Of a stretch of 64,000 nt of DNA, positions 1-64,000 are shown piece by piece. Positions within the stretch are counted from its first letter, which is position 1. Every line of letters starts with the position of its first letter. The DNA is taken from NCBI GenBank assembly GCA_945873955.1, contig CAMCFA010000001.1, positions 62,001 through 126,000 of the forward strand, read 5' to 3'. Source of the DNA: an uncultured Clostridia bacterium (GTDB taxonomy: Bacteria; Bacillota; Clostridia; Oscillospirales; Ruminococcaceae). The notes under the pieces were generated by a model that worked only from the letters and a program-made list of their open reading frames with translations, had not been told where the DNA came from and did no database searches. The position numbers were made by a program, and so were the translations under genes.

Positions 1-130
1 GAGTGGAGTATACCATAAGCCGCCCGCCGCGTTTTGCAATGGCACTGCCAAGCGTAGTAATAAACTGGTAATTTGTTTCCTCATGTATCCGGGGAATACA
101 CAGCGCCACAATATATTTACCGTAAATCAC
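1..130 (-). CDS. N-terminal part of an unidentified leftward gene
   Basis: An open frame runs leftward off the window edge from a GTG at 130-128. A good ribosome binding site (AAAGGAGC at 138-145, 7 nt away) and a well-formed promoter further upstream support it. The 43 visible residues start MIYGKYIVALCIPRIHEE. This resembles the start of the periplasmic-binding-protein-like (LacI-type) sensor domain that precedes GGDEF domains in some Clostridia, but only the first 43 codons are visible, so the function is a guess. It is transcribed divergently from the ABC exporter. Confidence 0.6.
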   Translation of the reverse strand, partial: MIYGKYIVALCIPRIHEETNYQFITTLGSAIAKRGGRLMVYST

Positions 131-275
131 TGAAATTGCTCCTTTGTAATTTGATGGGATCTGAAACGGATAACTGTTCATATTATAATAAGTAAGATTT
201 GTGGAGAGCAGACGTTAAAAGTTATCCAAGAAAATCGCTGAGATCCGGCAGGGGTGAACGTTTTAATTTACTTTG

Positions 276-304
276 ATTATAGCATATTATCTGGAAAAAT
301 GCAA
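276..304 (-). promoter_or_regulatory. Promoter of the leftward partial gene
   Basis: Read on the minus strand: -35 TTGCAT (299-304), 17-nt spacer, -10 TATAAT (276-281). The transcript would have a leader of about 140 nt before the GTG at 130. A second AT-rich TATAAT-like stretch lies near 178-190. Confidence 0.6.
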
Positions 305-337
305 TAGAAATAATAGGAATAGGTCGCGTTTTCACTC

Positions 338-371
338 TTTTGTCACAAAAACGACGTTATGTGTGACAAAA
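338..371. promoter_or_regulatory. Perfect 10-bp inverted repeat in the divergent gap
   Basis: TTTTGTCACA (338-347) is mirrored by TGTGACAAAA (362-371) with 14 nt between. There is no T-tract in a terminator position, and it sits just upstream of the leftward -35 at 299-304, so an operator or activator site is more likely than a terminator. The rest of the 535-bp gap (131-665) holds the two promoters and no ORF I can support. Confidence 0.5.
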
Positions 372-563
372 CGTGTCCATTTATAATATTTATGAAACTT
401 ATTTTCACAGCAATGTGTTTTACGAATAACCGCTATGCGAAGATAAGCATACAACGCACAGCGCGGGTAACATAATTGTTTATTTCGCCGCAGGATCTGT
501 CGTGTTTATTGATTTTACATAAAAACATGGTGAAAAAGCCACAATCTTCTACGATTTTACCAC

Positions 564-596
564 TTTACAAATCTTTTTTTTCTGTTATACTAACAG
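564..596 (+). promoter_or_regulatory. Promoter of the ABC exporter with a palindrome over the -10
   Basis: -35 TTTACA (564-569), 16-nt spacer, -10 TATACT (586-591). The -10 lies inside the perfect interrupted palindrome CTGTTA-TAC-TAACAG (582-596), a layout expected for a repressor site. Drug-exporter pairs of this type are often repressed by MarR/TetR-type regulators, but no such gene is visible beside it. Confidence 0.55.
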
Positions 597-665
597 TAAA
601 CGTTTTCAAAATAAACCGCCGCATAAACAGATAATCACGGCGGAAGGAAAGGGAGAGGTAAAAAA

Positions 666-2405
666 ATGTTTCTTTTCAGATGGCTGTGGAAGAACATGAA
701 GGGCTGCCGCGCATTATATATTATGGCGCTCTGCCTTACGGTGATATGTCAGTCAATGTACATAATAACGCCGTATTTCACCCAGCAGATAACAGATACC
801 TTTATCATCAACGACAACGCCTTGCAGAATATCACAGAACACACAGACCTGCTGATAGCTATGCTGGCGGCAATGGTCGGCTTCACCGTACTGCGCTGCT
901 TGATACAGTACGGAAGCAACATGATCTATGAGCACACCTCACAGACGCTGATCTACCGTGTCAGAAAGGTGCTTTTCGACCGTATCGAGAATCAGGACGC
1001 GTCGTTCTATAATGTCTACCGCACCGGCGACATCATGACCCGCGTCACCTCCGACCTTGATATGGTTAGGCACTCTATCGCGTGGATAATCAAGACAATT
1101 GTGGAGTGTATCGTGCTGTTCTCCGCTTCGCTTATCTATTTCTTCACAATGGACTGGCTCATGGCGCTGTGCCTTATATCGCTCACACCGGTGATACTTT
1201 TCATCACTTGGCTGTTCAAGCGCAAGGCAGGCCCTCTGTACGTTGACCTGCGTGAAAAGCTGTCCCGCATGAACACCGCCGCGGAGGAGAACATCTCCGG
1301 AAACCGCGTTGTAAAGGCATTCGCGCGGGAGGACTACGAGATAAAGCAGTTCGACAAGTACAGTCAGGAGTACAATACCGCGAATAAGAAAGCCTCCTTT
1401 ATGTGGCTGAAATTCTTCCCGTTCCTTGAAACCACTGCCCAGTCGCTTTCGGTAATTATGCTGATCTGCGGTGGTATCTTCGTGGTGAACGGCAGGATCT
1501 CCATGGGACAGTATGCGGCTTTCTCCGGGCTTATCTGGACTCTTTCCAACCCGATGAGAACGCTTGGAAATATCGTCAACGACCTCCAGCGTTTCTCCGC
1601 TTCTGCCAACAAGATCATTGAGATCTACTACGGCAGCCCGAAGATCGTGGACAGAAACGACGCAGTGGACAAGCCGGAAAGATTCAAGGGCAGCGTGGAG
1701 TTCGACCATGTGAGCTTCTCCTACGGGAATACCGAGGTGCTGAAGGATATCACATTCAGCGTTGAACCCGGCGAAACGGTGGTGATAATGGGCGAAACTG
1801 GCTCCGGCAAGACCACTCTTGCAGAGCTTATCCCGCGGATATACGACGTCAAGAGCGGCGAAGTCCGGGTGGACGGTATCAGCGTGAACCGCTTGAAATT
1901 AAAGCAGCTCCGCCATAACATAGGCTTTGCAACGCAGGACGTCCTGCTGTATTCCGACACTATCGACGGGAACATCAGCTTCGGCGACAGCGACATGCCG
2001 GAGGATGACGTGGTGAAGTACGCAAAGGCGGCGGACGCGGACGGCTTCGTACGGAAGCTCTCCGACGGTTATAACACGATAGTCGGCGAGCGCGGCGTAG
2101 GTCTTTCCGGCGGACAGAAGCAGCGTATCTCCCTTGCGAGGGCGCTGGCGGTGAAGCCCGCTATACTGATACTTGACGACACCACCTCTGCCGTGGATCT
2201 TGAAACAGAAAAGCATATCCAGCAGGCGCTTGCCGACCTTGATTTCCCCTGCACGAAGATAATCATTGCCCAGCGTATCTCCACGGCGAAGTACGCGGAC
2301 AAGATAATCGTGCTGAAAGACGGTATGATACAGGAGCAGGGAACTCATGACGAGCTGATCAAGAACAACGGCTACTACCGCGAAGTATACGATTTACAGA
2401 AGTGA
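666..2405 (+). CDS. ABC exporter half-transporter, degenerate-site subunit
   Basis: This is one half of a heterodimeric ABC exporter (LmrC/BmrC type) in the plasma membrane. Roughly residues 15-310 form a six-helix type I exporter membrane domain and 340-579 the nucleotide-binding domain. Walker A is GETGSGKTT (K382) and the signature LSGGQ (480-484) is canonical. The residue after the Walker B Asp504 is Asp505 rather than Glu, and the H-loop residue is Gln536 rather than His. This is the subunit that supplies the non-hydrolysing ATP site in such pairs. The start has GGAAAGGGAGAGG upstream. It lies 12 nt before its partner, so the two are co-transcribed. The substrate is unknown; multidrug or lipid export is typical of the family. 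Confidence 0.9.
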   Translation: MFLFRWLWKNMKGCRALYIMALCLTVICQSMYIITPYFTQQITDTFIINDNALQNITEHTDLLIAMLAAMVGFTVLRCLIQYGSNMIYEHTSQTLIYRVRKVLFDRIENQDASFYNVYRTGDIMTRVTSDLDMVRHSIAWIIKTIVECIVLFSASLIYFFTMDWLMALCLISLTPVILFITWLFKRKAGPLYVDLREKLSRMNTAAEENISGNRVVKAFAREDYEIKQFDKYSQEYNTANKKASFMWLKFFPFLETTAQSLSVIMLICGGIFVVNGRISMGQYAAFSGLIWTLSNPMRTLGNIVNDLQRFSASANKIIEIYYGSPKIVDRNDAVDKPERFKGSVEFDHVSFSYGNTEVLKDITFSVEPGETVVIMGETGSGKTTLAELIPRIYDVKSGEVRVDGISVNRLKLKQLRHNIGFATQDVLLYSDTIDGNISFGDSDMPEDDVVKYAKAADADGFVRKLSDGYNTIVGERGVGLSGGQKQRISLARALAVKPAILILDDTTSAVDLETEKHIQQALADLDFPCTKIIIAQRISTAKYADKIIVLKDGMIQEQGTHDELIKNNGYYREVYDLQK

Positions 2406-2417
2406 GGGGGGATAAGC

Positions 2418-4214
2418 ATGGCAAGAAATAAATTCGACGTTGACGAGGTGCTGGAAACCCCGTTTGACATACGGCATTTGAAGCGCTCGCTGGTTTACGC
2501 GGCGAAGTACAAAAAAAGGATCGCGCTGTCGCTTCTTCTGAGCGCGCTGGGTTCGGTGATAGGTCTGCTTACTCCGCTTATCGTCCAGAACGCTATCGAC
2601 AATTACATGATACCCGCCGACCAGACTGCGGCGGTAAGCCCGGACGACCGCGTGAAATACATCATTCTGAGCGGAGCGGCGGTGCTGGTCTGCATTATAG
2701 TCAGCGTTATCTTTGCGAAGATACGTTCGGTCATGATGACTAAGGTTGGACAGGATATTGTATACGATATCCGGCGGGATCTGTTCGAGCACATGCAGCG
2801 GCTCAGCTTTGAATACTACGACAGCCGCCCGCACGGAAAGATACTCACCCGAATAATTAACTACATCAACGCGATCTCAGACCTCATGACAAACGGTCTT
2901 GTGAACTTTATCCTTGAGATCATGAACCTGCTTTTCATCACGGTGTTCATGTTCTTCGTGAACTGGCAGCTTGCCCTTATCACAATGGCGGGACTTCCGG
3001 TATATGCGTTCATCATGCTGATGATAAAGAACGGTCAGCGTAAGGCATGGCAGCAGGTGAACAACAAAAGCTCCAACCTTAACGCCTACCTGCACGAAAG
3101 CATTGTCGGCGTAAAGATCTCCCAGATGTTCACCCGTGAGGAAGAAAACGCCGAGATAAACGACAAGCTGGCAAGGAAGTACAAAAAGTCGTGGATGCGC
3201 GCGGTTTCTTTCTCCAACCTTGTTTGGCCAAGCACTGACGTCGTTTCTATCATTGTCCGGGCGGCGATATTCGCCGTGGGACTTCTGGGCATGGGTGGAA
3301 CTGTGTCCTTTGGTACGATAATCGCGATGACCGACTACTCCGCGCGTTTCTGGCAGCCGCTGATGAACCTCTCCAACCTCATGAACACCTTCATCAACGC
3401 AGTCGCTAACCTTGAACGTATCTTTGAGATGATGGACGAGCCTGTGACTGTTGACGACCTCCCCGGCGCAGAGGAAATGCCGGAGATACGCGGCGACGTG
3501 CATTTCAAGGACGTCACCTTCGCTTACGAGCCGGGTATCAACATTCTGGAACACCTCAGCTTTGACGTAAAGGCAGGGGAGAGCGTGGCTCTGGTAGGAC
3601 CTACCGGCGCGGGCAAAACCACTATCGTGAACCTCATCTCCCGATTCTACAACCTCTCCGGCGGCGAGGTGGATATCGACGAGAGCGACATCTCAAAGGT
3701 CACGCTGAAGTCGCTGCGCTCCCAGATGGGTATAATGCTTCAGGACAGCTTTATTTTCAGCGGAACTATCCGGGACAATATCGCCTACGGCAAGCTGGAC
3801 GCGACGGACGACGAGATCCGCAGCGCCTGCAAGATCGTCGGGATAGACAGCTACATCATGTCACTGCCGCAGGGCTACCATACCGAGGTAAACGAGCGCG
3901 GCGCGGGACTTTCGCAGGGGCAGAAGCAGCTTATCGCGTTCGCGCGGACTATCGTTTCCGACCCGAAGATACTGGTGCTGGACGAGGCAACCTCCTCTAT
4001 CGACGCCAAGACCGAGCGATACCTCCAAAACGGTCTGAACCACCTACTTCAAGGCAGAACGTCGTTTATTATCGCGCACCGACTGTCAACGATAAGAAGC
4101 TGCGACAGGATAATGTATGTTTCCAACAAGGGGATCACCGAAGCGGGGACACATGACGAGCTTATGGCGAAGAAGGGCGACTATTACAAGCTTTACACCG
4201 CGCAGTCGGTATAA
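2418..4214 (+). CDS. ABC exporter half-transporter, catalytic-site subunit
   Basis: This is the partner half-transporter (LmrD/BmrD type), with membrane helices over roughly residues 30-330 and a nucleotide-binding domain from about 365. Walker A is GPTGAGKTT (K400), Walker B ends Asp522-Glu523 with the catalytic Glu, and the H-loop His554 is present. Its signature is LSQGQ (498-502) instead of LSGGQ. The substitutions match the first subunit exactly: its own Walker motifs pair with the good signature of the partner to make one working ATP site, and its poor signature pairs with the degenerate Walker motifs of the partner. The start follows GAGGGGGG and a strong terminator follows the stop. 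Confidence 0.92.
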   Translation: MARNKFDVDEVLETPFDIRHLKRSLVYAAKYKKRIALSLLLSALGSVIGLLTPLIVQNAIDNYMIPADQTAAVSPDDRVKYIILSGAAVLVCIIVSVIFAKIRSVMMTKVGQDIVYDIRRDLFEHMQRLSFEYYDSRPHGKILTRIINYINAISDLMTNGLVNFILEIMNLLFITVFMFFVNWQLALITMAGLPVYAFIMLMIKNGQRKAWQQVNNKSSNLNAYLHESIVGVKISQMFTREEENAEINDKLARKYKKSWMRAVSFSNLVWPSTDVVSIIVRAAIFAVGLLGMGGTVSFGTIIAMTDYSARFWQPLMNLSNLMNTFINAVANLERIFEMMDEPVTVDDLPGAEEMPEIRGDVHFKDVTFAYEPGINILEHLSFDVKAGESVALVGPTGAGKTTIVNLISRFYNLSGGEVDIDESDISKVTLKSLRSQMGIMLQDSFIFSGTIRDNIAYGKLDATDDEIRSACKIVGIDSYIMSLPQGYHTEVNERGAGLSQGQKQLIAFARTIVSDPKILVLDEATSSIDAKTERYLQNGLNHLLQGRTSFIIAHRLSTIRSCDRIMYVSNKGITEAGTHDELMAKKGDYYKLYTAQSV

Positions 4215-4219
4215 AAATA

Positions 4220-4246
4220 AGCACCTCGGAAACGGGGTGCTTTTTC
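4220..4246 (+). terminator. Terminator of the ABC exporter operon
   Basis: AGCACCTC and GGGGTGCT pair around a six-base loop and are followed by TTTTT. Confidence 0.8.
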
Positions 4247-4312
4247 TGTCCTTTTCACGGGACGAGTTTTGATTAACGGAAAAATTTCTTAAATCTGCAA
4301 AAAGTACTTGAT

Positions 4313-4341
4313 TTTTTCAAAGAAATGTGCGACAATATAAT
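4313..4341 (+). promoter_or_regulatory. Probable promoter of the P-type ATPase-like gene
   Basis: TATAAT at 4336-4341 lies about 50 nt before the start codon. The hexamer 17 nt upstream (TTTTTC) is a poor -35, and the better TTGATT is 22 nt away, so the promoter may need an activator. Confidence 0.4.
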
Positions 4342-4392
4342 ATATGTATGCTCTTATTCTAACCAAAAATTCACATAAAAGGACGTGGCCAA

Positions 4393-6849
4393 ATGGCACA
4401 GTTTTTTAATTTCAAAGAGGACTATTTCGGGCTGACAGATAAGGAAGTTGAAAAGAACACCGAGCTGTACGGTCTTAACATATACACCAAGCGCGAGAAG
4501 CCGCAGGAGTGCTTCAATCCCGGCAAGGTTATCCTGTCCCCGGCGGTGCTGCTGATGTTCCTAGCTGGAATACTCAGCTTTTTCAGCAGCGGAATCCTCA
4601 CCGGGATAATGATAATCCTTATGGATATCGCCTACTGCGTTATCAGTATCTATATAGGCAGAAGCTCCGATCGACGGCTGGAGGCTATCCGCGAGTCCAC
4701 CGTGATGAAATTCCGCGTGATCCGACACGGAAAGCTGGAGCTTGTCGAAAAGGAGCGCATTGTTCCGGAGGACATAATCGTGGTGCAGGCGGGGGAGTGC
4801 GTCCCCGCGGACGCCATGATACAAGAGTGCCGGGAGCTTACCGTTGACGAGAGTATCTTCACCGGGTCGAACAAGCCTGCTCCGAAGTACGCGGGCGGGA
4901 TCTCAAAATCCGAGCTGAAGCCCACCTTTGTATACAGCGGCACCAAAATACTTACCGGCGTGGCGGTATGCAAGGTCAGCGCCACCGGAGTTGACACAAA
5001 ATACTATCACAAGATAGGAGAAGTCCCGCCGAAGCACCGTTACTACACCTCAATGGAGCGGATCGTGCAGAAGCTGCTGCCGCTCTGCTCTGCGACTGCG
5101 GCGGTGCTGGCGCTGATCTCAATGATCGCGTGGATATTGTACGGCAACGACGTGATAGAGTCCGCAATGCGCGGTATCACGCTGGGACTTTGCTTCCTGC
5201 CCACCGGACTGGACACTATCATCAGAATATACTACACACGCTGCTCCGCGGAAATGTCCGCCAAGAGCGCGCTTGTGAAGTCGCTGTCCGATATCGAAAA
5301 GCTGAACTCCATGTCTGTTCTGTGTGTGGAGAAGGAGGGCGCTGTTTCCAAGAGCCGCCTTGAGGTACAGTCTATCTACACTCTCAGCGAGGAGCTGATG
5401 TTCAAGATAGCGGCGCTTGCCTGCGACCCGGAAACCACCGACGAGGCTGAACGTGCGCTTATGGTACGCGCGGCGTTCTTCGACGAGAACATAACCGACG
5501 TTTATCGGAAGTATAAATTCATTGAGCGCATACCCGACAGCAACGACTGCATGAGCGGCGCTCTGTGGGAGGTCAGCGGCTCCCGGCTATACTGCATAAA
5601 GGGTACACCGGAGCAGATACTGCCGCTCTGCCGCTTCCACGGTGAGGAACTTTACGCCGCCCAGAAGATGAAAAAGGAGTTCTACTCCCACGGCTGGCAG
5701 GTAATGGCTGTTGCCTGCGCGGACGCGGAACAGCGCGACTGCGACGAGACCGCCGGATTTTCCTATACGTTCGTGGGATTCGCGGCTTTTTCTTCGCCGC
5801 TGAGGGACTCTGTGCCGGCGGCAGTAAAGACCTGCCAGCGGGCGGGCGTCCGGGTGGTGATGTTCACCGAGGACAACGCTGAGTCCGCCGCAGCGACCGG
5901 GCGAATGATCGGGCTTTCCGGCAAGGTAGTCACCGGAAAGAGCATTTCCGAGTCTGTGAAGTACGGCTCAGAGCTGCCGCTTGACGCAGACATCTACGCA
6001 AAGGTGACGCCGGAGCAGAAGCTCTACATCATAGACCAGCTTAAAAAGCACGGCGAAATAGCAGCCATGACCGCCACCCGCGCCGAGGACGCGGAAGCAA
6101 TGGAAAAGGCGGATATCGGTATCACTATCGCTGAAAACACCACCGGCAGCGCCTTTGAAGCCGCAGATGTCATCATGCACGACGACAATCTATCTGCGGT
6201 AGCTGGAATGATAGCCTCCGCGCGGCAGGTACACCGCAACATAAAACGCGCCTGCGCTTCGCTGATATCCGGCTATCTTGCGCTTATCCTGCTGGATATG
6301 CTGAATCTTTTCGGGGACGCGCAGCTTATGCTCAACCCGTCGCTTATCGCAATTCTTACAATGTTCATTCTGCCGCTGGCGGCACTGGCTGGTCTTTCCA
6401 ACCGCACTGACATGAAGAAAATAATGCCCCCGTCTGAGTTTATCGCCAATAACCGGATAAATTACCGGTTCATCACGCTTGCGGCGATAGTCGGAGTGCT
6501 GTGCGGCGGTGTTTCGATAGCCTCATACATGTTTATGTACAACGGCGCAAATGTTGACTTTGCAAGGAGCTGCGCACTGCTGGCGCTGTGCTTTTGTATT
6601 TCTATGTTCACGTTCATCAACCTCACCAGCGGAAATCCGTTCACCGGGCTTGCAGCCGCAGGAAAACCGGCGCTTGTGGGAGTTCTTGCGCCCGCGGTGG
6701 TTTCGGTGCTGCTGGTGTTCGTGCCGGGGCTTAACGGGCTGTTTGGACTTACCAGTATTGACATGCTGGCTACATTTATTTCGATCATGACAGGTATAAT
6801 CCCGCCGCTGGGTTATGTTGTAGTTCGTTCCATAGCAAGGTTTGAATAA
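4393..6849 (+). CDS. P-type ATPase-like membrane protein lacking catalytic motifs
   Basis: The fold is that of a P2-type cation pump: N-terminal cytoplasmic segment, paired membrane helices near residues 50-90, actuator domain (about 95-210), helices near 230-290, P/N domains (about 300-600) and six C-terminal helices. The length (818 aa) is somewhat below that of the family. Every catalytic signature is changed. Phosphorylation motif DKTGTLT is EKEGAVS (E313 at the Asp position). The TGES loop is TGSN (157-160). TGDN is TEDN. GDGVNDAP is ATRAEDAE (561-568, keeping only the last Asp, D566). The membrane PEGLP-like motif is PTGLD. The KGTPE nucleotide-loop motif survives. The frame is open throughout, which argues for a maintained protein, but it should not form the aspartyl-phosphate needed for pumping. 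The DUF368 gene follows after 12 nt. The role is unknown: scaffold, sensor or regulator are possible. Confidence 0.85.
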   Translation: MAQFFNFKEDYFGLTDKEVEKNTELYGLNIYTKREKPQECFNPGKVILSPAVLLMFLAGILSFFSSGILTGIMIILMDIAYCVISIYIGRSSDRRLEAIRESTVMKFRVIRHGKLELVEKERIVPEDIIVVQAGECVPADAMIQECRELTVDESIFTGSNKPAPKYAGGISKSELKPTFVYSGTKILTGVAVCKVSATGVDTKYYHKIGEVPPKHRYYTSMERIVQKLLPLCSATAAVLALISMIAWILYGNDVIESAMRGITLGLCFLPTGLDTIIRIYYTRCSAEMSAKSALVKSLSDIEKLNSMSVLCVEKEGAVSKSRLEVQSIYTLSEELMFKIAALACDPETTDEAERALMVRAAFFDENITDVYRKYKFIERIPDSNDCMSGALWEVSGSRLYCIKGTPEQILPLCRFHGEELYAAQKMKKEFYSHGWQVMAVACADAEQRDCDETAGFSYTFVGFAAFSSPLRDSVPAAVKTCQRAGVRVVMFTEDNAESAAATGRMIGLSGKVVTGKSISESVKYGSELPLDADIYAKVTPEQKLYIIDQLKKHGEIAAMTATRAEDAEAMEKADIGITIAENTTGSAFEAADVIMHDDNLSAVAGMIASARQVHRNIKRACASLISGYLALILLDMLNLFGDAQLMLNPSLIAILTMFILPLAALAGLSNRTDMKKIMPPSEFIANNRINYRFITLAAIVGVLCGGVSIASYMFMYNGANVDFARSCALLALCFCISMFTFINLTSGNPFTGLAAAGKPALVGVLAPAVVSVLLVFVPGLNGLFGLTSIDMLATFISIMTGIIPPLGYVVVRSIARFE

Positions 6850-6861
6850 CAGGAGTTTTTC

Positions 6862-7707
6862 ATGAAGACAGTTTTGCAGTATATCAAGGTTTTTATTAGT
6901 GGAATAGTGTTCGGCGTAGCAAATATTATTCCGGGAGTTTCCGGCGGAACAATGCTGGTGGTTTTCGGAATTTACGACCAACTTACCGAAGCTATTTCCG
7001 GCATAAAAGCTATAATCAAGAATATAGTATTTCTGCTGTGCTTCGGTCTGGGCGCGGGGATCGGTCTGCTGGGCTTTGCTTCGGTGATATCGCTTCTGTT
7101 CCAGAATTTCGGTGTACAGACTAACATGTTCTTTATCGGACTTATCCTCGGCAGCCTGCCGATGATCTACCGCATGGGTACTTCCGAAAGCAAGGTCAAG
7201 CCGCTCTGCGCAGTGCCATTTGTTCTGGCACTGGGAGTTGTTATCCTGCTGGCGGTTCTTGAGCAGATCAATGTAGTTCCCACAGCGGACGTAGTAACAG
7301 GCTTTGACCTCGGCATGACCGTAAAGCTGTTTGTTTGTGCGATAATTGCGGCGGTGGCAATGATAATTCCCGGACTCAGCGGGTCGTTCATCATGATGAT
7401 GCTGGGAGTTTACGAAACGATAATCGGCGCGATACAGATAAAGTCGCTGAATTTCTATGTGATAATCCCTGTTGCATTGGGCGTAATAATTGGAATTATC
7501 GGCGGCGCGAAGGTAATTTCGATAATGATAAAGAAATACAAGCTAATGGTGTACAGCGCGATAATGGGGCTTGTGGTAGGCTCGGTATACGCGATACTTC
7601 CGGCGGATTTCGGCTTCAACCTTCAAACGGGATACGGATTTGTCTGCTTGTTGTTTGGCGTGCTGACGTCGGTGCTGGTCGAAAAGCTGGGCAAGACTGA
7701 GGAATAA
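6862..7707 (+). CDS. DUF368 membrane protein, probable polyprenyl-phosphate transporter
   Basis: This 281-aa polytopic protein is of the DUF368 family. The family signature GVANIIPGVSGGTM is near residues 18-31 and repeated as AMIIPGLSGSFIMMML near 167-182, the inverted-repeat layout typical of it. Family members such as PopT return undecaprenyl phosphate from the outer to the inner leaflet of the cytoplasmic membrane for reuse in wall synthesis. The start has AGGAG 8 nt upstream. The gene is 12 nt downstream of the P-type ATPase-like gene and is likely co-transcribed with it. The carrier-dephosphorylating enzyme UppP is encoded elsewhere in this window (43996). Substrate assignment is by family, not shown here. 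Confidence 0.85.
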   Translation: MKTVLQYIKVFISGIVFGVANIIPGVSGGTMLVVFGIYDQLTEAISGIKAIIKNIVFLLCFGLGAGIGLLGFASVISLLFQNFGVQTNMFFIGLILGSLPMIYRMGTSESKVKPLCAVPFVLALGVVILLAVLEQINVVPTADVVTGFDLGMTVKLFVCAIIAAVAMIIPGLSGSFIMMMLGVYETIIGAIQIKSLNFYVIIPVALGVIIGIIGGAKVISIMIKKYKLMVYSAIMGLVVGSVYAILPADFGFNLQTGYGFVCLLFGVLTSVLVEKLGKTEE

Positions 7708-7713
7708 AAGATA

Positions 7714-7750
7714 CGACCTAAGAGGTTTGTCTTCTTAGGTCGATTTTATT
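7714..7750. terminator. Bidirectional terminator between DUF368 and sigG
   Basis: CGACCTAAGA (7714-7723) pairs perfectly with TCTTAGGTCG (7733-7742), followed by ATTTTATTAT on the plus strand and a T-rich run on the minus strand. It separates two convergent genes. Confidence 0.8.
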
Positions 7751-8528
7751 ATATTCGGTTCTTGATCTTCTGCAAAGCGCCCTTTTCAAGTCGGCTGACC
7801 TGCGCTTGACTTATCCCGATCTCCTTTGCGACCTCCACCTGCGTCTTGCCCTGGAAAAACCTCAGATTAAGAATGTGCTTCTCCCGCGGACCAAGCTGGC
7901 GGATCGCTTCTTTAAGGGAGATCTCGTCCAGCCAGTTGTCGTCGTCATTGTGGTCGCCAAGCTGGTCAAGGACGTATATCGTGTCCCCGGACTCAGAGAA
8001 CACCGGCTCGTACAGCGAGATCGGCTCGCTTATCGCCTCCAGAGCTATCACCACCTCCGGGCGCTCTGCGCCTATCTCTTTGGCAATCTCCTCAATGGTA
8101 GGCTCCTTGCCGGATTCGGAGGTGAGCCGCTCCCTCGCCTGCATGGCACGATACGCAAGGTCGCGGATAGAACGGCTGACACGCACCGGCGAATTGTCGC
8201 GAAGATACCGCCTTAGTTCCCCTTGGATCATGGGTACAGCATACGTTGAGAATTTGACCGGCTGGGTTATGTCGAAGTTATCTATCGCCTTGATAAGCCC
8301 GATACACCCCACCTGAAACAGGTCGTCCGGACTTTCGCCGCGCCCTGCGAACCGCTGAATAACGCTAAGCACCAGCCGGAGATTGCCGTTAATAAGCTCC
8401 TCCCGCGCCTGCATGTCGCCGTTTTTCACCTTTTTCAGCAGTTCCATTTTCTCGTTTTCTTTAAGAACCTTAAGCTGAGAGGTGTTCACACCGCTTATTT
8501 CAACTTTGTTATAATACAGAAAAACCAC
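7749..8528 (-). CDS. sigG: Forespore sigma factor sigma-G
   Basis: This sigma-70 family factor directs late forespore transcription (SASPs, germination proteins). The region 2 core LVNGNLRLVLS-like block, DDLFQVGCIGL, KFSTYAVPMI and region 4 GKTQVEVAKEIGISQAQVSRLEK match SigG closely, as does the N-terminal NKVEISGVNTSQL anti-sigma-binding segment. Length (259 aa) fits the family. The far start used here is a GTG directly against a GGGA, which is too close to act as its binding site, so translation may begin a few codons later. It lies 81 bp downstream of sigE in the classic spoIIGA-sigE-sigG order. A hairpin over the start region may restrict translation. Confidence 0.95.
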   Translation of the reverse strand: MVFLYYNKVEISGVNTSQLKVLKENEKMELLKKVKNGDMQAREELINGNLRLVLSVIQRFAGRGESPDDLFQVGCIGLIKAIDNFDITQPVKFSTYAVPMIQGELRRYLRDNSPVRVSRSIRDLAYRAMQARERLTSESGKEPTIEEIAKEIGAERPEVVIALEAISEPISLYEPVFSESGDTIYVLDQLGDHNDDDNWLDEISLKEAIRQLGPREKHILNLRFFQGKTQVEVAKEIGISQAQVSRLEKGALQKIKNRI

Positions 8529-8577
8529 TCCCGACCCACTTGATTTTGCACAAGTAGTATTGTCAGAAAGTGGTTTT
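8521..8577 (-). promoter_or_regulatory. Leader hairpin over the sigG start region
   Basis: In the sigG transcript, AAAACCACT (from 8577-8569) can pair with AGTGGTTTT (from 8529-8521), which covers the GGGAGTGG around the start. The same CCACTT stretch could instead pair with AAGTGG from 8541-8536, leaving the start free, so two mutually exclusive folds exist. Control of translation is inference. Confidence 0.4.
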
Positions 8578-8609
8578 GATATTCTGTTAAAATCTGGATT
8601 TGCTCGTCC

Positions 8610-9338
8610 TTAGTTGCACACCCTTTCCAGTTCCTCGCGAAGCTGCTTGATGATTCGTTTTTCCAGCCGTGAAATATAGCTCTGCGAAATACCGATCTCG
8701 TCGGCGACCTCTTTCTGGGTCTTTTCTCTGCCGCCGTTCAGCCCGAAACGCATTTCCATTATCTGGCGCTCCCGCTGGGTGAGGTGGCTTACCGCCTCGT
8801 GAAGAAGCCGCTTTTCGGTCTGTTCCTCAATGTGGGCGTTCACGCAGTCGCTGTCCGTGCCGAGAACGTCTGAAAGCAGCAGCTCATTTCCGTCCCAGTC
8901 AACGTTCAGCGGCTCGTCGATAGAAACCTCGCAGCGGCGCTGGCTGGTCTTGCGGAGATACATGAGTATCTCGTTTTCAATGCAGCGCGAAGCGTAGGTC
9001 GCCAGCTTGATATTTTTATGTACGCTGAACGTGTTCACCGCTTTGATAAGCCCGATAGTCCCTATTGAAACAAGGTCGTCCAGCCCGACGCCGGTGTTCT
9101 CGAACTTCTTTGCGATATACACCACCAGCCGCAGATTGTGGACGATAAGCCGTTCGCGGGCGGCGGGGAAGTCGGTTTCAAGCAGCTTGAAGGTAGCTTC
9201 TTCCTCCTCACGGGTGAGGGGCGGCGGCAGCGATTCAGAACCGTTTATGTAGTAAACTCCTGCCTCGTCCTCGCCGAACGCGTATTTTCTGAACGCGCTC
9301 ATGCCCTCCGCCAGAAGTTTTTTAAGATAGCTTATCAT
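8610..9338 (-). CDS. sigE: Mother-cell sigma factor sigma-E (pro-form)
   Basis: This is the first mother-cell sigma factor of sporulation. The N-terminal 25-30 residues ([16 protein letters not shown] and on) form the amphipathic pro-sequence that holds it at the membrane until cleaved by SpoIIGA. Region 2 ([52 protein letters not shown]) and region 4 ([24 protein letters not shown]) match SigE. Length 242 aa is usual. A GGAGG-type site lies just upstream, and spoIIGA ends 17 bp before the start, so the two form one operon. Confidence 0.96.
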
Positions 9339-9355
9339 AGTTATACCTCCTGAGT

Positions 9356-10168
9356 TTATATTATGTTCGGATCAAAAATGCAGTCTGCGCCGGAGATCTC
9401 CTGTCGGGTGACTCCCAGAAGCGCGTCCGCCGGCTTCCCGCCGATGATTATTTCCGCCGGGAACGCGGGAACTATGCCCTCTGATGTAACTGTGCGGCAG
9501 GGAATGAGCCGTATGCCCTCCAAATGCTCAGTACTGCCGGATAAGTAGTTCAGCACCGAATCCGGCAGCACTGCCCGCACCTTTTCCAGCGAAGCTATCA
9601 CCACTGGTTTCCCGGTGAAGCTGTCGCAGAGGGAGTTCCCGGTGTCCGCCAACCCGTCCAGCGGTATTTCAATCCCGCCGCTTCGGATAAGTACTTTTTC
9701 GTGCTGATTGGGACGTTTTTTGTCCAACAGCAGCTTCACCAGCCGGAATCCTCCGTAAACCACCGCCGTGATTACCGCTGCCGCCCCGATAGGGATATCA
9801 AAGTAGGCAAAGCCGTTGCGGTAGAACATTCCCAACGGCGCGGCGAAGCTCCACAGAGCCATCATGCCCCCGGCAAAGGCGAAGCTGACCGCTAGAAAGC
9901 ACAGCAGCGACAGCAGAAAATCGCCCCGCTTCTGCCGCCCGAATGCCGCCAGCGTGACCGCAATCCCAAGCAGAACTTTGAGCAGCACGCTTATCACCGG
10001 GTGAAGCTCCGGCAGCATGATCGCAAGCGCCCCTACAGCCCCCACAGCGGATGCAAGAACGCACCTCAGCGGCTTTATCTTCCTTCGCAGCAGCAGCGCC
10101 GTCCCCCGGACAAGAAAGTAATTTATGTACAGATTGACCGCGATAAGAACGTCGGCATAAATGATCAT
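9356..10168 (-). CDS. spoIIGA: Sporulation protease SpoIIGA that activates sigma-E
   Basis: This integral membrane aspartic protease cleaves pro-sigma-E after a signal from the forespore. The first half (about residues 1-150) has five hydrophobic segments. The second half is the protease domain with the active-site motif DTGNSL near residue 180 and a C-terminal [21 protein letters not shown] block typical of the family. Length 270 aa is slightly short against 300 or so in Bacillus. It is followed directly by its substrate gene sigE. The start has AGGTGA upstream. Confidence 0.93.
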
Positions 10169-10199
10169 AACATCACCTGCTTGAAACTTGTCTATAACT

Positions 10200-10232
10200 A
10201 TTATATATGCAAGGGACGGAAAAATATGTCAG
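10200..10232 (-). promoter_or_regulatory. Probable spoIIG operon promoter with long spacer
   Basis: Minus strand: CTGACA (10227-10232), 21-nt spacer, TATAAT (10200-10205), about 30 nt before the spoIIGA start. The Bacillus spoIIG promoter is known for an over-long spacer (22 bp) that makes it dependent on Spo0A~P. A single imperfect 0A-box-like CGGCGAA lies at 10287-10293, which is weak evidence for Spo0A. Confidence 0.5.
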
Positions 10233-10323
10233 TGTATGCCGGGTTTTTTTGATTTTTCCTGTTAGAAATGGGGTAATACGGCTGACTTCGCCGGAAAATC
10301 ACCGAAATACAATTTATGGGCGC

Positions 10324-10354
10324 AAAAAAAGGACGTATGCTTTCACATACGCCC
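10324..10354 (-). terminator. Terminator of prfC
   Basis: Minus strand: GGGCGTATG and CATACGTCC pair around a six-base loop and are followed by seven Ts. Confidence 0.85.
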
Positions 10355-10372
10355 AGATCATGAATAATCTTT

Positions 10373-11977
10373 TTAATCTCTGTTGAATTCCGCAAGCTCC
10401 AGCCCCGGATTCTTGTCCAGCGCCCACTTGATGTTCCATTCGCTGGTGAAAATCAGCAGGTAGTTGCCCTTAACGTCTTGTATCAGCTTGGTGTCGGAGG
10501 TGAGCACCAGCTTCTGAAGCTCGTCCAGACCGCCTTCAAGGTGCTTTTCGCTGGTTATCCAGCGGATATGCTCATAGGGAAGTCCCTCACGGATAATATC
10601 GACGTTGTATTCGTTTTTCAGCCGGTATTCAAGGACTTCAAACTGAAGCACGCCGACAACGCCTACGATTACCTCCTCAAAGCCGCTCTGCGGCTCTGAA
10701 AAGATCTGTATCGCGCCCTCCTGCGCTATCTGGGTAGTACCCTTGATGAACTGTTTTCTTTTGAGCGTGTCCTTCTGACGTATCCGGGCGAAATGCTCCG
10801 GCGCGAATGTGGGTATGCCCTCAAACTTTACCTTCTTCTTCGGTGAGCAGATCGTGTCGCCGATAGAGAATACTCCCGGATCAAAAACGCCCATGATATC
10901 CCCGGCGTAAGCCTCGGAGATGACCTCGCGTTCGCTCGCCATTAGCTGCTGCGGCTGGGAAAGGCGCATTGTTCTGCCATTCTGGACGTGCAGTACCTCC
11001 ATGTCCTTGTCGAACTTACCGCTGCATATACGCATGAACGCGATCCTGTCACGGTGCGCCTTGTTCATGTTCGCCTGTATCTTGAATATGAACGCCGAAA
11101 ATTCCGGGTCGAACGGGTCAACCACGCCGTCCGGAGTATTCCGCGGCAGGGGAGGGGTGGTCATTTTGAGAAAGTTCTCAAGGAACGGTTCAACGCCGAA
11201 ATTCGTCAGTGCAGAGCCGAAGAATACCGGCGACAGCTTGCCGCTGTTGACAAGCTCCATGTTGAACTCCTCGCTCGCCCCGTCAAGAAGCTCCACGTCC
11301 TCGGTGAGTGTTTCGTAGTTGTTCCTGCCGATAATATCCGCAAGGGACTCGTCGGAAAGATCGACCTCGGTAGAGGCGACCTCTTTCGTCCCGTTGTTGG
11401 CTTCAAAGGAGATGATATGCCGCTTTTCGCGGTCGTAAACTCCCTTGAATTCCTTACCGGAGCCGATAGGCCAGTTTACCGGATAGGTCTTTATCCCCAG
11501 CTCCTTTTCGATCTCCTCCAGAAGATCAAAGGGGTTGCGGGACTCTCTGTCCATTTTGTTGATGAACGTGAAAATCGGGATATTCCGCATAACGCAGACC
11601 TTGAACAGCTTTCTGGTCTGGTTCTCAACGCCCTTTGCGGCGTCGATCACCATTACCGCGCTGTCCGCCGCCATGAGCGTGCGGTAGGTGTCCTCCGAGA
11701 AGTCCTGATGTCCCGGAGTGTCAAGGATATTTATGCAGTAGCCCTCATAGTTGAACTGCATAACAGACGAAGTTACAGAGATACCTCTCTGCTTTTCGAT
11801 CTCCATCCAGTCGGAGACTGCGTGGCGGGAGTTCTTCTTGCCCTTTACCGCGCCGGCAAGGGAAATCGCGCCTCCGTACAGCAGGAATTTCTCGGTGAGG
11901 GTGGTTTTTCCGGCGTCCGGGTGGGAGATTATCGCAAAGGTGCGCCGTCTTTCAATTTCGTGTTTTAAATCAGCCAT
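10373..11977 (-). CDS. prfC: Peptide chain release factor 3
   Basis: This translational GTPase ejects RF1/RF2 from the ribosome after termination. G-domain motifs are in order: SHPDAGKTTLTE (G1), the RGISVTSSVMQF switch region (G2), DTPGHQDF (G3) and NKMDRE (G4). The length of 534 aa and the C-terminal domain with FEVLEYRLKNEYNVDI mark RF3 rather than EF-G. It appears to be a single-gene unit with its own terminator. The start has a GAAG-type weak site. Nothing unusual was seen. Confidence 0.95.
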   Translation of the reverse strand: MADLKHEIERRRTFAIISHPDAGKTTLTEKFLLYGGAISLAGAVKGKKNSRHAVSDWMEIEKQRGISVTSSVMQFNYEGYCINILDTPGHQDFSEDTYRTLMAADSAVMVIDAAKGVENQTRKLFKVCVMRNIPIFTFINKMDRESRNPFDLLEEIEKELGIKTYPVNWPIGSGKEFKGVYDREKRHIISFEANNGTKEVASTEVDLSDESLADIIGRNNYETLTEDVELLDGASEEFNMELVNSGKLSPVFFGSALTNFGVEPFLENFLKMTTPPLPRNTPDGVVDPFDPEFSAFIFKIQANMNKAHRDRIAFMRICSGKFDKDMEVLHVQNGRTMRLSQPQQLMASEREVISEAYAGDIMGVFDPGVFSIGDTICSPKKKVKFEGIPTFAPEHFARIRQKDTLKRKQFIKGTTQIAQEGAIQIFSEPQSGFEEVIVGVVGVLQFEVLEYRLKNEYNVDIIREGLPYEHIRWITSEKHLEGGLDELQKLVLTSDTKLIQDVKGNYLLIFTSEWNIKWALDKNPGLELAEFNRD

Positions 11978-12052
11978 TTGTCTACTTCCTTATTTTTTAT
12001 TTTGTTTTACAGTATCTATAAATTTTTACATTTCTATTCTCCTTATAACGGG

Positions 12053-13177
12053 TCAGATATTCGCACTGTTATCCTTTGAATTTACGTTTTCATGCTCCAT
12101 CTGCTGTTCCATTTTGTACATGGTTTCTTTCGCCTGCTCGTCGGTCGGGGCTTCAATGCCCTTGCTTTTCATGGTCAGCGTGAACCCAAGTCCCACCAGT
12201 ATCGGCAGATAAAACGTCATTATCCTCCACAACATCATTGAGGTGTTGACGTACTGCTCGGTGAAGATGTCCTTGAAGAACCCGTAGTACCCAAGCTCCG
12301 CGCCGCCCATAGCTCCGGGGAGCGGGATATAGGAGGATATCATCAGCACATACGCCTGATAGCTCATTATCTGAAGCAGGCTTGCGTCGGACATTCCGAA
12401 CCCGCGGTACAGCGCATAAGAAATGCTGAGGTACAATGTAAGCTGAATGAACGTGAAAAAGCACGCCTTGAGTATAAGCGGAACGTTCTTTTTCAGATAT
12501 TTGAAGTTATTGTAGAATTTGTTTATCTCCCTTGTGATGTAAACCCGCCATTTCAGCGGCTTTTTCATGAGATGAAGCCGCGCCAGCAGCGATATCAGCC
12601 AGTTTGAAAATTTCAGCGTGGCGTTCTTGAACAGCGCGATACAGAACAGAAAAACAATGACCGCGGTGTTGATTATAAAGCCGATCAGCACAAACGGCAT
12701 AAGTCCCTTCTGGTTGAGATCGTCGCCGAAATTATTGAATCCCACCGCCAGCGTGAACACTGAGTACATCGTCAGCACGAACTGATACACGATAAATCGG
12801 CTCAGAAGCGCCGTCAGACCGCTGCCCAGCGGAACGCCGAACTTCACGAGATAGTAAGCCTGCATAGGCTGACCGCCGGAGGCGGAAGGGGTGATACAGT
12901 TGAAGTACTGCCCGATTATCGTCGTGAGCCAGCTGTTCCAGAATTTCATTTTCGGGTACATGGATTTCAGCATGACATGCACAGTCGCCGCTTCGCACAC
13001 CCAGTAGCCTACCATGAATAGCACGCATATCAAAAGCGCGCCCTTGTTGATCTTGGTAAGCGCCGCAACAACGTTGTCTATACTGTCAACAAATACCAGA
13101 TAGAATATCATTATGATAAAAGCTATGGCACAGATTATCAAATTGAGCTTCTTGCCAAGTTTTTTCTTTTGCTTCAT
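12053..13177 (-). CDS. UPF0104/LPG-synthase-like flippase-domain membrane protein
   Basis: This 374-aa protein of the lysylphosphatidylglycerol-synthase transmembrane family (YbhN/AglD-like, COG0392) has about eight hydrophobic segments. It contains the family hallmarks GQYFNCITPSASGGQPMQAYYL (about 90-111) and SYIPLPGAMGGAELGYYGFF (about 285-304). Relatives act in lipid or glycan transfer and flipping at the membrane. It lacks the soluble aminoacyl-transferase domain of MprF, so it is not an LPG synthase itself. The last 25 residues are hydrophilic and charged. A good promoter lies upstream on the minus strand. Confidence 0.85.
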   Translation of the reverse strand: MKQKKKLGKKLNLIICAIAFIIMIFYLVFVDSIDNVVAALTKINKGALLICVLFMVGYWVCEAATVHVMLKSMYPKMKFWNSWLTTIIGQYFNCITPSASGGQPMQAYYLVKFGVPLGSGLTALLSRFIVYQFVLTMYSVFTLAVGFNNFGDDLNQKGLMPFVLIGFIINTAVIVFLFCIALFKNATLKFSNWLISLLARLHLMKKPLKWRVYITREINKFYNNFKYLKKNVPLILKACFFTFIQLTLYLSISYALYRGFGMSDASLLQIMSYQAYVLMISSYIPLPGAMGGAELGYYGFFKDIFTEQYVNTSMMLWRIMTFYLPILVGLGFTLTMKSKGIEAPTDEQAKETMYKMEQQMEHENVNSKDNSANI

Positions 13178-13244
13178 TATTTTGTCCCTCGTAGAGTTGG
13201 AATAATACCCAGATATTACCGCTTAAAAAAGTCCACATAAAATT

Positions 13245-13273
13245 ATTATAGTAGATTAGCGGTAAATTGTCAA
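13245..13273 (-). promoter_or_regulatory. Promoter of the UPF0104 gene
   Basis: Minus strand: TTGACA (13268-13273), 17-nt spacer, TATAAT (13245-13250). Confidence 0.75.
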
Positions 13274-13354
13274 TAGGTCATGCAGTATTTTCCGGTATTC
13301 AGTGACAGCCAATCAAGAAAAAACACGGTTTTTTATAAAAAATCGGCAGAAATA

Positions 13355-13383
13355 TTGCAAAAATCACGTAAAGGTGTTATAAT
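13355..13383 (+). promoter_or_regulatory. Promoter of the DUF951-prfA block
   Basis: TTGCAA (13355-13360), 17-nt spacer, TATAAT (13378-13383), about 30 nt before the DUF951 start. It is divergent from the UPF0104 promoter. Confidence 0.75.
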
Positions 13384-13414
13384 AATATATTATGTAAAAA
13401 GGAGCGTGATTAAG

Positions 13415-13615
13415 TTGGACATAAAGGTTGGGGATATTCTGGTTATGAAAAAGGAACACCCCGGCTGCGGCAGCAACCAAATGCTGGTGCAGAGGTGCGG
13501 CGCGGACTTCCGGCTGTGCTGTAAGGGCTGCGGGCATGTGTTCATGATACCCCGCTCAAAGTGCGAGAAGAAGATACGTTCAGTGCTGCGGGAAACCGAG
13601 TCCTCCGAGCGATAG
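13415..13615 (+). CDS. DUF951 family small cysteine-rich protein
   Basis: This 66-aa protein starts at TTG, preceded by AAAGGAG with 10 nt spacing. The upstream in-frame ATG at 13280 has no ribosome site and lies before the promoter. The family pattern VGDIxxMKKxHPxG-x-N, DFRLCCKGCGHVFMIPRSK is present, with CxxC inside CCKGCGH. The family occurs widely in Firmicutes next to ribosome or translation genes, and its function is not established. It is the first gene of the block leading to prfA, 43 bp downstream. Confidence 0.85.
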   Translation: MDIKVGDILVMKKEHPGCGSNQMLVQRCGADFRLCCKGCGHVFMIPRSKCEKKIRSVLRETESSER

Positions 13616-13648
13616 CATTCTGTGAATCGGCATTAGGTTCACAGAATG
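13616..13648 (+). promoter_or_regulatory. Hairpin abutting the prfA ribosome binding site
   Basis: CATTCTGTGAA (13616-13626) pairs perfectly with TTCACAGAATG (13638-13648). The stem starts at the base after the DUF951 stop and ends one base before the GAGG of prfA. With no T-tract it is not a normal terminator. Translational control or mRNA processing is possible. Confidence 0.5.
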
Positions 13649-13658
13649 GAGGTAAATC

Positions 13659-14741
13659 ATGAACGAAAAACTGATCATGGCAGAAGCCCGGTATGACGAG
13701 ATCAGCGTGAAGCTGTCCGACCCGGCGGTCATCGCAGACAACAAGCTCTACCGCGAGCTGATGAGAGAATACAAGAGTCTTACCCCGCTCATGGAGGTCT
13801 GGGGCAGATACAAAAAAGCGCAGCAGAACTGCGAGGACGCAGCCTCTGCCTTGAAAGAAGCGGGCGGCGATGCGGAGCTGCGGGAGCTTGCCCAGAGCGA
13901 GTACGACGAGAACAAGGAGCTTATTTCCAAGCTGTCGGAGGAGTTGAAGATCCTGCTCCTGCCCAAGGACCCGGACGACGACCGAAGCTGTATCGTTGAA
14001 ATAAGAGCCGGCGCGGGCGGTGAGGAGGCGGCGCTGTTCGCAAATTCGCTGATGAGAATGTACACCATGTACGCCGCAAGGCAGGGCTGGACGGTGGAGC
14101 AGATAAGCTCCAACCCGACGGAGCTGGGGGGCTACCGCGAGGTGAGCTTTCTTGTCGAGGGCGAGGGCGTTTTCGCCAAGATGAAGTACGAAAGCGGAGT
14201 TCACCGTGTGCAGCGTGTTCCGGAAACGGAATCACAGGGACGAATACAGACCTCAACGGTGACTGTCGCTGTCCTGCCGGAGGCGGAGGAGGTAGACGTT
14301 GACATCAACCCCGCCGACCTCACGATAGAAACATTCCGTTCCAGCGGCGCGGGAGGTCAGCACATCAACAAAACCGAGTCCGCGATAAGGATAATCCATA
14401 ACCCGACAGGCACGGTGGTTGAGTGCCAAGAGGAGCGCTCCCAGTTCAAGAACAAGGAAAAGGCGATGAAAAAGCTGTACAGCAAGCTGTATGAGGCAAA
14501 GCTGGAAGCCCGGGACAGCGCCATTGCAGAGGAACGCCGCATTCAGGTAGGCACAGGCGACCGCTCCGAGCGGATAAGAACCTACAATTATCCCCAGTCG
14601 CGGGTCACCGACCACAGGATAGGGCTTACCCTCTACAAGCTGGACGAGATGATGAACGGCGGCTGCGACGATGTGTTTGAAGCGCTCCGTCTTGCCGACC
14701 AGACCGCCAAGCTGCTTAAACAGGGCGATGAAAGGAACTGA
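13659..14741 (+). CDS. prfA: Peptide chain release factor 1
   Basis: This protein reads UAA and UAG stop codons and releases the finished peptide. The GGQ motif is at residues 232-234 (Q234) within SSGAGGQHINK. The RF1-type sequence VQRVPETESQGRIQTSTVTVAVLPE precedes it, which favours RF1 over RF2. Length 360 aa is standard, and GAGG lies 6 nt before the ATG. The usual neighbour prmC, the methylase of the GGQ glutamine, is not between prfA and tsaC here. tsaC follows after 5 nt. Confidence 0.96.
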   Translation: MNEKLIMAEARYDEISVKLSDPAVIADNKLYRELMREYKSLTPLMEVWGRYKKAQQNCEDAASALKEAGGDAELRELAQSEYDENKELISKLSEELKILLLPKDPDDDRSCIVEIRAGAGGEEAALFANSLMRMYTMYAARQGWTVEQISSNPTELGGYREVSFLVEGEGVFAKMKYESGVHRVQRVPETESQGRIQTSTVTVAVLPEAEEVDVDINPADLTIETFRSSGAGGQHINKTESAIRIIHNPTGTVVECQEERSQFKNKEKAMKKLYSKLYEAKLEARDSAIAEERRIQVGTGDRSERIRTYNYPQSRVTDHRIGLTLYKLDEMMNGGCDDVFEALRLADQTAKLLKQGDERN

Positions 14742-14746
14742 CAGAT

Positions 14747-15760
14747 TTGAAAACAGAAGTTTTGCCGTTTTCGGAGGATTCAGCGAAGAAAGCGGCTGAA
14801 ATACTGGCGCATGGCGGTATCGTGGGAATACCAACCGAAACCGTCTACGGGCTTGCGGCGGACGCCCGGGACGAATCCGCGGTGCGCAGCATTTTCGCGG
14901 CGAAGGGACGTCCGCAGGACAACCCGCTGATAGTTCACATCAGCAGACTGGAGCAGCTCCCGCCGCTGGTGCGGGAGATTCCGCCGCTTGCGCTGAAAAT
15001 AGCGGAGAGATTCTGGGCTGGTCCTCTCACCATGATATTCCCGAAATCCGGTCTTATCCCGCAGGCAACCAGCGGCGGGCTTGACACGGTAGCGGTGAGA
15101 ATGCCCAGCAGCCCCGCGGCGCGGGCGATAATCGACGCATGCGGCTTTCCGCTGGCGGCGCCGTCCGCGAATCTTTCGGGTAGCCCCAGCCCCACCACGG
15201 CGCAGCATGTTCTTAACGACATGGACGGCAGGATTCCGTTGATTATCGACGGCGGGGAATGCTCCTGCGGAGTGGAAAGCACTGTGCTGTGCTTCCCGAC
15301 AGAGGATTCGGTGAGGATTCTCCGCCCCGGCGGGGTTACGGCGGAAATGCTGTCGGAGCTTTGCCGGGTGGAGATAGACCCGGCGGTGACGTCCGAGCCG
15401 GAAAAGGGCGCAAAGGTGCTTTCTCCCGGCATGAAATACAAGCATTATTCCCCTAAAGCCGACGTGCTTATCGTGGACGCCCACGGCGAGGAGTTCCGAG
15501 AATGGTGCGAGGCTCATTCCGGCGAGGGAGTTATCGCGCTGTCGCAGGAAAGCGGCGGACAGGGAATGTTCCGCAGCTTCGGCAAAGACCCGCAGGAGCA
15601 GGCGCACCGCCTGTTCGCTCTTCTACGGGAAGCGGACGAGCAGGGCGCAGTCCGCGTTTATGTTGAAATGCCCTCAAAAGAGGGGATAGGTCTTGCGGTG
15701 TATAACCGTCTGCTTCGGGCGGCGGCGTTCAGAATAGTGGGTACAGATGATGAGCAGTGA
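14747..15760 (+). CDS. tsaC: Threonylcarbamoyl-AMP synthase (Sua5 type)
   Basis: This enzyme makes L-threonylcarbamoyladenylate from threonine, bicarbonate and ATP for the t6A37 modification of ANN-decoding tRNAs. The YrdC domain fills residues 1-200 with GIPTETVYGLAADA, KGRPQDNPLIVH and APSANLSGSPSPT. A linker and a Sua5 C-terminal domain (about 225-337, starting SPGMKYKHYSP) follow, which makes it the long Sua5 form. The start is TTG, 5 nt after the prfA stop, with AAAGGA inside prfA. Its 3' end overlaps coaE by 14 nt, so translation is probably coupled. Confidence 0.94.
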   Translation: MKTEVLPFSEDSAKKAAEILAHGGIVGIPTETVYGLAADARDESAVRSIFAAKGRPQDNPLIVHISRLEQLPPLVREIPPLALKIAERFWAGPLTMIFPKSGLIPQATSGGLDTVAVRMPSSPAARAIIDACGFPLAAPSANLSGSPSPTTAQHVLNDMDGRIPLIIDGGECSCGVESTVLCFPTEDSVRILRPGGVTAEMLSELCRVEIDPAVTSEPEKGAKVLSPGMKYKHYSPKADVLIVDAHGEEFREWCEAHSGEGVIALSQESGGQGMFRSFGKDPQEQAHRLFALLREADEQGAVRVYVEMPSKEGIGLAVYNRLLRAAAFRIVGTDDEQ

Positions 15761-16349
15761 ACGTCTTGTGGTGGGACTTACCGGAATGTCCGGCGCGGGA
15801 AAGTCCACCGTGTGCAGTGTTTTCGCCGATAACGGCTTTGAGATAATAGACTGCGACAAGTGCGCCAGAGAGGTAACTGAACCGTGTATGCCCTCGCTGC
15901 CGGAGCTTGCGGAGCGGCTGTCGCCGGAGCTTATACGTCCGGACGGCACTCTGGACAGGCGCAAAACTGCGGAGCTTATCTTCAATGACCTGGAAAAACG
16001 CGGGCAGTTCAACAAAATAATCTACCCGTATATCACATATAATATAGCGGATAAGCTGCGGAAAAGCGGGAAGTATGTGCTGCTGGACGCGCCCACGCTG
16101 TTCGAGGCGCGGCTGGAGCTTCTCTGCGGCAGTATCGTCAGCGTTACCGCAGATATCGGGGTGTGCGCGGAGCGTATCACCGCCCGTGACAATATCCCGC
16201 GGGAGCTTGCCGAGGCAAGGCTTCGCAGTCAGCACAGCGCGGACTTCTACCGCGAACGTTCGGACGTCTGCCTTGAAAACAACGGTACGCGGGAGCAGCT
16301 ATATTCCGCAGCGGAAAAGGCAGTCCGGCTTCTGAAAGGGGCAAAATGA
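15747..16349 (+). CDS. coaE: Dephospho-CoA kinase
   Basis: This enzyme phosphorylates the 3'-hydroxyl of dephospho-CoA in the last step of CoA synthesis. The P-loop GLTGMSGAGKST is at residues 10-21, followed by IIDCDKCAREV (substrate Asp) and a LID-type RITARDNIPRELAEARLRSQ region. Length 200 aa is normal. Two adjacent ATGs open the frame, and either could be used. The gene overlaps tsaC upstream and the transglycosylase downstream (ATGA overlap). Confidence 0.93.
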   Translation: MMSSERLVVGLTGMSGAGKSTVCSVFADNGFEIIDCDKCAREVTEPCMPSLPELAERLSPELIRPDGTLDRRKTAELIFNDLEKRGQFNKIIYPYITYNIADKLRKSGKYVLLDAPTLFEARLELLCGSIVSVTADIGVCAERITARDNIPRELAEARLRSQHSADFYRERSDVCLENNGTREQLYSAAEKAVRLLKGAK

Positions 16350-16927
16350 CTAAATACAAAAAACGACGGCGAAGCGCGCTGCCGGCGGTGATAATATCGC
16401 TTATTGTGGTCGCTGCGCTGGCGGTGGGTGGATTTTTCGGGTACAGATATGTCCTTAAGTACACCCACCCGCTGAAATACGAAAATTATGTTGAGAAGTA
16501 CTCCCGCGCCAACGGACTGGACAAGTACCTGGTCTACGCGGTGATAAAGACCGAGAGCGGCTTCGACCCGACCGCTGTTTCAAATGTGGGCGCCCGTGGG
16601 CTTATGCAGATAATGGAAGAAACCTTCGACTGGCTGAGCTACCGCATGGAGGACGAGGATACCCGCTACCTTGACATGTACGACCCGGAAACCAATATCC
16701 GCTACGGCTGCTGGCTTCTTGGGTATCTCTACGACGAATTTGGCAATGTGGAAACTACTATGGCGGCTTACCATGCCGGCAGAGGTCAGGTGAACGAGTG
16801 GCTTGCGGACAAGAGTATCTCCTCCGACGGTGTTCATCTTGACGTTATCCCGATCTCCGACACGGAGCATTACGTTGCGAAGATCGTCCGCGCTATGGAC
16901 ATCTACAAACAGCTTTATGACAAATAA
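16346..16927 (+). CDS. Membrane-anchored lytic transglycosylase (SLT domain)
   Basis: This 193-aa protein has one N-terminal membrane segment (about residues 11-35) and an extracellular SLT domain. The catalytic Glu lies in AVIKTESGFDPTAVS (about 70) followed by GARGLMQIM, and the C-terminal half has AAYHAGRGQVNEWL. It would cleave peptidoglycan glycan strands with formation of 1,6-anhydro-muramic acid. The start overlaps the coaE stop by 4 nt. Members of this YjbJ-like group act in wall remodelling; a sporulation role is possible but not shown. Confidence 0.9.
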   Translation: MTKYKKRRRSALPAVIISLIVVAALAVGGFFGYRYVLKYTHPLKYENYVEKYSRANGLDKYLVYAVIKTESGFDPTAVSNVGARGLMQIMEETFDWLSYRMEDEDTRYLDMYDPETNIRYGCWLLGYLYDEFGNVETTMAAYHAGRGQVNEWLADKSISSDGVHLDVIPISDTEHYVAKIVRAMDIYKQLYDK

Positions 16928-16970
16928 GCGCTCAACCGCGCAATCAATACACAGAAAGGACTATAAAACA

Positions 16971-18368
16971 ATGGCTGAATCAACTGTAAAGGAGCTTAAG
17001 GAAAAGCTCTTCATGAACAAGAAGAACGCTGCCGCAAGAATGAGCGGCGAGGAGCTGAAAAAGTGCGACAAGTTCTGCGAGGGCTACAAGCAGTTCCTTG
17101 ATATCGCAAAGACCGAGCGCGAGGCATGCGCCGAGATCGTAAAGCAGGCGAAGTCCCGCGGCTTCTCTGAGTTCGACAGCAAGGCAAAGTACAAGCCCGG
17201 CGACAAGGTATATTACGCAAACCGCGAGAAATCCGTTATCCTTGCGGTGATAGGCAGGCAGCCTATCGAAAAGGGCGTAAATCTGGTAGCGGCTCACATA
17301 GACTCACCCAGACTTGACATGAAGCAGAACCCGCTCTATGAAAAGGACGAGGTAGCTTACTTCAAGACCCACTACTACGGCGGGATCAAGAAGTACCAGT
17401 GGCCTACCGTTCCGCTTTCGCTGCACGGAGTTATCGTAAAGTCCGACGGCAGCAAGGTTTCCGTAAATATCGGCGAGGACGACGGCGACCCGGTGTTCTG
17501 CGTTTCCGACCTCCTGCCGCACCTCGCGAGCCAGCAGTACAAGCGCCCCTCAACCGAGCTTGTCAAGGGCGAGGAGCTTAACCTCATTATCGGCAGCCGC
17601 CCGTTCAAGGACGACGAGGGCAGCGAGCTTGTAAAGCTCAACATCATGATGATTCTGAACGAGAAGTACGGTATCACAGAGTCTGATTTTATCTCCGCCG
17701 AGCTGGAGGCAGTTCCCGCATTCAAGGCTAAGGACGTCGGCTTCGACAGAAGCCTTGTCGGGGCTTACGGACAGGACGACAGAGTGTGCGCCTACACCGA
17801 GCTTATGGCTGTTCTGGAACTGAAAAATCCCGACAGAACGGCGGTGGCTATTCTCACCGACAAGGAGGAAACCGGAAGCGACGGCAACACCGGACTTCGC
17901 TCCGCATACCTCAGATACTTTATCGCGGATCTGGCGGCGAGCTTCGGCGTAAAAGGAAGAACAGTGCTTAGTAACTCCCGCTGCCTTTCCGCGGACGTGA
18001 ACGCAGCCTACGACCCCACCTTCCCGGACGTATTCGAGAAGAACAACAGCGCTCTGCTGAACGGCGGTGTGTGCGTTACAAAGTACACCGGCTCCCGCGG
18101 CAAGAGCGGCACCTCCGACGCGTCGGCTGAGTTCGTCGGCGAGGTACGCGCTCTGCTTGACAAGAACGGCGTTATCTGGCAGACCGGAGAGCTTGGCAAG
18201 ATAGATATCGGCGGCGGCGGAACTGTCGCGGCATATATCGCAAATCTTGACGTTGACACTATCGACGTCGGCGTTCCGGTAATGTCCATGCACGCGCCCT
18301 ACGAGATCACCGCAAAGACCGATATCTATGCGGCGTATAAGGCGTTCGAAGCGTTTGTGAATAACTAA
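16971..18368 (+). CDS. M18 family zinc aminopeptidase
   Basis: This 465-aa protein is a dinuclear zinc metallopeptidase of the aspartyl/aminopeptidase I family. Visible metal and catalytic signatures are AAHIDSPRLDMK, AYGQDDRVCAYTEL, TDKEETGSDGN and the C-terminal MSMHAPYE. The ATG at 16971 is chosen because it has AGAAAGGA upstream and the sequence before it lies inside the transglycosylase gene. It probably takes part in intracellular peptide turnover. Codon choice is strongly biased to a few codons (GAC, AAG, CTT), suggesting good expression. Confidence 0.92.
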   Translation: MAESTVKELKEKLFMNKKNAAARMSGEELKKCDKFCEGYKQFLDIAKTEREACAEIVKQAKSRGFSEFDSKAKYKPGDKVYYANREKSVILAVIGRQPIEKGVNLVAAHIDSPRLDMKQNPLYEKDEVAYFKTHYYGGIKKYQWPTVPLSLHGVIVKSDGSKVSVNIGEDDGDPVFCVSDLLPHLASQQYKRPSTELVKGEELNLIIGSRPFKDDEGSELVKLNIMMILNEKYGITESDFISAELEAVPAFKAKDVGFDRSLVGAYGQDDRVCAYTELMAVLELKNPDRTAVAILTDKEETGSDGNTGLRSAYLRYFIADLAASFGVKGRTVLSNSRCLSADVNAAYDPTFPDVFEKNNSALLNGGVCVTKYTGSRGKSGTSDASAEFVGEVRALLDKNGVIWQTGELGKIDIGGGGTVAAYIANLDVDTIDVGVPVMSMHAPYEITAKTDIYAAYKAFEAFVNN

Positions 18369-18388
18369 CAGTTTGTACAAATTCACCA

Positions 18389-18421
18389 CCTGTTCTGCAT
18401 AAACATAGAATACAGAACAGG
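18389..18421 (+). promoter_or_regulatory. Hairpin in front of yunB
   Basis: CCTGTTCTG (18389-18397) pairs with CAGAACAGG (18413-18421) around a 15-nt loop, ending just before the GGGTGAGG of yunB. The loop contains CATAGAAT (18404-18411), one base off the sigma-E -10 consensus and identical to the -10 candidate before cotJA. A matching -35 is weak. The structure may also stop transcription from the aminopeptidase gene, though there is no T-tract. Confidence 0.4.
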
Positions 18422-18432
18422 GGTGAGGTGCG

Positions 18433-21122
<2,690 letters not shown>

Positions 21123-21125
21123 TCT

Positions 21126-21299
21126 GTGAAGCTGCTGTCCGAGATCGCCCCGCCGGAATTCGACATTCACCACTTCGGCACTTCGTCGCGATTTCTATTC
21201 TTACAAAGAAATAACAAAAGCCCGGAAATCATCTTTCCGGGCTATGTTTATGCTGATTTTATCAGCCGAAAATGCTGCACTTCTTTGAGGTTTTTCTGA
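21126..21299 (+). pseudogene. Possible gene remnant after ligA
   Basis: A GTG at 21126 has a strong AGGGGAG site 9 nt upstream, inside the ligA 3' end. It opens a 57-codon frame that starts KLLSEIAPPEFDIHHFGTS. The first 20 or so codons have the GC-rich usage of neighbouring genes. The rest runs through an AT-rich stretch and the terminator hairpin and looks non-coding. This could be the stump of a gene that once followed ligA, cut when the mannanase gene arrived. No family was recognised. Confidence 0.3.
21205..21243 (-). terminator. Terminator of the mannanase gene
   Basis: AGCCCGGAAA (21219-21228) and TTTCCGGGCT (21234-21243) form a perfect stem. On the minus strand it is followed by TTTTGTTATTTC. 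It may also serve ligA in the other direction. Confidence 0.8.
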
Positions 21300-22359
21300 T
21301 ACCGTTTTTGCTTTCAACTACGGTTTTGCCCCAATCGGAAAGCGATGTACCGTCCCATGTGTTGGACAGGTCGAGGTACTCAACACCGCCGCCGTTGCCT
21401 TTCCAGCTCCACGCCAGCCAGCCTATGCCGTTTTCAGCGCAGTATTCAAGAATGTACTCCTCGTCAACGTCACCGTCGGTGTGATTCCAGCCGAATTCAC
21501 CCACGATAATGCACAGCCCCTTGTCGGTAGCGCGCTTGATATTCCCTGCGATAGTAGACTTGTTCTTTCCGGCAGCGCCGTACATGTGTACAGAGAACAT
21601 TGTGTTTCCGTCCGGGTCGGAGGCAAGCACCTTTTCGCCGAAGTCGGAAATGCTCTGACCGTACTGTCCCCAGCCTGCGGCGTCAACCATGATCGTGTTC
21701 TTTATGCCGGCTTGGCGGAGCTTCGGGATAACCGAGGTGTAGCCGTCGCACCATGTCTGACCGTCCCAGTTTCCTACCCACTCGTTGGCAATGTTCAGAA
21801 TTACATGATCCTCCTTGCCGATAAGCGCGTCCTTGACCTCTATCCAGTAATCGGCGGTGGTTTTCAGCATGCTGATCTCGTCCTTGCCGGTGATGTCGTG
21901 GACTTCAAGAATCGCGATCATTTCCAGTTCCTTGCACTTGTCTGTGACCTTGTTCAAGGATTCCACTGTGTCCTTTGTGTACTGCTGACCGCTTCCGCAG
22001 ACGATACGAACGGTGTTCGCGCCGGTCGCCGCGATAGCGTCAAGCGCAGTGTCGTCCTGCGAGGTGAACCATGCGTGCGGGTGGTTGATACCGCGCATGA
22101 TGAAGTTGTTTCCGTTAGCGTCGATGAGCTGCGTGCCATTTACGGTGAATCCGGCGCCCTGCGACTGTTCCGGCTTGCTGACTTCGCCGGTGCCCTCCGA
22201 AGTACCGCTTTCGGCTGAAATTACCTGCTCAATAGCTTCGGGAATGCTCTCCGGTATCTGCACATCGTTTTTACAGCCAGAGCTTGCCGCGATGATAAGG
22301 GATAATATCCCCGCTAAAATTACCTTCATAGTTGTTCCTTTCATGTTGTTCTTTTTCAT
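21262..22359 (-). CDS. GH5 subfamily 8-like beta-mannanase lipoprotein
   Basis: This secreted glycoside hydrolase is anchored by a lipobox (AASSGC, Cys29), with a short Glu/Ser-rich spacer (about 33-65) and a catalytic TIM barrel (about 70-350). The barrel resembles Bacillus-type GH5_8 endo-1,4-beta-mannanases: GTQLIDANGNNFIMRGINH, GANTVRIV, VILNIANEWVG (acid/base E193), IIVGEFGWNHTDGDVDE (nucleophile E288) and GIGWLAWSWKGN. The ATG at 22329 (codon 11) has a stronger AAAGGA site and leaves a neat signal peptide, so it may be the true start. The gene stands alone on the minus strand among housekeeping genes with its own promoter and terminator, which suggests acquisition. A beta-glucanase activity cannot be excluded. 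Confidence 0.88.
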   Translation of the reverse strand: MKKNNMKGTTMKVILAGILSLIIAASSGCKNDVQIPESIPEAIEQVISAESGTSEGTGEVSKPEQSQGAGFTVNGTQLIDANGNNFIMRGINHPHAWFTSQDDTALDAIAATGANTVRIVCGSGQQYTKDTVESLNKVTDKCKELEMIAILEVHDITGKDEISMLKTTADYWIEVKDALIGKEDHVILNIANEWVGNWDGQTWCDGYTSVIPKLRQAGIKNTIMVDAAGWGQYGQSISDFGEKVLASDPDGNTMFSVHMYGAAGKNKSTIAGNIKRATDKGLCIIVGEFGWNHTDGDVDEEYILEYCAENGIGWLAWSWKGNGGGVEYLDLSNTWDGTSLSDWGKTVVESKNGIRKTSKKCSIFG

Positions 22360-22391
22360 GCTGAACTACCTCAAGTGTGAATGATTATGAC

Positions 22392-22404
22392 TCGCTGTCA
22401 GCGA
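22392..22404. promoter_or_regulatory. 13-bp palindrome just downstream of the mannanase start site
   Basis: TCGCTG-T-CAGCGA is a perfect palindrome a few bases downstream of the predicted transcription start. This position suits a repressor operator controlling the gene by sugar supply. Function is inferred. Confidence 0.4.
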
Positions 22405-22415
22405 ACCATCAATTA

Positions 22416-22444
22416 ATTATATCATAACGAATAATATAATTCAA
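22416..22444 (-). promoter_or_regulatory. Promoter of the mannanase gene
   Basis: Minus strand: TTGAAT (22439-22444), 17-nt spacer ending ATGA, TATAAT (22416-22421). Confidence 0.7.
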
Positions 22445-22526
22445 TGCCTATTCCGATGAAATAATATTAAAAATTATGTACATATTGTTCATCGAATTGT
22501 AAATGCAAATTTTCAGCACTGCGCTA

Positions 22527-22555
22527 TTGACAATTATGCCCACAAATGATATAAT
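22527..22555 (+). promoter_or_regulatory. Promoter of the GHL10 gene
   Basis: TTGACA (22527-22532), 17-nt spacer ending ATGA, TATAAT (22550-22555). The leader is about 65 nt. Confidence 0.8.
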
Positions 22556-22625
22556 AAATATAACTATAAATATATATAAAAGCGCAGGCGCTCGGACGGG
22601 GAAACCTGCGTTATTGAGGGAAAAT

Positions 22626-24167
22626 ATGAAATACAATAAAGCAAGGGGATTCTGTGCGCTTCTTGCGGCGGTAATGCTCGCGGGGTGCAGCTCCGGCGGC
22701 GGACAGCAGGTCAGCATTGCGGACTTCGGCGGCTCCGGGGGAGTTGACTATTCCGACAGCGTGCAGCAGGATCTGCCGGATATGGCTTCGCAGGAAGAAC
22801 CAACTGCCGAACCGACCCATACCCTTCCTGCGCAGGAAACCAGCGAAACTTCCGCAGAGGAACCCGAACAAACCACCGCTCCGGCGCAGGCGACCGAAAC
22901 CTCTGCGCAGACAACAAAGCCGCAGACCACCACGGCGACTTCCGGCAGTTCTGTTACCTCTGTCACCACTGCGGAAACCACAGTCAAAACCACGCCTGCG
23001 CAGACCACGACCGAAGCGCCTGTTGAAATACCGGAGCACGATTTCGGCAGCAGCGCCTACACGGCGCTGAATTACTCCGAGGTAAAGGGTGTCTGGATTA
23101 GCTACATCGAGCTTGCGGAGATACTTACCGGGCAGTCAAGGGAGAGCTTTCGCAGCAATATCGGAAAGGTTTTCGATAACTGCGTTGATTTGGGTATCAA
23201 CACGGTGTACATTCATGTGCGCTCTCACGGCGACGCGTATTACAGGTCGGAATTGTTCCCGTGGTCGAAATATGTCACCGGAACACTTGGCAGTGACCCC
23301 GGCTTCGACCCGCTGGAGATAATGCTGAAAGAGGCTCACAGCCGCAATTTGTCCTTTCACGCGTGGATAAACCCGCTTAGGACATGCACCACGTCGCAGA
23401 TCTCCTCTTACGGGAGCTACCCGGTGTATTCCTTTGCGACTGCGGCGGGAACTTCCGGGAAATATGCCGTAGACGTAAATGGGACATATTATCTCAATCC
23501 CGCCTACGAGGAGGTCACGGAGCTTATCGCGGCGGGAGCTGCGGAGATCGTGGCAAATTATGATGTAGACGGGCTTCATATCGACGACTATTTCTATCCC
23601 ACCACCGACGCCAGCTTTGACAGCAGCGCCTATTCCTACAGCGGTTACTCCAGCCTGTCGGACTTCCGCTTTGCCAACTGCGACCGCATGGTGTCAGAGC
23701 TTTACAGCGCAGTGAAGTCCGCGAATCCCAGCGCGCTGTTCAGCGTGAGCGTTCAAGGCAGGATAGACAACAATTACAACCAGCTTTACGCCGACGTGCG
23801 TAAGTGGTGTACCTCTCCCGGTTATCTGGACGTTATCATTCCGCAGATATATTACGGCTTTGAGAACTCCGCAGCGCCCTATCAGGTTACCCTTGACGAG
23901 TGGGAGAGTCTTGCCTCCGCCGGGGGGATACCGCTTATCGCGGGACTTTCAGTGTCAAAGGTCGGCGAAGAGGACAAGTGGGCTGGCAGCGGCAAAAACG
24001 AGTGGATAAACGATCACGACATAATCAGCAGGCAGACCGCCGCCGCTAAGAAGTGCAGCTCCTACGGCGGTATCGCGCTGTACAGCTACCGCAGCATTTT
24101 TTCACCCGATCCGTCGGTCAGCAGCGCGGTATCTGAGGAAATATCGGCATTAAAAGATATATTATGA
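22626..24167 (+). CDS. GHL10-family glycosyl hydrolase-like lipoprotein
   Basis: This 513-aa surface lipoprotein has a signal peptide ending LAGC (Cys21). A low-complexity Thr/Glu/Gln/Pro linker (about 45-135) follows, then a TIM-barrel domain of the family-10-like hydrolase group (GHL10, PF02638), with VKGVWISYIELAEIL, INTVYIHVRSHGDAYY, FHAWINPLR, YDVDGLHIDDYFYP and DVIIPQIYYGF. Family members are thought to act on peptidoglycan-linked or other glycans, and the exact substrate is not known. The ATG at 22626 follows GAGGG and gives a proper lipoprotein signal; the upstream in-frame ATG at 22503 lies before the promoter. The fusion gene with a similar barrel follows 22 bp downstream. Confidence 0.88.
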   Translation: MKYNKARGFCALLAAVMLAGCSSGGGQQVSIADFGGSGGVDYSDSVQQDLPDMASQEEPTAEPTHTLPAQETSETSAEEPEQTTAPAQATETSAQTTKPQTTTATSGSSVTSVTTAETTVKTTPAQTTTEAPVEIPEHDFGSSAYTALNYSEVKGVWISYIELAEILTGQSRESFRSNIGKVFDNCVDLGINTVYIHVRSHGDAYYRSELFPWSKYVTGTLGSDPGFDPLEIMLKEAHSRNLSFHAWINPLRTCTTSQISSYGSYPVYSFATAAGTSGKYAVDVNGTYYLNPAYEEVTELIAAGAAEIVANYDVDGLHIDDYFYPTTDASFDSSAYSYSGYSSLSDFRFANCDRMVSELYSAVKSANPSALFSVSVQGRIDNNYNQLYADVRKWCTSPGYLDVIIPQIYYGFENSAAPYQVTLDEWESLASAGGIPLIAGLSVSKVGEEDKWAGSGKNEWINDHDIISRQTAAAKKCSSYGGIALYSYRSIFSPDPSVSSAVSEEISALKDIL

Positions 24168-24189
24168 CATATAAAACGGGGAAAATAAA

Positions 24190-27100
24190 ATGAACAGACT
24201 ATTTAAAGGCTTTATAGGCGCGGCGCTGTCCATGAGCATTCTGGCGGCAAGCGCGTTTGCTGTGCCGTCCGCACAGACCGAGGAACAGCTTCCCGCCGCG
24301 GAGGAGGCTGCACCGGTTGAGGAGCTTTCCGCCGCCGACCTTGTTTCGGGGGAGAGCATGGTGTATCTCCAGAGCGGAATGAGAGCCGTGACGATAACTC
24401 CGACGGTGGATTTTTACACCGGCGAGCAGACGGACGCGTCCCTTGCGGAGGAGCTTCCGGCGCTGTTTGAGGAGCTTTCCGGCTACGACATGAACGCCGT
24501 AGTCATCAACACGGACTGCGAAAACGAGAAATGCTACGACCTCAGCATGGATTCCGGCAGGGGAGCGCTGGGCGCGGCGATAGATTCCGCGCACGAGAAC
24601 GGATTCTGCGCTTACGTCCAGTTGGACGTGAATTCACTGATAAACGACGTCATTTCCGAGGGCGGCGGGCTGAAATCCGGCTTCTCTGCGGCGGCGCATA
24701 AATTCGTGATGAAGTACGCCTGCGAGGGCATAATTCTGACGAACTATTACACCGAGGACACCCCGGAGATGTTTGCTGAGTACATGCGCAGCGGCTCCGG
24801 CATAGGCTACGAAAACTGGCTTTACGAAACCAACGAATATGTGATACGCACCCTTTCCGAGGTGATACGCCGCACCAGCAACACCACCGCCGTGGGACTT
24901 CTCATCACGGACATGTGGGCGAACTACACCTCCAACGAGGAGGGCTCTGTCACAGCGGACACGGTCGAGGCGCTGTACGACGGCTTCTGCGATACGCGGC
25001 AGTATCTCCGCAGCAGATATGCGGATTTCATCATGGTCAAGGCATACGGCACTGACTCAGACCAAGCGCTGAATTTCGACAGCGTGATCTCATGGTGGTA
25101 CGCTCTGGCGGAGGAAACCGGCGTTAAGCTGTACACCCTGCATTTGAACGAGCGTATAGGACAGTATTCCGGCTGGTACGAGGATCAGCTCCTGCGGCAG
25201 CTCTCCATTCTGGAGGATTACCCGGACAACGGCGGAAGCTGCTTCAACTCCCTGTCGGGGCTGCGCAGCAATCCGCTGGGTACGACGGACACGCTGCTGA
25301 AATACTTTGACGAGCAGATAAACACCGAAACTCTGTTCGACACGCTGCAAATGACCTCACCTACCCAGACGAATTTCGTCACCTACGACTCCACCGTTAA
25401 GTTCATGGGTACCTTCGACGAAAATTTTGACGTGCTGTTCGACGGCAGCAAGGTCAAGCTGAACGAGGCGGGCAACTTCTACTTCCAGAAGGATCTGAAA
25501 GTCGGCAGGAACACCTTTGTTATCGAGCATAAGGGCAAAAAGATAACCTACGTTATCGAACGTCAGGTGGACGTGCTGCGTTCTATCGAGCAGACTAAGG
25601 ATATCGTTGTGGAGGGCGGCTCAAGGGTAACGCTTGAGGCTGTCGCTTACAGCGGGAGCAAGGTCAGCGCAGTGATAGGCGGTCAGACCGTGACTCTGAA
25701 AGAGAAATCCGGCGCAAGCGAGGATCTTGACGCTAACTCAGATTACGCGAAATTTGTGGGCTACTACCGCGTCCCGGAGGGGCTGATAGGGCAGGAACAG
25801 TACCTCGGCAGCGTCAGCTACTACGCTGCATACAAGGGCATTGAGGAATACATGACCGGCGGCAGCATAACAATTGAAGCCGAGCCGGAGCCGCCGAAGG
25901 ATATCGAGGTAGAGAGCTTTGTTGACGAGTCCAGCGTGGGTACGGGCGAGATCGTCGGCACTATCGCTCCGGTAGTGACCTCCGGCGAGTACATAACCTA
26001 CATTAAGACTCTGAATAATTATACGACCGTTTACGACAGCCAGACCACCGGCTCGGCTCCTACTCCGAAGCTGTCGCAACTCCCGGCGGGAAGCCTTGAC
26101 TACTACAAGAGCACGTCGGGTGATTATCTTATAAGCACAAGCGGCAGACGATATCTCTCTAACGACGTCACGACCTTCTACGATACCGGTCTTGGCGAGA
26201 ACAAGCTGTACGTCAAGGCTGTCGGGAATTCCGGCGGAAAGAGCTATCTTAAAATTCAGCTTGATTACAAGTCCACGTTCAATGTGACTACGCCCGTCAC
26301 CTATGTCGAACAGGACGACGGACCCTACGGCGTGACTTCCTACGCGCCGGACAGGGTGGAGATAGTATTCGATAACGTCACCAGCGTCACCAAGCTGCCG
26401 GACTTTGATAGCTGCTCCCTGTTCAGCGCGGGAAGCTGGGACACTGTCGAGCAGAACGGCGTACCGAAGTTCCGGCTGACCCTTACGCTGCGTCAGGCGG
26501 GTATTTACAGCGGCTGCGGCGCGTATTATGACGAAAACGGCGACCTCATGCTGACCTTTGATGTGCTGACGGCTTCGCTTTCCGGCAAGGTTATAGTTAT
26601 AGACCCCGGACACGGCTACGGCAAGACCGCGACCAAGCTTGACCCCGGCGCTATCGGAAACGTCACGGAGCAGTCGGTGAACCTTGCAGTCGCAAAGCAG
26701 CTTGAACAGAAGCTCACCGCAATGGGCGCGACCGTAGTCCGTCTAAAGACCGAAAGCGAGTTCATACTCACCGCGACCCGCCCGACAGTGGCGAGAGCCT
26801 ACGGCGCGGATATGTTTATCTCACTGCACTGCAATTCTGCGCTGAACGAACAGGCGCACGGCGTTGAGGTTTACTATTTCACACCGTTCTCACAGCCGCT
26901 TGCGAAGAATATCAACGACAAGCTTTCTTCTTACTATGACAACACCGTGTACGCCGACGGAACAAGCAGCAGCCGCGGTGACAAGTACAGCTACTACTGG
27001 GTGACCTTGCAGCAGGATTTCCCGTCGGTGCTTGTGGAAATGGGATTCATCTCCAACGAGCGCGAGTGCATGATAATGGCTGACCCGACATACCAGTCCG

Positions 27101-27468
27101 GGATAGCTCAGTCAATTGCGGACGGCGTAAAGGCTTATTTCGCGAGAAGCACCCTCAGCTACTCCGGCAGCGGCAGCAGCGAAGCTCCGGACGAGCCCGG
27201 CGGAAATACGACTGTCCCGGACGAGCCTGAAACACCAGAAACACCGGTAACTCCGGAAGTACCCGACACGCCGGAGATACCCGCCGCACCCGAAACAGAG
27301 GAAACCCCCGGCTCTGCCGAAGCCCCTCAGCCGGACGCCACGGAGGAGCCGACCACCCCGTCAACGAGCGAGCCGGAGCCGCCGGAAAGCGAGGAGTCCC
27401 AGCCGGATATCCCGGTCAATACAGAAGAAACCGAATATCCCGGCGGCGGGGGAATACGGGTAGATTAA
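24190..27468 (+). CDS. Secreted GHL-like barrel fused to N-acetylmuramoyl-L-alanine amidase
   Basis: This 1092-aa exported protein has a signal peptide (about 1-26, cleaved near SAFA-VP). A GHL-type TIM-barrel-like region (about 55-390) follows, then beta-rich Ig/AMIN-like segments (about 400-790) and an Amidase_3 domain (about 798-990). Zinc-ligand and catalytic motifs are DPGHGYG (H808), NVTEQSVNL (Glu), ISLHCNS (His) and LVEMGFISN (Glu). The last 90 residues are Pro/Glu/Thr-rich with no sortase motif, as in wall-spanning tails. The amidase would cut the stem peptide from muramic acid. The barrel has lost some of the usual acidic residues and may only bind. It is probably co-transcribed with the GHL10 lipoprotein 22 bp upstream. 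Confidence 0.88.
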   Translation: MNRLFKGFIGAALSMSILAASAFAVPSAQTEEQLPAAEEAAPVEELSAADLVSGESMVYLQSGMRAVTITPTVDFYTGEQTDASLAEELPALFEELSGYDMNAVVINTDCENEKCYDLSMDSGRGALGAAIDSAHENGFCAYVQLDVNSLINDVISEGGGLKSGFSAAAHKFVMKYACEGIILTNYYTEDTPEMFAEYMRSGSGIGYENWLYETNEYVIRTLSEVIRRTSNTTAVGLLITDMWANYTSNEEGSVTADTVEALYDGFCDTRQYLRSRYADFIMVKAYGTDSDQALNFDSVISWWYALAEETGVKLYTLHLNERIGQYSGWYEDQLLRQLSILEDYPDNGGSCFNSLSGLRSNPLGTTDTLLKYFDEQINTETLFDTLQMTSPTQTNFVTYDSTVKFMGTFDENFDVLFDGSKVKLNEAGNFYFQKDLKVGRNTFVIEHKGKKITYVIERQVDVLRSIEQTKDIVVEGGSRVTLEAVAYSGSKVSAVIGGQTVTLKEKSGASEDLDANSDYAKFVGYYRVPEGLIGQEQYLGSVSYYAAYKGIEEYMTGGSITIEAEPEPPKDIEVESFVDESSVGTGEIVGTIAPVVTSGEYITYIKTLNNYTTVYDSQTTGSAPTPKLSQLPAGSLDYYKSTSGDYLISTSGRRYLSNDVTTFYDTGLGENKLYVKAVGNSGGKSYLKIQLDYKSTFNVTTPVTYVEQDDGPYGVTSYAPDRVEIVFDNVTSVTKLPDFDSCSLFSAGSWDTVEQNGVPKFRLTLTLRQAGIYSGCGAYYDENGDLMLTFDVLTASLSGKVIVIDPGHGYGKTATKLDPGAIGNVTEQSVNLAVAKQLEQKLTAMGATVVRLKTESEFILTATRPTVARAYGADMFISLHCNSALNEQAHGVEVYYFTPFSQPLAKNINDKLSSYYDNTVYADGTSSSRGDKYSYYWVTLQQDFPSVLVEMGFISNERECMIMADPTYQSGIAQSIADGVKAYFARSTLSYSGSGSSEAPDEPGGNTTVPDEPETPETPVTPEVPDTPEIPAAPETEETPGSAEAPQPDATEEPTTPSTSEPEPPESEESQPDIPVNTEETEYPGGGGIRVD

Positions 27469-27500
27469 ACGGCAGTGGTGCATTTTTCCGGTATGCGTAC

Positions 27501-27529
27501 TTGCAATTTGTTGTTGAGTGTGATATACT
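27501..27529 (+). promoter_or_regulatory. Promoter of glmS
   Basis: TTGCAA (27501-27506), 17-nt spacer ending GTGA, TATACT (27524-27529). The leader of about 60 nt is too short for a glmS ribozyme. Confidence 0.75.
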
Positions 27530-27597
27530 TACATTAGGGAATTTTCAGCGGGGAACTGAATATAAATTAGATAAATACATACACTGGAGGAAAATAT

Positions 27598-29424
27598 ATG
27601 TGCGGAATAGTAGGCTATATCGGTCAGCGCGACTGCACCGACGTACTCATGGACGGGCTGGAAAAGCTGGAATACCGCGGCTATGACAGCGCGGGAATCG
27701 CAGTGTTTGAAAAGACCGGTATCAAGACCGTCAAGACCAAGGGCAAGCTGAAGGATATGCGTCAGAAGCTGGAAACCGAGGGAAGTCCCGTCGGTCACTG
27801 CGGGATAGGGCATACCCGCTGGGCGACCCACGGCGAGCCTAGCGACCAGAACTCCCACCCGCATTCCAACGGCAGAGTGACTATCGTCCATAATGGTATA
27901 ATCGAGAATTACATAGAGCTTAAAGAGTTTCTTACCGAAAAGGGATATGTGTTCCACTCCCAGACGGACAGCGAGGTAGTTGCCTGCCTGCTGGACTACT
28001 ATTATTCAGAGCGGAATCCGCTCCGCGCTATAATGGAAACTGTCAAGGAGCTTCAGGGAAGCTACGCTCTGGGTATCATGTTCAAGGATTTCCCGGACAG
28101 GGTCTATGCTACCCGCAAGGAGTCGCCGCTTATCGTCGGGATAGGCGAAAACGAGTACTTTATCGCCAGCGATATCCCGGCATTCCTAAAATACACCAAG
28201 AAATACGCTCTGCTGGAGGACGACGATATCGTCTGCATGACTAATGACGATATCGAATTCTACGACGTCCACGGACTGCCGGAGCAGAAAGAGATAAGCG
28301 TTGCCGAATGGGACGTTGAGCAGGCGCAGAAGTGCGGCTACCCGCATTTCATGCTGAAAGAAATTCACGAGCAGCCCGAAATAGTGCAAAAAACCCTTGA
28401 ATCCTGCTGTAAGAACGGCGAACCCAGCTTTGAGGATATCGGGCTTACCGACGACATGCTGCGGGACGTGAAACGTGTGTTCGTTGTAGCATGTGGCACG
28501 GCAATGCACGCGGGGATAATTGCACGCTATGCTATCGAGCAGCTTGCGCGGGTGCCGGTGACTGTCGAGGTCGCTTCGGAATTCCGCTATATGGACCCTA
28601 TCGTCGGCGAGGGAGATCTTGTCATAGTTGTTTCCCAGAGCGGCGAGACCGCCGACACAAAAGCGGGTCTGGAGCTTGCAAAGCAAAAGGGCGCGAAAAC
28701 TCTTGCGGTGGTGAACGTCAAGTACTCTGCGATAGCGCGGCAGGCGGATATGTTTATCCACACCCTTGCCGGCCCGGAGATAGCCGTTGCCTCCACAAAA
28801 GCGTATACTGCGCAGATATCGGTGCTGTACCTGTTGGCGTTTCGTTTCGCGTTCGCGCGTGGGACTATCGACCGGGAGCGCATGAATCAGCTCACGGCGC
28901 AGCTTCTCACCGCGCCGAAAGCAATACAGGACGTTATCGACCACAAGCAGGACTGCCAGTATATCGCGAGCAAGCTGATCAACACAGACACGCTGTTCTT
29001 TATTGGCAGGAGCTTCGATTACGCGTTGTCGCTGGAGGGTTCGCTTAAGCTGAAAGAGATAAGCTACATTCACTCCGAGGCGTATGCGGCTGGGGAGCTG
29101 AAACACGGCACTATTTCGCTGATTGAGCCGGGTATCCCGGTAATTACCGTGGCGACCCAGTCCGCGGTGCTTGCCAAGACTATCAGCAACATGGAGGAGG
29201 TCAAGGCGCGGGGCGGCGTTATTATCGCCGTGTGCCGAAAGGGTACTGTTTTCGCCGCCGACTCTGTTGACATGAAGCTGGAGATAGACACAGACCTTGA
29301 CGACATTCTTGTACCCCTGCCGACGGTGTGCGCGTTGCAGCTTATAGCGTACTACACGTCGGTGCTGCGCGGCATAGACCCGGATAAGCCGAGAAATCTG
29401 GCTAAATCAGTCACCACCGAATAA
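27598..29424 (+). CDS. glmS: Glutamine-fructose-6-phosphate aminotransferase
   Basis: This enzyme makes glucosamine-6-phosphate, the entry point to UDP-GlcNAc and the cell wall. The class II glutaminase domain starts MCGIVGYIG with the nucleophile Cys2 (residues 1-220). Two SIS isomerase domains follow (about 285-420 and 455-600), with VACGTAMHAG, SQSGETADT and SEAYAAGELKHG, and the end is LAKSVTTE. Length 608 aa is standard, and the site TGGAGG lies 7 nt upstream. It is a single-gene unit with its own promoter and terminator. Confidence 0.97.
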   Translation: MCGIVGYIGQRDCTDVLMDGLEKLEYRGYDSAGIAVFEKTGIKTVKTKGKLKDMRQKLETEGSPVGHCGIGHTRWATHGEPSDQNSHPHSNGRVTIVHNGIIENYIELKEFLTEKGYVFHSQTDSEVVACLLDYYYSERNPLRAIMETVKELQGSYALGIMFKDFPDRVYATRKESPLIVGIGENEYFIASDIPAFLKYTKKYALLEDDDIVCMTNDDIEFYDVHGLPEQKEISVAEWDVEQAQKCGYPHFMLKEIHEQPEIVQKTLESCCKNGEPSFEDIGLTDDMLRDVKRVFVVACGTAMHAGIIARYAIEQLARVPVTVEVASEFRYMDPIVGEGDLVIVVSQSGETADTKAGLELAKQKGAKTLAVVNVKYSAIARQADMFIHTLAGPEIAVASTKAYTAQISVLYLLAFRFAFARGTIDRERMNQLTAQLLTAPKAIQDVIDHKQDCQYIASKLINTDTLFFIGRSFDYALSLEGSLKLKEISYIHSEAYAAGELKHGTISLIEPGIPVITVATQSAVLAKTISNMEEVKARGGVIIAVCRKGTVFAADSVDMKLEIDTDLDDILVPLPTVCALQLIAYYTSVLRGIDPDKPRNLAKSVTTE

Positions 29425-29430
29425 AAAACC

Positions 29431-29459
29431 AAGCCCGGAAGATTCTTCCGGGCTTTTTT
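29431..29459 (+). terminator. Terminator of glmS
   Basis: AAGCCCGGAA (29431-29440) and TTCCGGGCTT (29446-29455) pair around GATTC, followed by a run of Ts. Confidence 0.9.
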
Positions 29460-29536
29460 ATGTATAAGCTCCTGTGAATCACAGAATCTCTTTATCGGCA
29501 TACAATGTAGGAGAAATAGCTGAAAGGAGAATCAAC

Positions 29537-31363
29537 ATGTGTGGTATCGCAGGACAGATAGGATATGAGGAGAATATGCGCCGCATGAGCGGAGTAATGC
29601 AGCAGATGAGCGCGGTTTTAGCGCCCAGAGGACCGGACGCGTCCGGGCTATACTGCGACGACAACGCGTTTCTGGTACACCGTCGGCTGATAGTTATCGA
29701 CCCGGAGAATGGCGCCCAGCCTATGAGCCACGATAACTTCACTCTGGTGTACAATGGGGAGCTGTATAACACAGAGGAGATACGGCGGGAGCTGCTGCGC
29801 CGCGGCGTGGAGTTCACCGGGCATTCCGACACCGAGGTGGTGCTGAAAGCGTACGCCGTTTTCGGCGAGGACAGCGTGAAGATGTTCAACGGGATATTCG
29901 CGTTCGCCGTGTGGGACAGCCGTAAGCGGACGCTGTTTCTGGCGCGGGACAGAATCGGTGTAAAGCCGCTTTTTTACAGCCTTACCAAGGACGGTATCAT
30001 ATTCGCAAGCGAGATAAAGGCTCTGCTGAAACACCCGGCGGTCAAACCGATAGTTACCGAGGACGGAATTGCAGAGATACTGCTGATAGGACCTGCGAAG
30101 CGCACCGGCAGCGGCGTATTCCGGGATATCAGGGAGATTCCGGCGGCACATTGCGGGCTGCTCACCGAGGACGGATTCACGCTGCGCAGGTACTGGGAGC
30201 TTAAAGCCCAGCCGCACACTGAGAATTTCACTGAAACCTCCGCGCATGTGCGTGAGCTTATCACCGACGCCGTAAAGCGACAGCTTGTGAGCGACGTTCC
30301 GCTGTGCTGTTTTCTTTCCGGCGGGCTTGACAGCAGTGTGATATCAGCAATTGCCGCTAAGGAATTCGCGGAGCAGGGGAAACAGCTTTCAACATGGTCT
30401 ATCGATTACAAATTCAATCACCGGAACTTCAAGGCAAGCAGCTTCCAGCCGGACGAGGACGCTCCGTGGATAGTCAAAATGTCTGAGTTCCTAAACTCCG
30501 ACCACAGTAATGTTGAGCTTGACACGCTGGAGCTTGCCGACGCTCTGGAGGACTCCACGCTGGCGCGGGATCTTCCGGGAATGGCTGATGTTGACAGTTC
30601 CCTGTATCTGTTCTGCCGGGAGATAAAGAAGCGCTTCCCGGTTGCCTTATCCGGAGAAGGCGCTGATGAAATACTAGGCGGCTACCCGTGGTATCACCGC
30701 AAAGAGGTGCTGTTCTATGACGGTTTCCCGTGGTCTACCGCTGTTCCGGAGCGCGCGGCGCTCATGAAGCGCCCCATGTCAGCCTGCGACGCGGAGGAGT
30801 ACGTCCGCAGGAGCTACGATAAATGCCTTGCGCAGACGGACTATCTAGATTCCGACAACCCGACCGCTCGGCGCATGCGCGAAATGTTTCTGCTGAATCT
30901 GGATTATTTTATGGCAACGTTGCTAGACCGCAAGGATCGCATGTCAATGGCTCACGGTCTGGAGGTAAGAGTGCCGTTCTGCGATTACCGTATCGTGGAG
31001 TACGCATACAATATCCCGTGGGAGATGAAGTCCTACACTGGGCGGGAAAAGGGACTTGTGCGCCATGCAATGGAGGGTATCCTGCCGGAGGACGTACTCT
31101 GGCGTAAGAAAAGCCCCTATCCCAAGACCCACAACCCGAATTACATGGAACTGATGAGCCAACGGCTGCGTGCGCTGCTTGACTCCGACGACTGCCGCGT
31201 GACGGAGATAGTAAGCGCTGACAAGCTGCGGGAAATGCTGGACTCCGACGGCAGGAGCTTCACCAAGAACTGGTACGGGCAGTTGATGACTGTCCCGCAG
31301 ATATATGCATATATGCTTCAAATCGACAAGTGGCTGAAGCACTATGATGTTATCCTGTCGTGA
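29537..31363 (+). CDS. asnB: Asparagine synthase (glutamine-hydrolysing)
   Basis: This enzyme makes asparagine from aspartate, ATP and glutamine. The glutaminase domain starts MCGIAGQIG (Cys2) with RGPDASG and LVYNGELYN. The synthetase domain has the PP-loop FLSGGLDSSVISA (about 257-269) and SGEGADEILGGY. The ATG at 29537 is chosen because it exposes Cys2 and has AAAGGAG 8 nt upstream; the in-frame ATG at 29474 would bury it. 608 aa is usual. A small CTGTG/CACAG hairpin lies in the leader (29471-29482). Only a weak hairpin plus eight Ts near 31405-31424 might end transcription. Confidence 0.95.
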   Translation: MCGIAGQIGYEENMRRMSGVMQQMSAVLAPRGPDASGLYCDDNAFLVHRRLIVIDPENGAQPMSHDNFTLVYNGELYNTEEIRRELLRRGVEFTGHSDTEVVLKAYAVFGEDSVKMFNGIFAFAVWDSRKRTLFLARDRIGVKPLFYSLTKDGIIFASEIKALLKHPAVKPIVTEDGIAEILLIGPAKRTGSGVFRDIREIPAAHCGLLTEDGFTLRRYWELKAQPHTENFTETSAHVRELITDAVKRQLVSDVPLCCFLSGGLDSSVISAIAAKEFAEQGKQLSTWSIDYKFNHRNFKASSFQPDEDAPWIVKMSEFLNSDHSNVELDTLELADALEDSTLARDLPGMADVDSSLYLFCREIKKRFPVALSGEGADEILGGYPWYHRKEVLFYDGFPWSTAVPERAALMKRPMSACDAEEYVRRSYDKCLAQTDYLDSDNPTARRMREMFLLNLDYFMATLLDRKDRMSMAHGLEVRVPFCDYRIVEYAYNIPWEMKSYTGREKGLVRHAMEGILPEDVLWRKKSPYPKTHNPNYMELMSQRLRALLDSDDCRVTEIVSADKLREMLDSDGRSFTKNWYGQLMTVPQIYAYMLQIDKWLKHYDVILS

Positions 31364-31438
31364 GTAATACCTGCCGCTCTCAGCCCGCACAAGATTGATA
31401 CAGAAGCTGCGGTTCTTTTTTTTATTCTGCACTGCTAT

Positions 31439-31531
31439 AAAAAAGGCAAAGCACAATTGCATAAGCCGTCCAGCCGTACAGTTGTTCTGTATGTAAGGAC
31501 AGCAATATCATCTGACGTGCTTTGCCTTTTT
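31439..31531. repeat. 93-bp multi-step palindrome (repeat element or structured RNA)
   Basis: AAAAAGGCAAAGCAC (31440-31454) is the exact reverse complement of 31517-31531. Inside it, ATTGC/GCAAT (31456-31460/31502-31506), GTCC/GGAC (31468-31471/31497-31500) and CGTACAG/CTGTATG (31475-31481/31487-31493) also pair, giving 31 nested pairs and a TTGTT loop. It ends in TTTTT, so it may terminate transcription. It could also be a miniature transposon-like repeat or a small RNA. No ORF on either strand is credible. The region 31364-31636 holds only this element and the tRNA promoter. Confidence 0.55.
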
Positions 31532-31596
31532 GGCGTTTTATTGTGTAGTTGTATAGCAAACTGTTCGCCATAATTTAAATTCTGGAATTTTAATGC

Positions 31597-31625
31597 TTGA
31601 CAAACCGGTAAGTTTGTGATATAAT
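31597..31625 (+). promoter_or_regulatory. Promoter of tRNA-Pro
   Basis: TTGACA (31597-31602), 17-nt spacer ending GTGA, TATAAT (31620-31625), 11 nt before the tRNA. Confidence 0.9.
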
Positions 31626-31636
31626 TGTAATGTTTT

Positions 31637-31712
31637 CGGGGTGTAGCGCAGTTGGTAGCGCGCGACATTTGGGATGTTGAGGCCGCAGGTTCGAATCCTG
31701 TCACTCCGACCA
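31637..31712 (+). tRNA. tRNA-Pro (anticodon TGG)
   Basis: The acceptor stem CGGGGTG pairs with CACTCCG (one G-U). The D-arm region is GCGCAGTTGGTAGCGC. The anticodon stem CGACA/TGTTG encloses TTTGGGA, so the anticodon is TGG. The T-arm contains GGTTCGAATCC, and the 3' end ACCA is encoded. Confidence 0.95.
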
Positions 31713-31719
31713 GGTCGAG

Positions 31720-31840
31720 TGCCTCGACACGCATTTTCGCGCGTTGAGGCGCTTTTATTTTCGGTTTTCGCCCGCGTAAAAATCTTTTTCGCATACTTGC
31801 CTCGACACGCATTTTCGTAGGTCGGGGCGCTCTTCGTTTT
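31720..31840 (+). terminator. Tandem terminators carrying a 20-bp direct repeat
   Basis: The stem GCCTCGACACGC / GCGCGTTGAGGC (31721-31752) is followed by GCTTTTATTTT. A second stem, GCCTCGAC / GTCGGGGC (31800-31827), is followed by GCTCTTCGTTTTT. Both begin with the same 20-bp sequence (31720-31739 and 31798-31817), so one arose by duplication. Confidence 0.7.
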
Positions 31841-31926
31841 TGAGCAATTAACTTGACCCGCATAAATCAAAATTTATACCGATTTTTGGGCATATAAACG
31901 TTAAATAAAGGTCAACAAATTAAAAC

Positions 31927-31967
31927 AAAAAAAGCCCGCGGAACGCATAATAAAAGCATTCCGCGGG
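31927..31967 (-). terminator. Terminator of tRNA-Arg
   Basis: Minus strand: CCCGCGGAATGC pairs with GCGTTCCGCGGG, followed by CTTTTTTTG. Confidence 0.9.
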
Positions 31968-31977
31968 TTTAATATTG

Positions 31978-32054
31978 TGGTACGCCTGATGCGATTCGAA
32001 CGCACGACACATAGCGTCGGAGGCTATTGCTCTATCCAGCTGAGCTACAGGCGC
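31978..32054 (-). tRNA. tRNA-Arg (anticodon CCG)
   Basis: Minus strand: acceptor GCGCCTG with CAGGCGT (terminal G-U), D-arm AGCTCAGCTGGATAGAGC, and anticodon stem ATAGC/GCTAT around CTCCGAC, giving anticodon CCG. The T-arm is GCGTTCGAATCGC and the encoded 3' end ACCA. It converges on tRNA-Pro. Confidence 0.95.
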
Positions 32055-32068
32055 ATATCGACTATAAT

Positions 32069-32097
32069 ATTATATCACGTTGCAGCGGAAATTGCAA
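32069..32097 (-). promoter_or_regulatory. Promoter of tRNA-Arg
   Basis: Minus strand: TTGCAA (32092-32097), 17-nt spacer ending GTGA, TATAAT (32069-32074). Confidence 0.85.
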
Positions 32098-32233
32098 CAG
32101 GTTTTTTGAAATTTTTTCAGAAAAAAATCTGCTTTTCTGCTGAGATATGTTATTTTCCGGCGAAATCACGGCATAATATTACACAGTGCGTTGTGAGTCC
32201 AAGCAAATAATAGGAATTAATTCTGTAATGCCC

Positions 32234-32282
32234 TTGACAAATCAGACAGAATATGATATAATCCTACTTGTCCGATAGGCAA
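32234..32282 (+). promoter_or_regulatory. Promoter of nifS-nifU with a possible operator at the start site
   Basis: TTGACA (32234-32239), 17-nt spacer ending ATGA, TATAAT (32257-32262). TTGTC-CGATA-GGCAA (32268-32282) straddles the likely start site and is an inverted repeat with one mismatch. An Rrf2-type regulator site is possible but unproven. Confidence 0.7.
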
Positions 32283-32325
32283 TATAAATTATTTTGTATA
32301 CATCATATAGAAAGACGGTGAATTT

Positions 32326-33519
32326 ATGAATACAATATATGCCGACAACGCTGCGACAACTAAAATCAGCAAAACAGCGCTTGCGGCAATGTTACCCTGT
32401 TTTGAGGAGAATTACGGCAACCCTTCCTCCCTGCACACCGTAGGTCAGAATGCCGCTGAGGCGCTGTTCAACGCCCGGCGTACTGTTGCGGAGTGCCTCG
32501 GCTGCGACCCTAAGGAGATCATCTTTACCGGCGGCGGCAGCGAGGCTGACAATCAAGCGCTGCTGACCGGCGCGGAGCTGGGCGCACGAAAGGGAAAGAA
32601 ACACATTATCTCCGACGCGATAGAACATCATGCAGTGCTCCATTCACTGAAACGCCTTGAAAAGCTGGGCTACGAGGTCACACTGCTCCCGGTGAACGGC
32701 GAGGGCTTCGTTGACCCGGAGGACGTCCGCAAGGCGATTCGCCCGGACACGGCTCTTGTTACCATAATGATGGCGAACAACGAGATCGGCACTATTGAAC
32801 CTATCAAGGAGATCGCGGAGATATGCCATGAAAAAGGCGTGCTGTTCCACACCGACGCAGTGCAGGCGGTAGGTCATATCCCGGTGAATGTCAAGGAGAT
32901 CGGCTGCGATATGCTGTCCCTTGCCGGTCACAAGTTCCACGGACCGAAGGGCGTAGGCGCTCTGTATGCGCGCAAGGGGCTGCTGGTTTCTACCCTTATC
33001 GAGGGCGGTGCGCAGGAGCGCGGCAAGCGCGCCGGAACAGAGAATATCCCTGGTATCGTCGGCATGGCGGCGGCGCTGAAAGAGGCTACTGACAATCTTG
33101 AAGCAAACATGGCGAAGATCACAAAGCTTCGCGACAGGCTTATTGAGGGGCTTTCGGTAATACCTCACTCGATTCTGAACGGACCGCGGGACAAGCGGCT
33201 TCCGGGCAACGTCAATATGTGCTTTGAGGGCATTGAGGGCGAATCGCTGCTGCTTCTGCTGGATCAGAAAGGGATCTGCGCTTCCTCAGGCTCGGCATGC
33301 ACCTCGGGCTCGCTTGACCCAAGCCATGTGCTGCTGGCTATCGGCAGGATACATGACGTGGCCCATGGTTCGCTGCGGCTTTCGCTGTGCGAGTCTAACA
33401 CTGAAGAAGAGATCGAAACAATTATAAAGGCTGTGCCGGAGGTCGTGGATTATCTCCGCAGGATATCACCGGTATGGCAGGACTTACAGGAGGGCAAGAG
33501 GACTTATGTTATACAGTGA
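32326..33519 (+). CDS. nifS: Cysteine desulfurase, NifS/IscS family
   Basis: This PLP enzyme takes sulfur from cysteine for Fe-S clusters. The start [24 protein letters not shown], the PLP-lysine motif [17 protein letters not shown] (about 202-218), [14 protein letters not shown] and the active-site cysteine loop [17 protein letters not shown] (about 321-337) are in the expected order. 397 aa is standard. The 3' end overlaps the scaffold gene nifU by 14 nt, so the donor and acceptor of sulfur are translated together. Confidence 0.95.
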
Positions 33520-33934
33520 AAAGGTTATGGATCACTTCACCCACCCGCGTAACGTCGGCACGATAGAGGACGCCGACGGCGTAGGCGAGGTAGGAAACGC
33601 CAAGTGCGGCGATATCATGAAGATTTTCCTTAAGATCAAGGACGGTATCATTGACGACGTGAAATTCAGCACCTTTGGCTGCGGCTCTGCGATCGCCAGC
33701 AGCTCTATGGCTACCGAAATGATAAAGGGCAAGCCGGTATCCGAGGCGCTGGAGCTTACCAACAAGGCAGTGGTTGAGGCTCTTGACGGACTTCCCGCCC
33801 ACAAGATACACTGCTCTGTTCTGGCGGAAGAAGCAGTCAAGGCGGCGGTCAAGGATTACTACGACAAGAACGGCATTGCATACGATCCGGAATTGTTCAA
33901 GGATAAGCACGACTGCGAACACTGCGGCGAATAA
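33506..33934 (+). CDS. nifU: Fe-S cluster scaffold protein, NifU/IscU family
   Basis: This 142-aa scaffold receives sulfur from NifS and assembles clusters. The three cluster-ligand cysteines lie in GNAKCGDIM (with Asp), [12 protein letters not shown] and [12 protein letters not shown]. The C-terminal extension HDCEHCGE adds a CxxC common in clostridial versions. It overlaps nifS by 14 nt and is followed by a terminator. Confidence 0.94.
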
Positions 33935-33940
33935 ATCACT

Positions 33941-33979
33941 GATCTCCTTTCGACATGTTCGGGAGGGGATCTTCTTTTT
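33941..33979 (+). terminator. Terminator of nifS-nifU
   Basis: GATCTCCTTTCGA pairs (with G-U pairs) with TTCGGGAGGGGATC, followed by TTCTTTTT. An alternative pairing of GGGATC with GATCCC further right is also possible. Confidence 0.7.
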
Positions 33980-33991
33980 GATCCCTAGCAC

Positions 33992-34059
33992 TTGACTTAT
34001 TTTATAAAGTGTGGTAAAATAATATTTTGAAAGCTCCTGCAATGCTGGAGCGATTTTTT
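33992..34059 (+). promoter_or_regulatory. Promoter and leader terminator-like hairpin before the first CobW gene
   Basis: TTGACT (33992-33997), 17-nt spacer, TAAAAT (34015-34020). Just after the likely start, GCTCC/GGAGC (34033-34037/34047-34051) is followed by GATTTTTT, a small terminator shape 20 nt before the start codon. It could attenuate expression. Confidence 0.5.
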
Positions 34060-34079
34060 CAGAAAGAGGGACTAATAAA

Positions 34080-35207
34080 ATGACAAAGATAGATGTATTC
34101 TCCGGATTCCTCGGAGCAGGTAAGACTACCCTTATCAAGAAGCTGTTAAAGGAAGCGTACTCCGGCGAGAAGCTGGTACTCATTGAGAACGAGTTCGGCG
34201 AGATAGGCATTGACGGCGGCTTCATGAAGGACGCCGGGATACAAGTGACCGAAATGAATCAGGGCTGTATCTGCTGCTCACTGGTGGGTGATTTCGGCAA
34301 GGCGCTCCAGCAGGTGCTGAATCAGTTCGCACCGGACAGGATCCTCATTGAGCCGTCCGGCGTCGGCAAGCTGTCCGACGTTCTGAAAGCTGTTATGGGT
34401 ATCGACAGCGACCAGATCGTTCTCAACACATATACCACCGTTGTGGACGCTTCCAAGATCAAGATGTATATGAAGAACTTCGGCGAGTTCTACAAGAACC
34501 AAGTTGAGACCGCCAAGACCATAATCCTCAGCCGTTCCCAGAAGTTGTCCGAGGACAAGCTGGCAGAGGCTGTCGCACTGCTCAGACAGCTCAACGAGCA
34601 CGCAACGATAGTCACCACCCCGTGGGACGACATTAACGGCAAGCAGATACTTGAAGCTATGGAGACCAAGAACACCTTTGCGGAGGAGCTTCTCAAGGAC
34701 GAGGACATCTGCCCGGTATGCGGACATCACCATGATCACGACCATGATGAAGATGATGAACATGAACATCATCACCACCACGACCACGACGATGACGAGC
34801 ACGAACATCACCACCACCATGACGGCGAGTGCTGCCACCACGACCATGACGATGACGAGCACGAGCACCACCATCATCACGACGGTGAGGAGTGCGGCTG
34901 CGGACATCATCACCACCATCACGGTCACGACGCCGACGAAGTATTCACCAACTTCGGCGTTGAAACGGCTAAAAAGTTCACCAAGGAAGAGCTTGAAAAC
35001 GCGCTCTCCAAGCTGTCCGGCGAGGAATACGGCGCAGTTCTCCGTGCAAAGGGTATCGTTGCCGGCGCAGACGGCGTGTGGTATCATTTCGATTTCGTGC
35101 CGGAGGAGTATGAGGTACGCACCGGCGCGGCTGATGTCACCGGCAGAATGTGCGTGATCGGCTCTAAGCTGGAAGAAGCCAAGATCAAAGAGCTGTTCGG
35201 CGTTTGA
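34080..35207 (+). CDS. CobW/G3E-family GTPase with long histidine-rich metal-binding insert
   Basis: This 375-aa metallochaperone-type GTPase has P-loop SGFLGAGKTT (about 8-17), ENEFGEIGID, the metal-site motif GCICCS (about 62-67), EPSGVGK and LSRSQK. Between the GTPase and C-terminal CobW domains, residues about 216-283 form a His/Asp/Glu-rich segment with three near-identical tandem units (DHDDDEHEHHHHHDG type) plus CxxC and GCGHHHH. That is an unusually large metal store for the family. It probably binds zinc, or nickel or cobalt, and hands it to a client. A second CobW-like gene follows after 104 bp. No Zur box was recognised. Confidence 0.88.
   Translation: MTKIDVFSGFLGAGKTTLIKKLLKEAYSGEKLVLIENEFGEIGIDGGFMKDAGIQVTEMNQGCICCSLVGDFGKALQQVLNQFAPDRILIEPSGVGKLSDVLKAVMGIDSDQIVLNTYTTVVDASKIKMYMKNFGEFYKNQVETAKTIILSRSQKLSEDKLAEAVALLRQLNEHATIVTTPWDDINGKQILEAMETKNTFAEELLKDEDICPVCGHHHDHDHDEDDEHEHHHHHDHDDDEHEHHHHHDGECCHHDHDDDEHEHHHHHDGEECGCGHHHHHHGHDADEVFTNFGVETAKKFTKEELENALSKLSGEEYGAVLRAKGIVAGADGVWYHFDFVPEEYEVRTGAADVTGRMCVIGSKLEEAKIKELFGV
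34727..34926 (+). repeat. Coding tandem repeats of the histidine-rich insert
   Basis: Three imperfect in-frame units of about 45-60 bp encode the DHDDDEHEHHHHH pattern. The copies share long identical DNA stretches (for example GACGATGACGAGCACGA at about 34790 and 34848), so slippage or unequal recombination may change copy number. Confidence 0.75.
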
Positions 35208-35311
35208 TTTAGATCATTACCGCGAAGATCCGGGGCAGAATTGACTGTTTCGTGCGGCAAGGCGCTCCGGGTGCGGTCAAATATTCACTTTTATAGAAAG
35301 GAGTCCCGAAA

Positions 35312-36259
35312 ATGGAGCTTCCTGTTTATATGATAACGGGATTTCTGGAGAGCGGCAAGACCTCCTTTATCCTCGATACTATCAGCGACAAGCAGTTCAC
35401 AAGGGGACAGCGCACGCTGATAATCGCCTGCGAGGAGGGCGAGGTGGAGTACGCGCCGGACGTCCTCAAGGCGGCAAAGGCGGACGTTGAGTTCATCGAG
35501 GACGAGGAGGATTTCAACGAGGAACATCTGAACGCTCTCGTGAAGAAGTACCGTCCCACGCAGATAATGCTGGAATACAACGGCATGTGGAGCCTGCGCA
35601 CTATGGCGCAGAAAGCCCCCAAGGACTGGATATTCTACCAGATATTCATGTTCGTTGACCATTCCAAGTACCAGATATATATGAACAATATGCGGCAGCT
35701 TTTATCAGACAATTTCTCTGTGGCGGATATCGTTGTGTTCAATCGCTGCGAGAAGAACGCCGTTGACAAAAAGATGCTCCGCCGCAGCATAAAGGCGCTT
35801 AATCCCCGTATCGACATGATGTTTGAGTACACCGACGGAACTATCGAGCAGGGATTTCAGGGCGACGACGAAATGCCATACGACCTCAACGCCGATCCTA
35901 TCGAGGTTGTCCACGACGATTTCGGTCTGTGGTATGTCGACGTGATGAGCAGCACCGAGCGTTATATCGGTAAAAATATTCGTGTTCGCGGAATGGTGTT
36001 CCGCGCGTCCAATGTGCCAAAGGGGTACTTTGTTATCTCCCGCCGCGCAATGACCTGCTGTGCCGACGATATCCAAGTAGTGGGAATTCTTGTCAAGTCC
36101 CCGGAGGAGGGCAAGTTCAAGGACGGCGACTGGGTAGAGGTTACAGGTAAGATAATCATTGAGAGGCAGTCGGCGTACAAGGGCGAGGGTCCTGTACTCG
36201 CGGCTTCTGCGATACAGCCTACGGCGGCAGCTCCAAGCGAGCTGGTTTATTTCAGTTGA
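35312..36259 (+). CDS. CobW-like GTPase fused to a DUF1980/YcgQ-like domain
   Basis: This is a 315-aa protein. Residues 1-175 are a divergent G3E GTPase with P-loop GFLESGKTSF but no CxCC metal motif (the region reads CEEGEVEYA). NR-CE stands where NKxD/TKxD is usual, so nucleotide specificity may differ. Residues about 205-300 resemble the C-terminal domain of YcgQ/TIGR03943 proteins: NIRVRGMVFRASNVPKGYFVI, RRAMTCCADDIQVVGILV and DGDWVEVTGKI. In Bacillus ycgQ sits with a CobW gene under zinc control, so the fusion supports a metal, probably zinc, role for this pair. mtnA begins 3 nt after its stop. Confidence 0.8.
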   Translation: MELPVYMITGFLESGKTSFILDTISDKQFTRGQRTLIIACEEGEVEYAPDVLKAAKADVEFIEDEEDFNEEHLNALVKKYRPTQIMLEYNGMWSLRTMAQKAPKDWIFYQIFMFVDHSKYQIYMNNMRQLLSDNFSVADIVVFNRCEKNAVDKKMLRRSIKALNPRIDMMFEYTDGTIEQGFQGDDEMPYDLNADPIEVVHDDFGLWYVDVMSSTERYIGKNIRVRGMVFRASNVPKGYFVISRRAMTCCADDIQVVGILVKSPEEGKFKDGDWVEVTGKIIIERQSAYKGEGPVLAASAIQPTAAAPSELVYFS

Positions 36260-36262
36260 CGC

Positions 36263-37303
36263 ATGGAGGAGAAGATCTTCACGGTTCGGCTTGCACAGGA
36301 CGGTCGTGCGGTAGAGATACTCGATCAGACACTGCTGCCGAACCGAATTCAATATCTCCGGCTGGAAACCGCTGAACAGCTATACGAAGCGATCTACGAG
36401 CTTCGGGTGCGGGGCGCGCCCGCGATAGGCGTGTGCGCAGGATTCGGAATGTATGTCCTAGCACAACAGATCACCGGGGATTTCCTGCCGGAATTCCGGC
36501 GGCTGGGGGAGTATCTTGTTTCTTCAAGACCCACCGCGGTGAATCTCAGTCACGCGGTGGATCGTATGTTATCCTGCGCGGAAAGGCACATTTCCTGCGA
36601 CAGGGAGCAGCTTCTGACCGCTCTGAAAGCAGAGTGTACCGCTATCTGCGACGAGGACAAGGCAATGTGCCGCGCTATTTCGGAATACGGGCTGACCCTT
36701 GTCAAAGACGGCGACGGGATACTCACCCACTGCAATGCGGGAGCATTAGCGGCGGTGGAGTACGGCACCGGGCTTGGGACGCTGCTTCTGGGCAGGGAGC
36801 GCGGGTACGAGTTCCATGTGTTCAGCGACGAAACACGACCGCTGCTTCAGGGCGCGCGGCTGACTTCGTTTGAGCTGAATCACGCCGGGATAGACGTGAC
36901 GCTGATATGCGACAGCGCGGCTTCAATGCTGATGAAACAGGGGAGAATACAGGCATGCTTTGTCGGCTGCGACAGGGTCGCGGCGAACGGCGACACAGCG
37001 AACAAGATAGGCACGCGGTCTGTCGCGGTGAACGCGAAATACCACGGTATCCCGTTTTATGTGTTCTGCCCCAGCTCAACGATAGATTTTAACTGCAAGT
37101 CCGGCGGTGATATCGTCATAGAGGAACGCAGCGGCGACGAGATCAAGTCGAAGTTTTTCGCGCAGCCAACTGCCGAGCCGGAGGTCAAGTGCTGGAATCC
37201 CGCGTTCGACGTTACTGACGCGGAGCTTATCACAGCCATAATAACCGAGCGGGGGATAGTGCGTTACCCGTACACTGATTCGCTGAAAAAACTGTTCGGA
37301 TAA
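36263..37303 (+). CDS. mtnA: S-methyl-5-thioribose-1-phosphate isomerase
   Basis: This enzyme converts methylthioribose-1-phosphate to methylthioribulose-1-phosphate in methionine salvage. Family blocks are [16 protein letters not shown], the catalytic cysteine in THCNAGALA, the catalytic Asp in [18 protein letters not shown], and [12 protein letters not shown]. Length 346 aa is standard. It begins 3 nt after the CobW-DUF1980 gene and ends 11 nt before mtaD, so the three form one transcription unit. The downstream dehydratase and enolase genes of the aerobic pathway are not here, so the pathway may be a short anaerobic variant. Confidence 0.93.
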
Positions 37304-37314
37304 CGGAGGTTTAC

Positions 37315-38583
37315 ATGAAAATACGCTTCTACAATGCAAAGATCCTCACAATGCAGGACGATAAGGTCATTTCCGGCGAGCTTCACACCGACGGGGACAA
37401 GATATCCTATATCGGAGAGAAAAAGCCGGAAAACGGCGCATTTGACCGGGAAATTGACCTTTCCGGAAAGCTGATAATTCCCGGCTTCAAGAACGCGCAC
37501 ACCCACTCCGCAATGACCTTCCTGCGCAGCTTCGCAGACGACCTTCCGCTGAACGACTGGCTCTACAATGCCGTTTTTCCGCATGAGGCAAAGCTCACCG
37601 AGGAGGCGGTATATGTATTCACCCAGCTTGCGAATATGGAGTATCTCACCAGCGGTATAACCTCCTGCTTTGACATGTACTTCAAGCTGGACAGCTACGC
37701 AAAGGCGAATATCGACATGGGCTTCCGAACGGTGTTGTGCGGCTCTATCAATGATTTCGGCGGCACTGTCGAGGGAATTGAGGAAGAATACAACAAGTTC
37801 AACAGCCTTGACCCGCTGATAAGCTATCAGCTTGGTTTCCATGCGGAATACACCACCAAGCGGGAAACTCTGGAGGGGTTGGCGAAGCTGTCCCGGAAAT
37901 ATGAAGCGCCCATGTACACCCACAATAGTGAAACAAAGTCCGAGGTCGCGGGCTGCCGTGAGCGATACGGCATGACGCCTACGCAGCTTTTCAACAAGCT
38001 GGGTATGCTGGAATACGGCGGCGGCGGATTCCACTGTGTGTGGTTCGACGAGCAGGATATGCAGATCGCAAAGGACAAGGGGCTGTGGGTCGTAACCAAC
38101 CCGTCCTCAAATCTGAAGCTGGCAAGCGGGATCGCGCCCCTCTGCGAGATGAAGCGGCGGGGGATAGATCGCCTTGCGATAGGCACTGACGGAGCGGCAA
38201 GCAACAACTGCCTTGACATGTTCCGCGAGATGTTCCTTGTAACGGCGCTCCAGAAGTACCGCGAGGAGGACGCGGCGGCATTCCCGGCGTTTGACGTACT
38301 GAAAATGGCGTGCTCCGGCGGAGCGCTGGCAATGGGTCTTACTGACTGCGACGTGCTTGCGCCGGGCAAAAAAGCAGATCTTGCGGTGATAGACCTCATG
38401 CAGCCGAATATGCAGCCGATACACAATATCCCGAAGAATCTAGTTTACGCAGGAACAAAGCAGAACGTTGTCATGACAGTCGTTGGCGGAAAGGTACTGT
38501 ACGAAAACGGCAGCTTCACCACGGTAGACCGGCAGGAGATCTATTCCAGAGCGGAGAAACTGGCGCGGGAGATCTGCGGTTGA
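37315..38583 (+). CDS. mtaD: 5-methylthioadenosine/S-adenosylhomocysteine deaminase
   Basis: This 422-aa amidohydrolase deaminates MTA or SAH to the inosine form. Metal-binding NAHTHSAM (about 61-68) and the EYTTKRETL, THNSETKSE, GGGGFHCVWFDE and TDGAASNNCLDM blocks match the MtaD/TrzA group. The C-terminal composite domain ends VVGGKVLYENGSFTTVD. Together with mtnA it indicates recycling of methylthio compounds from polyamine or SAM metabolism. A terminator follows. Confidence 0.92.
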   Translation: MKIRFYNAKILTMQDDKVISGELHTDGDKISYIGEKKPENGAFDREIDLSGKLIIPGFKNAHTHSAMTFLRSFADDLPLNDWLYNAVFPHEAKLTEEAVYVFTQLANMEYLTSGITSCFDMYFKLDSYAKANIDMGFRTVLCGSINDFGGTVEGIEEEYNKFNSLDPLISYQLGFHAEYTTKRETLEGLAKLSRKYEAPMYTHNSETKSEVAGCRERYGMTPTQLFNKLGMLEYGGGGFHCVWFDEQDMQIAKDKGLWVVTNPSSNLKLASGIAPLCEMKRRGIDRLAIGTDGAASNNCLDMFREMFLVTALQKYREEDAAAFPAFDVLKMACSGGALAMGLTDCDVLAPGKKADLAVIDLMQPNMQPIHNIPKNLVYAGTKQNVVMTVVGGKVLYENGSFTTVDRQEIYSRAEKLAREICG

Positions 38584-38603
38584 TCTGTATATATTTCGAT
38601 TTT

Positions 38604-38635
38604 ACAGCCCGATTCACACGGGCTGTTTTCTTTTT
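38604..38635 (+). terminator. Terminator of the mtnA-mtaD unit
   Basis: ACAGCCCG and CGGGCTGT pair around ATTCACA and are followed by TTTCTTTTT. Confidence 0.85.
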
Positions 38636-38648
38636 CCGTTTTTTGTCA

Positions 38649-38703
38649 TTGACATTTGTGCTTTTTTGTGATATAATCAAAAATAATAGTAACAATTATT
38701 GTT
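38649..38703 (+). promoter_or_regulatory. Promoter of the Fur-family gene with a likely autoregulatory palindrome
   Basis: TTGACA (38649-38654), 17-nt spacer ending GTGA, TATAAT (38672-38677). Just downstream, AACAAT-T-ATTGTT (38691-38703) is a perfect palindrome, overlapped by AATAAT/ATTATT. It has the AT-rich character of PerR/Fur sites. Confidence 0.65.
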
Positions 38704-38749
38704 TTGTAAAAACAAGGGAAAAGTCATCTAATGAAAGGCAGGGTAGAAT

Positions 38750-39142
38750 ATGAATTTTTCAAAGCAGAGAGAGTTAATATATAATCGAGTGATGAAATAT
38801 CCCACCCACCCGACGGCGGAGGAAGTGTACCGTTCGCTGAAAAATGAAAACCCGAATCTAAGTCTGGGAACGGTCTACCGCAATCTGAACCAGCTCAGCG
38901 AAGCGGGAATGCTGCTCAAAATTCCGATAGCTGACGGCAGCGACCGTTTCGACGGCAGGACGGACTGCCACTACCACATGATCTGCGAGAAATGCTTGCG
39001 GGTGTTCGACGTGGAGCTAGGCTGCCTTGACGATATCCCGCAGACTGTAATGAAAAGCACCGGACATCAGATAACAAAGGTAACTCTTAATCTAAAAGGT
39101 ATATGCCGCGAGTGTCTTTCTGCTGAAAGATCCGAGCAATAA
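38750..39142 (+). CDS. Fur-family metal-dependent repressor (PerR-like)
   Basis: This is a 130-aa regulator. The winged helix (about 1-75) has HPTAEEVYRSLKNENPNLSLGTVYRNLNQLSEAGML. The regulatory metal site has DCHYHMICEKC, and the structural zinc site is formed by CEKC and CREC. The family splits into Fur (iron), Zur (zinc) and PerR (peroxide). The short N-terminus and clostridial HYHMIC pattern favour PerR, but this is not certain. It has its own promoter, probably autoregulated, and could also control the CobW genes if it is Zur. Confidence 0.9.
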   Translation: MNFSKQRELIYNRVMKYPTHPTAEEVYRSLKNENPNLSLGTVYRNLNQLSEAGMLLKIPIADGSDRFDGRTDCHYHMICEKCLRVFDVELGCLDDIPQTVMKSTGHQITKVTLNLKGICRECLSAERSEQ

Positions 39143-39226
39143 TTTCAGAAATTTTGTGAAACAATTTCCTTTAATAAAACCGGCGGCGGTGAAAATAATA
39201 TTACTGCAAGGGCGAAGTCGAAAGAA

Positions 39227-39261
39227 CTTCCGCTCCTGTAAAGAAAGAACCGGAGCGGAAG
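39227..39261 (+). promoter_or_regulatory. Leader hairpin of the SASP transcript
   Basis: CTTCCGCTCC (39227-39236) pairs perfectly with GGAGCGGAAG (39252-39261). There is no T-tract, and it lies about 45 nt before the start codon. It may stabilise the mRNA. Confidence 0.45.
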
Positions 39262-39305
39262 CTGCGGACTTTCACAGATCATTTGATTTAAAGGAGATTA
39301 TCACT

Positions 39306-39485
39306 ATGGCTTCTAAGCAGACCAAGAGCGCACTCAACAGCATTAAGATGCAGGCTGCCAGCGAGGTTGGCGTTGCACTGAACAACGGCTACAACGGTGA
39401 CCTTACCGCAAGACAGGCTGGTTCTATCGGCGGTCAGATGGTAAAGGACATGATCGCAAGCTACACCCAGAAGAACGCTCAGTAA
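39306..39485 (+). CDS. Alpha/beta-type small acid-soluble spore protein
   Basis: This 59-aa DNA-coating protein of the spore core protects DNA from UV and chemicals. The family signatures EVGVALNNGYNGDLTARQAGSIGGQMVKDM are all present, including the germination protease site region near residue 20. The ATG at 39306 has AAAGGAG 10 nt upstream. Family members are transcribed by sigma-G in the forespore, but I could not place a convincing sigma-G promoter here. Confidence 0.96.
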   Translation: MASKQTKSALNSIKMQAASEVGVALNNGYNGDLTARQAGSIGGQMVKDMIASYTQKNAQ

Positions 39486-39528
39486 TTGACTGAAATAAAA
39501 GAAGTCCCCTCGCAATAGCGGGGGGATT

Positions 39529-39708
39529 AGTCTGTCGAAAAAGCCTAAAGCCTTTTCCGACAGAGAACATCTGCACTGCGCGCACTCACTGACGGCAAAG
39601 CCGTCAGTTCGCACACTTGTGCGGATAGAAGTGTTTTTTGCCTCGGTAGATCTGGGGCAAAAAACGGATCTCAAAAACCCGCTCCGCGGGCTATTTTTTT
39701 GACAGACT
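39529..39708. repeat. 180-bp palindromic repeat element with nested hairpins
   Basis: The ends AGTCTGTC (39529-39536) and GACAGACT (39701-39708) are exact inverted repeats and extend imperfectly over the adjacent A/T run to GCC/GGC. Inside are CTGTCG...CGACAG (39532-39563), CTGACGGC-AAA-GCCGTCAG (39589-39607), TTTTTTGCC...GGCAAAAAA (39634-39664) and CCCGC-TCC-GCGGG (39678-39690). No ORF fits. It lies between the convergent sspA-like and spoIVA genes and could end transcription both ways. The form is that of a MITE or REP-like dispersed repeat. A further GC-rich hairpin at 39505-39525 follows the SASP gene. Confidence 0.6.
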
Positions 39709-39760
39709 GGACTCTCGCAGAAGTAAGTGGTCTTCATTTTGCTTCGGCAGGGGAGTGCGC

Positions 39761-41236
39761 TCACAGAATGATACATATCAGACCGCCGCAGCCCTCGTTG
39801 ATTATGCGCTGGATAGTTTCCTGCAATTTCATGCGCGCGTCGGCGGGCATTCTGTTCAGCTTGTTGTGAAGACCCTCATTCACCAGCTCGTGCAGCGACT
39901 TGCCGAAGATGTTGCTTTCCCAGATCTTTTTGGGATTCTCCTCGAAATCGGTGAGAAGATACGCGATAAGCTCCTCCGACTGCTTCTCGCTGCCGACTAT
40001 CGGGTTAATTTCGGTGGTGATATCCGCCGACATCATGTGAATGGACGGAGCGCTGGCTTTCAGCCGGACGCCGTACTTTCCGCCCTGCTTTATTATCTTA
40101 GGTTCTTCAAGCGTGAGTTCGTCCATTGTGGGAAGTACGATACCATAGCCTGTCGCCTCCACCTCTTCAAGGGCGCCGCGCACCCTCTCGTACTTGTTCT
40201 TTATCTGCGCAAGCTCTATCATACAGGGCATGAGGTCGCTCTCGTCGTGAAGCTCAAGCCCGGTGGTCTCACCGAGTATCTGGTAGAACAGCTCGTTTTT
40301 CAGCGTGATGTCGATTATTCCAGAACCCGTGCCGAGGTCAACGTCTTCGGGAGTTACCCTTGTCACATATTCGCAGCCGGAAATCTCCTCGGCGCAGGAC
40401 TTGATATCGCTTATGCCGCTGACCTTAGAAGCAGCCTCCTTTATGCAGCCGAAAACCTCTTTTTTCAGCCAGTGATATCTGTCTAAGGCAGTGACCCATT
40501 TGGGCATTCTCACCTTGATCTCGCTTACCGGGAACTGAAGCAGCACCTTGCCAAGCAGCTCCTTTATCTGCTCCTCGTTGATGTCAAGGCAGTTCACTGC
40601 CATGACCGGTGCGGAGTATTTCTGTTCCATTTCAGCGGCAAGGCTGCGGCTTTCCGGGGATTCGGGGTTCTGGCAGTTCAGCAGTACCACAAACGGCTTG
40701 TTGATCTCTTTCAGCTCGTTTACTATGCGTTCCTCTGCCGCCTGATACTCCTCCCGCGGGATATCAGTGATACTGCCGTCGGTAGTCACCACAATGCCTA
40801 TGGTTGAATGTTCGGTGATGACCTTGCGTGTGCCGACCTCCGCCGCCATGTTGAAGGGAACTTCCTCGTCAAACCACGGCGTCATGACCATTCGCGGAGC
40901 CTCGTTCTCAATGTAGCCTATCGCGCTGGGGACTATGTAGCCAACGCAGTCGATAAGACGGACGTTCATTTTCACGCCGTCGTCAAGCACGATACTTACC
41001 GCCTTTTCCGGCACGAATTTCGGCTCGGTGGTCATGATCGTCTTTCCGGCGGAGGACTGCGGAAGCTCGTCGTTTGCGCGTCCGCGCTGGAAGTCGTCTG
41101 TTATGTTGGGGATAACAAGAGTGTTCATCAGCCGTGTGATGAAGGTGGACTTACCGGAGCGCACAGGCCCTACGATACCCAGGTAGATGTTTCCGTCAGT
41201 CCTTCTCGCTATATCTGAATAGATTGAATTGTTCAT
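39761..41236 (-). CDS. spoIVA: Spore coat morphogenetic ATPase SpoIVA
   Basis: This protein polymerises on the forespore surface with ATP hydrolysis and forms the base of the coat. The N-terminal GTPase-like domain has Walker A GPVRSGKST (about 22-30), and the rest matches the full SpoIVA length of about 490 aa, ending in the conserved GGLICIIL needed for surface attachment. The ATG at 41236 is preferred: it has AAGGAG 7 nt upstream, while the in-frame GTG at 41242 sits almost on the ribosome site. It lies 11 bp downstream of its partner gene sipL. Confidence 0.96.
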   Translation of the reverse strand: MNNSIYSDIARRTDGNIYLGIVGPVRSGKSTFITRLMNTLVIPNITDDFQRGRANDELPQSSAGKTIMTTEPKFVPEKAVSIVLDDGVKMNVRLIDCVGYIVPSAIGYIENEAPRMVMTPWFDEEVPFNMAAEVGTRKVITEHSTIGIVVTTDGSITDIPREEYQAAEERIVNELKEINKPFVVLLNCQNPESPESRSLAAEMEQKYSAPVMAVNCLDINEEQIKELLGKVLLQFPVSEIKVRMPKWVTALDRYHWLKKEVFGCIKEAASKVSGISDIKSCAEEISGCEYVTRVTPEDVDLGTGSGIIDITLKNELFYQILGETTGLELHDESDLMPCMIELAQIKNKYERVRGALEEVEATGYGIVLPTMDELTLEEPKIIKQGGKYGVRLKASAPSIHMMSADITTEINPIVGSEKQSEELIAYLLTDFEENPKKIWESNIFGKSLHELVNEGLHNKLNRMPADARMKLQETIQRIINEGCGGLICIIL

Positions 41237-41247
41237 GTCCACGCTCC

Positions 41248-42795
41248 TTAAACAATAGGAATTATGACCATTCCGCTAAGCTCGGCGTCCCTGTCCTGTA
41301 TGTCGTTTTCGCTCATGATCGCTTCCACGGTGGTATTGCAGCGCTTTGCGATATCCCAGCAGCTCTCGCCGCCGCTGGTATAGCATATCCGCAGCGCGAA
41401 TTCGTCCGATCTTTCCTTCGGCTTATCCTCGTGGAGAGCGGCGCTGCTTATCGCGGTTATCTGCTGATTATCCACCAGATTCCCGGTGAATTCCGCTTGG
41501 GCAGTGACGTCCAGCGTACCGTCAGAGCGTATCGAAAATCCGGTATCGGTGACCAGCTCCCGGTGAGAGATAGTGGTTTCGGGAGTTACCCCTGCTGCGG
41601 GGACGCTCTGCTCGAATGCCTCCTGCTTTTCCGCGAAGAACGGCACTCCGCCGGAGCATTTGCCCACTGCCTGAACGTAAAGCTGACCGGTCACCAGAAG
41701 CCCGTTTTCGCCGTCCGGACGGCACATGACGTTGTACAGCTCGCTGCGGCAGTCCCATACAGAGTCGATCTCCCCGCTGTCGCAGGAAAGTGATGACTTC
41801 AGCGAAAGCTGCCCGGTCACGTCGCGGCTGTTGCAGGGGACTTTCAGTGCGGCGGTGGTGTATTCGCTTTCATACTCGGTGGAATAAACGTCGCAGGGGA
41901 TAGCGGCTGTCGTTTCCTGAGAAGCGGTGCAGCGGCACTCCGCAAGGATCTCGCAGGATATGATCCCGCTGTCGGTCTTGGGGATAAGCTCGCAGTTACG
42001 AACGATAAGCTCCGGACGGCAGCTATGCTGGTCGGTGAGTCCCGGCATGTCGATTATCTGGCTTACCGGGATATCCGCTGTCATTTTTTCAAGCTCATCG
42101 CAGCCGCTGTGGTCGGGGCTGTGTATCCCGTAGAGCGCGCAGACAGTTACCGCTCCCTTTACCACCGCTTTGTTGGCAATGATCCGCACATCAGTAATGT
42201 GCGGCACTGCGTCGCAGCTAACTACGTACTCAATGCCGGACGCGCCTGTTTCGATCTCCTCCCGGATAGAGAGCTGCTTGTCGGAGTAGATCGGCTCGGT
42301 GCAGCAGGAGATGTTACGGCTCAGCACCTGCATTCCCGCAGGGATAGCGGGGAGCTGGAACTTCGTTGGGCAGGTGACGGTTATCTTGCAGCTTACCGCG
42401 CCGCGGACGTCGATACGGCGGCTGCTGACCGCCCGGCAGTTGCAGTAGTCTGTCCGGGGAATGACGGTTATTGTCGGGTCGCCTGTGAGATTTCCGGTCC
42501 TGCCGGAAATGTCCACCGTCTTGGAATATGTGTACCTCTGCTCCACGCAGTGCAGGGCTGTGCTGTTTTCTTCAAGATACAGCACCTTGATGAGCACCAC
42601 GCCGTCCAGCGTCAGCTTGTTTCCGGATACCGCAGTGGAGATGACCCTCGGTGAAAGGCAGCATTTCAGTATCCTAAAGATCTCCGGGTAGTAGTCCGGC
42701 AGGACGTAATCAAGCTCAACGCCCTGTTCTGCCTGACCGTCGAACAGTGTTTCGGTCATGAACACTGCGTCCGTCTGTTTGTTTAATTCTTCCAT
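41248..42795 (-). CDS. sipL: SpoIVA-interacting protein SipL (DUF3794 + LysM)
   Basis: This 515-aa protein has repeated DUF3794 domains (about 1-450) and a C-terminal LysM domain (about 465-515, CYTSGGESCWDIAKRCNTTVEAIMSENDI). In clostridia SipL binds SpoIVA through LysM and is needed to localise the coat around the forespore; it takes the place of Bacillus SpoVM/SpoVID functions. Direct adjacency to spoIVA supports the call. A site CGAAGGAGGA precedes the start, and an excellent sigma-E promoter lies about 40 bp upstream. Confidence 0.93.
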   Translation of the reverse strand: MEELNKQTDAVFMTETLFDGQAEQGVELDYVLPDYYPEIFRILKCCLSPRVISTAVSGNKLTLDGVVLIKVLYLEENSTALHCVEQRYTYSKTVDISGRTGNLTGDPTITVIPRTDYCNCRAVSSRRIDVRGAVSCKITVTCPTKFQLPAIPAGMQVLSRNISCCTEPIYSDKQLSIREEIETGASGIEYVVSCDAVPHITDVRIIANKAVVKGAVTVCALYGIHSPDHSGCDELEKMTADIPVSQIIDMPGLTDQHSCRPELIVRNCELIPKTDSGIISCEILAECRCTASQETTAAIPCDVYSTEYESEYTTAALKVPCNSRDVTGQLSLKSSLSCDSGEIDSVWDCRSELYNVMCRPDGENGLLVTGQLYVQAVGKCSGGVPFFAEKQEAFEQSVPAAGVTPETTISHRELVTDTGFSIRSDGTLDVTAQAEFTGNLVDNQQITAISSAALHEDKPKERSDEFALRICYTSGGESCWDIAKRCNTTVEAIMSENDIQDRDAELSGMVIIPIV

Positions 42796-42836
42796 TGTAT
42801 CCTCCTTCGCGGGTGTGATATTGTTTTTTCATGAGC

Positions 42837-42865
42837 ATTATATGCTTGTTCAGAGGCTTATATGA
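42837..42865 (-). promoter_or_regulatory. Sigma-E promoter of sipL-spoIVA
   Basis: Minus strand: -35 TCATATA (42859-42865), 14-nt spacer, -10 CATATAAT (42837-42844). This fits the sigma-E consensus at all seven -35 positions and seven of eight -10 positions. Confidence 0.75.
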
Positions 42866-42917
42866 TGAGTTGTACAAAAATTATCGCGTCCTGGCGCAAA
42901 AAGCTCCCAAAAAGTAT

Positions 42918-42946
42918 TTGATTTATTGAGAACTTTGTGATATAAT
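42918..42946 (+). promoter_or_regulatory. Promoter of the tepA-uppP block
   Basis: TTGATT (42918-42923), 17-nt spacer ending GTGA, TATAAT (42941-42946). It is divergent from the sipL promoter. Confidence 0.75.
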
Positions 42947-43040
42947 ATAAAGTGTATTTTTATATGCTGGAAAAAACCTGCATAATTCCCCCCTGTGATG
43001 AAATAATATATACAAACATTATCTCAGGAGGGAAATATAC

Positions 43041-43955
43041 ATGAGCGACGAAAATCAGAATCAAGCGCCGTTTACCGAGGAACAGAACCAGCAGATGATA
43101 GACACCGGTATCATTGCCACCGGGAACGCCCCGCACAATATCCACTGCCTGTCGATAATCGGGCAGATAGAGGGTCACTATATCCTGCCGCCGCAGAACA
43201 AAACCACTAAGTACGAGCATATTATCCCGGCGCTTGCCGCGATAGAGCAGGACAGCACCGTGGAGGGGCTTATGGTGGTGCTGAACACCGTGGGCGGCGA
43301 CGTTGAGGCGGGACTTGCCATATCCGAGCTTATAGCCGGAATGTCGAAGCCTACCGTATCTATCGTGCTTGGCGGCGGACATTCCATTGGCGTGCCGTTG
43401 GCGGTGAGCGCTGATGTGAGCTTTATCGTTCCCTCCGCCACAATGACGATACACCCTGTCCGCATGAACGGCATGGTGCTGGGAGTTCCCCAGACCATGA
43501 ACTACTTTGAGAAAATGCAGGAGCGTATCACGCGGTTCGTCACCAAAAACAGCCGCATGAGCGCGGAGCGTTTCCACGAACTGATGATGGAAAAAGACGA
43601 GCTTGTAATGGATATCGGCACGGTGCTGGAGGGCGAAGCCGCCGTCAAGGAGGGGCTTATCGACCGCCTTGGCGGGCTTTCTGACGCGGTGGAGTGCCTG
43701 TATTCGCTTATCGAGAAGAAAAACGGGAAAAGTAAGAAATCGGCGGCAAAGGGGCGCAAGTCAACAGGCGCGGACAGCCGTTCCTCAAAGAAAACCGCCG
43801 ACAAGAAAAGCTCAGACAAAGAACCCGCAGCAACAGTTCCCACCCGCAGAGCGCGCAAAAAGTCAACAGTGGTGCAGCTAAAATCGACAGAAGCAACCAG
43901 CGGGGCTAGCCGCCGTGATGAACTGAACTCCGGCGACTGGAACGGCGAAAGATGA
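43041..43955 (+). CDS. tepA: ClpP-family peptidase TepA
   Basis: This 304-aa protein is of the ClpP/crotonase fold (YmfB/TepA family). Catalytic residues lie in [12 protein letters not shown] (oxyanion side), the serine of [15 protein letters not shown] and the histidine of [10 protein letters not shown]. Residues about 230-304 form a basic, Ser/Lys-rich tail not needed for the fold. In Bacillus TepA/YmfB lies beside spoIIIE as here and has been linked to protein export and to spore SASP turnover. Its start has AGGAGG. uppP follows after 40 bp. Confidence 0.9.
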
Positions 43956-43995
43956 ATAATACCGCCCACGGGCGGCTACATAAGGGGAAAATAAC

Positions 43996-44868
43996 ATGGA
44001 TTTACTTACAGTCATAGTACAGGCAGTAGTGCAGGGGCTGACGGAGTTCCTGCCGGTTTCAAGCTCCGGACATCTGTCGGTGCTTCAGCATGTCACGGGT
44101 ATCGACGGCGAGGCGGGGCTGATACTGTCGATAGTGCTTCATCTGGGAACTCTGGCGGCGGTGTTTATCGCGTTCTGGGGGACTATCTGGGGAATGATAA
44201 AGGAATTCTTCCTTACGATTCGGGATATATTCACCGGGAAATTCTCATGGAAGAACATGAACGGCAACCGCCGTATGATGTTTATGGTGATAATTGCCAC
44301 GGTGGTGCTGGTGCCGTTTTATCTGGCGGAGGGCTTCTTCACCGGGCGGCAGGGGGACGGGGATATCGTCTTTGAGGGCGTAGCGTTCCTGTTCACCGCG
44401 TTGCTGCTGTTCCTGTCGGATAAGCTGGGACACGGCACAAAGCAGCCGGAGGACATGACGGTAAAGGACGCCGTGACTGTCGGGCTGTTTCAGGTCGTTG
44501 CGCTGTTTCCGGGGGTTTCCCGAAGCGGCTCTACCACCGCGGGTGGACTATTCTGCGGGCTTGAAAAGCAGACTGCGGTGACTTTCGCGTTCATTCTGGG
44601 GATACCAGCGATACTGGGCGGCAGCGTTCTTGAGCTTGGTGACGCGCTGAAATCCGACATGGAGCTTGACTGGCTGGCGCTGGGGATAGGCTTCGTGGTC
44701 GCCGCGGTGGTCGGTATACTTTCAATAAAGCTGGTAAGCTGGCTGGTAAAGAAGGACAGATACAAGATCTTCGGCATATACACCGCCATTATCGGCGTAC
44801 TCTGCGTAGGCGCGGGTCTGTGGGAGCACATCTCCGGAAACACCCTTGCGGCGCTTTTCACGGCTTGA
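43996..44868 (+). CDS. uppP: Undecaprenyl-diphosphatase
   Basis: This polytopic membrane phosphatase turns undecaprenyl diphosphate into the monophosphate carrier for wall synthesis. The two signature motifs GLTEFLPVSSSGHL (about 15-28) and FPGVSRSGSTTAGG (about 173-186) are intact, with seven to eight hydrophobic segments. Length 290 aa is usual. Overproduction of this family gives bacitracin tolerance. It works in the same lipid-carrier cycle as the DUF368 protein at 6862. Confidence 0.95.
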   Translation: MDLLTVIVQAVVQGLTEFLPVSSSGHLSVLQHVTGIDGEAGLILSIVLHLGTLAAVFIAFWGTIWGMIKEFFLTIRDIFTGKFSWKNMNGNRRMMFMVIIATVVLVPFYLAEGFFTGRQGDGDIVFEGVAFLFTALLLFLSDKLGHGTKQPEDMTVKDAVTVGLFQVVALFPGVSRSGSTTAGGLFCGLEKQTAVTFAFILGIPAILGGSVLELGDALKSDMELDWLALGIGFVVAAVVGILSIKLVSWLVKKDRYKIFGIYTAIIGVLCVGAGLWEHISGNTLAALFTA

Positions 44869-44913
44869 CTGAACGACAGCTTGATCACATACAGATAAAG
44901 GAAGTTACATAAA

Positions 44914-47796
44914 ATGGCTGAAAAAAAGACAACAACCGCGACCCGTTCCTCCGGCACAAAAACCGGTGGGACAGGGCGCTCAAAGCCCTCGCAAAAGAAA
45001 CTGGACGCTGAACGCCAGCGCCAGCAGGAGGAGGCAATACGCCGCAGCAACCAGCGTCGTCATGTTGCTACTGTGATAATGTTCGCAGTGGGTATCCTGC
45101 TCACCCTTGCCGCGGTGATACCTGCCTCCGAGGGGGAGGGCTGGCGCACATTCTTCGACATCATGCACGGGCTGTTCGGTTATTCCGCGTTTGCGGTAGG
45201 ACCGCTGATCATCTTTGTTGCAGTGCGCCTGTCGGCATACAAGGAAGGCGCAAAGCTGGGCAAGACTGTTGCTGGCTGCGTGGCAGGGATATTGCTGCTC
45301 TGCGCGGCGGTTCAGATCTTTTCAATAGGAGCTACACCCGGGGAGGATTTCGGCGAGGTCATTGTGAACCTGTTCAACGACGGCAAGGAGTTCCGGGGAG
45401 GCGGCGTGTTCGCGCTGTTTATCGGCGGTTTGCTTCTGCTTATGGGCAGGCTGGGCGCTTCTATAATCATAGTGCTGCTGATACTTGTCTGTGTGCTTCT
45501 TGTCACGGGCATTACTGTTTCGGACTTCACCAAGCGCGTTTCCAAGCCGATACGCACGGCAAAGGACAAAACCGTTGAGCACCACCGCCGCGTAAAGGAG
45601 GAAAACCGCCTTGCCGCGGAGCGCTTTGAACTGGATCAGGACGAGTTTGAACGTATCCAGGCGGAGATAGACTCCGAGCAGTCGGACAAACGTACCGTTG
45701 CGGAGCTGAAAAAGGCTGTGTTCAGCGTTTCCGAGTCGGAAAAGCCGGCTGAACCTGACGCAGCAGAGCCGGAAGCTCCCGTTTCACCGGAGCCGCCAGC
45801 CGAGGTCACACCCGCAGCCGAGCCGGAACAGCCCGCTCCGGAGAAAAAGCTCATGGAGGAGCAGCAGGAGGACGACAAGGATTACATCTCCGAGATCAAG
45901 GACTACATCATGCAGAAGAACCGTGCCGTCCTTGAAGAAGCCGAAAGAAACGAAAAAGACCCGCTGGAAGACGAAAACGCCGAGCTGGTACCTATCCTTG
46001 ACGCAATCCACCGTTTCAAGGAGGACGAACCGAGGGTTACTCCGGTCAAGCGCATAGAGGATCTTCCGGAGGATTCGGTGACCAGCTCCGACGAGGGAGA
46101 ACTGCCGTTCGATATCGACGATGTTCTGGACGAACCGGAAACACCCGCCGCAGACGACAAGCCGCAGAATACTGCCGTTCGTGCTCCGGAGGAAAAGGTC
46201 ATTATTGAAGTACCGCGCCCCGGCAACGTGCAGGAACCAAAGCCGGTTTCGCCAACGCCCGCTGTGCCGTTCAGGAAGCCCGCGCCAGAGGAACTGCACT
46301 TCAGCGACGTGTACACTCTGCCGCCGGTGACGCTTCTTAATCCGATAGAGCGTAAGGTGAGTCAAGCGGATATAGACAGCGAGATCGACCGCAACTCCAA
46401 GAAGCTGGTGGAGGCGCTCCAGAGCTTCGGCGTGCAGACAAAGCTGGTGGGGGTCAGCAGAGGTCCGTCAGTTACCCGGTATGAATTACAGCCCGCTCCC
46501 GGTGTGAAAATATCCAAGATAACCGGGCTTACAGACGATATCGCGCTGAATCTTGCTTCGGCGGGAGTGCGTATCGAAGCGCCTATCCCGAATAAGTCGG
46601 CGGTAGGTATAGAAGTTCCTAATAAGGTGAGAGATACCGTCTTCTTCCGCGAGCTGGTGGATACGACAGAGTTCAAAAAGAGCTTCGATAAAAAGCTGGA
46701 AACCGTTCTCGGCAAGGACATCAGCGGCGCAATGGTAACATGTAATATCGCCAAAATGCCGCACCTGCTCATTGCCGGAACTACCGGCTCCGGTAAGTCG
46801 GTATGCGTGAATTCTATCATCATGAGCATACTAATGAAGTCCACCCCGCAGGACGTGCGGCTTATCATGATCGACCCGAAAAAGGTCGAGTTCATGATGT
46901 ACAACGGGATCCCGCACCTGCTTATCCCGGTAGTGACCGACCCGAAAAAGGCAGCCGGCGCGCTGGCGTGGGCGGTAAACGAAATGCTCAACCGTTACAG
47001 AATGTTCTCCGAGAACAATGTCCGTGACTTCACCGGGTACAATGAGCTTGCCGCCGACCCGGACAGCGGACTTACCAAAATGACGCATATCGTCATTTTC
47101 ATAGACGAGTTAGCGGATCTGATGATGGCTTCGCCGAAGGACGTTGAGGACAGTATCGTCCGGCTTGCGCAAATGGCGAGAGCCGCCGGAATGCACCTTG
47201 TTATTGCAACGCAGCGTCCTACCGTGAATGTCGTGACGGGACTTATCAAGGCGAATATCCCCAGCCGTATCGCGCTGATGGTAGCCTCTCAGATGGACAG
47301 CCGTGTTATACTTGATTCCGGCGGAGCGGAGAAGCTGCTTGGAAACGGTGACATGCTGTATATGCCGGTGGGACTTCCCAAGCCGGTGAGAGTTCAAGGC
47401 TGCTTCGTTTCCGACAAGGAAGTTGAGCGCACCGTTGACTTCATCAAGCAGACATTCCAGGCAGAGTACGACGAGCTTATCATGGAGGAGATCGAGCGCC
47501 AGACCGAAATGGTCGCGGCTGCGCAGGATAACGGCAAGCAGAGCTTTGGAGAAGCCAGCGGCGACATAGACTCCAGCGACGAGCGTCTTGAAGAAGCGAT
47601 TGATTTCGTCGTGGAGGCTGGTTCGTGCAGCACTTCGTCGCTCCAGCGGCGGTTAAAGCTGGGCTATGGACGTGCCGCCCGGCTTGTGGACATCATGGAA
47701 GAAATGGGGATAGTAGGCCCGCTGGAGGGCAGCAAGCCCCGGCAGGTCCTCATGACAAAGCAAGAGTGGGCTGAAAGGAAGCTCCAGCAGAGATAG
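44914..47796 (+). CDS. ftsK: DNA translocase FtsK/SpoIIIE
   Basis: This septum-located motor clears DNA at division and pumps the chromosome into the forespore. Four membrane helices (about 45-205) are followed by a long charged Pro/Glu linker (about 225-480) and the alpha/beta motor with Walker A GTTGSGKSV (K628) and Walker B VIFIDELADLMM. A C-terminal gamma winged helix (about 890-955, SCSTSSLQRRLKLGYGRAARLVDIMEEMG) reads KOPS/SRS sequences. The first 30 residues are Lys/Thr-rich. 960 aa is within the family range. The ftsK/spoIIIE split cannot be decided, and one protein may do both jobs. Confidence 0.95.
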   Translation: MAEKKTTTATRSSGTKTGGTGRSKPSQKKLDAERQRQQEEAIRRSNQRRHVATVIMFAVGILLTLAAVIPASEGEGWRTFFDIMHGLFGYSAFAVGPLIIFVAVRLSAYKEGAKLGKTVAGCVAGILLLCAAVQIFSIGATPGEDFGEVIVNLFNDGKEFRGGGVFALFIGGLLLLMGRLGASIIIVLLILVCVLLVTGITVSDFTKRVSKPIRTAKDKTVEHHRRVKEENRLAAERFELDQDEFERIQAEIDSEQSDKRTVAELKKAVFSVSESEKPAEPDAAEPEAPVSPEPPAEVTPAAEPEQPAPEKKLMEEQQEDDKDYISEIKDYIMQKNRAVLEEAERNEKDPLEDENAELVPILDAIHRFKEDEPRVTPVKRIEDLPEDSVTSSDEGELPFDIDDVLDEPETPAADDKPQNTAVRAPEEKVIIEVPRPGNVQEPKPVSPTPAVPFRKPAPEELHFSDVYTLPPVTLLNPIERKVSQADIDSEIDRNSKKLVEALQSFGVQTKLVGVSRGPSVTRYELQPAPGVKISKITGLTDDIALNLASAGVRIEAPIPNKSAVGIEVPNKVRDTVFFRELVDTTEFKKSFDKKLETVLGKDISGAMVTCNIAKMPHLLIAGTTGSGKSVCVNSIIMSILMKSTPQDVRLIMIDPKKVEFMMYNGIPHLLIPVVTDPKKAAGALAWAVNEMLNRYRMFSENNVRDFTGYNELAADPDSGLTKMTHIVIFIDELADLMMASPKDVEDSIVRLAQMARAAGMHLVIATQRPTVNVVTGLIKANIPSRIALMVASQMDSRVILDSGGAEKLLGNGDMLYMPVGLPKPVRVQGCFVSDKEVERTVDFIKQTFQAEYDELIMEEIERQTEMVAAAQDNGKQSFGEASGDIDSSDERLEEAIDFVVEAGSCSTSSLQRRLKLGYGRAARLVDIMEEMGIVGPLEGSKPRQVLMTKQEWAERKLQQR

Positions 47797-47824
47797 TAGC
47801 AATAGATAGGAAAGGAAACAGCAA

Positions 47825-49738
47825 ATGCCATTTTTACCGGTCAGCAGACAGGATATGCAGGAACGGGGGATAGAGCAGTTGGATTTCATCTGCTTCACCG
47901 GGGACGCATATATAGACCACCCCACCTTCGGGATAGCAATAATCTCACGAATGATAGAGGCGGCGGGGTTCACCGTAGGAATAATCGCCCAGCCGCTGAG
48001 CGACGCCGATTACATGAAGCTCGGAAAACCGAAATACTGCTTCATGGTGACAGGCGGAAATATCGACAGCATGGTGTCCAACTACACTGTGGCGCTGAAA
48101 AAGCGCAATGATGACGCCTATTCACCCGGCGGAAAGGGCGGCAGACGTCCCGACAGAGCTGTGATAACCTACTGCCGTAACTTGAAACGGCTGTTCCCTG
48201 ACGTTGAGATATCCATAGGCGGGCTGGAGGCTTCGCTGCGGCGTTTTGCGCATTACGACTACTGGAGCGACAGCGTTATGCCGTCGATACTGGTGGACAG
48301 CGGCGCGGATTATCTGATGTACGGTATGGGTGAGGTCACTCTCACACAAATGCTGAACAACTTCAAGGCAGGACTGCACCTAAAGGACATGCACGACCTG
48401 CGCGGGACATGTTACCTCACCGAGCCGGAAAATACCCCGATAGGCGCTGTACAGTGCGATAGCTTTGAGATAGTCAGCACCAACAAGAAAGCCTACGCAA
48501 AGTCCTGCCGAAAGCAGTACGACGAGCAGGACGAGGTTTACGGCAGGACGATAGTCCAGAGGCACGGCAATAAAATGCTGGTGCAGAACCCGCCCCAGCG
48601 CAGCGTCACCCAGTCGGAGTTCGACTACACCTACGAGCTGCCGTATATGCGCATGTATCACCCGATGTACGAGAAAGAGGGCGGCGTTCCCGCAATACAG
48701 GAGGTCGAGTTCTCTATAACCCACAACCGCGGCTGCTTTGGCTTCTGTAACTTCTGTTCGATAGCGCTTCATCAAGGGCGCAGGATACAGACCCGCAGCG
48801 AGGATTCGGTCTATAACGAGGCTGTCAAGCTGTCGGAGAATCCAAGGTTCAAGGGTTATATCCACGACGTGGGAGGTCCTACCGCGAATTTCCGTCACCC
48901 GTCCTGCGACAAGCAGGAGGAGCACGGCATGTGCAAGGGCAGAAAGTGCCTTGCTCCCGTTCCCTGTAAGAACCTAAAGGCAGACCACAGCGATTATATT
49001 CATCTTCTGCGCAGACTTCGTTCTATCAAGGGTGTGAAGAAGGTGTTTATCCGTTCCGGAATACGTTTTGATTATATGCTTCAGGACAAGAACAACGACT
49101 TTCTTGACGAGCTGGTGCAGTACCATGTCAGCGGTCAGTTGAAGGTCGCCCCGGAGCATGCCAGCAATAAAGTGCTGGACAAAATGGGTAAGCCCCATAT
49201 CGAGGTTTACGAGGAGTTTGAAAAGCGATTCTACGCGGCTACCAAGAAATGCGGAAAGGAACAGTACCTTGTTCCGTATCTGATGTCCTCCCACCCGGGA
49301 AGCACGCTGAACGAGGCAGTTGAACTTGCGCTGTTCCTCAAAAAGCATAATATCCGACCGGAGCAGGTGCAGGATTTCTACCCCACTCCGGGGACGATTT
49401 CCACGGCAATGTTCTATACCGGACTTGACCCATACACCATGGAGCCGGTGTATGTTCCCAGAACTCCGGAGGAAAAGAAAATGCAGAGGGCGCTGCTGCA
49501 ATACTTCAAGCCGGAGAACCGCAGTATCGTTGAGAAAGCCCTTATCATGGCGAAACGCCGTGATCTGATCGGTCATGGCAAGGAGTGCCTGATCCCTCCG
49601 GCGTCAGAGCAGGGCAGGGGGGCGTCACGCGGCGCAGGACAAAGTTACTCACGCGGAGCTGAAAGGAGGGGCGCGAATGGAAAAAGGACGGCGAAGCCGA
49701 AAAAAGAACAAAAATTTTCGGGAAAGCACCGCATATAA
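47825..49738 (+). CDS. YgiQ-family radical SAM protein
   Basis: This 637-aa protein has an N-terminal B12-binding-like domain (YgiQ N, about 10-230) and a radical SAM core with the cluster motif CxxxCxxC in HNRGCFGFCNFCSIALHQG (about 300-318). GGPTANFRHPSC, KVAPEHAS and HPGSTLNEAVELALFLK follow. The last 40 residues are basic, Arg/Gly-rich and disordered. The reaction of the family is unknown. Its 3' end overlaps the next gene by 62 nt, where the same DNA codes for two proteins in different frames. Confidence 0.9.
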   Translation: MPFLPVSRQDMQERGIEQLDFICFTGDAYIDHPTFGIAIISRMIEAAGFTVGIIAQPLSDADYMKLGKPKYCFMVTGGNIDSMVSNYTVALKKRNDDAYSPGGKGGRRPDRAVITYCRNLKRLFPDVEISIGGLEASLRRFAHYDYWSDSVMPSILVDSGADYLMYGMGEVTLTQMLNNFKAGLHLKDMHDLRGTCYLTEPENTPIGAVQCDSFEIVSTNKKAYAKSCRKQYDEQDEVYGRTIVQRHGNKMLVQNPPQRSVTQSEFDYTYELPYMRMYHPMYEKEGGVPAIQEVEFSITHNRGCFGFCNFCSIALHQGRRIQTRSEDSVYNEAVKLSENPRFKGYIHDVGGPTANFRHPSCDKQEEHGMCKGRKCLAPVPCKNLKADHSDYIHLLRRLRSIKGVKKVFIRSGIRFDYMLQDKNNDFLDELVQYHVSGQLKVAPEHASNKVLDKMGKPHIEVYEEFEKRFYAATKKCGKEQYLVPYLMSSHPGSTLNEAVELALFLKKHNIRPEQVQDFYPTPGTISTAMFYTGLDPYTMEPVYVPRTPEEKKMQRALLQYFKPENRSIVEKALIMAKRRDLIGHGKECLIPPASEQGRGASRGAGQSYSRGAERRGANGKRTAKPKKEQKFSGKHRI

Positions 49739-50690
49739 GATACTTTTATGCGCGTTTACGGTGTTCTTCGTCCTTTCTTTGCTGCTTTATGTCAACGAAA
49801 AGGTGTTTCACCTTGAGTTCCTGCCGACCTCTGCGGAAATAACCGCGGCTCTGAACGGCAAAAACAACGTGGTAAGCACCGCAGATGGTGAGATCGCAGT
49901 GCATTATATCGACGTAGGGCAGGGCGACTGCCAGCTTATCGTAGCGGGTGATACCCGGGTGCTTATCGACTCCGGCGAGGCGATATACGCCGACCGCGTG
50001 ATAAACTACATCAGCCAGATGGGATTCCGCAGGCTGGATTATGTTATAGCGACACATCAGCATGACGATCACATCGGCGGTATGTCGAAGATACTTGATC
50101 AATTCACAGTAGGAAAGATCTACATGCCGCAGGTGCCGGACGAGCTTCTGCCGATGGGCACTGAATTCGAGAGTATGCTGGACGTAATAGAAAAGCGTGG
50201 GATCACCGCCGAGTATTCAGCGGTGGGCAGAGTTCTCCAGCTAGGAAACGGCGCAAAGCTGGAATTTCTTGCCCCGGTGCACGATGATTATTCCACGCTG
50301 AATAATTATTCTATCGTCTGCCGTTTGGTTCATGGTGAGAGATCCTTTCTGTTCACCGGAGATATCGAGCGTGCAGCTGAAAGCGATCTTGTAAACAGCG
50401 GCGAGTATATTCGCAGCGACGTGATCAAGATCCCGCACCACGGGAGTACTACATCAAGCACACCGGCATTTATCGAAGCAGTAAGCCCTCAGTATGCGGT
50501 GATATCAGTGGGCAAGGGAAACTCCTACGGACACCCGAAAACGGAGATCCTTGACAGGCTCTCAAAGCGCAACTGCGAGATATACACCACCATGCACAGC
50601 GGCACGATAGTGTTTGTGAGCGACGGCGAGAATTTCACGATATACACCGACAGCGACAGCGGTAATTTCGAGGAGGAAGAAGCTGCATGA
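49677..50690 (+). CDS. ComEC/Rec2-like metallo-beta-lactamase-fold hydrolase
   Basis: This 337-aa protein has one N-terminal membrane segment (about 20-42) and an exported metallo-beta-lactamase domain: HYIDVGQGDCQLI, ATHQHDDHIGG (metal site), FTGDIE, IPHHGSTTSS and MHSGTI. It corresponds to the free-standing version of the ComEC C-terminal nuclease domain. These proteins are proposed to act on DNA outside the membrane, but the substrate is not shown. The start has AAAGGAGG inside ygiQ. The small DUF3006 gene overlaps its stop by 4 nt, a pairing common in Firmicutes. Confidence 0.9.
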   Translation: MEKGRRSRKKNKNFRESTAYKILLCAFTVFFVLSLLLYVNEKVFHLEFLPTSAEITAALNGKNNVVSTADGEIAVHYIDVGQGDCQLIVAGDTRVLIDSGEAIYADRVINYISQMGFRRLDYVIATHQHDDHIGGMSKILDQFTVGKIYMPQVPDELLPMGTEFESMLDVIEKRGITAEYSAVGRVLQLGNGAKLEFLAPVHDDYSTLNNYSIVCRLVHGERSFLFTGDIERAAESDLVNSGEYIRSDVIKIPHHGSTTSSTPAFIEAVSPQYAVISVGKGNSYGHPKTEILDRLSKRNCEIYTTMHSGTIVFVSDGENFTIYTDSDSGNFEEEEAA

Positions 50691-50899
50691 TCATTGTTGA
50701 CAGGATAGAGGAGGGCTTTGCGGTGGTGTGTATCGGGGAGCTGCGGCGGGATATCCCGCTCTCAGAGCTGCCGGAGGGAGTCCACGAGGGGAGCGTTCTG
50801 AAAGAAACGGACTCCGGCTACCAGCTTGACCTACCCGCCGAGCAGGAGCGCCGCAGGCGTTTGTCCGAGCGCACTAAGCGTATTTTCGGACAAAAATAG
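50687..50899 (+). CDS. DUF3006 family small protein
   Basis: This 70-aa protein matches the DUF3006 pattern MIIVDRIEEGFAVV and the acidic middle PLSELPEGVHEGSVL, with a basic C-terminus. It is nearly always encoded right after a ComEC-like hydrolase, as here (4-nt overlap), so it probably helps or controls that enzyme. The function is not established. Confidence 0.85.
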   Translation: MIIVDRIEEGFAVVCIGELRRDIPLSELPEGVHEGSVLKETDSGYQLDLPAEQERRRRLSERTKRIFGQK

Positions 50900-50906
50900 T
50901 ACTATA

Positions 50907-50937
50907 AGGGCTGTATCATTACGGTACGGCTCTTTTT
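50907..50937 (+). terminator. Terminator after DUF3006
   Basis: AGGGCTGTATC pairs with GGTACGGCTCT (three G-U pairs) around ATTAC, followed by TTTTT. Confidence 0.75.
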
Positions 50938-51002
50938 GTTGTGATTTTACACAAATACTTTCTGCAAAAATAGTCTATTATAATTAAAACAACAGTTTTT
51001 TT

Positions 51003-51040
51003 CAAGATATCTTGTAGATTCCCAAAAAAAGTAGTATAAT
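51003..51040 (+). promoter_or_regulatory. Promoter of typA with a palindrome over the -35
   Basis: TTGTAG (51012-51017), 17-nt spacer, TATAAT (51035-51040). The perfect 12-bp palindrome CAAGATATCTTG (51003-51014) overlaps the -35. Confidence 0.6.
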
Positions 51041-51086
51041 AGAAAAAGTCAAAAAATCTGAATTTAATAAAAGGAATGTGAAAACA

Positions 51087-52910
51087 TTGGTAAGAAATGA
51101 TTTAAGAAACATTGCAATAATCGCCCACGTCGATCACGGCAAGACTACGCTGGTTGACGAAATGCTGAAGCAGGGCGGCGCTTTCCGTGAGAATCAGGTC
51201 GTGAACGACCGAGTTATGGACAGCAACGCCCTTGAACGCGAACGCGGCATTACGATCCTTGCAAAGAACACAAGCTGCATGTACAACGGCGTGAAGATCA
51301 ATATCGTAGATACCCCCGGTCATGCGGACTTTTCCGGCGAGGTAGAGCGAATCCTTAAAATGGTAAACGGCGTTCTTCTGCTGGTCGATTCCTTTGAGGG
51401 AACTATGCCGCAGACTCGTTTCGTACTCCAGAAGGCGCTGGAGCTGGGTCACAAGATCATTGTCGTTGTAAACAAGACCGACCGTCCCGACGCCCGCAAC
51501 AAGGAAGTTGTAGACGAGGTGCTGGAGCTTCTTCTTGATCTTGACGCCACCGAGGAACAGATCGACAGCCCGGTTATTTTCTGCTCCGGCAGACTGGGAC
51601 TTTCTTCCTACGACCCCGACCAGATGGGAACTGATTTCAAGCCGTTGTTTGACAAGATAATCGAGCATATCCCCGCGCCGGAGGGCGACCCGGACGGAGA
51701 TCTTCAGGTGCTGGTTTCCTCTATCGACTACAATGAATATGTCGGCAGAATAGCTATCGGACGTATCGAGCGCGGCTTTATGCGGCAGAATCAAGAGGTC
51801 GTTGTTTGCGACCACCACAACCGCACCGCTCCGTTCAAGTCTAAGATAGTTTCCCTGTACCAGTATGAGGGTCTGAACAAGGTACCCGTTGAGGAAGCTA
51901 TGGTAGGCGATATCGTGGCGTTCTCCGGTATCGAGGGCGTTACTATCGGTCAGACTATCTGCGCCGTAAACAACCCCGAACCGCTTCCTTTCGTTAAGAT
52001 ATCCGAGCCGACAGTCGAGATGACGTTCTCTGTAAACACAAGCCCCTTTGCCGGCAAGGAGGGCAAGTATGTCACCTCCCGTCAGATCCGCGAGAGATTA
52101 ATGCGTGAAACTCTGAAGGACGTTTCCCTGCGTGTGACCGACAGCGATACGCTGGACGCTTTCAATGTCGCAGGACGCGGTGAAATGCACCTGTCTATAC
52201 TGATTGAAACCATGCGGCGCGAGGGCTACGAGCTTTCCGTCAGCACACCGCGAGTACTGACAAAGGAGATCGACGGCGTTCTCTGCGAGCCGGTGGAGCG
52301 CCTTGTGGTTGACGTACCTGCCGACTCCGTAGGCTCTGTAATGCAGAGCATGGGCGTGCGCAAGGGCGAAATGGTCTCCATGCACCCGATAGGAAACCGT
52401 ACCCGTCTTGAGTTCCTTGTTCCGTCAAGAGGTCTGTTCGGCTACCGCGGCGAGTTCATGACCGACACCAAGGGCGAGGGCGTAATGAACTCCACGTTCG
52501 ACAGCTATAAGCCCTATTTCGGCGATATCCCGCGGAGAACCGTAGGTTCTCTGGTCGCATGGGAAACCGGTCCATCCATTACCTACGGTCTGTTCAATGC
52601 GCAGGAGAGAGGTACGCTGTTCATCGGGGCAGGTGTTCCGGTTTACGAGGGCATGATCGTCGGCGTTTCTCCGAAGGCTGGGGATATCGTAATCAACGTC
52701 TGCAAGAAGAAGCACCTCACGAACACCCGTGCTTCCGGCTCTGACGACGCACTGCACCTTATCCCGCCGAAGCAGATGAGCCTTGAGGAGTGTCTGGACT
52801 TCATACAGGACGACGAGCTTGTTGAGGTAACCCCCAAGAGCATACGCATGAGAAAGGTCATTCTTGAACGCGACCTGCGCTTAAAGGCAGAAGCAAAGCA
52901 GAAGAAATAA
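51087..52910 (+). CDS. typA: Ribosome-associated GTPase TypA/BipA
   Basis: This EF-G-like GTPase binds ribosomes and helps 50S assembly and growth under stress. G motifs are HVDHGKTT, the RERGITI switch, DTPGHADF and NKTDRPDA. Domains II, III and V and the TypA-specific C-terminal domain follow, with [20 protein letters not shown]. The TTG at 51087 gives the usual start [17 protein letters not shown] with a suitable distance from AAAGGA; the GTG at 51078 is too close to it. About 607 aa is standard. Confidence 0.96.
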
Positions 52911-52915
52911 CAGCA

Positions 52916-52947
52916 AAGCCGCACAGAACTTCCGTGCGGCTTGATTA
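52916..52947 (+). terminator. Terminator of typA
   Basis: AAGCCGCAC pairs with GTGCGGCTT around nine bases, followed by the short run TTGATTATT. Confidence 0.7.
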
Positions 52948-52950
52948 TTA

Positions 52951-53112
52951 ATACTAATAACCGTTTGAACGAAGGAAAAGATTTGCGGAAAGACAGTACC
53001 GATATCTAGGAAAAGAAACGCAGGCGTACTGTATGTACGTCAAGTTTCTTTGACGAAGATAGCGGTGCTGGATTTCTGCAAAGATTTCCTGAATTTAAAT
53101 GGTTATTAGTAT
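52951..53112. repeat. 162-bp imperfect palindromic repeat
   Basis: The ends ATACTAATAACC (52951-52962) and GGTTATTAGTAT (53101-53112) are exact inverted repeats that extend three more pairs after one mismatch. The two inner halves are also imperfect mirror images: GGAAAAGATTTGCGG on the left against the complement of CTGCAAAGATTTCC on the right, and AAAGAAACG against TTTCTTTG. The centre is CGTAC-TGTAT-GTACG. No coding frame was seen. It ends just before the ribosome site of the HAD gene, so any transcript of that gene starts within or before it. I recall similar intergenic palindromes in other gut Clostridia; this was not checked. Confidence 0.65.
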
Positions 53113-53124
53113 AAGAGGTGAAAT

Positions 53125-53802
53125 ATGTACAAAGCGATTTTGTGGGATATCGACGGCACACTGCTGGACTTCAACAAAACCATGACCGCTGCATTGAAGC
53201 ATTGTTTTCTGAGCTGTGGTCTGGGGGAATGCACCGACAGCATGGTGGAGCGTTACCACCTTATAAACGAGGGCTGGTGGCAGCGGCTGGAACGCGGCGA
53301 AACCACCCGACAAGAGCTGTTTGTAAAGCGGTTCGAGGACTTTTTCGGTGAGTTCGGGCTTTCATACGATACACATGAATTTGACCGTTTGTACAAGCTG
53401 GCTCTGCGGGAGCATGTGTTCTTTAATGACAATGCAGGTGAGCTTGTGCGTTCGCTTCGCGGAAGAATAAAGCAGTATGCGGTCAGCAATACTCCGGCGG
53501 CGGAGCTTAACGCAAAACTGCGGAAGTCCGGACTGGACGAGCTTCTTGACGGCGTGTTTATCTCGGAAACGCTGGGTGCTGAAAAGCCCTCTCCGCTGTT
53601 TTTTGACCGCGTATTCGCGCAGATACCCGAAAGCAGGAAAGAAGTAATTATCGTAGGTGACTCCCTCACCAGCGACATAAAAGGTGCGAATAACGCCGGG
53701 ATATCCTGCTGTTGGTACGACCCGGAGCGTAAACCTTCGCCGTCGGAGCTGTGGATAGACCACATCATAACAAATCTGAACCAAATCCATGATATCATAT
53801 AA
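53125..53802 (+). CDS. YjjG-type HAD nucleotidase
   Basis: This 225-aa HAD-superfamily phosphatase has the nucleophile motif WDIDGTLLDF (about 7-16), the threonine/serine motif VSNTP, lysine GAEKPSP and acidic VGDSLTSDIKGAN. A helical cap lies between about 17 and 95. YjjG-type enzymes remove phosphate from non-canonical or ordinary pyrimidine nucleotides and can clean the nucleotide pool. The start has GAGGTG. It stands alone between the palindromic repeat and a bidirectional terminator. Confidence 0.88.
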   Translation: MYKAILWDIDGTLLDFNKTMTAALKHCFLSCGLGECTDSMVERYHLINEGWWQRLERGETTRQELFVKRFEDFFGEFGLSYDTHEFDRLYKLALREHVFFNDNAGELVRSLRGRIKQYAVSNTPAAELNAKLRKSGLDELLDGVFISETLGAEKPSPLFFDRVFAQIPESRKEVIIVGDSLTSDIKGANNAGISCCWYDPERKPSPSELWIDHIITNLNQIHDII

Positions 53803-53806
53803 AATT

Positions 53807-53838
53807 ATCCCGGGGCAAATGCTCCGGGATAGTTTTAC
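53807..53838. terminator. Bidirectional terminator between the HAD gene and cls
   Basis: A ten-pair stem (53807-53816 with 53821-53830, ATCCCGG core, loop AAAT) is flanked by AAAATT on the left and GTTTTAC on the right. Confidence 0.8.
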
Positions 53839-55394
53839 ATCATTGGCGCAAACAGGCGCAGAATCGCGCGCCCCAGCCGACGGAAGATATTGATATGCAT
53901 ACAGTCGGAATAGGTGATCTCTTGGCAGACTTTTAGTGTTTCGAGGTAGTCCCGCTTGATGTCCGGGATACATTCGCACTTGTACATCCACGCGGCGCAC
54001 TCAAAGTGCAGATACAAGCTGCGGAAGTCTAGGTTTATAGTACCAACCACCGCCGCTTTATCGTCGGAAACGAAGTTCTTGGCGTGTATGAATCCGGGTG
54101 TGTACTCGTAGATCTTCACGCCGTACTTTACCAGCTTGCGGTAATGCGCCCTTGTGACCGCGTGTACGAACCACTTGTCCGGGATATGCGGGGTGATTAT
54201 GCGTACATCAACGCCGCTTTTTGCGGCAAGAACAAGCGCCGTCTGCATTTCGTTGTCTATTACAAGATAGGGCGTTGTGATATAAACATAGTCCTCTGCG
54301 CCGTTGATGATGTTGAGATACACGTTCTCGCCGACCGGCTCGTCGTCAAGCGGGCTGTCGGTAAACGGTACGACAACGCCCTCGCCTTTGCAGTCCTCGA
54401 TATCCTCTTTGCGGGGCATGTAGCGGCTGTATTCGTCCGGCTTGTGCTGGTTGAGGAAGTTCCACATGGACAGGAACATCATGGTGAAACTCCACACGCC
54501 CTCGCCCTTTAGCATTACAGCGCTGTCTTTCCAGTGACCGTACTTTTCGTACTCGTTGATGTATTCGTCAGCAAGGTTGATACCCCCGGTGAACGCCGTG
54601 TGACCGTCAATAACAAGGATCTTACGGTGGTCGCGGTTGTTCATCTTAGCCGACCATATCGGGCGGAAGGGGTTGAACACCTTGCATTTTATGCCCCTTT
54701 TCTCCATTTCCTCGTTATATTTGTAGGGGAGGGTCATAAGACAGCCGATATCGTCGTAGATCAGCCTTACGTCAACGCCCTGCTTTGCTTTTCTTTCAAG
54801 GATATCAAGGATAGTTCCCCACATTTTACCCTCGGCAATGATGAAGTATTCAAGGAAAATGAAACGTTCCGCTTTCTCCAGCTTCTCTATCATTGCGGCG
54901 AATTTCGCCTCGCCGATAGGGAAGTAGGTGGTCTTGGTGTTCGCGTACACAGGGTAGCCGCCGTAGGAGTAAAGGTATTTCGCCTGTTTTTCAGCCGGGG
55001 GATTATCCCGGTGCAGGGCTTGAAGAATATCCTCGTTCTGCGGCAGAAGCAGCCGCGCCTCGTCGTCGTATTGCATCATGCGCTTTCTAAGTCGGTCGCC
55101 GGAGTGGCTGTTTCCAAAGAAGATGTAGAACATCACGCCGAATATCGGGAATGCCAGTATCGCAAAAATCCACGCGATCTTGTAGCTGGGGTTGATGTCG
55201 GTGTTGTAGATGTAAAGCGACAATACAATGCCGACCCCCACAAACACGAAATAAGAATAGGTATACAGCGTCCCGAAAGTCAGGAATACCATGACCAGAT
55301 AGGTTATCTGGATAAGTATACCGATTATGCATACAACGGTGCGGTTAAATATCTTTTTAAGTATTTTTGTCAGTAAATGCATAGGATACTCCAT
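53835..55394 (-). CDS. cls: Cardiolipin synthase
   Basis: This 519-aa phospholipase-D-superfamily enzyme joins two phosphatidylglycerols. Two or three N-terminal membrane helices (about 15-90) are followed by two HKD domains: the first near NNRDHRKILVIDGHTAFTGG (about 248-267) and the second with the HxK motif FIHAKNFVSDDKAAVVGTINLD (about 435-456). It starts at 55394, or at the second Met at 55382. It is a single unit with its own promoter, convergent with the HAD gene. Confidence 0.94.
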   Translation of the reverse strand: MEYPMHLLTKILKKIFNRTVVCIIGILIQITYLVMVFLTFGTLYTYSYFVFVGVGIVLSLYIYNTDINPSYKIAWIFAILAFPIFGVMFYIFFGNSHSGDRLRKRMMQYDDEARLLLPQNEDILQALHRDNPPAEKQAKYLYSYGGYPVYANTKTTYFPIGEAKFAAMIEKLEKAERFIFLEYFIIAEGKMWGTILDILERKAKQGVDVRLIYDDIGCLMTLPYKYNEEMEKRGIKCKVFNPFRPIWSAKMNNRDHRKILVIDGHTAFTGGINLADEYINEYEKYGHWKDSAVMLKGEGVWSFTMMFLSMWNFLNQHKPDEYSRYMPRKEDIEDCKGEGVVVPFTDSPLDDEPVGENVYLNIINGAEDYVYITTPYLVIDNEMQTALVLAAKSGVDVRIITPHIPDKWFVHAVTRAHYRKLVKYGVKIYEYTPGFIHAKNFVSDDKAAVVGTINLDFRSLYLHFECAAWMYKCECIPDIKRDYLETLKVCQEITYSDCMHINIFRRLGRAILRLFAPMM

Positions 55395-55421
55395 AAAAAG
55401 CCAAAAAAAGGGTACTCATAT

Positions 55422-55450
55422 ATTGTATAAAAAATTGCAGATTTTGTCAA
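55422..55450 (-). promoter_or_regulatory. Promoter of cls
   Basis: Minus strand: TTGACA (55445-55450), 17-nt spacer, TACAAT (55422-55427). Confidence 0.75.
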
Positions 55451-55482
55451 CCCCTAATTTCTATTATTAGTAACATAAACAT

Positions 55483-55512
55483 AAAAATACGGCAGCTTTT
55501 AAGCCGCCGTAT
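55483..55512 (-). terminator. Terminator of the yabP-yabQ-divIC unit
   Basis: Minus strand: ATACGGCGGC pairs with GCTGCCGTAT (one mismatch) around TTAAAA, followed by TTTTA. Confidence 0.75.
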
Positions 55513-55524
55513 GAATTATTATTA

Positions 55525-55881
55525 TCAGTTCCCGCCGGAATCCGGGACAACATAGTATACTCGCTCGTCCGGGCGGGCGTAATCCAGCTTATCCCGCGCC
55601 ATGTCCTCAATATATTTGTCCATATCAGCGCCCTCTTCAAGATAGCGGCTGATCTCGTCGTTGGAGTCATTCACAGCCTCGGTCTGGGCTAAAAGCTCGT
55701 TGTACTGCTGCTCGTACTCGTTGATTTTTATATTTGAGGATACGATAGAGAACACAGCGTACCCAGCAAGCAGAACACCTGCTGCAAATGCTGCGATAGT
55801 GATTATAGCGCTGCGCTTTTTAGGCATTGTTGCCTCTCTTGACCTTAGCATAGATGACATTCCTTGATTCACTTCTTCCAT
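55525..55881 (-). CDS. divIC: Septum formation initiator DivIC/FtsB family
   Basis: This 118-aa bitopic division protein has a short cytoplasmic N-terminus, one membrane helix (about 25-48) and an external coiled coil (about 50-80). The family ending KYIEDMARDKLDYARPDERVYYVV is present. With FtsL and DivIB it links the divisome to septal wall synthesis. Position after yabP-yabQ is the same as in Bacillus, which supports the symbol. The start overlaps yabQ by about 60 nt; an ATG at 55827 (MPKKRS) could be the real start. Confidence 0.88.
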   Translation of the reverse strand: MEEVNQGMSSMLRSREATMPKKRSAIITIAAFAAGVLLAGYAVFSIVSSNIKINEYEQQYNELLAQTEAVNDSNDEISRYLEEGADMDKYIEDMARDKLDYARPDERVYYVVPDSGGN

Positions 55882-56371
55882 TATCTATATTACGATTTCT
55901 TTTATTATACACCAATTGTGGCTTATTTTGCAAGGGCTTGCGGAGCTTTTTGAGGGTGTTTTCCGAAATTTTGTGAATTCGCCCAAATAGCAGGGACAAC
56001 TTATGTGCAATTGCTCCAATCCATTTGCGAAGAACCTTGCCTATCGCACGGAAGAATGCCGCCAGAACCGACCTCACCGCATCGGCAACTGCGTTTTCCA
56101 GCCGATTTATCACCCTGCCCAGCGTTGTGATATAGGTGAACACTCCGGCGCCGAATCCAATAACAGTGTACCCTCTGATGTAGTTGCCCAGCACAAGTGA
56201 AAGCCGGGTAACAGCGCCTGCCGCCAGCAGGAAGAAAACAATATCACACACAAAGGTGACTGCCTTAAAAGGCAGCAGGATCCTAACGATACGCAGAGCC
56301 TCATAAACCAGTGCAAACAACAGACCCACTGCGAACGCCGCCATGAAGCAATCCGGAATTGAATATGCCAT
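55820..56371 (-). CDS. yabQ: Spore cortex biosynthesis protein YabQ
   Basis: This 183-aa membrane protein has three hydrophobic segments (about 8-30, 38-60, 66-85) followed by a basic C-terminal tail, as in YabQ. In Bacillus it is made under sigma-E, sits in the forespore outer membrane and is required for cortex synthesis. It lies between yabP and divIC in the conserved order and starts 11 nt after the yabP stop. Confidence 0.9.
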   Translation of the reverse strand: MAYSIPDCFMAAFAVGLLFALVYEALRIVRILLPFKAVTFVCDIVFFLLAAGAVTRLSLVLGNYIRGYTVIGFGAGVFTYITTLGRVINRLENAVADAVRSVLAAFFRAIGKVLRKWIGAIAHKLSLLFGRIHKISENTLKKLRKPLQNKPQLVYNKRNRNIDNGRSESRNVIYAKVKRGNNA

Positions 56372-56382
56372 GCCGCCACCCG

Positions 56383-56652
56383 CTATCTGAACATCTTGCT
56401 GAAAAGGTTGTCAGAGCTGTTGAAGCTGTTGTAAACCAGAGATTTTATCTTTCCAGACATGGAGAAATCCCCGGTTTCCGCTTCAAGAACGCTGACGTGA
56501 AGATCCTCGCCCTTGACGACCAACTCACCCATAACGGTGCTAAGCACGATTTTTGTCTCTGTGAAGCTGTCAATGTCCTTAACGCCGGAGATACGCAGCT
56601 CTCTGCGGTTTTCCATTATGATATTGTGCAGCTGTGCTGCCGGTTTCTGCAT
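56383..56652 (-). CDS. yabP: Sporulation protein YabP
   Basis: This 89-aa protein of the YabP/YqfC family has the pattern NRRELRISGVKDIDSFTETKIVLSTVMGELVVKGEDLHVSVLEAETGDFSMSG cut into its usual beta strands. YabP is a mother-cell sigma-E protein needed for sporulation. The site GGGAGGGG precedes the start. A sigma-E-like promoter may lie just upstream. Confidence 0.92.
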   Translation of the reverse strand: MQKPAAQLHNIIMENRRELRISGVKDIDSFTETKIVLSTVMGELVVKGEDLHVSVLEAETGDFSMSGKIKSLVYNSFNSSDNLFSKMFR

Positions 56653-56699
56653 AAATACCCCTCCCGAATCAGTTTGTACATTCTATTCGGACAGGGAAG

Positions 56700-56728
56700 T
56701 GGATATGCCAACCGAAACGCGATTATTG
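56700..56728 (-). promoter_or_regulatory. Possible sigma-E promoter of yabP-yabQ
   Basis: Minus strand: CAATAAT (56722-56728), 14-nt spacer, CATATCCA (56700-56707). The -35 fits well and the -10 only partly. It overlaps the end of hslR. Confidence 0.35.
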
Positions 56729-56965
56729 TACTACCTCATACAGCGCCGCGGCTTCTTCCTTCTTGGTGAACTCCTTAACGTCAAGCACGCGCACCTTCAG
56801 CGGTTTTGCGCCAATGCTGATCTCGATAATGTCCCCGGTTTTCACGTCGTAGGAGGCGCGGGCGACCTTACCATTCACTGTGACCTTTTCAGCGTCGCAG
56901 GCTTCGTTTGCAACAGTTCTGCGCTTGATAAGCCGCGATACTTTCAGATATTTATCTAATCTCAT
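56723..56965 (-). CDS. hslR: S4-domain RNA-binding protein (YabO/Hsp15 family)
   Basis: This 80-aa protein is almost all S4 domain (MRLDKYLKVSRLIKRRTVANEACDAEKVTVNGKVA). Relatives bind stalled 50S subunits that carry peptidyl-tRNA (RqcP/YabO in Bacillus, part of ribosome quality control with alanine tailing). Position beside yabP and mazG equals that of yabO in Bacillus, so RqcP is the likely function. Confidence 0.93.
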   Translation of the reverse strand: MRLDKYLKVSRLIKRRTVANEACDAEKVTVNGKVARASYDVKTGDIIEISIGAKPLKVRVLDVKEFTKKEEAAALYEVVQ

Positions 56966-56979
56966 AATATCCTCTTTCT

Positions 56980-57016
56980 AAAAAGCAATAGCGGCAGGCA
57001 ATCAACGCCCGCCGCT
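56980..57016 (-). terminator. Terminator of hup
   Basis: Minus strand: AGCGGCGGGC pairs with GCCTGCCGCT (one mismatch), then ATTGCTTTTT. Some read-through must reach hslR unless it has its own promoter. Confidence 0.7.
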
Positions 57017-57066
57017 GTCTGTCTTGATTAAACAAAACGCTGACCAGAATCAGCCGAAAGCAGAAA

Positions 57067-57342
57067 TTACTTGCTTACAGCGTCCTTGAGAGCTCTGCCT
57101 GCCTTGAATGCAGGAACCTTTGTAGCAGCGATCTCGATCTTTTCCTTGGATCTGGGGTTGATACCAGTTCTTGCAGCGCGCTCACGAACCTCGAATGTAC
57201 CGAAGCCTACAAGCTGAATGGACTCGCCCTTGGAAAGGGTGTCGGTTACGGTGTCGATAAATGCTGCGAGAGCCTTCTCAGAATCCTTCTTGGTAAGACC
57301 GGACTTTTCAGCAATAGCTGTTACTAATTCTGCCTTTGTCAT
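57067..57342 (-). CDS. hup: HU-type DNA-binding protein
   Basis: This 91-aa histone-like protein bends and compacts DNA. The sequence MTKAELVTAIAEKSGLTKKDSEKALAAF, GFGTFEVRERAARTGINPRS (the DNA-binding arm) and KVPAFKAGRALKDAV is typical. The ATG at 57342 is chosen for its GGAGG 10 nt upstream and the normal length. Codon use is highly biased, in keeping with strong expression. Insertion of hup between mazG and hslR is a common clostridial variant. Confidence 0.96.
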   Translation of the reverse strand: MTKAELVTAIAEKSGLTKKDSEKALAAFIDTVTDTLSKGESIQLVGFGTFEVRERAARTGINPRSKEKIEIAATKVPAFKAGRALKDAVSK

Positions 57343-57380
57343 GTTGATAAAACCTCCAAAATTATTATATAATCTAACGG

Positions 57381-58175
57381 TCACTGACCGCTGAATACCT
57401 GTTTCATAAACTCACGAAGCTCGTCTTCGGAAAGCTCGTCCAGTTTTTTTGACCGCTCCTGCGCCAATTTTTCAAGGCGGCTGAAATTCATTATAAACTG
57501 ATTTGTGGAATATGTCAAGGCTTTTTCGCCGTCAACCTTCAAAATTCTGTCCAAATTACAAAAATCCAACAGCAAATCGCCTAATGTCTGTTGATTTTGC
57601 GAATTGACGGAATAGCCCGAACGCTCCAATTCATCAAGTTTGGCGCGTATTTTTCCGACGTATTCTGCAGCGTCGTTCACAGGAAGCCCGGCTCTGGCAG
57701 CACGCTTGCAGACCTTTTCGCCTCTGAGCAGGGCGGGGAAGGTCTTTGGCACGCTTTCCAGTGTGTCGGTGAAGTTATCCTGGTGCTTGGACTCACGCTT
57801 GAGGGCGTCCCAGTTTTTCAGCACCTCGTCGCTGTCGGATACTTTGATCTCGCCGAAAACATGAGGGTGGCGGTATATCAGCTTCTGGCAGATATCATTG
57901 CACACATCGTCGAAATCGAACGTCCCGTTTTCGCGTTCGATCTGCGCATGGAATACTATCTGGAGCAGAAGGTCGCCAAGCTCTTCACGAAGCATTTCCG
58001 GGCTGTTGCTGTCGATACCCTCGCATACCTCGTAAGTCTCCTCAATAAGATCGGTGCGGATAGACTCATGGGTCTGGACTTTGTCCCACGGACAGCCGTT
58101 TTCTGACCGGAGAATTTCAATAATTCTCTTTAGATCGTCAATTGAATACTTGTCCTTGAAATCAAAATCTACCAT
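57381..58175 (-). CDS. mazG: Nucleoside triphosphate pyrophosphohydrolase MazG
   Basis: This 264-aa enzyme hydrolyses (d)NTPs to monophosphates and pyrophosphate and cleans damaged nucleotides. It has tandem MazG domains: the N-terminal one has the metal motif EELGDLLLQIVFHAQIE (EExxD, about 65-81) and CPWDKVQTHESIR (33-45). The C-terminal one has a degenerate counterpart at LGDLLLDFCNL. The position matches the 3' half of yabN in Bacillus. It is truncated neither side. Confidence 0.93.
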   Translation of the reverse strand: MVDFDFKDKYSIDDLKRIIEILRSENGCPWDKVQTHESIRTDLIEETYEVCEGIDSNSPEMLREELGDLLLQIVFHAQIERENGTFDFDDVCNDICQKLIYRHPHVFGEIKVSDSDEVLKNWDALKRESKHQDNFTDTLESVPKTFPALLRGEKVCKRAARAGLPVNDAAEYVGKIRAKLDELERSGYSVNSQNQQTLGDLLLDFCNLDRILKVDGEKALTYSTNQFIMNFSRLEKLAQERSKKLDELSEDELREFMKQVFSGQ

Positions 58176-58279
58176 AAACTCACCAGTTTTGAATAAAAGA
58201 TTTTCGGACGGCAGGTCGGAAAACCGCTGTCAGCCCGAGCGCCTTTCAGGGGCGATACCTTTTATATATTACCCTATTT

Positions 58280-59992
58280 TTACGGATTTTTCAAGTGTTT
58301 TTGTGAATTTTTTTTGGCATAATCTATTAATTGTCGCTTTTTACGAAAATCAAACCCGATAATTAGTAATAATCCATAAACAATTGCGCCGCAAATCACT
58401 GAAATTATAACACAAAACGGCGATCCAGAGCCTTTCAGCAGCACCCTGTGAACGCACAACGCAGTCGCCCCGCAGGCTAAAGAACCCACAAGCGGGGTTT
58501 TCACGCAGTGGAAAATCCGTATTTCCGGTGAGAGGTGCTTTTTTAGCAGAGCCACTCCTGCAACAGCCATGAGCATATATCCCAGCGCGGTGGAAATCGC
58601 GGCGCCGGAAATGTTGAGCTGCGGGATAGACATAAGGAGCGGATTAAGCCCCGTTTTAACAGCGACAGACCCGCACATGAGCAGCAGCGGGATATACGCC
58701 TTTCCAACAGCCTGAAACACCCCGAATAGCGCCGAAGCGATTATCATGAACATTCCCCCGATACAGAGGATAACAAAGGATCGTGCGCATACGCTGACCT
58801 CCGCCGCGCGGCTGCTGTAAAGCATTGAAAGAAGCGGCTGTCCGAGGACTGCTGCCCCCACGCAGGCAGGGAAGCCTATTGTCGCCGCCGCTCTGAACAG
58901 GGTACAGCAGCCCACCGCGGCGGCGTGGATATCCTTACGCTCCCACGCTGCGGCGATCTCCGGGATCGCAGTTTTTTCGGTCATTCCCGCAAAGGAGGGT
59001 ATCAGCATGAACATTGTCATGGCTATTCCGGTGTAGCTTCCGTACATAAAGTTCGCAAGACCGTCCAGCCCGCCGCAGGACGAGAGTATTCCGCCGAATT
59101 CCCGCAGGAAGTAGTCGCTGTTCGCAAGCGCGGAGCTTTTCAGCGTTCTTGTTACGGTGAGCAGGTCCACAAAGGAAACGCAGTTCATTACCAGCGCGGA
59201 AGCCGCCACCGGGACGATCTCTTTCAATAGGCGAACTGCAATTTTCCGCATACGCTCCGGGGGAACGCTGTCATGCACGGCTGATGTGCGGGATCTCCTG
59301 TCGGATATCAGCAGAGAGATAAGCCCGCACAGTTCGCTTATTGACACTGCAAGTATCGCCCCCGCCGCGGCGTAGGGAAGTGCGGCGGAGTAAGCCTCTT
59401 CGTAGCTGGCATAATCTTTGCCGAACACGTCAAGCCCGTTTTCAAAGCGGTATTTTACCCAGAATATAACGCCGTATGCGAACGCAAGCCCGAAAATCGC
59501 CCGCGACACTGCCTCCGCCACCGAAGCCGCTGCCGAGGGCATTACGTCGGACATGCCCTCATGGTAACCGCGAATCACAGAGGCAATGCAGCACAGCATG
59601 ACCGCCGGGGAGATAGCAATAACTGCAAGGGTGCTTTCCGGCGAGCAGGCTACATGTTCCGCAAAAAACGACGAAAACAGCGCCACGATCAGCGTCCCGG
59701 CAAGACCGAATAAGGAGAACAGAAGCATTGCGGTTCGTCGGGTCTTTAAGGCGTTTTCCGGACGGCTCGCGGCTATATTCTGCGCCGTGATTCTCATCAT
59801 TACTGTGGGGATACCGGCGGCGGTCACTGCAAATACCGGTGAATACAGCCCGTAGGCGGTGGAAAAATAGCCCATTCCCGTGCCGCCGAGGACGTTTGCA
59901 AGCGGTATTTTGAACAATGCTCCCACGATTTTGGTTATAGTCATGGAAGCGAACAGGATCGCGGTGTTTTTAAGATATTTATTGCTGTTCAT
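58280..59992 (-). CDS. MurJ/SpoVB-family polysaccharide flippase (YabM-like)
   Basis: This 570-aa protein is of the MVF/polysaccharide transporter superfamily with about 14 hydrophobic helices. It starts NTAILFASMTITKIVGALFKIPLANVLGGTGMGYFSTAYGLY, typical of the SpoVB/YabM group. Such proteins flip lipid-linked wall or cortex precursors across membranes. Synteny with mazG, hslR, yabP, yabQ and divIC matches yabM of Bacillus. SpoVB proper, needed for the spore cortex, is close in sequence, so the exact member is uncertain. The gap to mazG (58176-58279) shows only short GC hairpins. Confidence 0.88.
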   Translation of the reverse strand: MNSNKYLKNTAILFASMTITKIVGALFKIPLANVLGGTGMGYFSTAYGLYSPVFAVTAAGIPTVMMRITAQNIAASRPENALKTRRTAMLLFSLFGLAGTLIVALFSSFFAEHVACSPESTLAVIAISPAVMLCCIASVIRGYHEGMSDVMPSAAASVAEAVSRAIFGLAFAYGVIFWVKYRFENGLDVFGKDYASYEEAYSAALPYAAAGAILAVSISELCGLISLLISDRRSRTSAVHDSVPPERMRKIAVRLLKEIVPVAASALVMNCVSFVDLLTVTRTLKSSALANSDYFLREFGGILSSCGGLDGLANFMYGSYTGIAMTMFMLIPSFAGMTEKTAIPEIAAAWERKDIHAAAVGCCTLFRAAATIGFPACVGAAVLGQPLLSMLYSSRAAEVSVCARSFVILCIGGMFMIIASALFGVFQAVGKAYIPLLLMCGSVAVKTGLNPLLMSIPQLNISGAAISTALGYMLMAVAGVALLKKHLSPEIRIFHCVKTPLVGSLACGATALCVHRVLLKGSGSPFCVIISVICGAIVYGLLLIIGFDFRKKRQLIDYAKKNSQKHLKNP

Positions 59993-60071
59993 GTTTATCC
60001 CTTTCTTTGCGCTGATACGGACAGGTCTTGGTAAATTCTATTTGCGCGGCGGCGGGATTATTACAGCATGA

Positions 60072-60151
60072 CCGGATTTGTAACCAAAATCCGGCGGGAT
60101 ACATAGAATTAAACAGCGAAAGCTTCGCCTGCTGTGCCGTGCGGCGCAGCA
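60072..60151 (+). promoter_or_regulatory. cotJ upstream region: sigma-E-like promoter and two hairpins
   Basis: CATAGAAT (60102-60109) fits a sigma-E -10 at seven of eight positions. TAACCAA 14 nt upstream (60081-60087) is a partial -35. The perfect inverted repeat CCGGATTT/AAATCCGG (60072-60079/60087-60094) surrounds the -35. A second hairpin, TGCTGTGCC/GGCGCAGCA (60130-60151), lies in the leader. Confidence 0.4.
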
Positions 60152-60174
60152 ATAACCAGAAAGGGGGACTTTAT

Positions 60175-60348
60175 ATGAACAGCGGAAACGCTATGGATAT
60201 GCTTAAAAAGCCGGGATATGCATATGTTCCGGTACAGCGCATGGAAAAGGTCTATTCGCCGAACAAGGCGCTAAAGGCTGGGACTATCTTCCCGGAGCTG
60301 AACATCACTATCGACGAGTACGAGAGGGGGCTTTACAATGGCAAATAA
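60175..60348 (+). CDS. cotJA: Spore coat protein CotJA
   Basis: This 57-aa coat-associated protein has the family block YVPVQRMEKVYSPNKALKAGTIFPEL. In Bacillus the cotJABC operon is made in the mother cell under sigma-E and its products enter the inner coat. The ATG at 60175 follows AAGGGGG. Its end overlaps cotJB by 11 nt. Confidence 0.93.
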   Translation: MNSGNAMDMLKKPGYAYVPVQRMEKVYSPNKALKAGTIFPELNITIDEYERGLYNGK

Positions 60349-60676
60349 TAATATGATGTACCGCCGTCCAATGCCGCCGCAGCGACCCGAACGGCAGGCT
60401 ATGCCCTCCCAGCCGGGGAACAACGGAATGAGCTGCGAGGAGCTTCTCCGCGCCGTAGCGGAAGCGGACTTCTTTGCTACGGATCTGAAGCTGTACCTAG
60501 ACACTCACCCGGACGACACGCGGGCTATCGAGATGTTCGTGGAGGCATGCCGTCAGTACAAGGCGTGCAAGGCTGCTTTTGAGGAGTGCTGCTATCCTCT
60601 TACCGCATGCAGCGCCGGTCAGGACGGCTGTTGGGATTGGCTTGACGGCTCATGGGCGCCGTTTAGCTGCAACTGA
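60338..60676 (+). CDS. cotJB: Spore coat protein CotJB
   Basis: This 112-aa protein starts with a Met/Pro/Arg-rich segment (1-30). The CotJB domain follows: EELLRAVAEADFFATDLKLYLDTHPDDTRAIEMF and a cysteine-rich end with WDWLDGSWAPF. Its length is a little above that of the family because of the N-terminal segment. It is part of the cotJ operon, 15 bp ahead of the cotJC fragment. Confidence 0.94.
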   Translation: MANNNMMYRRPMPPQRPERQAMPSQPGNNGMSCEELLRAVAEADFFATDLKLYLDTHPDDTRAIEMFVEACRQYKACKAAFEECCYPLTACSAGQDGCWDWLDGSWAPFSCN

Positions 60677-60691
60677 AAGGGGTGAATTGGT

Positions 60692-60910
60692 ATGTTTATC
60701 TACGAAAAGAGGACGCAGATCCCGGTCTGCATAAGAAACCGCAATCCCAGACTGGCGGGGATAATACTTTCCCAGTACGGCGGTCCAGACGGGGAACTTA
60801 CCGCTTCGCTGCGTTACCTTTCCCAGCGGTTCTCCATGCCGGACAATATGGGCAAGGCTTTGCTCACCGACATAGGCACTGAGGAATACGCACATAGATG
60901 TTATCAATAG
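60692..60910 (+). pseudogene. cotJC: cotJC 5' fragment, interrupted by an integrative element
   Basis: CotJC is a manganese-catalase-fold coat protein of about 190 aa. Here residues 1-68 match the family (MFIYEK, ILSQYGGPDGELTASLRYLSQRFSMP, LLTDIGTEEYAH), then four unrelated residues and a stop follow. The break falls right after His68 (codon 60893-60895) in the GTEE-AH metal-ligand motif, so three quarters of the four-helix bundle is missing. The frame is otherwise clean, with no decay. The rest of the gene should lie at the far end of the element, beyond this window. If the element is excised in the mother cell the gene would be restored; otherwise CotJC is lost. Confidence 0.85.
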
Positions 60911-60912
60911 AA

Positions 60913-60949
60913 TACACCGCCTGCAAGCAGCAGGCGGTGTAATTTTTTT
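60913..60949. terminator. Terminator between the cotJC fragment and the recombinase
   Basis: TACACCGCCTGC (60913-60924) pairs perfectly with GCAGGCGGTGTA (60930-60941) around AAGCA, followed by TTTTTTT on the plus strand. It ends cotJ transcription and belongs to the element, not to cotJC. Confidence 0.85.
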
Positions 60950-62534
60950 ACGGAAGCGGAAGAATTTTAGGCAAAATAGTTATCTCGAAGTTGTCAAGCG
61001 AATCCGTTTTCTTGCGAGCGCGTTTCGTTTTCAGATAAACGACTTTTTCGAGAACTTCTTTCAGCATTTTGTTTTTCGCCGCCGCGTCCGGGAGTTTTGA
61101 GTACGTTTCAAGAAGATGTTCCACTTTCGGGATAACGTTAATCACATTTTCCTCTTTCGCGATTTCCACTCCGATTTGAGTATGCAGACGCTCTATGCTC
61201 TCTCTTGTCTGATTTATCCTTTCGGACACGGAGCGGGAACGTTCAAGGAAAGTATCGGTATTGTAAATTCCTTGTTCCAGCAGGTCGTGAGTCTTGGAAA
61301 GCTGCTTGTATAGCGTATCAAGTTCCGCCTCCTGCTTGGAAAGGGCTTTTTTCAGCACTTCCGATTGCTTTATGGTTGGGGAGAAGCCCTTACTCTCCCA
61401 TTCCAATTTATAGCCGTCCAGCCAGTCGCGCAGAGCAGAAAGCACACGTTCCTCGACGAGCCGGAGGTCGGAGCTTACATTTGTGCAATTTGGACGCGGG
61501 CAGAGCAATGTATCGGGATAACCCGATTGATACGGGCGACGAACCATGCTCTTGCCGCACACGCCGCAATATACAAGCCCCGCCAAAGGGTTGCAAATGC
61601 TTTTTTCGCCCGGAACAGGGCGCGTAGGATTTTTTGAAAGAAGTTCCTGCACTCGGTCGAAAACATCTTTATCGATTATGGCAGGGTGTAAGCCTTTGCA
61701 AACGATACATTCTTGACTGCGTGGACGGGACTTCTTGACTTTGCCGTCCACCATTTTCTTGACCTGTTGCCGCCAGTTCCAGCGAACCATACCAATATAG
61801 ACAGGATTTTTTAAAATGTCGCGGACGCTCGGAAGCGACCACTCGTCGCCTTTTCGAGGAGCGGATTTCATTTCATTGAGCTTTTGTGCGATAAGCCCGC
61901 AGCCGAGTCTGCGTGTAGTGCCGTCCTCCTGCGGTACGCCGTTCGCATACCACTCAAAAATCAAACGAACGACCTCTGCCTCGCTCGGAACAGGCTCAAG
62001 AGTGAAGCCCTTATCGCCTTTTATTTTTACGCGGCTGTAACCGAAAGGAGGAATATTGCCAACAAACTTCCCCTCTTTGACGGAGGCAATACGCCCGCGC
62101 TGTAAGCGGCGGTTTATCGTCATATACTCGCGGCGGGACATAAAAAGCCCGAACTCAAAGTATTCCTCGTCAAATTCATTTCCGGGGTTGTACGTCTTGG
62201 AGGGAGTGATAATCAAAGTACCGCTGAATTTGAATGTTTGGGCGACGATACCCTGGTCTGTTGTATCACCGCGAGCCAGACGCTCAACCTCCATAACGAG
62301 AACGCCAGCCCATATCCCTTGTTCCACTTCCGACAGAAGATGTTGCATAACAGGACGGGCAGCAAGGGACTCGCCCGAAACAATCTCTTTGTAAATCTCG
62401 GTTACATTTAACTGCTGACGCTTGGCGAGCTCCAGCAAGGTCCTCTCATGGCGGGCAAGAGTTTCTCCCTCTCCCCGCGCTTCTGCTTCCGCGTCAGCAC
62501 GGGATTTTCGCAGATACAAACAGTATTGTTGCAT
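60948..62534 (-). CDS. Large serine recombinase (integrase/excisionase)
   Basis: This 528-aa site-specific recombinase has a resolvase catalytic domain (about 1-150) with nucleophile Ser11 in YLRKSRAD and the arginines of LVMEVERLARGD. A Recombinase domain (about 165-265, GNIPPFGYSR) follows. A zinc ribbon (about 320-350, YCGVCGKSM and CPRPNC) and a coiled coil (about 390-470) follow, as in phage and ICE integrases. The start at 62534 is chosen for GGAGG 6 nt upstream. Its stop lies 37 bp from the broken cotJC, the usual place for the enzyme that made the insertion. Excision normally needs a directionality factor, and none is recognised in view. Confidence 0.94.
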   Translation of the reverse strand: MQQYCLYLRKSRADAEAEARGEGETLARHERTLLELAKRQQLNVTEIYKEIVSGESLAARPVMQHLLSEVEQGIWAGVLVMEVERLARGDTTDQGIVAQTFKFSGTLIITPSKTYNPGNEFDEEYFEFGLFMSRREYMTINRRLQRGRIASVKEGKFVGNIPPFGYSRVKIKGDKGFTLEPVPSEAEVVRLIFEWYANGVPQEDGTTRRLGCGLIAQKLNEMKSAPRKGDEWSLPSVRDILKNPVYIGMVRWNWRQQVKKMVDGKVKKSRPRSQECIVCKGLHPAIIDKDVFDRVQELLSKNPTRPVPGEKSICNPLAGLVYCGVCGKSMVRRPYQSGYPDTLLCPRPNCTNVSSDLRLVEERVLSALRDWLDGYKLEWESKGFSPTIKQSEVLKKALSKQEAELDTLYKQLSKTHDLLEQGIYNTDTFLERSRSVSERINQTRESIERLHTQIGVEIAKEENVINVIPKVEHLLETYSKLPDAAAKNKMLKEVLEKVVYLKTKRARKKTDSLDNFEITILPKILPLP

Positions 62535-62555
62535 AAAGACCTCCAACACAAACAA

Positions 62556-62606
62556 CTCCCTGCACCGAGCAGGGAGCAGAGTATAGAAAGAGCGTATTAT
62601 ATATTA
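62556..62606 (-). promoter_or_regulatory. Candidate sigma-E-type promoter and hairpin before the recombinase
   Basis: Minus strand: -35 TAATATA (62600-62606) fits the sigma-E -35 consensus fully; a 14-nt spacer and -10 TATACTCT (62578-62585, six of eight) follow. The perfect hairpin CTCCCTGC-TCGGT-GCAGGGAG (62556-62576) is followed by TTGTTTGTGTT and could stop transcripts coming from the repressor gene. A transcript started here at about 62571 would lack most of the first arm and escape. An overlapping TATAAT (62596-62601) could be a vegetative -10. Confidence 0.4.
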
Positions 62607-62977
62607 CAAGCCAGATGAACAGCTTGTTTTATGCCGCCGATTTTAGCGTGAAGAGAAACAGGCTCTACCAAAGGCAGACTCACGCAGGACTGCCCGCCGG
62701 AACAGGAAGCAAGAACGGACGACCGCATAATGTAGAAGTCCCAATTTTTGCATTTTTTCACGGAGAAAACGCAAATGTCGGACGGGCGCTCGGACGCAGC
62801 CCACCGAATGTTAAAAAGCGGCGGCTCTTGTTCGTCTATGTACTCGGAGGGTAACACCTCTACATACGAGCCGTCGTAAAGAAAACATGAGCCACAGCAG
62901 GAGCGGTAAACGGTATCTACACCCAACTCACGAGAAATCAGCGCCTCAGCAGCGGCAAAAAGAACAGTATCTTCCAT
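62597..62977 (-). CDS. Unknown 126-aa cysteine-rich protein of the element
   Basis: I do not recognise this protein. It has seven or so cysteines, including RSCCGSCFLYDG near residues 25-36, KKCKNW and CSGGQSC, which might bind metal. It has no signal peptide and no membrane segment. The start follows GGGGGAG and lies 2 nt after the repressor stop, so translation is coupled. Standing between repressor and recombinase it could help control either, for example as a protease-like or directionality partner, but nothing in the sequence shows this. Confidence 0.6.
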   Translation of the reverse strand: MEDTVLFAAAEALISRELGVDTVYRSCCGSCFLYDGSYVEVLPSEYIDEQEPPLFNIRWAASERPSDICVFSVKKCKNWDFYIMRSSVLASCSGGQSCVSLPLVEPVSLHAKIGGIKQAVHLACNI

Positions 62978-62979
62978 AA

Positions 62980-63552
62980 TTACTCCCCCTTATCTCCCAG
63001 GGCTACGCGCAAATCTTCTTCAAGCAAACGGTCGAGCAAAGACTCAACGTCGTATTTGAACTTATTCTGTGCGGCTAAGACGTCGGAAATTGAGAAAGCG
63101 CTATCGGGCTTCTCGTACCGAGCGGCTATTCCCTTAATGTATTCTCTGGACTCGGCTATCAGACTGAACAGGTCAAGCAGGATATTGAGCTTTTCGGAAC
63201 TGTCGGAAAGAATGCCGTCGCGGAGAATATCATAAAACGCGTTGTACGCTTTTACCACCGTATCACGCTGGGGAGCAGGCAGAGCAAGATACGCCCCCTT
63301 TATACGGGAATTAGCTTGAAAAAGAGCGTCGTCACGATTCCCCGCGCTATTTGAAAGACCGACAAGGTAGTCGGCAGATACGCCAAAAAACTCCGCGAAC
63401 TCGCAGAGCGTATCGAAATCCGGCTCTTTGCCGCCGGTCTCATATCCGGAGATAGTCGAGCGCTTTTTGTTAAGCGTTTCAGCCAACTGCGCCTGCGTTA
63501 ATCTTTTTTTGTTGCGCTGTTCCGCAAAACGCGCGGAGAAAGCGACAGACAT
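62980..63552 (-). CDS. CI-like helix-turn-helix repressor
   Basis: This 190-aa XRE-family regulator has an N-terminal helix-turn-helix (about 8-62, LTQAQLAETLNKKRSTISGYETGGKEPDFDTL, with the FGVSADYLVG end typical of phage repressors). A helical C-terminal half of unknown fold carries no LexA-type Ser/Lys protease motif, so induction would not be by RecA self-cleavage. It is divergent from the small XRE gene, as in phage or ICE immunity regions. Confidence 0.88.
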   Translation of the reverse strand: MSVAFSARFAEQRNKKRLTQAQLAETLNKKRSTISGYETGGKEPDFDTLCEFAEFFGVSADYLVGLSNSAGNRDDALFQANSRIKGAYLALPAPQRDTVVKAYNAFYDILRDGILSDSSEKLNILLDLFSLIAESREYIKGIAARYEKPDSAFSISDVLAAQNKFKYDVESLLDRLLEEDLRVALGDKGE

Positions 63553-63593
63553 AAAACCACCCTCTCAAACGCCACACGAAAGGAGGCGAAATA

Positions 63594-63830
63594 ATGCGAA
63601 TCAGATTAAAAGCCCTGCGTACCGCCCACGGATTTTCGCAGTACACATTTGCGGACGCGCTGGGAGTATCCCGCAGCCACTACTCGCAGATTGAGGCAGG
63701 CGAAAAGACACCCAGCCTGCCACTCGCTAGGAAAATCAAGAGCGTACTTGCTTACTCAAGCGACGACATTTTCGATAATGATTCGGCTTGCTTTTCCAAG
63801 CGCGGAGCGCCCAAAAAATTCAAAAAATAG
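63594..63830 (+). CDS. Small Cro-like helix-turn-helix regulator
   Basis: This 78-aa XRE-family protein consists of a helix-turn-helix (about 4-58, HGFSQYTFADALGVSRSHYSQIEAGEKTPSLPLA) and a basic tail. The site AAAGGAGG precedes the ATG. Only 41 bp separate it from the repressor start, all taken up by the two ribosome sites, so both promoters must lie within the opposite gene. A terminator follows the stop. Confidence 0.85.
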   Translation: MRIRLKALRTAHGFSQYTFADALGVSRSHYSQIEAGEKTPSLPLARKIKSVLAYSSDDIFDNDSACFSKRGAPKKFKK

Positions 63831-63842
63831 TGCTATGAACCG

Positions 63843-63872
63843 CCCTCGTTGTCAGCAACGGGGGCTATTTTT
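63843..63872 (+). terminator. Terminator of the Cro-like gene
   Basis: CCCTCGTTG (63843-63851) pairs with CAACGGGGG (63856-63864) around TCAG, followed by TATTTTTT. Confidence 0.75.
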
Positions 63873-64000
63873 TCGCTGTTTGGCTTTGCGAGCAGACGGC
63901 TCAAGACCTTTAGACTCAATCAACATTTTGCGAACACCGAACTGCTCGTATTCTTCGGCTTTTTCAACAATGACCTCGGCAGGCGGGATTTCTTCACAGC
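63852..64000 (-). CDS. C-terminal part of a leftward gene of the element
   Basis: An open frame enters from the right edge and ends with TGA at 63854-63852, inside the terminator hairpin of the Cro-like gene. The 48 visible residues are charged and end basic (EKAEEYEQFGVRKMLIES, then RKAKQRKNSPRC). The codon pattern looks real, but no family is recognised and the start lies outside the window. Confidence 0.45.
   Translation of the reverse strand, partial: CEEIPPAEVIVEKAEEYEQFGVRKMLIESKGLEPSARKAKQRKNSPRC

Follow-up and report, generated by a model that had tools for sequence, protein, structure and literature searches.

A prophage within the spore-coat gene cotJC of a Clostridia bacterium and its predicted excision during sporulation

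Introduction

In spore formers, a handful of genes are known to be rearranged during development. The skin element of Clostridioides difficile, a phage-like element in the mother-cell gene sigK, combines a large serine recombinase (CD1231) with a small, separate directionality factor (CD1234); in the available text of the report its excision is shown, the recombinase is described as constitutive and the directionality factor as being under the control of sigma-E and SpoIIID (PMC5025042). SPbeta of Bacillus subtilis (SprA/SprB) is described as a complete prophage splitting the spore-envelope gene spsM (PMC4191935). The 28.6-kb gin element in gerE of Bacillus cereus has, as far as its description in the available text goes, no phage genes, three serine recombinases and a small helper, GirX (PMC5595907). 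Further intervening elements in sporulation genes are yin in yabG (Clostridium botulinum), vfbin in spoVFB and vrin in spoVR (PMC10747680, PMC4191935, in the portions available), of which yin is unique to one strain according to its authors (PMC10747680).

Here we analyse a 64,000-bp stretch of clostridial DNA (the window) in which the spore-coat gene cotJC is split by a prophage. As with skin, a large serine recombinase belongs to a phage-like element in a mother-cell gene and is accompanied by a small, separate candidate directionality factor; in contrast to sigK, which encodes a regulator, cotJC encodes a structural coat enzyme, and excision of the element in it is a prediction, whereas that of skin has been demonstrated (PMC5025042). 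SPbeta likewise is a complete prophage in a spore-envelope gene, but its host gene is another one, and its sequence relation to the window's element (28% identity between the distantly related SPBc2 YokA integrase and the window's recombinase) is far below that found among cotJC elements. The gin element recalls the 3-7 kb cotJC elements discussed below, yet it sits in a different gene, as do yin, vfbin and vrin.

Two C. difficile prophages, phi027 and phiCDKH01, lie beside a Mn-catalase or CotJC-like gene (PMC11222575, PMC12122855, PMC8270841). Whether phi027 had already provided an example of a split CotJC gene was considered and answered in the negative: in the available text its neighbour is a 678-bp ORF downstream of attR, which is adjacency and not a split, and its attP as printed differs from the GA-core site reported here; for phiCDKH01 the text names just the neighbouring loci (same sources). 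Our literature search found no report of developmental excision at cotJC.

Materials and methods

Positions refer to the window unless prefixed with C1, the contig of origin (window position = C1 minus 62000). Relatives of the recombinase were collected from genome contigs (398 in the contigs searched, 80 kept). A class-wide sample comprised 147 genomes, 105 of them matching Mn catalase. Most of the genomes compared are draft metagenome assemblies.

Results and discussion

The cotJ operon contains cotJA (60175..60348, forward strand; PF11007, E 3.9e-14) and cotJB (60338..60676, forward strand; PF12652, E 1.1e-20), both intact, as an earlier sequence-only reading had stated; upstream, CATAGAAT at 60102-60109 is sigma-E-like by eye only. 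The cotJC ORF follows at 60692-60910, and its match to Mn_catalase (PF05067) is confined to profile positions 1-69. Its 5' part occupies 60692..60885 (forward strand) and has the GA core of the Glu65 codon as its last two bases. A spoIVA ATPase domain match at 40529..41230 (C1:102529-103230, reverse strand) points to a spore former as the source genome.

The sequence from 60886 to 64000, continuing to C1:180981, is by its gene content a prophage of 58,096 bp that splits cotJC. It encodes TerL, portal, major capsid, sheath, tape measure, baseplate, RecT and a reverse transcriptase and, together with integrase and repressor, holds the gene set of a tailed temperate phage of the myovirus type. 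The large serine recombinase (integrase) gene lies beside the junction with its stop facing it (60948..62555, reverse strand); the protein has Resolvase (PF00239), Recombinase (PF07508) and Zn-ribbon (PF13408) domains. Translation likely starts at an ATG at 62534, preceded by GGAGG, and the gene ends 62 bp from the core; the ORF positions also agree with the previously noted distance of 37 bp from the stop of the truncated cotJC ORF. Against the profile of XisF, the fdxN element excision recombinase (NCBIfam NF041201), the recombinase scores 90.1 bits, the curated cut-off being 375. It is followed by a 126-aa ORF with no Pfam family (62597..62977, reverse strand) and an XRE-type HTH protein resembling prophage repressors (62980..63552, reverse strand; PF01381, E 1e-14). 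The 126-aa ORF was considered as a directionality factor and set aside, having no relative in the loci then gathered, and the companion family described below fits better.

The sequence-only reading had predicted a cotJC 3' fragment at the far end of the element. It lies beyond the window at C1:180982-181348 (118982-119348 in the window frame), where profile positions 62-206 of Mn_catalase are matched at C1:180968-181366. The two parts are 58,096 bp apart on a single contig of 422,758 bp, and both have been kept: joined at the core, they give a complete, in-frame CotJC with a Mn catalase family match and the metal-ligand motifs. Exact excision would restore a complete CotJC. Aligned with 1jku, the joined protein places Glu35, Glu65, His68 and Glu136 on Glu35, Glu66, His69 and Glu148, which we take to be the metal ligands; Glu65 of CotJC is expected to be a manganese ligand. 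A second intact cotJC, which the same reading had named as a possible refutation, was not found in the draft genome, where the reported Mn_catalase matches are the two halves alone.

An assembly or binning artefact could in principle have fused a phage to a cotJC fragment, and the genus does provide a false case: in genome G002, what resembled an in-frame insertion of 93 codons at this site proved to be a gap of N in the scaffold, accompanied by a 23-bp duplication, and G002 was not counted. Against an artefact, the two halves described here share one contig and carry matching att structures, a single-contig genome (G123) shows the split as well, and the same base-level junction recurs in 38 genomes. 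We regard an artefact as having next to no probability.

Both ends of the element carry a common core (GA/GAA) in direct orientation, the short direct repeat that had been sought at the junctions. By junction comparison, attL spans 60854..60915 (forward strand), with its core GA at 60884-60885 and an element arm containing GTTATCAA, while attR lies beyond the window with its core at C1:180980-180981 and the arm TTGATAAC. Among 38 genomes with both junctions at the Glu65-codon site, the G is common to 38 and the A to 37, and the GA of the Glu65 codon (60884-60885) is the most likely crossover point. The predicted attP has 30 palindromic positions out of 50, the maximum among 8143 sampled 50-mers of the element being 28. 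The break had originally been placed after His68; although homology continues as far as the His68 codon, the crossover probably lies three codons earlier, and a join at this CAT codon was dropped after comparison of the 38 genomes. If the crossover is at the Glu65 codon, codons 66-68 on the left side, TAC GCA CAT (Tyr-Ala-His), are element-derived, and joining swaps them for CTT GCT CAT (Leu-Ala-His), the family consensus.

The split is by no means confined to this genome. A cotJC half adjoins 50 of the 80 recombinase relatives kept, and dozens of genomes have cotJC interrupted at the same site. Isolates with a split cotJC include Alkaliphilus transvaalensis ATCC 700919, Tissierella praeacuta DSM 18095, Lachnotalea glycerini DSM 28816 and Clostridium methylpentosum DSM 5476. 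In the class-wide sample, Mn catalase occurs in complementary pieces in at least 19 of the 105 match-bearing genomes, counted among the matches listed; about a fifth of the sampled genomes that match the family thus have this one structural gene split. The insertions lie at several codons and involve distantly related recombinases, the elements range from 3.2 kb to about 157 kb, and in some genomes cotJC is in three or four pieces and still coding. Related recombinases also split other genes, namely asparagine synthetase and a LysM-GH18 gene.

Could cotJC be dead in these genomes, its halves being young remnants? The insertion does break the active site, and recent loss would be hard to see, the intact genus mates being 0.09-0.13 nonsynonymous changes per site from the window's gene. 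However, 34 of 39 genes from very different genomes have an open frame as long as CotJC once their parts are joined at the core, genes in three or four pieces remain coding, and the companion promoter described below also speaks against decay, which we consider very improbable.

A more serious rival is that these are ordinary temperate phages for which cotJC is a safe landing site under no sporulation control, the spores lacking CotJC and the gene being rejoined only by rare induction. The window's element, with its packaging, head, tail and recombination genes, indeed looks like a complete phage, and close phages of one kind exist both integrated in cotJC and with an intact attP. Moreover, of the 160 related loci and the window, 52 abut sequence with no assigned identity and 24 run into the end of their contig, and many relatives may use other sites. 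Against this, elements of 3.2-7.2 kb, whose scanned ORFs include no gene for head, tail or packaging, retain the recombinase and a split gene with intact halves. The in-frame joining, together with a dN/dS of 0.019 over 190 codons in one pair of split cotJC genes, also counts against this rival, although a recent insertion could leave halves intact too. A candidate promoter of mother-cell type further accompanies the companion gene where the target is cotJC, asparagine synthetase or the LysM-GH18 gene. We hold the ordinary-phage explanation to be unlikely.

This companion encodes a protein of about 60 aa and is found in 110 of 160 recombinase loci as well as in the window's element, where by family membership it is a 66-aa gene at C1:127468-127668. 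By guilt by association it is a candidate directionality factor. A sigma-E-type promoter with a SpoIIID-like box precedes it in 17 of 35 cotJC loci versus 1 of 59 others (shuffle means 0.17 and 0.25), and in the window's element the motif is located at C1:127416. The motif is absent before the other 18 of the 35 cotJC-adjacent companions, including that of the minimal 3.2-kb element (L057/L220). With generic sigma-E and sigma-K models, the region before the companion outscores shuffled sequence whether or not the locus is a cotJC one, and the GGACA form of the promoter alone tells the two apart; we regard it as a candidate mother-cell-type promoter. Upstream of the recombinase, by comparison, the sigma-E, sigma-K and sigma-A model scores are all raised in cotJC loci with nothing specific among them, and a sporulation promoter at that gene was discarded, the signal standing before the companion gene.

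We propose that a temperate phage entered cotJC through its serine integrase at the GA within the codon for Glu65. When the cell sporulates, the 66-aa companion would be turned on in the mother cell by sigma-E (with SpoIIID) and, as directionality factor, would make the integrase excise rather than integrate. CotJC would then be made there for the spore coat, and the prophage would stay in the chromosome of the forespore. The existence of close phages both inside cotJC and with an intact attP, and the division of labour in skin between a constitutive recombinase and a directionality factor under sigma-E and SpoIIID (PMC5025042), agree with this proposal. We put the probability of this scenario of landing and companion-driven mother-cell excision restoring cotJC at roughly three in four. 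Developmental excision of the cotJC prophage is, on the sequence evidence, a well-supported prediction.

The same gene is split alike in many relatives, a hint that editing of the cell's own genome may be a routine part of spore formation. The splitters of cotJC run from minimal elements to complete phages. Since cotJC should matter only in a cell about to die, it would be a harmless site, which would explain its use by many integrase lineages. On balance we favour, with less confidence, the broader view that cotJC, asparagine synthetase and the LysM-GH18 gene are standing docking sites across Clostridia in which full phages and elements down to 3 kb, of many integrase lineages, insert at highly conserved codons (those of the metal-ligand motifs in the case of cotJC), with up to three elements per gene, and that these are cleared in the mother cell via a family of small directionality factors tied to sigma-E/SpoIIID. 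If so, programmed mother-cell genome editing would be common in the class and not a sigK curiosity. Phage choice of mother-cell genes, the turning of prophages into host switches and the control of integrase direction become testable questions, and the large set of integrases with att sites and candidate directionality factors is usable as tools. Where annotation lists CotJC as 'missing' or 'truncated', the gene is in some cases probably split. Among the 50 genomes whose cotJC is split, 17 show another long match to Mn catalase, and the split cotJC may therefore be non-essential in these.

The label 'non-phage' for the small elements was withdrawn, as a 4.7-kb Tissierella element, which has the recombinase and a companion ORF of up to 77 aa, carries an amidase matching phage endolysin families. 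In one genome (G066) a right end at codon 30 of cotJC fits. Orientation varies, the recombinase lying beside the 5' or the 3' half, and a quick recombinase tree requires no fewer than 14 switches between the two; a palindromic core was ruled out as the explanation, GA not being palindromic. As to vertical inheritance of the split gene, the likeness of genomes G075 and G076 (recombinase 79%, companion 70%, CotJC 84% aa identity) favours it, whereas G067 opposes it, its CotJC being 97% identical to that of G076 and its recombinase distant (57-58%).

Structure of the split cotJC gene

That cotJC is split by the element is close to certain. The sequence-only reading had described intact cotJA and cotJB, a cotJC cut short and a large serine recombinase gene ending 37 bp beyond it, and had taken this for a candidate skin-type developmental excision system. 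Our analysis bears out the structure: cotJA and cotJB are both whole, the cotJC 5' part (C1:122692-122895, C1 being the contig with cotJC, of which the window covers 62001-126000) matches the Mn_catalase family (PF05067) over profile positions 1-69 only, and a minus-strand recombinase gene ends 37 bp beyond the truncated reading frame. The 3' part, predicted for the far end of the element, lies there on the same strand and contig (C1:180968-181366, profile 62-206). No second intact cotJC was found, since a genome-wide PF05067 search of the draft (3.47 Mb, 172 contigs) reports two matches, the two halves. Because spoIVA also lies within the window, the genome looks like that of a spore former.

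For mapping of the crossover, the left and right ends of the split were compared at single-codon level in 38 genomes, that of the window among them, which have both ends at this site. In codon 65 the two sides agree at G in 38/38 genomes and at A in 37/38; single conserved positions of codons 62, 64, 67 and 68 agree as well (36 or 37 of 38), and this GA is the only neighbouring pair of positions with such agreement. The element-side arms are inverted repeats centred on GA (consensus TTGATAACC ... GGTAC and GTACC ... GGTTATCAA). From the junction agreement and the inverted arms we infer that the core is the GA dinucleotide of codon 65 (Glu; window 60884-60885 on the left, C1:180980-180981 on the right), which gives an element of 58,096 bp. 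Its predicted attP has 30/50 palindromic positions, against a maximum of 28 in 8143 sampled 50-mers of the element. Joined at the core, cotJC has 186 codons and reads ...TDIGTEE-LAHLEIIGS...; Tyr66 on the left side is element-derived and Leu66, the family consensus, is restored on joining. Glu65 and His68 of CotJC align with Glu66 and His69 of the solved Mn catalase 1jku, which we take to be metal ligands.

PHROGs and Pfam searches of part of the element's ORFs returned terminase, portal, head morphogenesis, head protease, capsid, tail sheath, tape measure, baseplate, RecT, C-5 methylase and repressor; judged by this predicted content, the element is a myovirus-type prophage. The prophage also carries a diversity-generating retroelement outside the window (C1:171405-174465, equal to L005:11406-14466 in the fetched locus) made up of a reverse transcriptase (phrog_1423) plus a template repeat and a variable repeat of 111 nt; all 20 differences between the two repeats fall on template adenines.

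We consider developmental excision of the cotJC element likely, at about three in four. The main rival, an ordinary phage using cotJC as a safe landing site, accounts for the window alone equally well.

Recurrence and conservation of split cotJC

The evidence that split cotJC recurs is strong. Among recombinase relatives we kept the best 80 of 398 genomic and 80 of 115 viral-contig loci. Fifty of these 80 genomic recombinases adjoin a cotJC half (5' half 21, 3' half 22, both 7) and 30 do not; the 80 viral-contig loci include the 3' half in 10 at E 1e-3 or better plus two weak cases, and the 5' half in none. Within the genus, 37/43 genomes have a Mn_catalase match and the window's genome is the only clear split; a further candidate, G002, turned out to be a scaffold gap, and in G026, also of the genus, a contig end cuts cotJC at the Glu65 codon. 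The class-wide sample shares contigs with named Clostridia such as Tissierella praeacuta (G217, equal to G092), which points to Clostridia as the class of the window's genome. This evenly drawn sample of 147 genomes contains 105 with a match, at least 19 of which hold complementary pieces (G000, G094, G098, G105, G121, G123, G132, G133, G160, G161, G162, G181, G182, G195, G206, G208, G217, G232 and G236, with a gap between pieces in G161 and no listed first piece in G206). Left out of the 19 were G150 and G186, whose pieces adjoin and probably reflect frameshifts, G226, where contigs end, and G149, with one piece; a single such piece occurs in eight further genomes (G106, G109, G114, G120, G157, G158, G212, G227). 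Stretches fetched from 11 of the 19 agree with the listing. An assembly error as the source of the split is unlikely; in G123, a single contig of 3.14 Mb, the halves lie ~157 kb apart (C1:2541692-2698414 of that genome), an SPbeta-like size.

A dead cotJC gene is also unlikely. Joined at the core, cotJC gives an open frame of 170-235 codons in 34/39 genomes, codons ahead of a first missing piece being taken as present; one of the 34, G045, reads GREALAH. The five exceptions are G044, G071 and G087, which have further pieces, and G063 and G084, without a stop within the 200 codons read. The split genes of G067 and Alkaliphilus transvaalensis differ by dN 0.021 and dS 1.09, most other pairs being near saturation and weak evidence; against 16 intact genus mates the window's cotJC shows dN 0.09-0.13, with dS saturated in 13.

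Two states of one phage kind appear among the viral contigs. L107-L109 run from phage arm through core into the cotJC 3' half, while L110 and L112 run from one phage arm through the core to the other, an intact attP, and are ~86-91% identical to L109 in aligned pieces. As these contigs are different ones and come from different samples, they show both forms of the element and not an excision event within one culture. Contig ends were also seen at cotJC attachment codons: at Glu65 in G026:C205 (L188), at the core GA in L111, a viral contig, and at about codon 26 in G022:C195 (L189). A mixture of occupied and empty sites within a sample should produce such ends.

Minimal elements and the putative companion promoter

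The ordinary-phage explanation fits less easily with minimal elements and with a target-linked putative promoter of a companion gene. One-contig cotJC elements measure 3.2 kb (G067), 4.7 kb (Tissierella praeacuta), 5.4, 6.3, 6.4 and 7.2 kb (A. transvaalensis), with upper sizes of ~62 kb and, in G123, 157 kb. In the small ones the recombinase sits at a junction, and the cargo varies: a nucleotidyltransferase-HepT pair, a SPOR-domain amidase, a Na/alanine symporter together with a PLP enzyme, AgrB or a sensor kinase. Among 18 of their non-recombinase ORFs (9 searched against Pfam, 10 against PHROGs, one against both) there is no head, tail or packaging family. Host use is favoured by the fact that elements hardly able to make particles keep both their recombinase and an intact split gene. 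The N-acetylmuramoyl-L-alanine amidase with SPOR domain of the T. praeacuta element (L221:5142-5906) matches phage endolysin families, so some small elements may be phage relics; such amidases are also the type of enzyme used in mother-cell lysis.

The companion, a family of ~60 aa, occurs in 110/160 recombinase loci (N 18/23, C 21/39, other 53/74, contig-edge 18/24), on the strand opposite the recombinase in the 70 matches listed; that of the window's element lies beyond the window end (C1:127468-127668). Upstream of the companion gene the cotJC group shares KMATAGGACA, followed by [AC]ATAnnnT 15 bp after KMATAGG, presumably the form of sigma-E promoters, and an overlapping box fits what we take to be the B. 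subtilis SpoIIID consensus. The pattern AGGACA-N10-16-[AC]ATA precedes the companion in 17/35 non-redundant cotJC loci versus 1/59 others (100 dinucleotide shuffles: means 0.17, max 2, and 0.25, max 3) and in 0/136 recombinase upstream regions; the motif was picked after viewing the sequences, so that other loci and shuffles serve as controls and not as a blind test. With near-copies kept, the counts are 19/38 versus 4/69; of these four, three are L110-L112, in which a cotJC phage has its attP form. The signal is weaker for the strict SpoIIID consensus by itself (8/35 cotJC loci, shuffles 2.1, max 6). Models of generic sigma-E and sigma-K promoters score companion upstream regions above shuffles in cotJC and other loci alike. 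Within 70 kb around the window's element there is a single instance of the strict combined pattern; it stands at C1:127416, 52 bp ahead of the companion's start. From its sequence context the companion is a candidate directionality factor under putative mother-cell-type control. In the C. difficile skin element, excision requires CD1234, made under sigma-E and SpoIIID, and the recombinase promoter is of sigma-A type (PMC5025042); the cotJC elements would have the same division of labour between recombinase and candidate directionality factor.

Other target genes and sites

Known split targets include sigK, spsM, spoVFB, spoVR, gerE and yabG (PMC5595907, PMC4191935, PMC10747680). Within the open-licence PubMed Central literature we found no report of a split or excised cotJC; in a systematic serine recombinase survey (PMC10083194), "catalase" is absent from the main text and "sporulation" stands in the reference list only.

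The gene beside the recombinase in 160 loci plus the window is cotJC in 63, asparagine synthetase in 11 (L040, L056, L060, L066, L076, L085, L086, L089, L097, L105, L144), a LysM-GH18 (YaaH/SleL-like) gene in 11 (L078, L079, L083, L103, L143, L162, L163, L168, L173, L176, L178), no identified gene in 52 and a contig edge in 24. In 8/8 genomes checked the break in asparagine synthetase falls at the same fixed point (profile ~127-131), and 7 of them have both halves. The LysM-GH18 gene is cut near GH18 position 182, with both halves in 4/5 genomes checked, ~50 kb apart on one contig in two of these. Presumably both are sporulation genes. The companion motif including a GTACA box variant is found in 20/35 cotJC, 6/7 asparagine synthetase, 5/7 GH18, 6/30 other and 6/15 edge loci (shuffle means <0.5).

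Further sites exist within cotJC itself. One lies in the QYGGPDGE motif at codons 30-31, where G044, G050, G066, G071, G084, G085 and G087 were read at both ends. Another, in AAEQKAR at codon 136, was read on both sides in G071 and G087 and has matching pieces in G132, G181 and G232; G044 has an additional split near codon 130. A site at codons 60-62, neighbouring the Glu65 site, was seen in G094, G121, G160, G182 and G195; the recombinase, visible in four of these five stretches, is 23-25% identical to that of the window, and identity is 23-26% for the two codon-30 recombinases that were compared. At least three cotJC pieces occur in six genomes whose junctions were read (G044, G050, G071, G084, G085, G087), and four in three of these (G044, G071, G087), pieces on separate contigs being assigned to one gene by complementarity alone. 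Despite the non-palindromic core GA, element orientation (recombinase at the 5' or the 3' half) requires at least 14 changes on a quick tree built from 159 recombinase rows.
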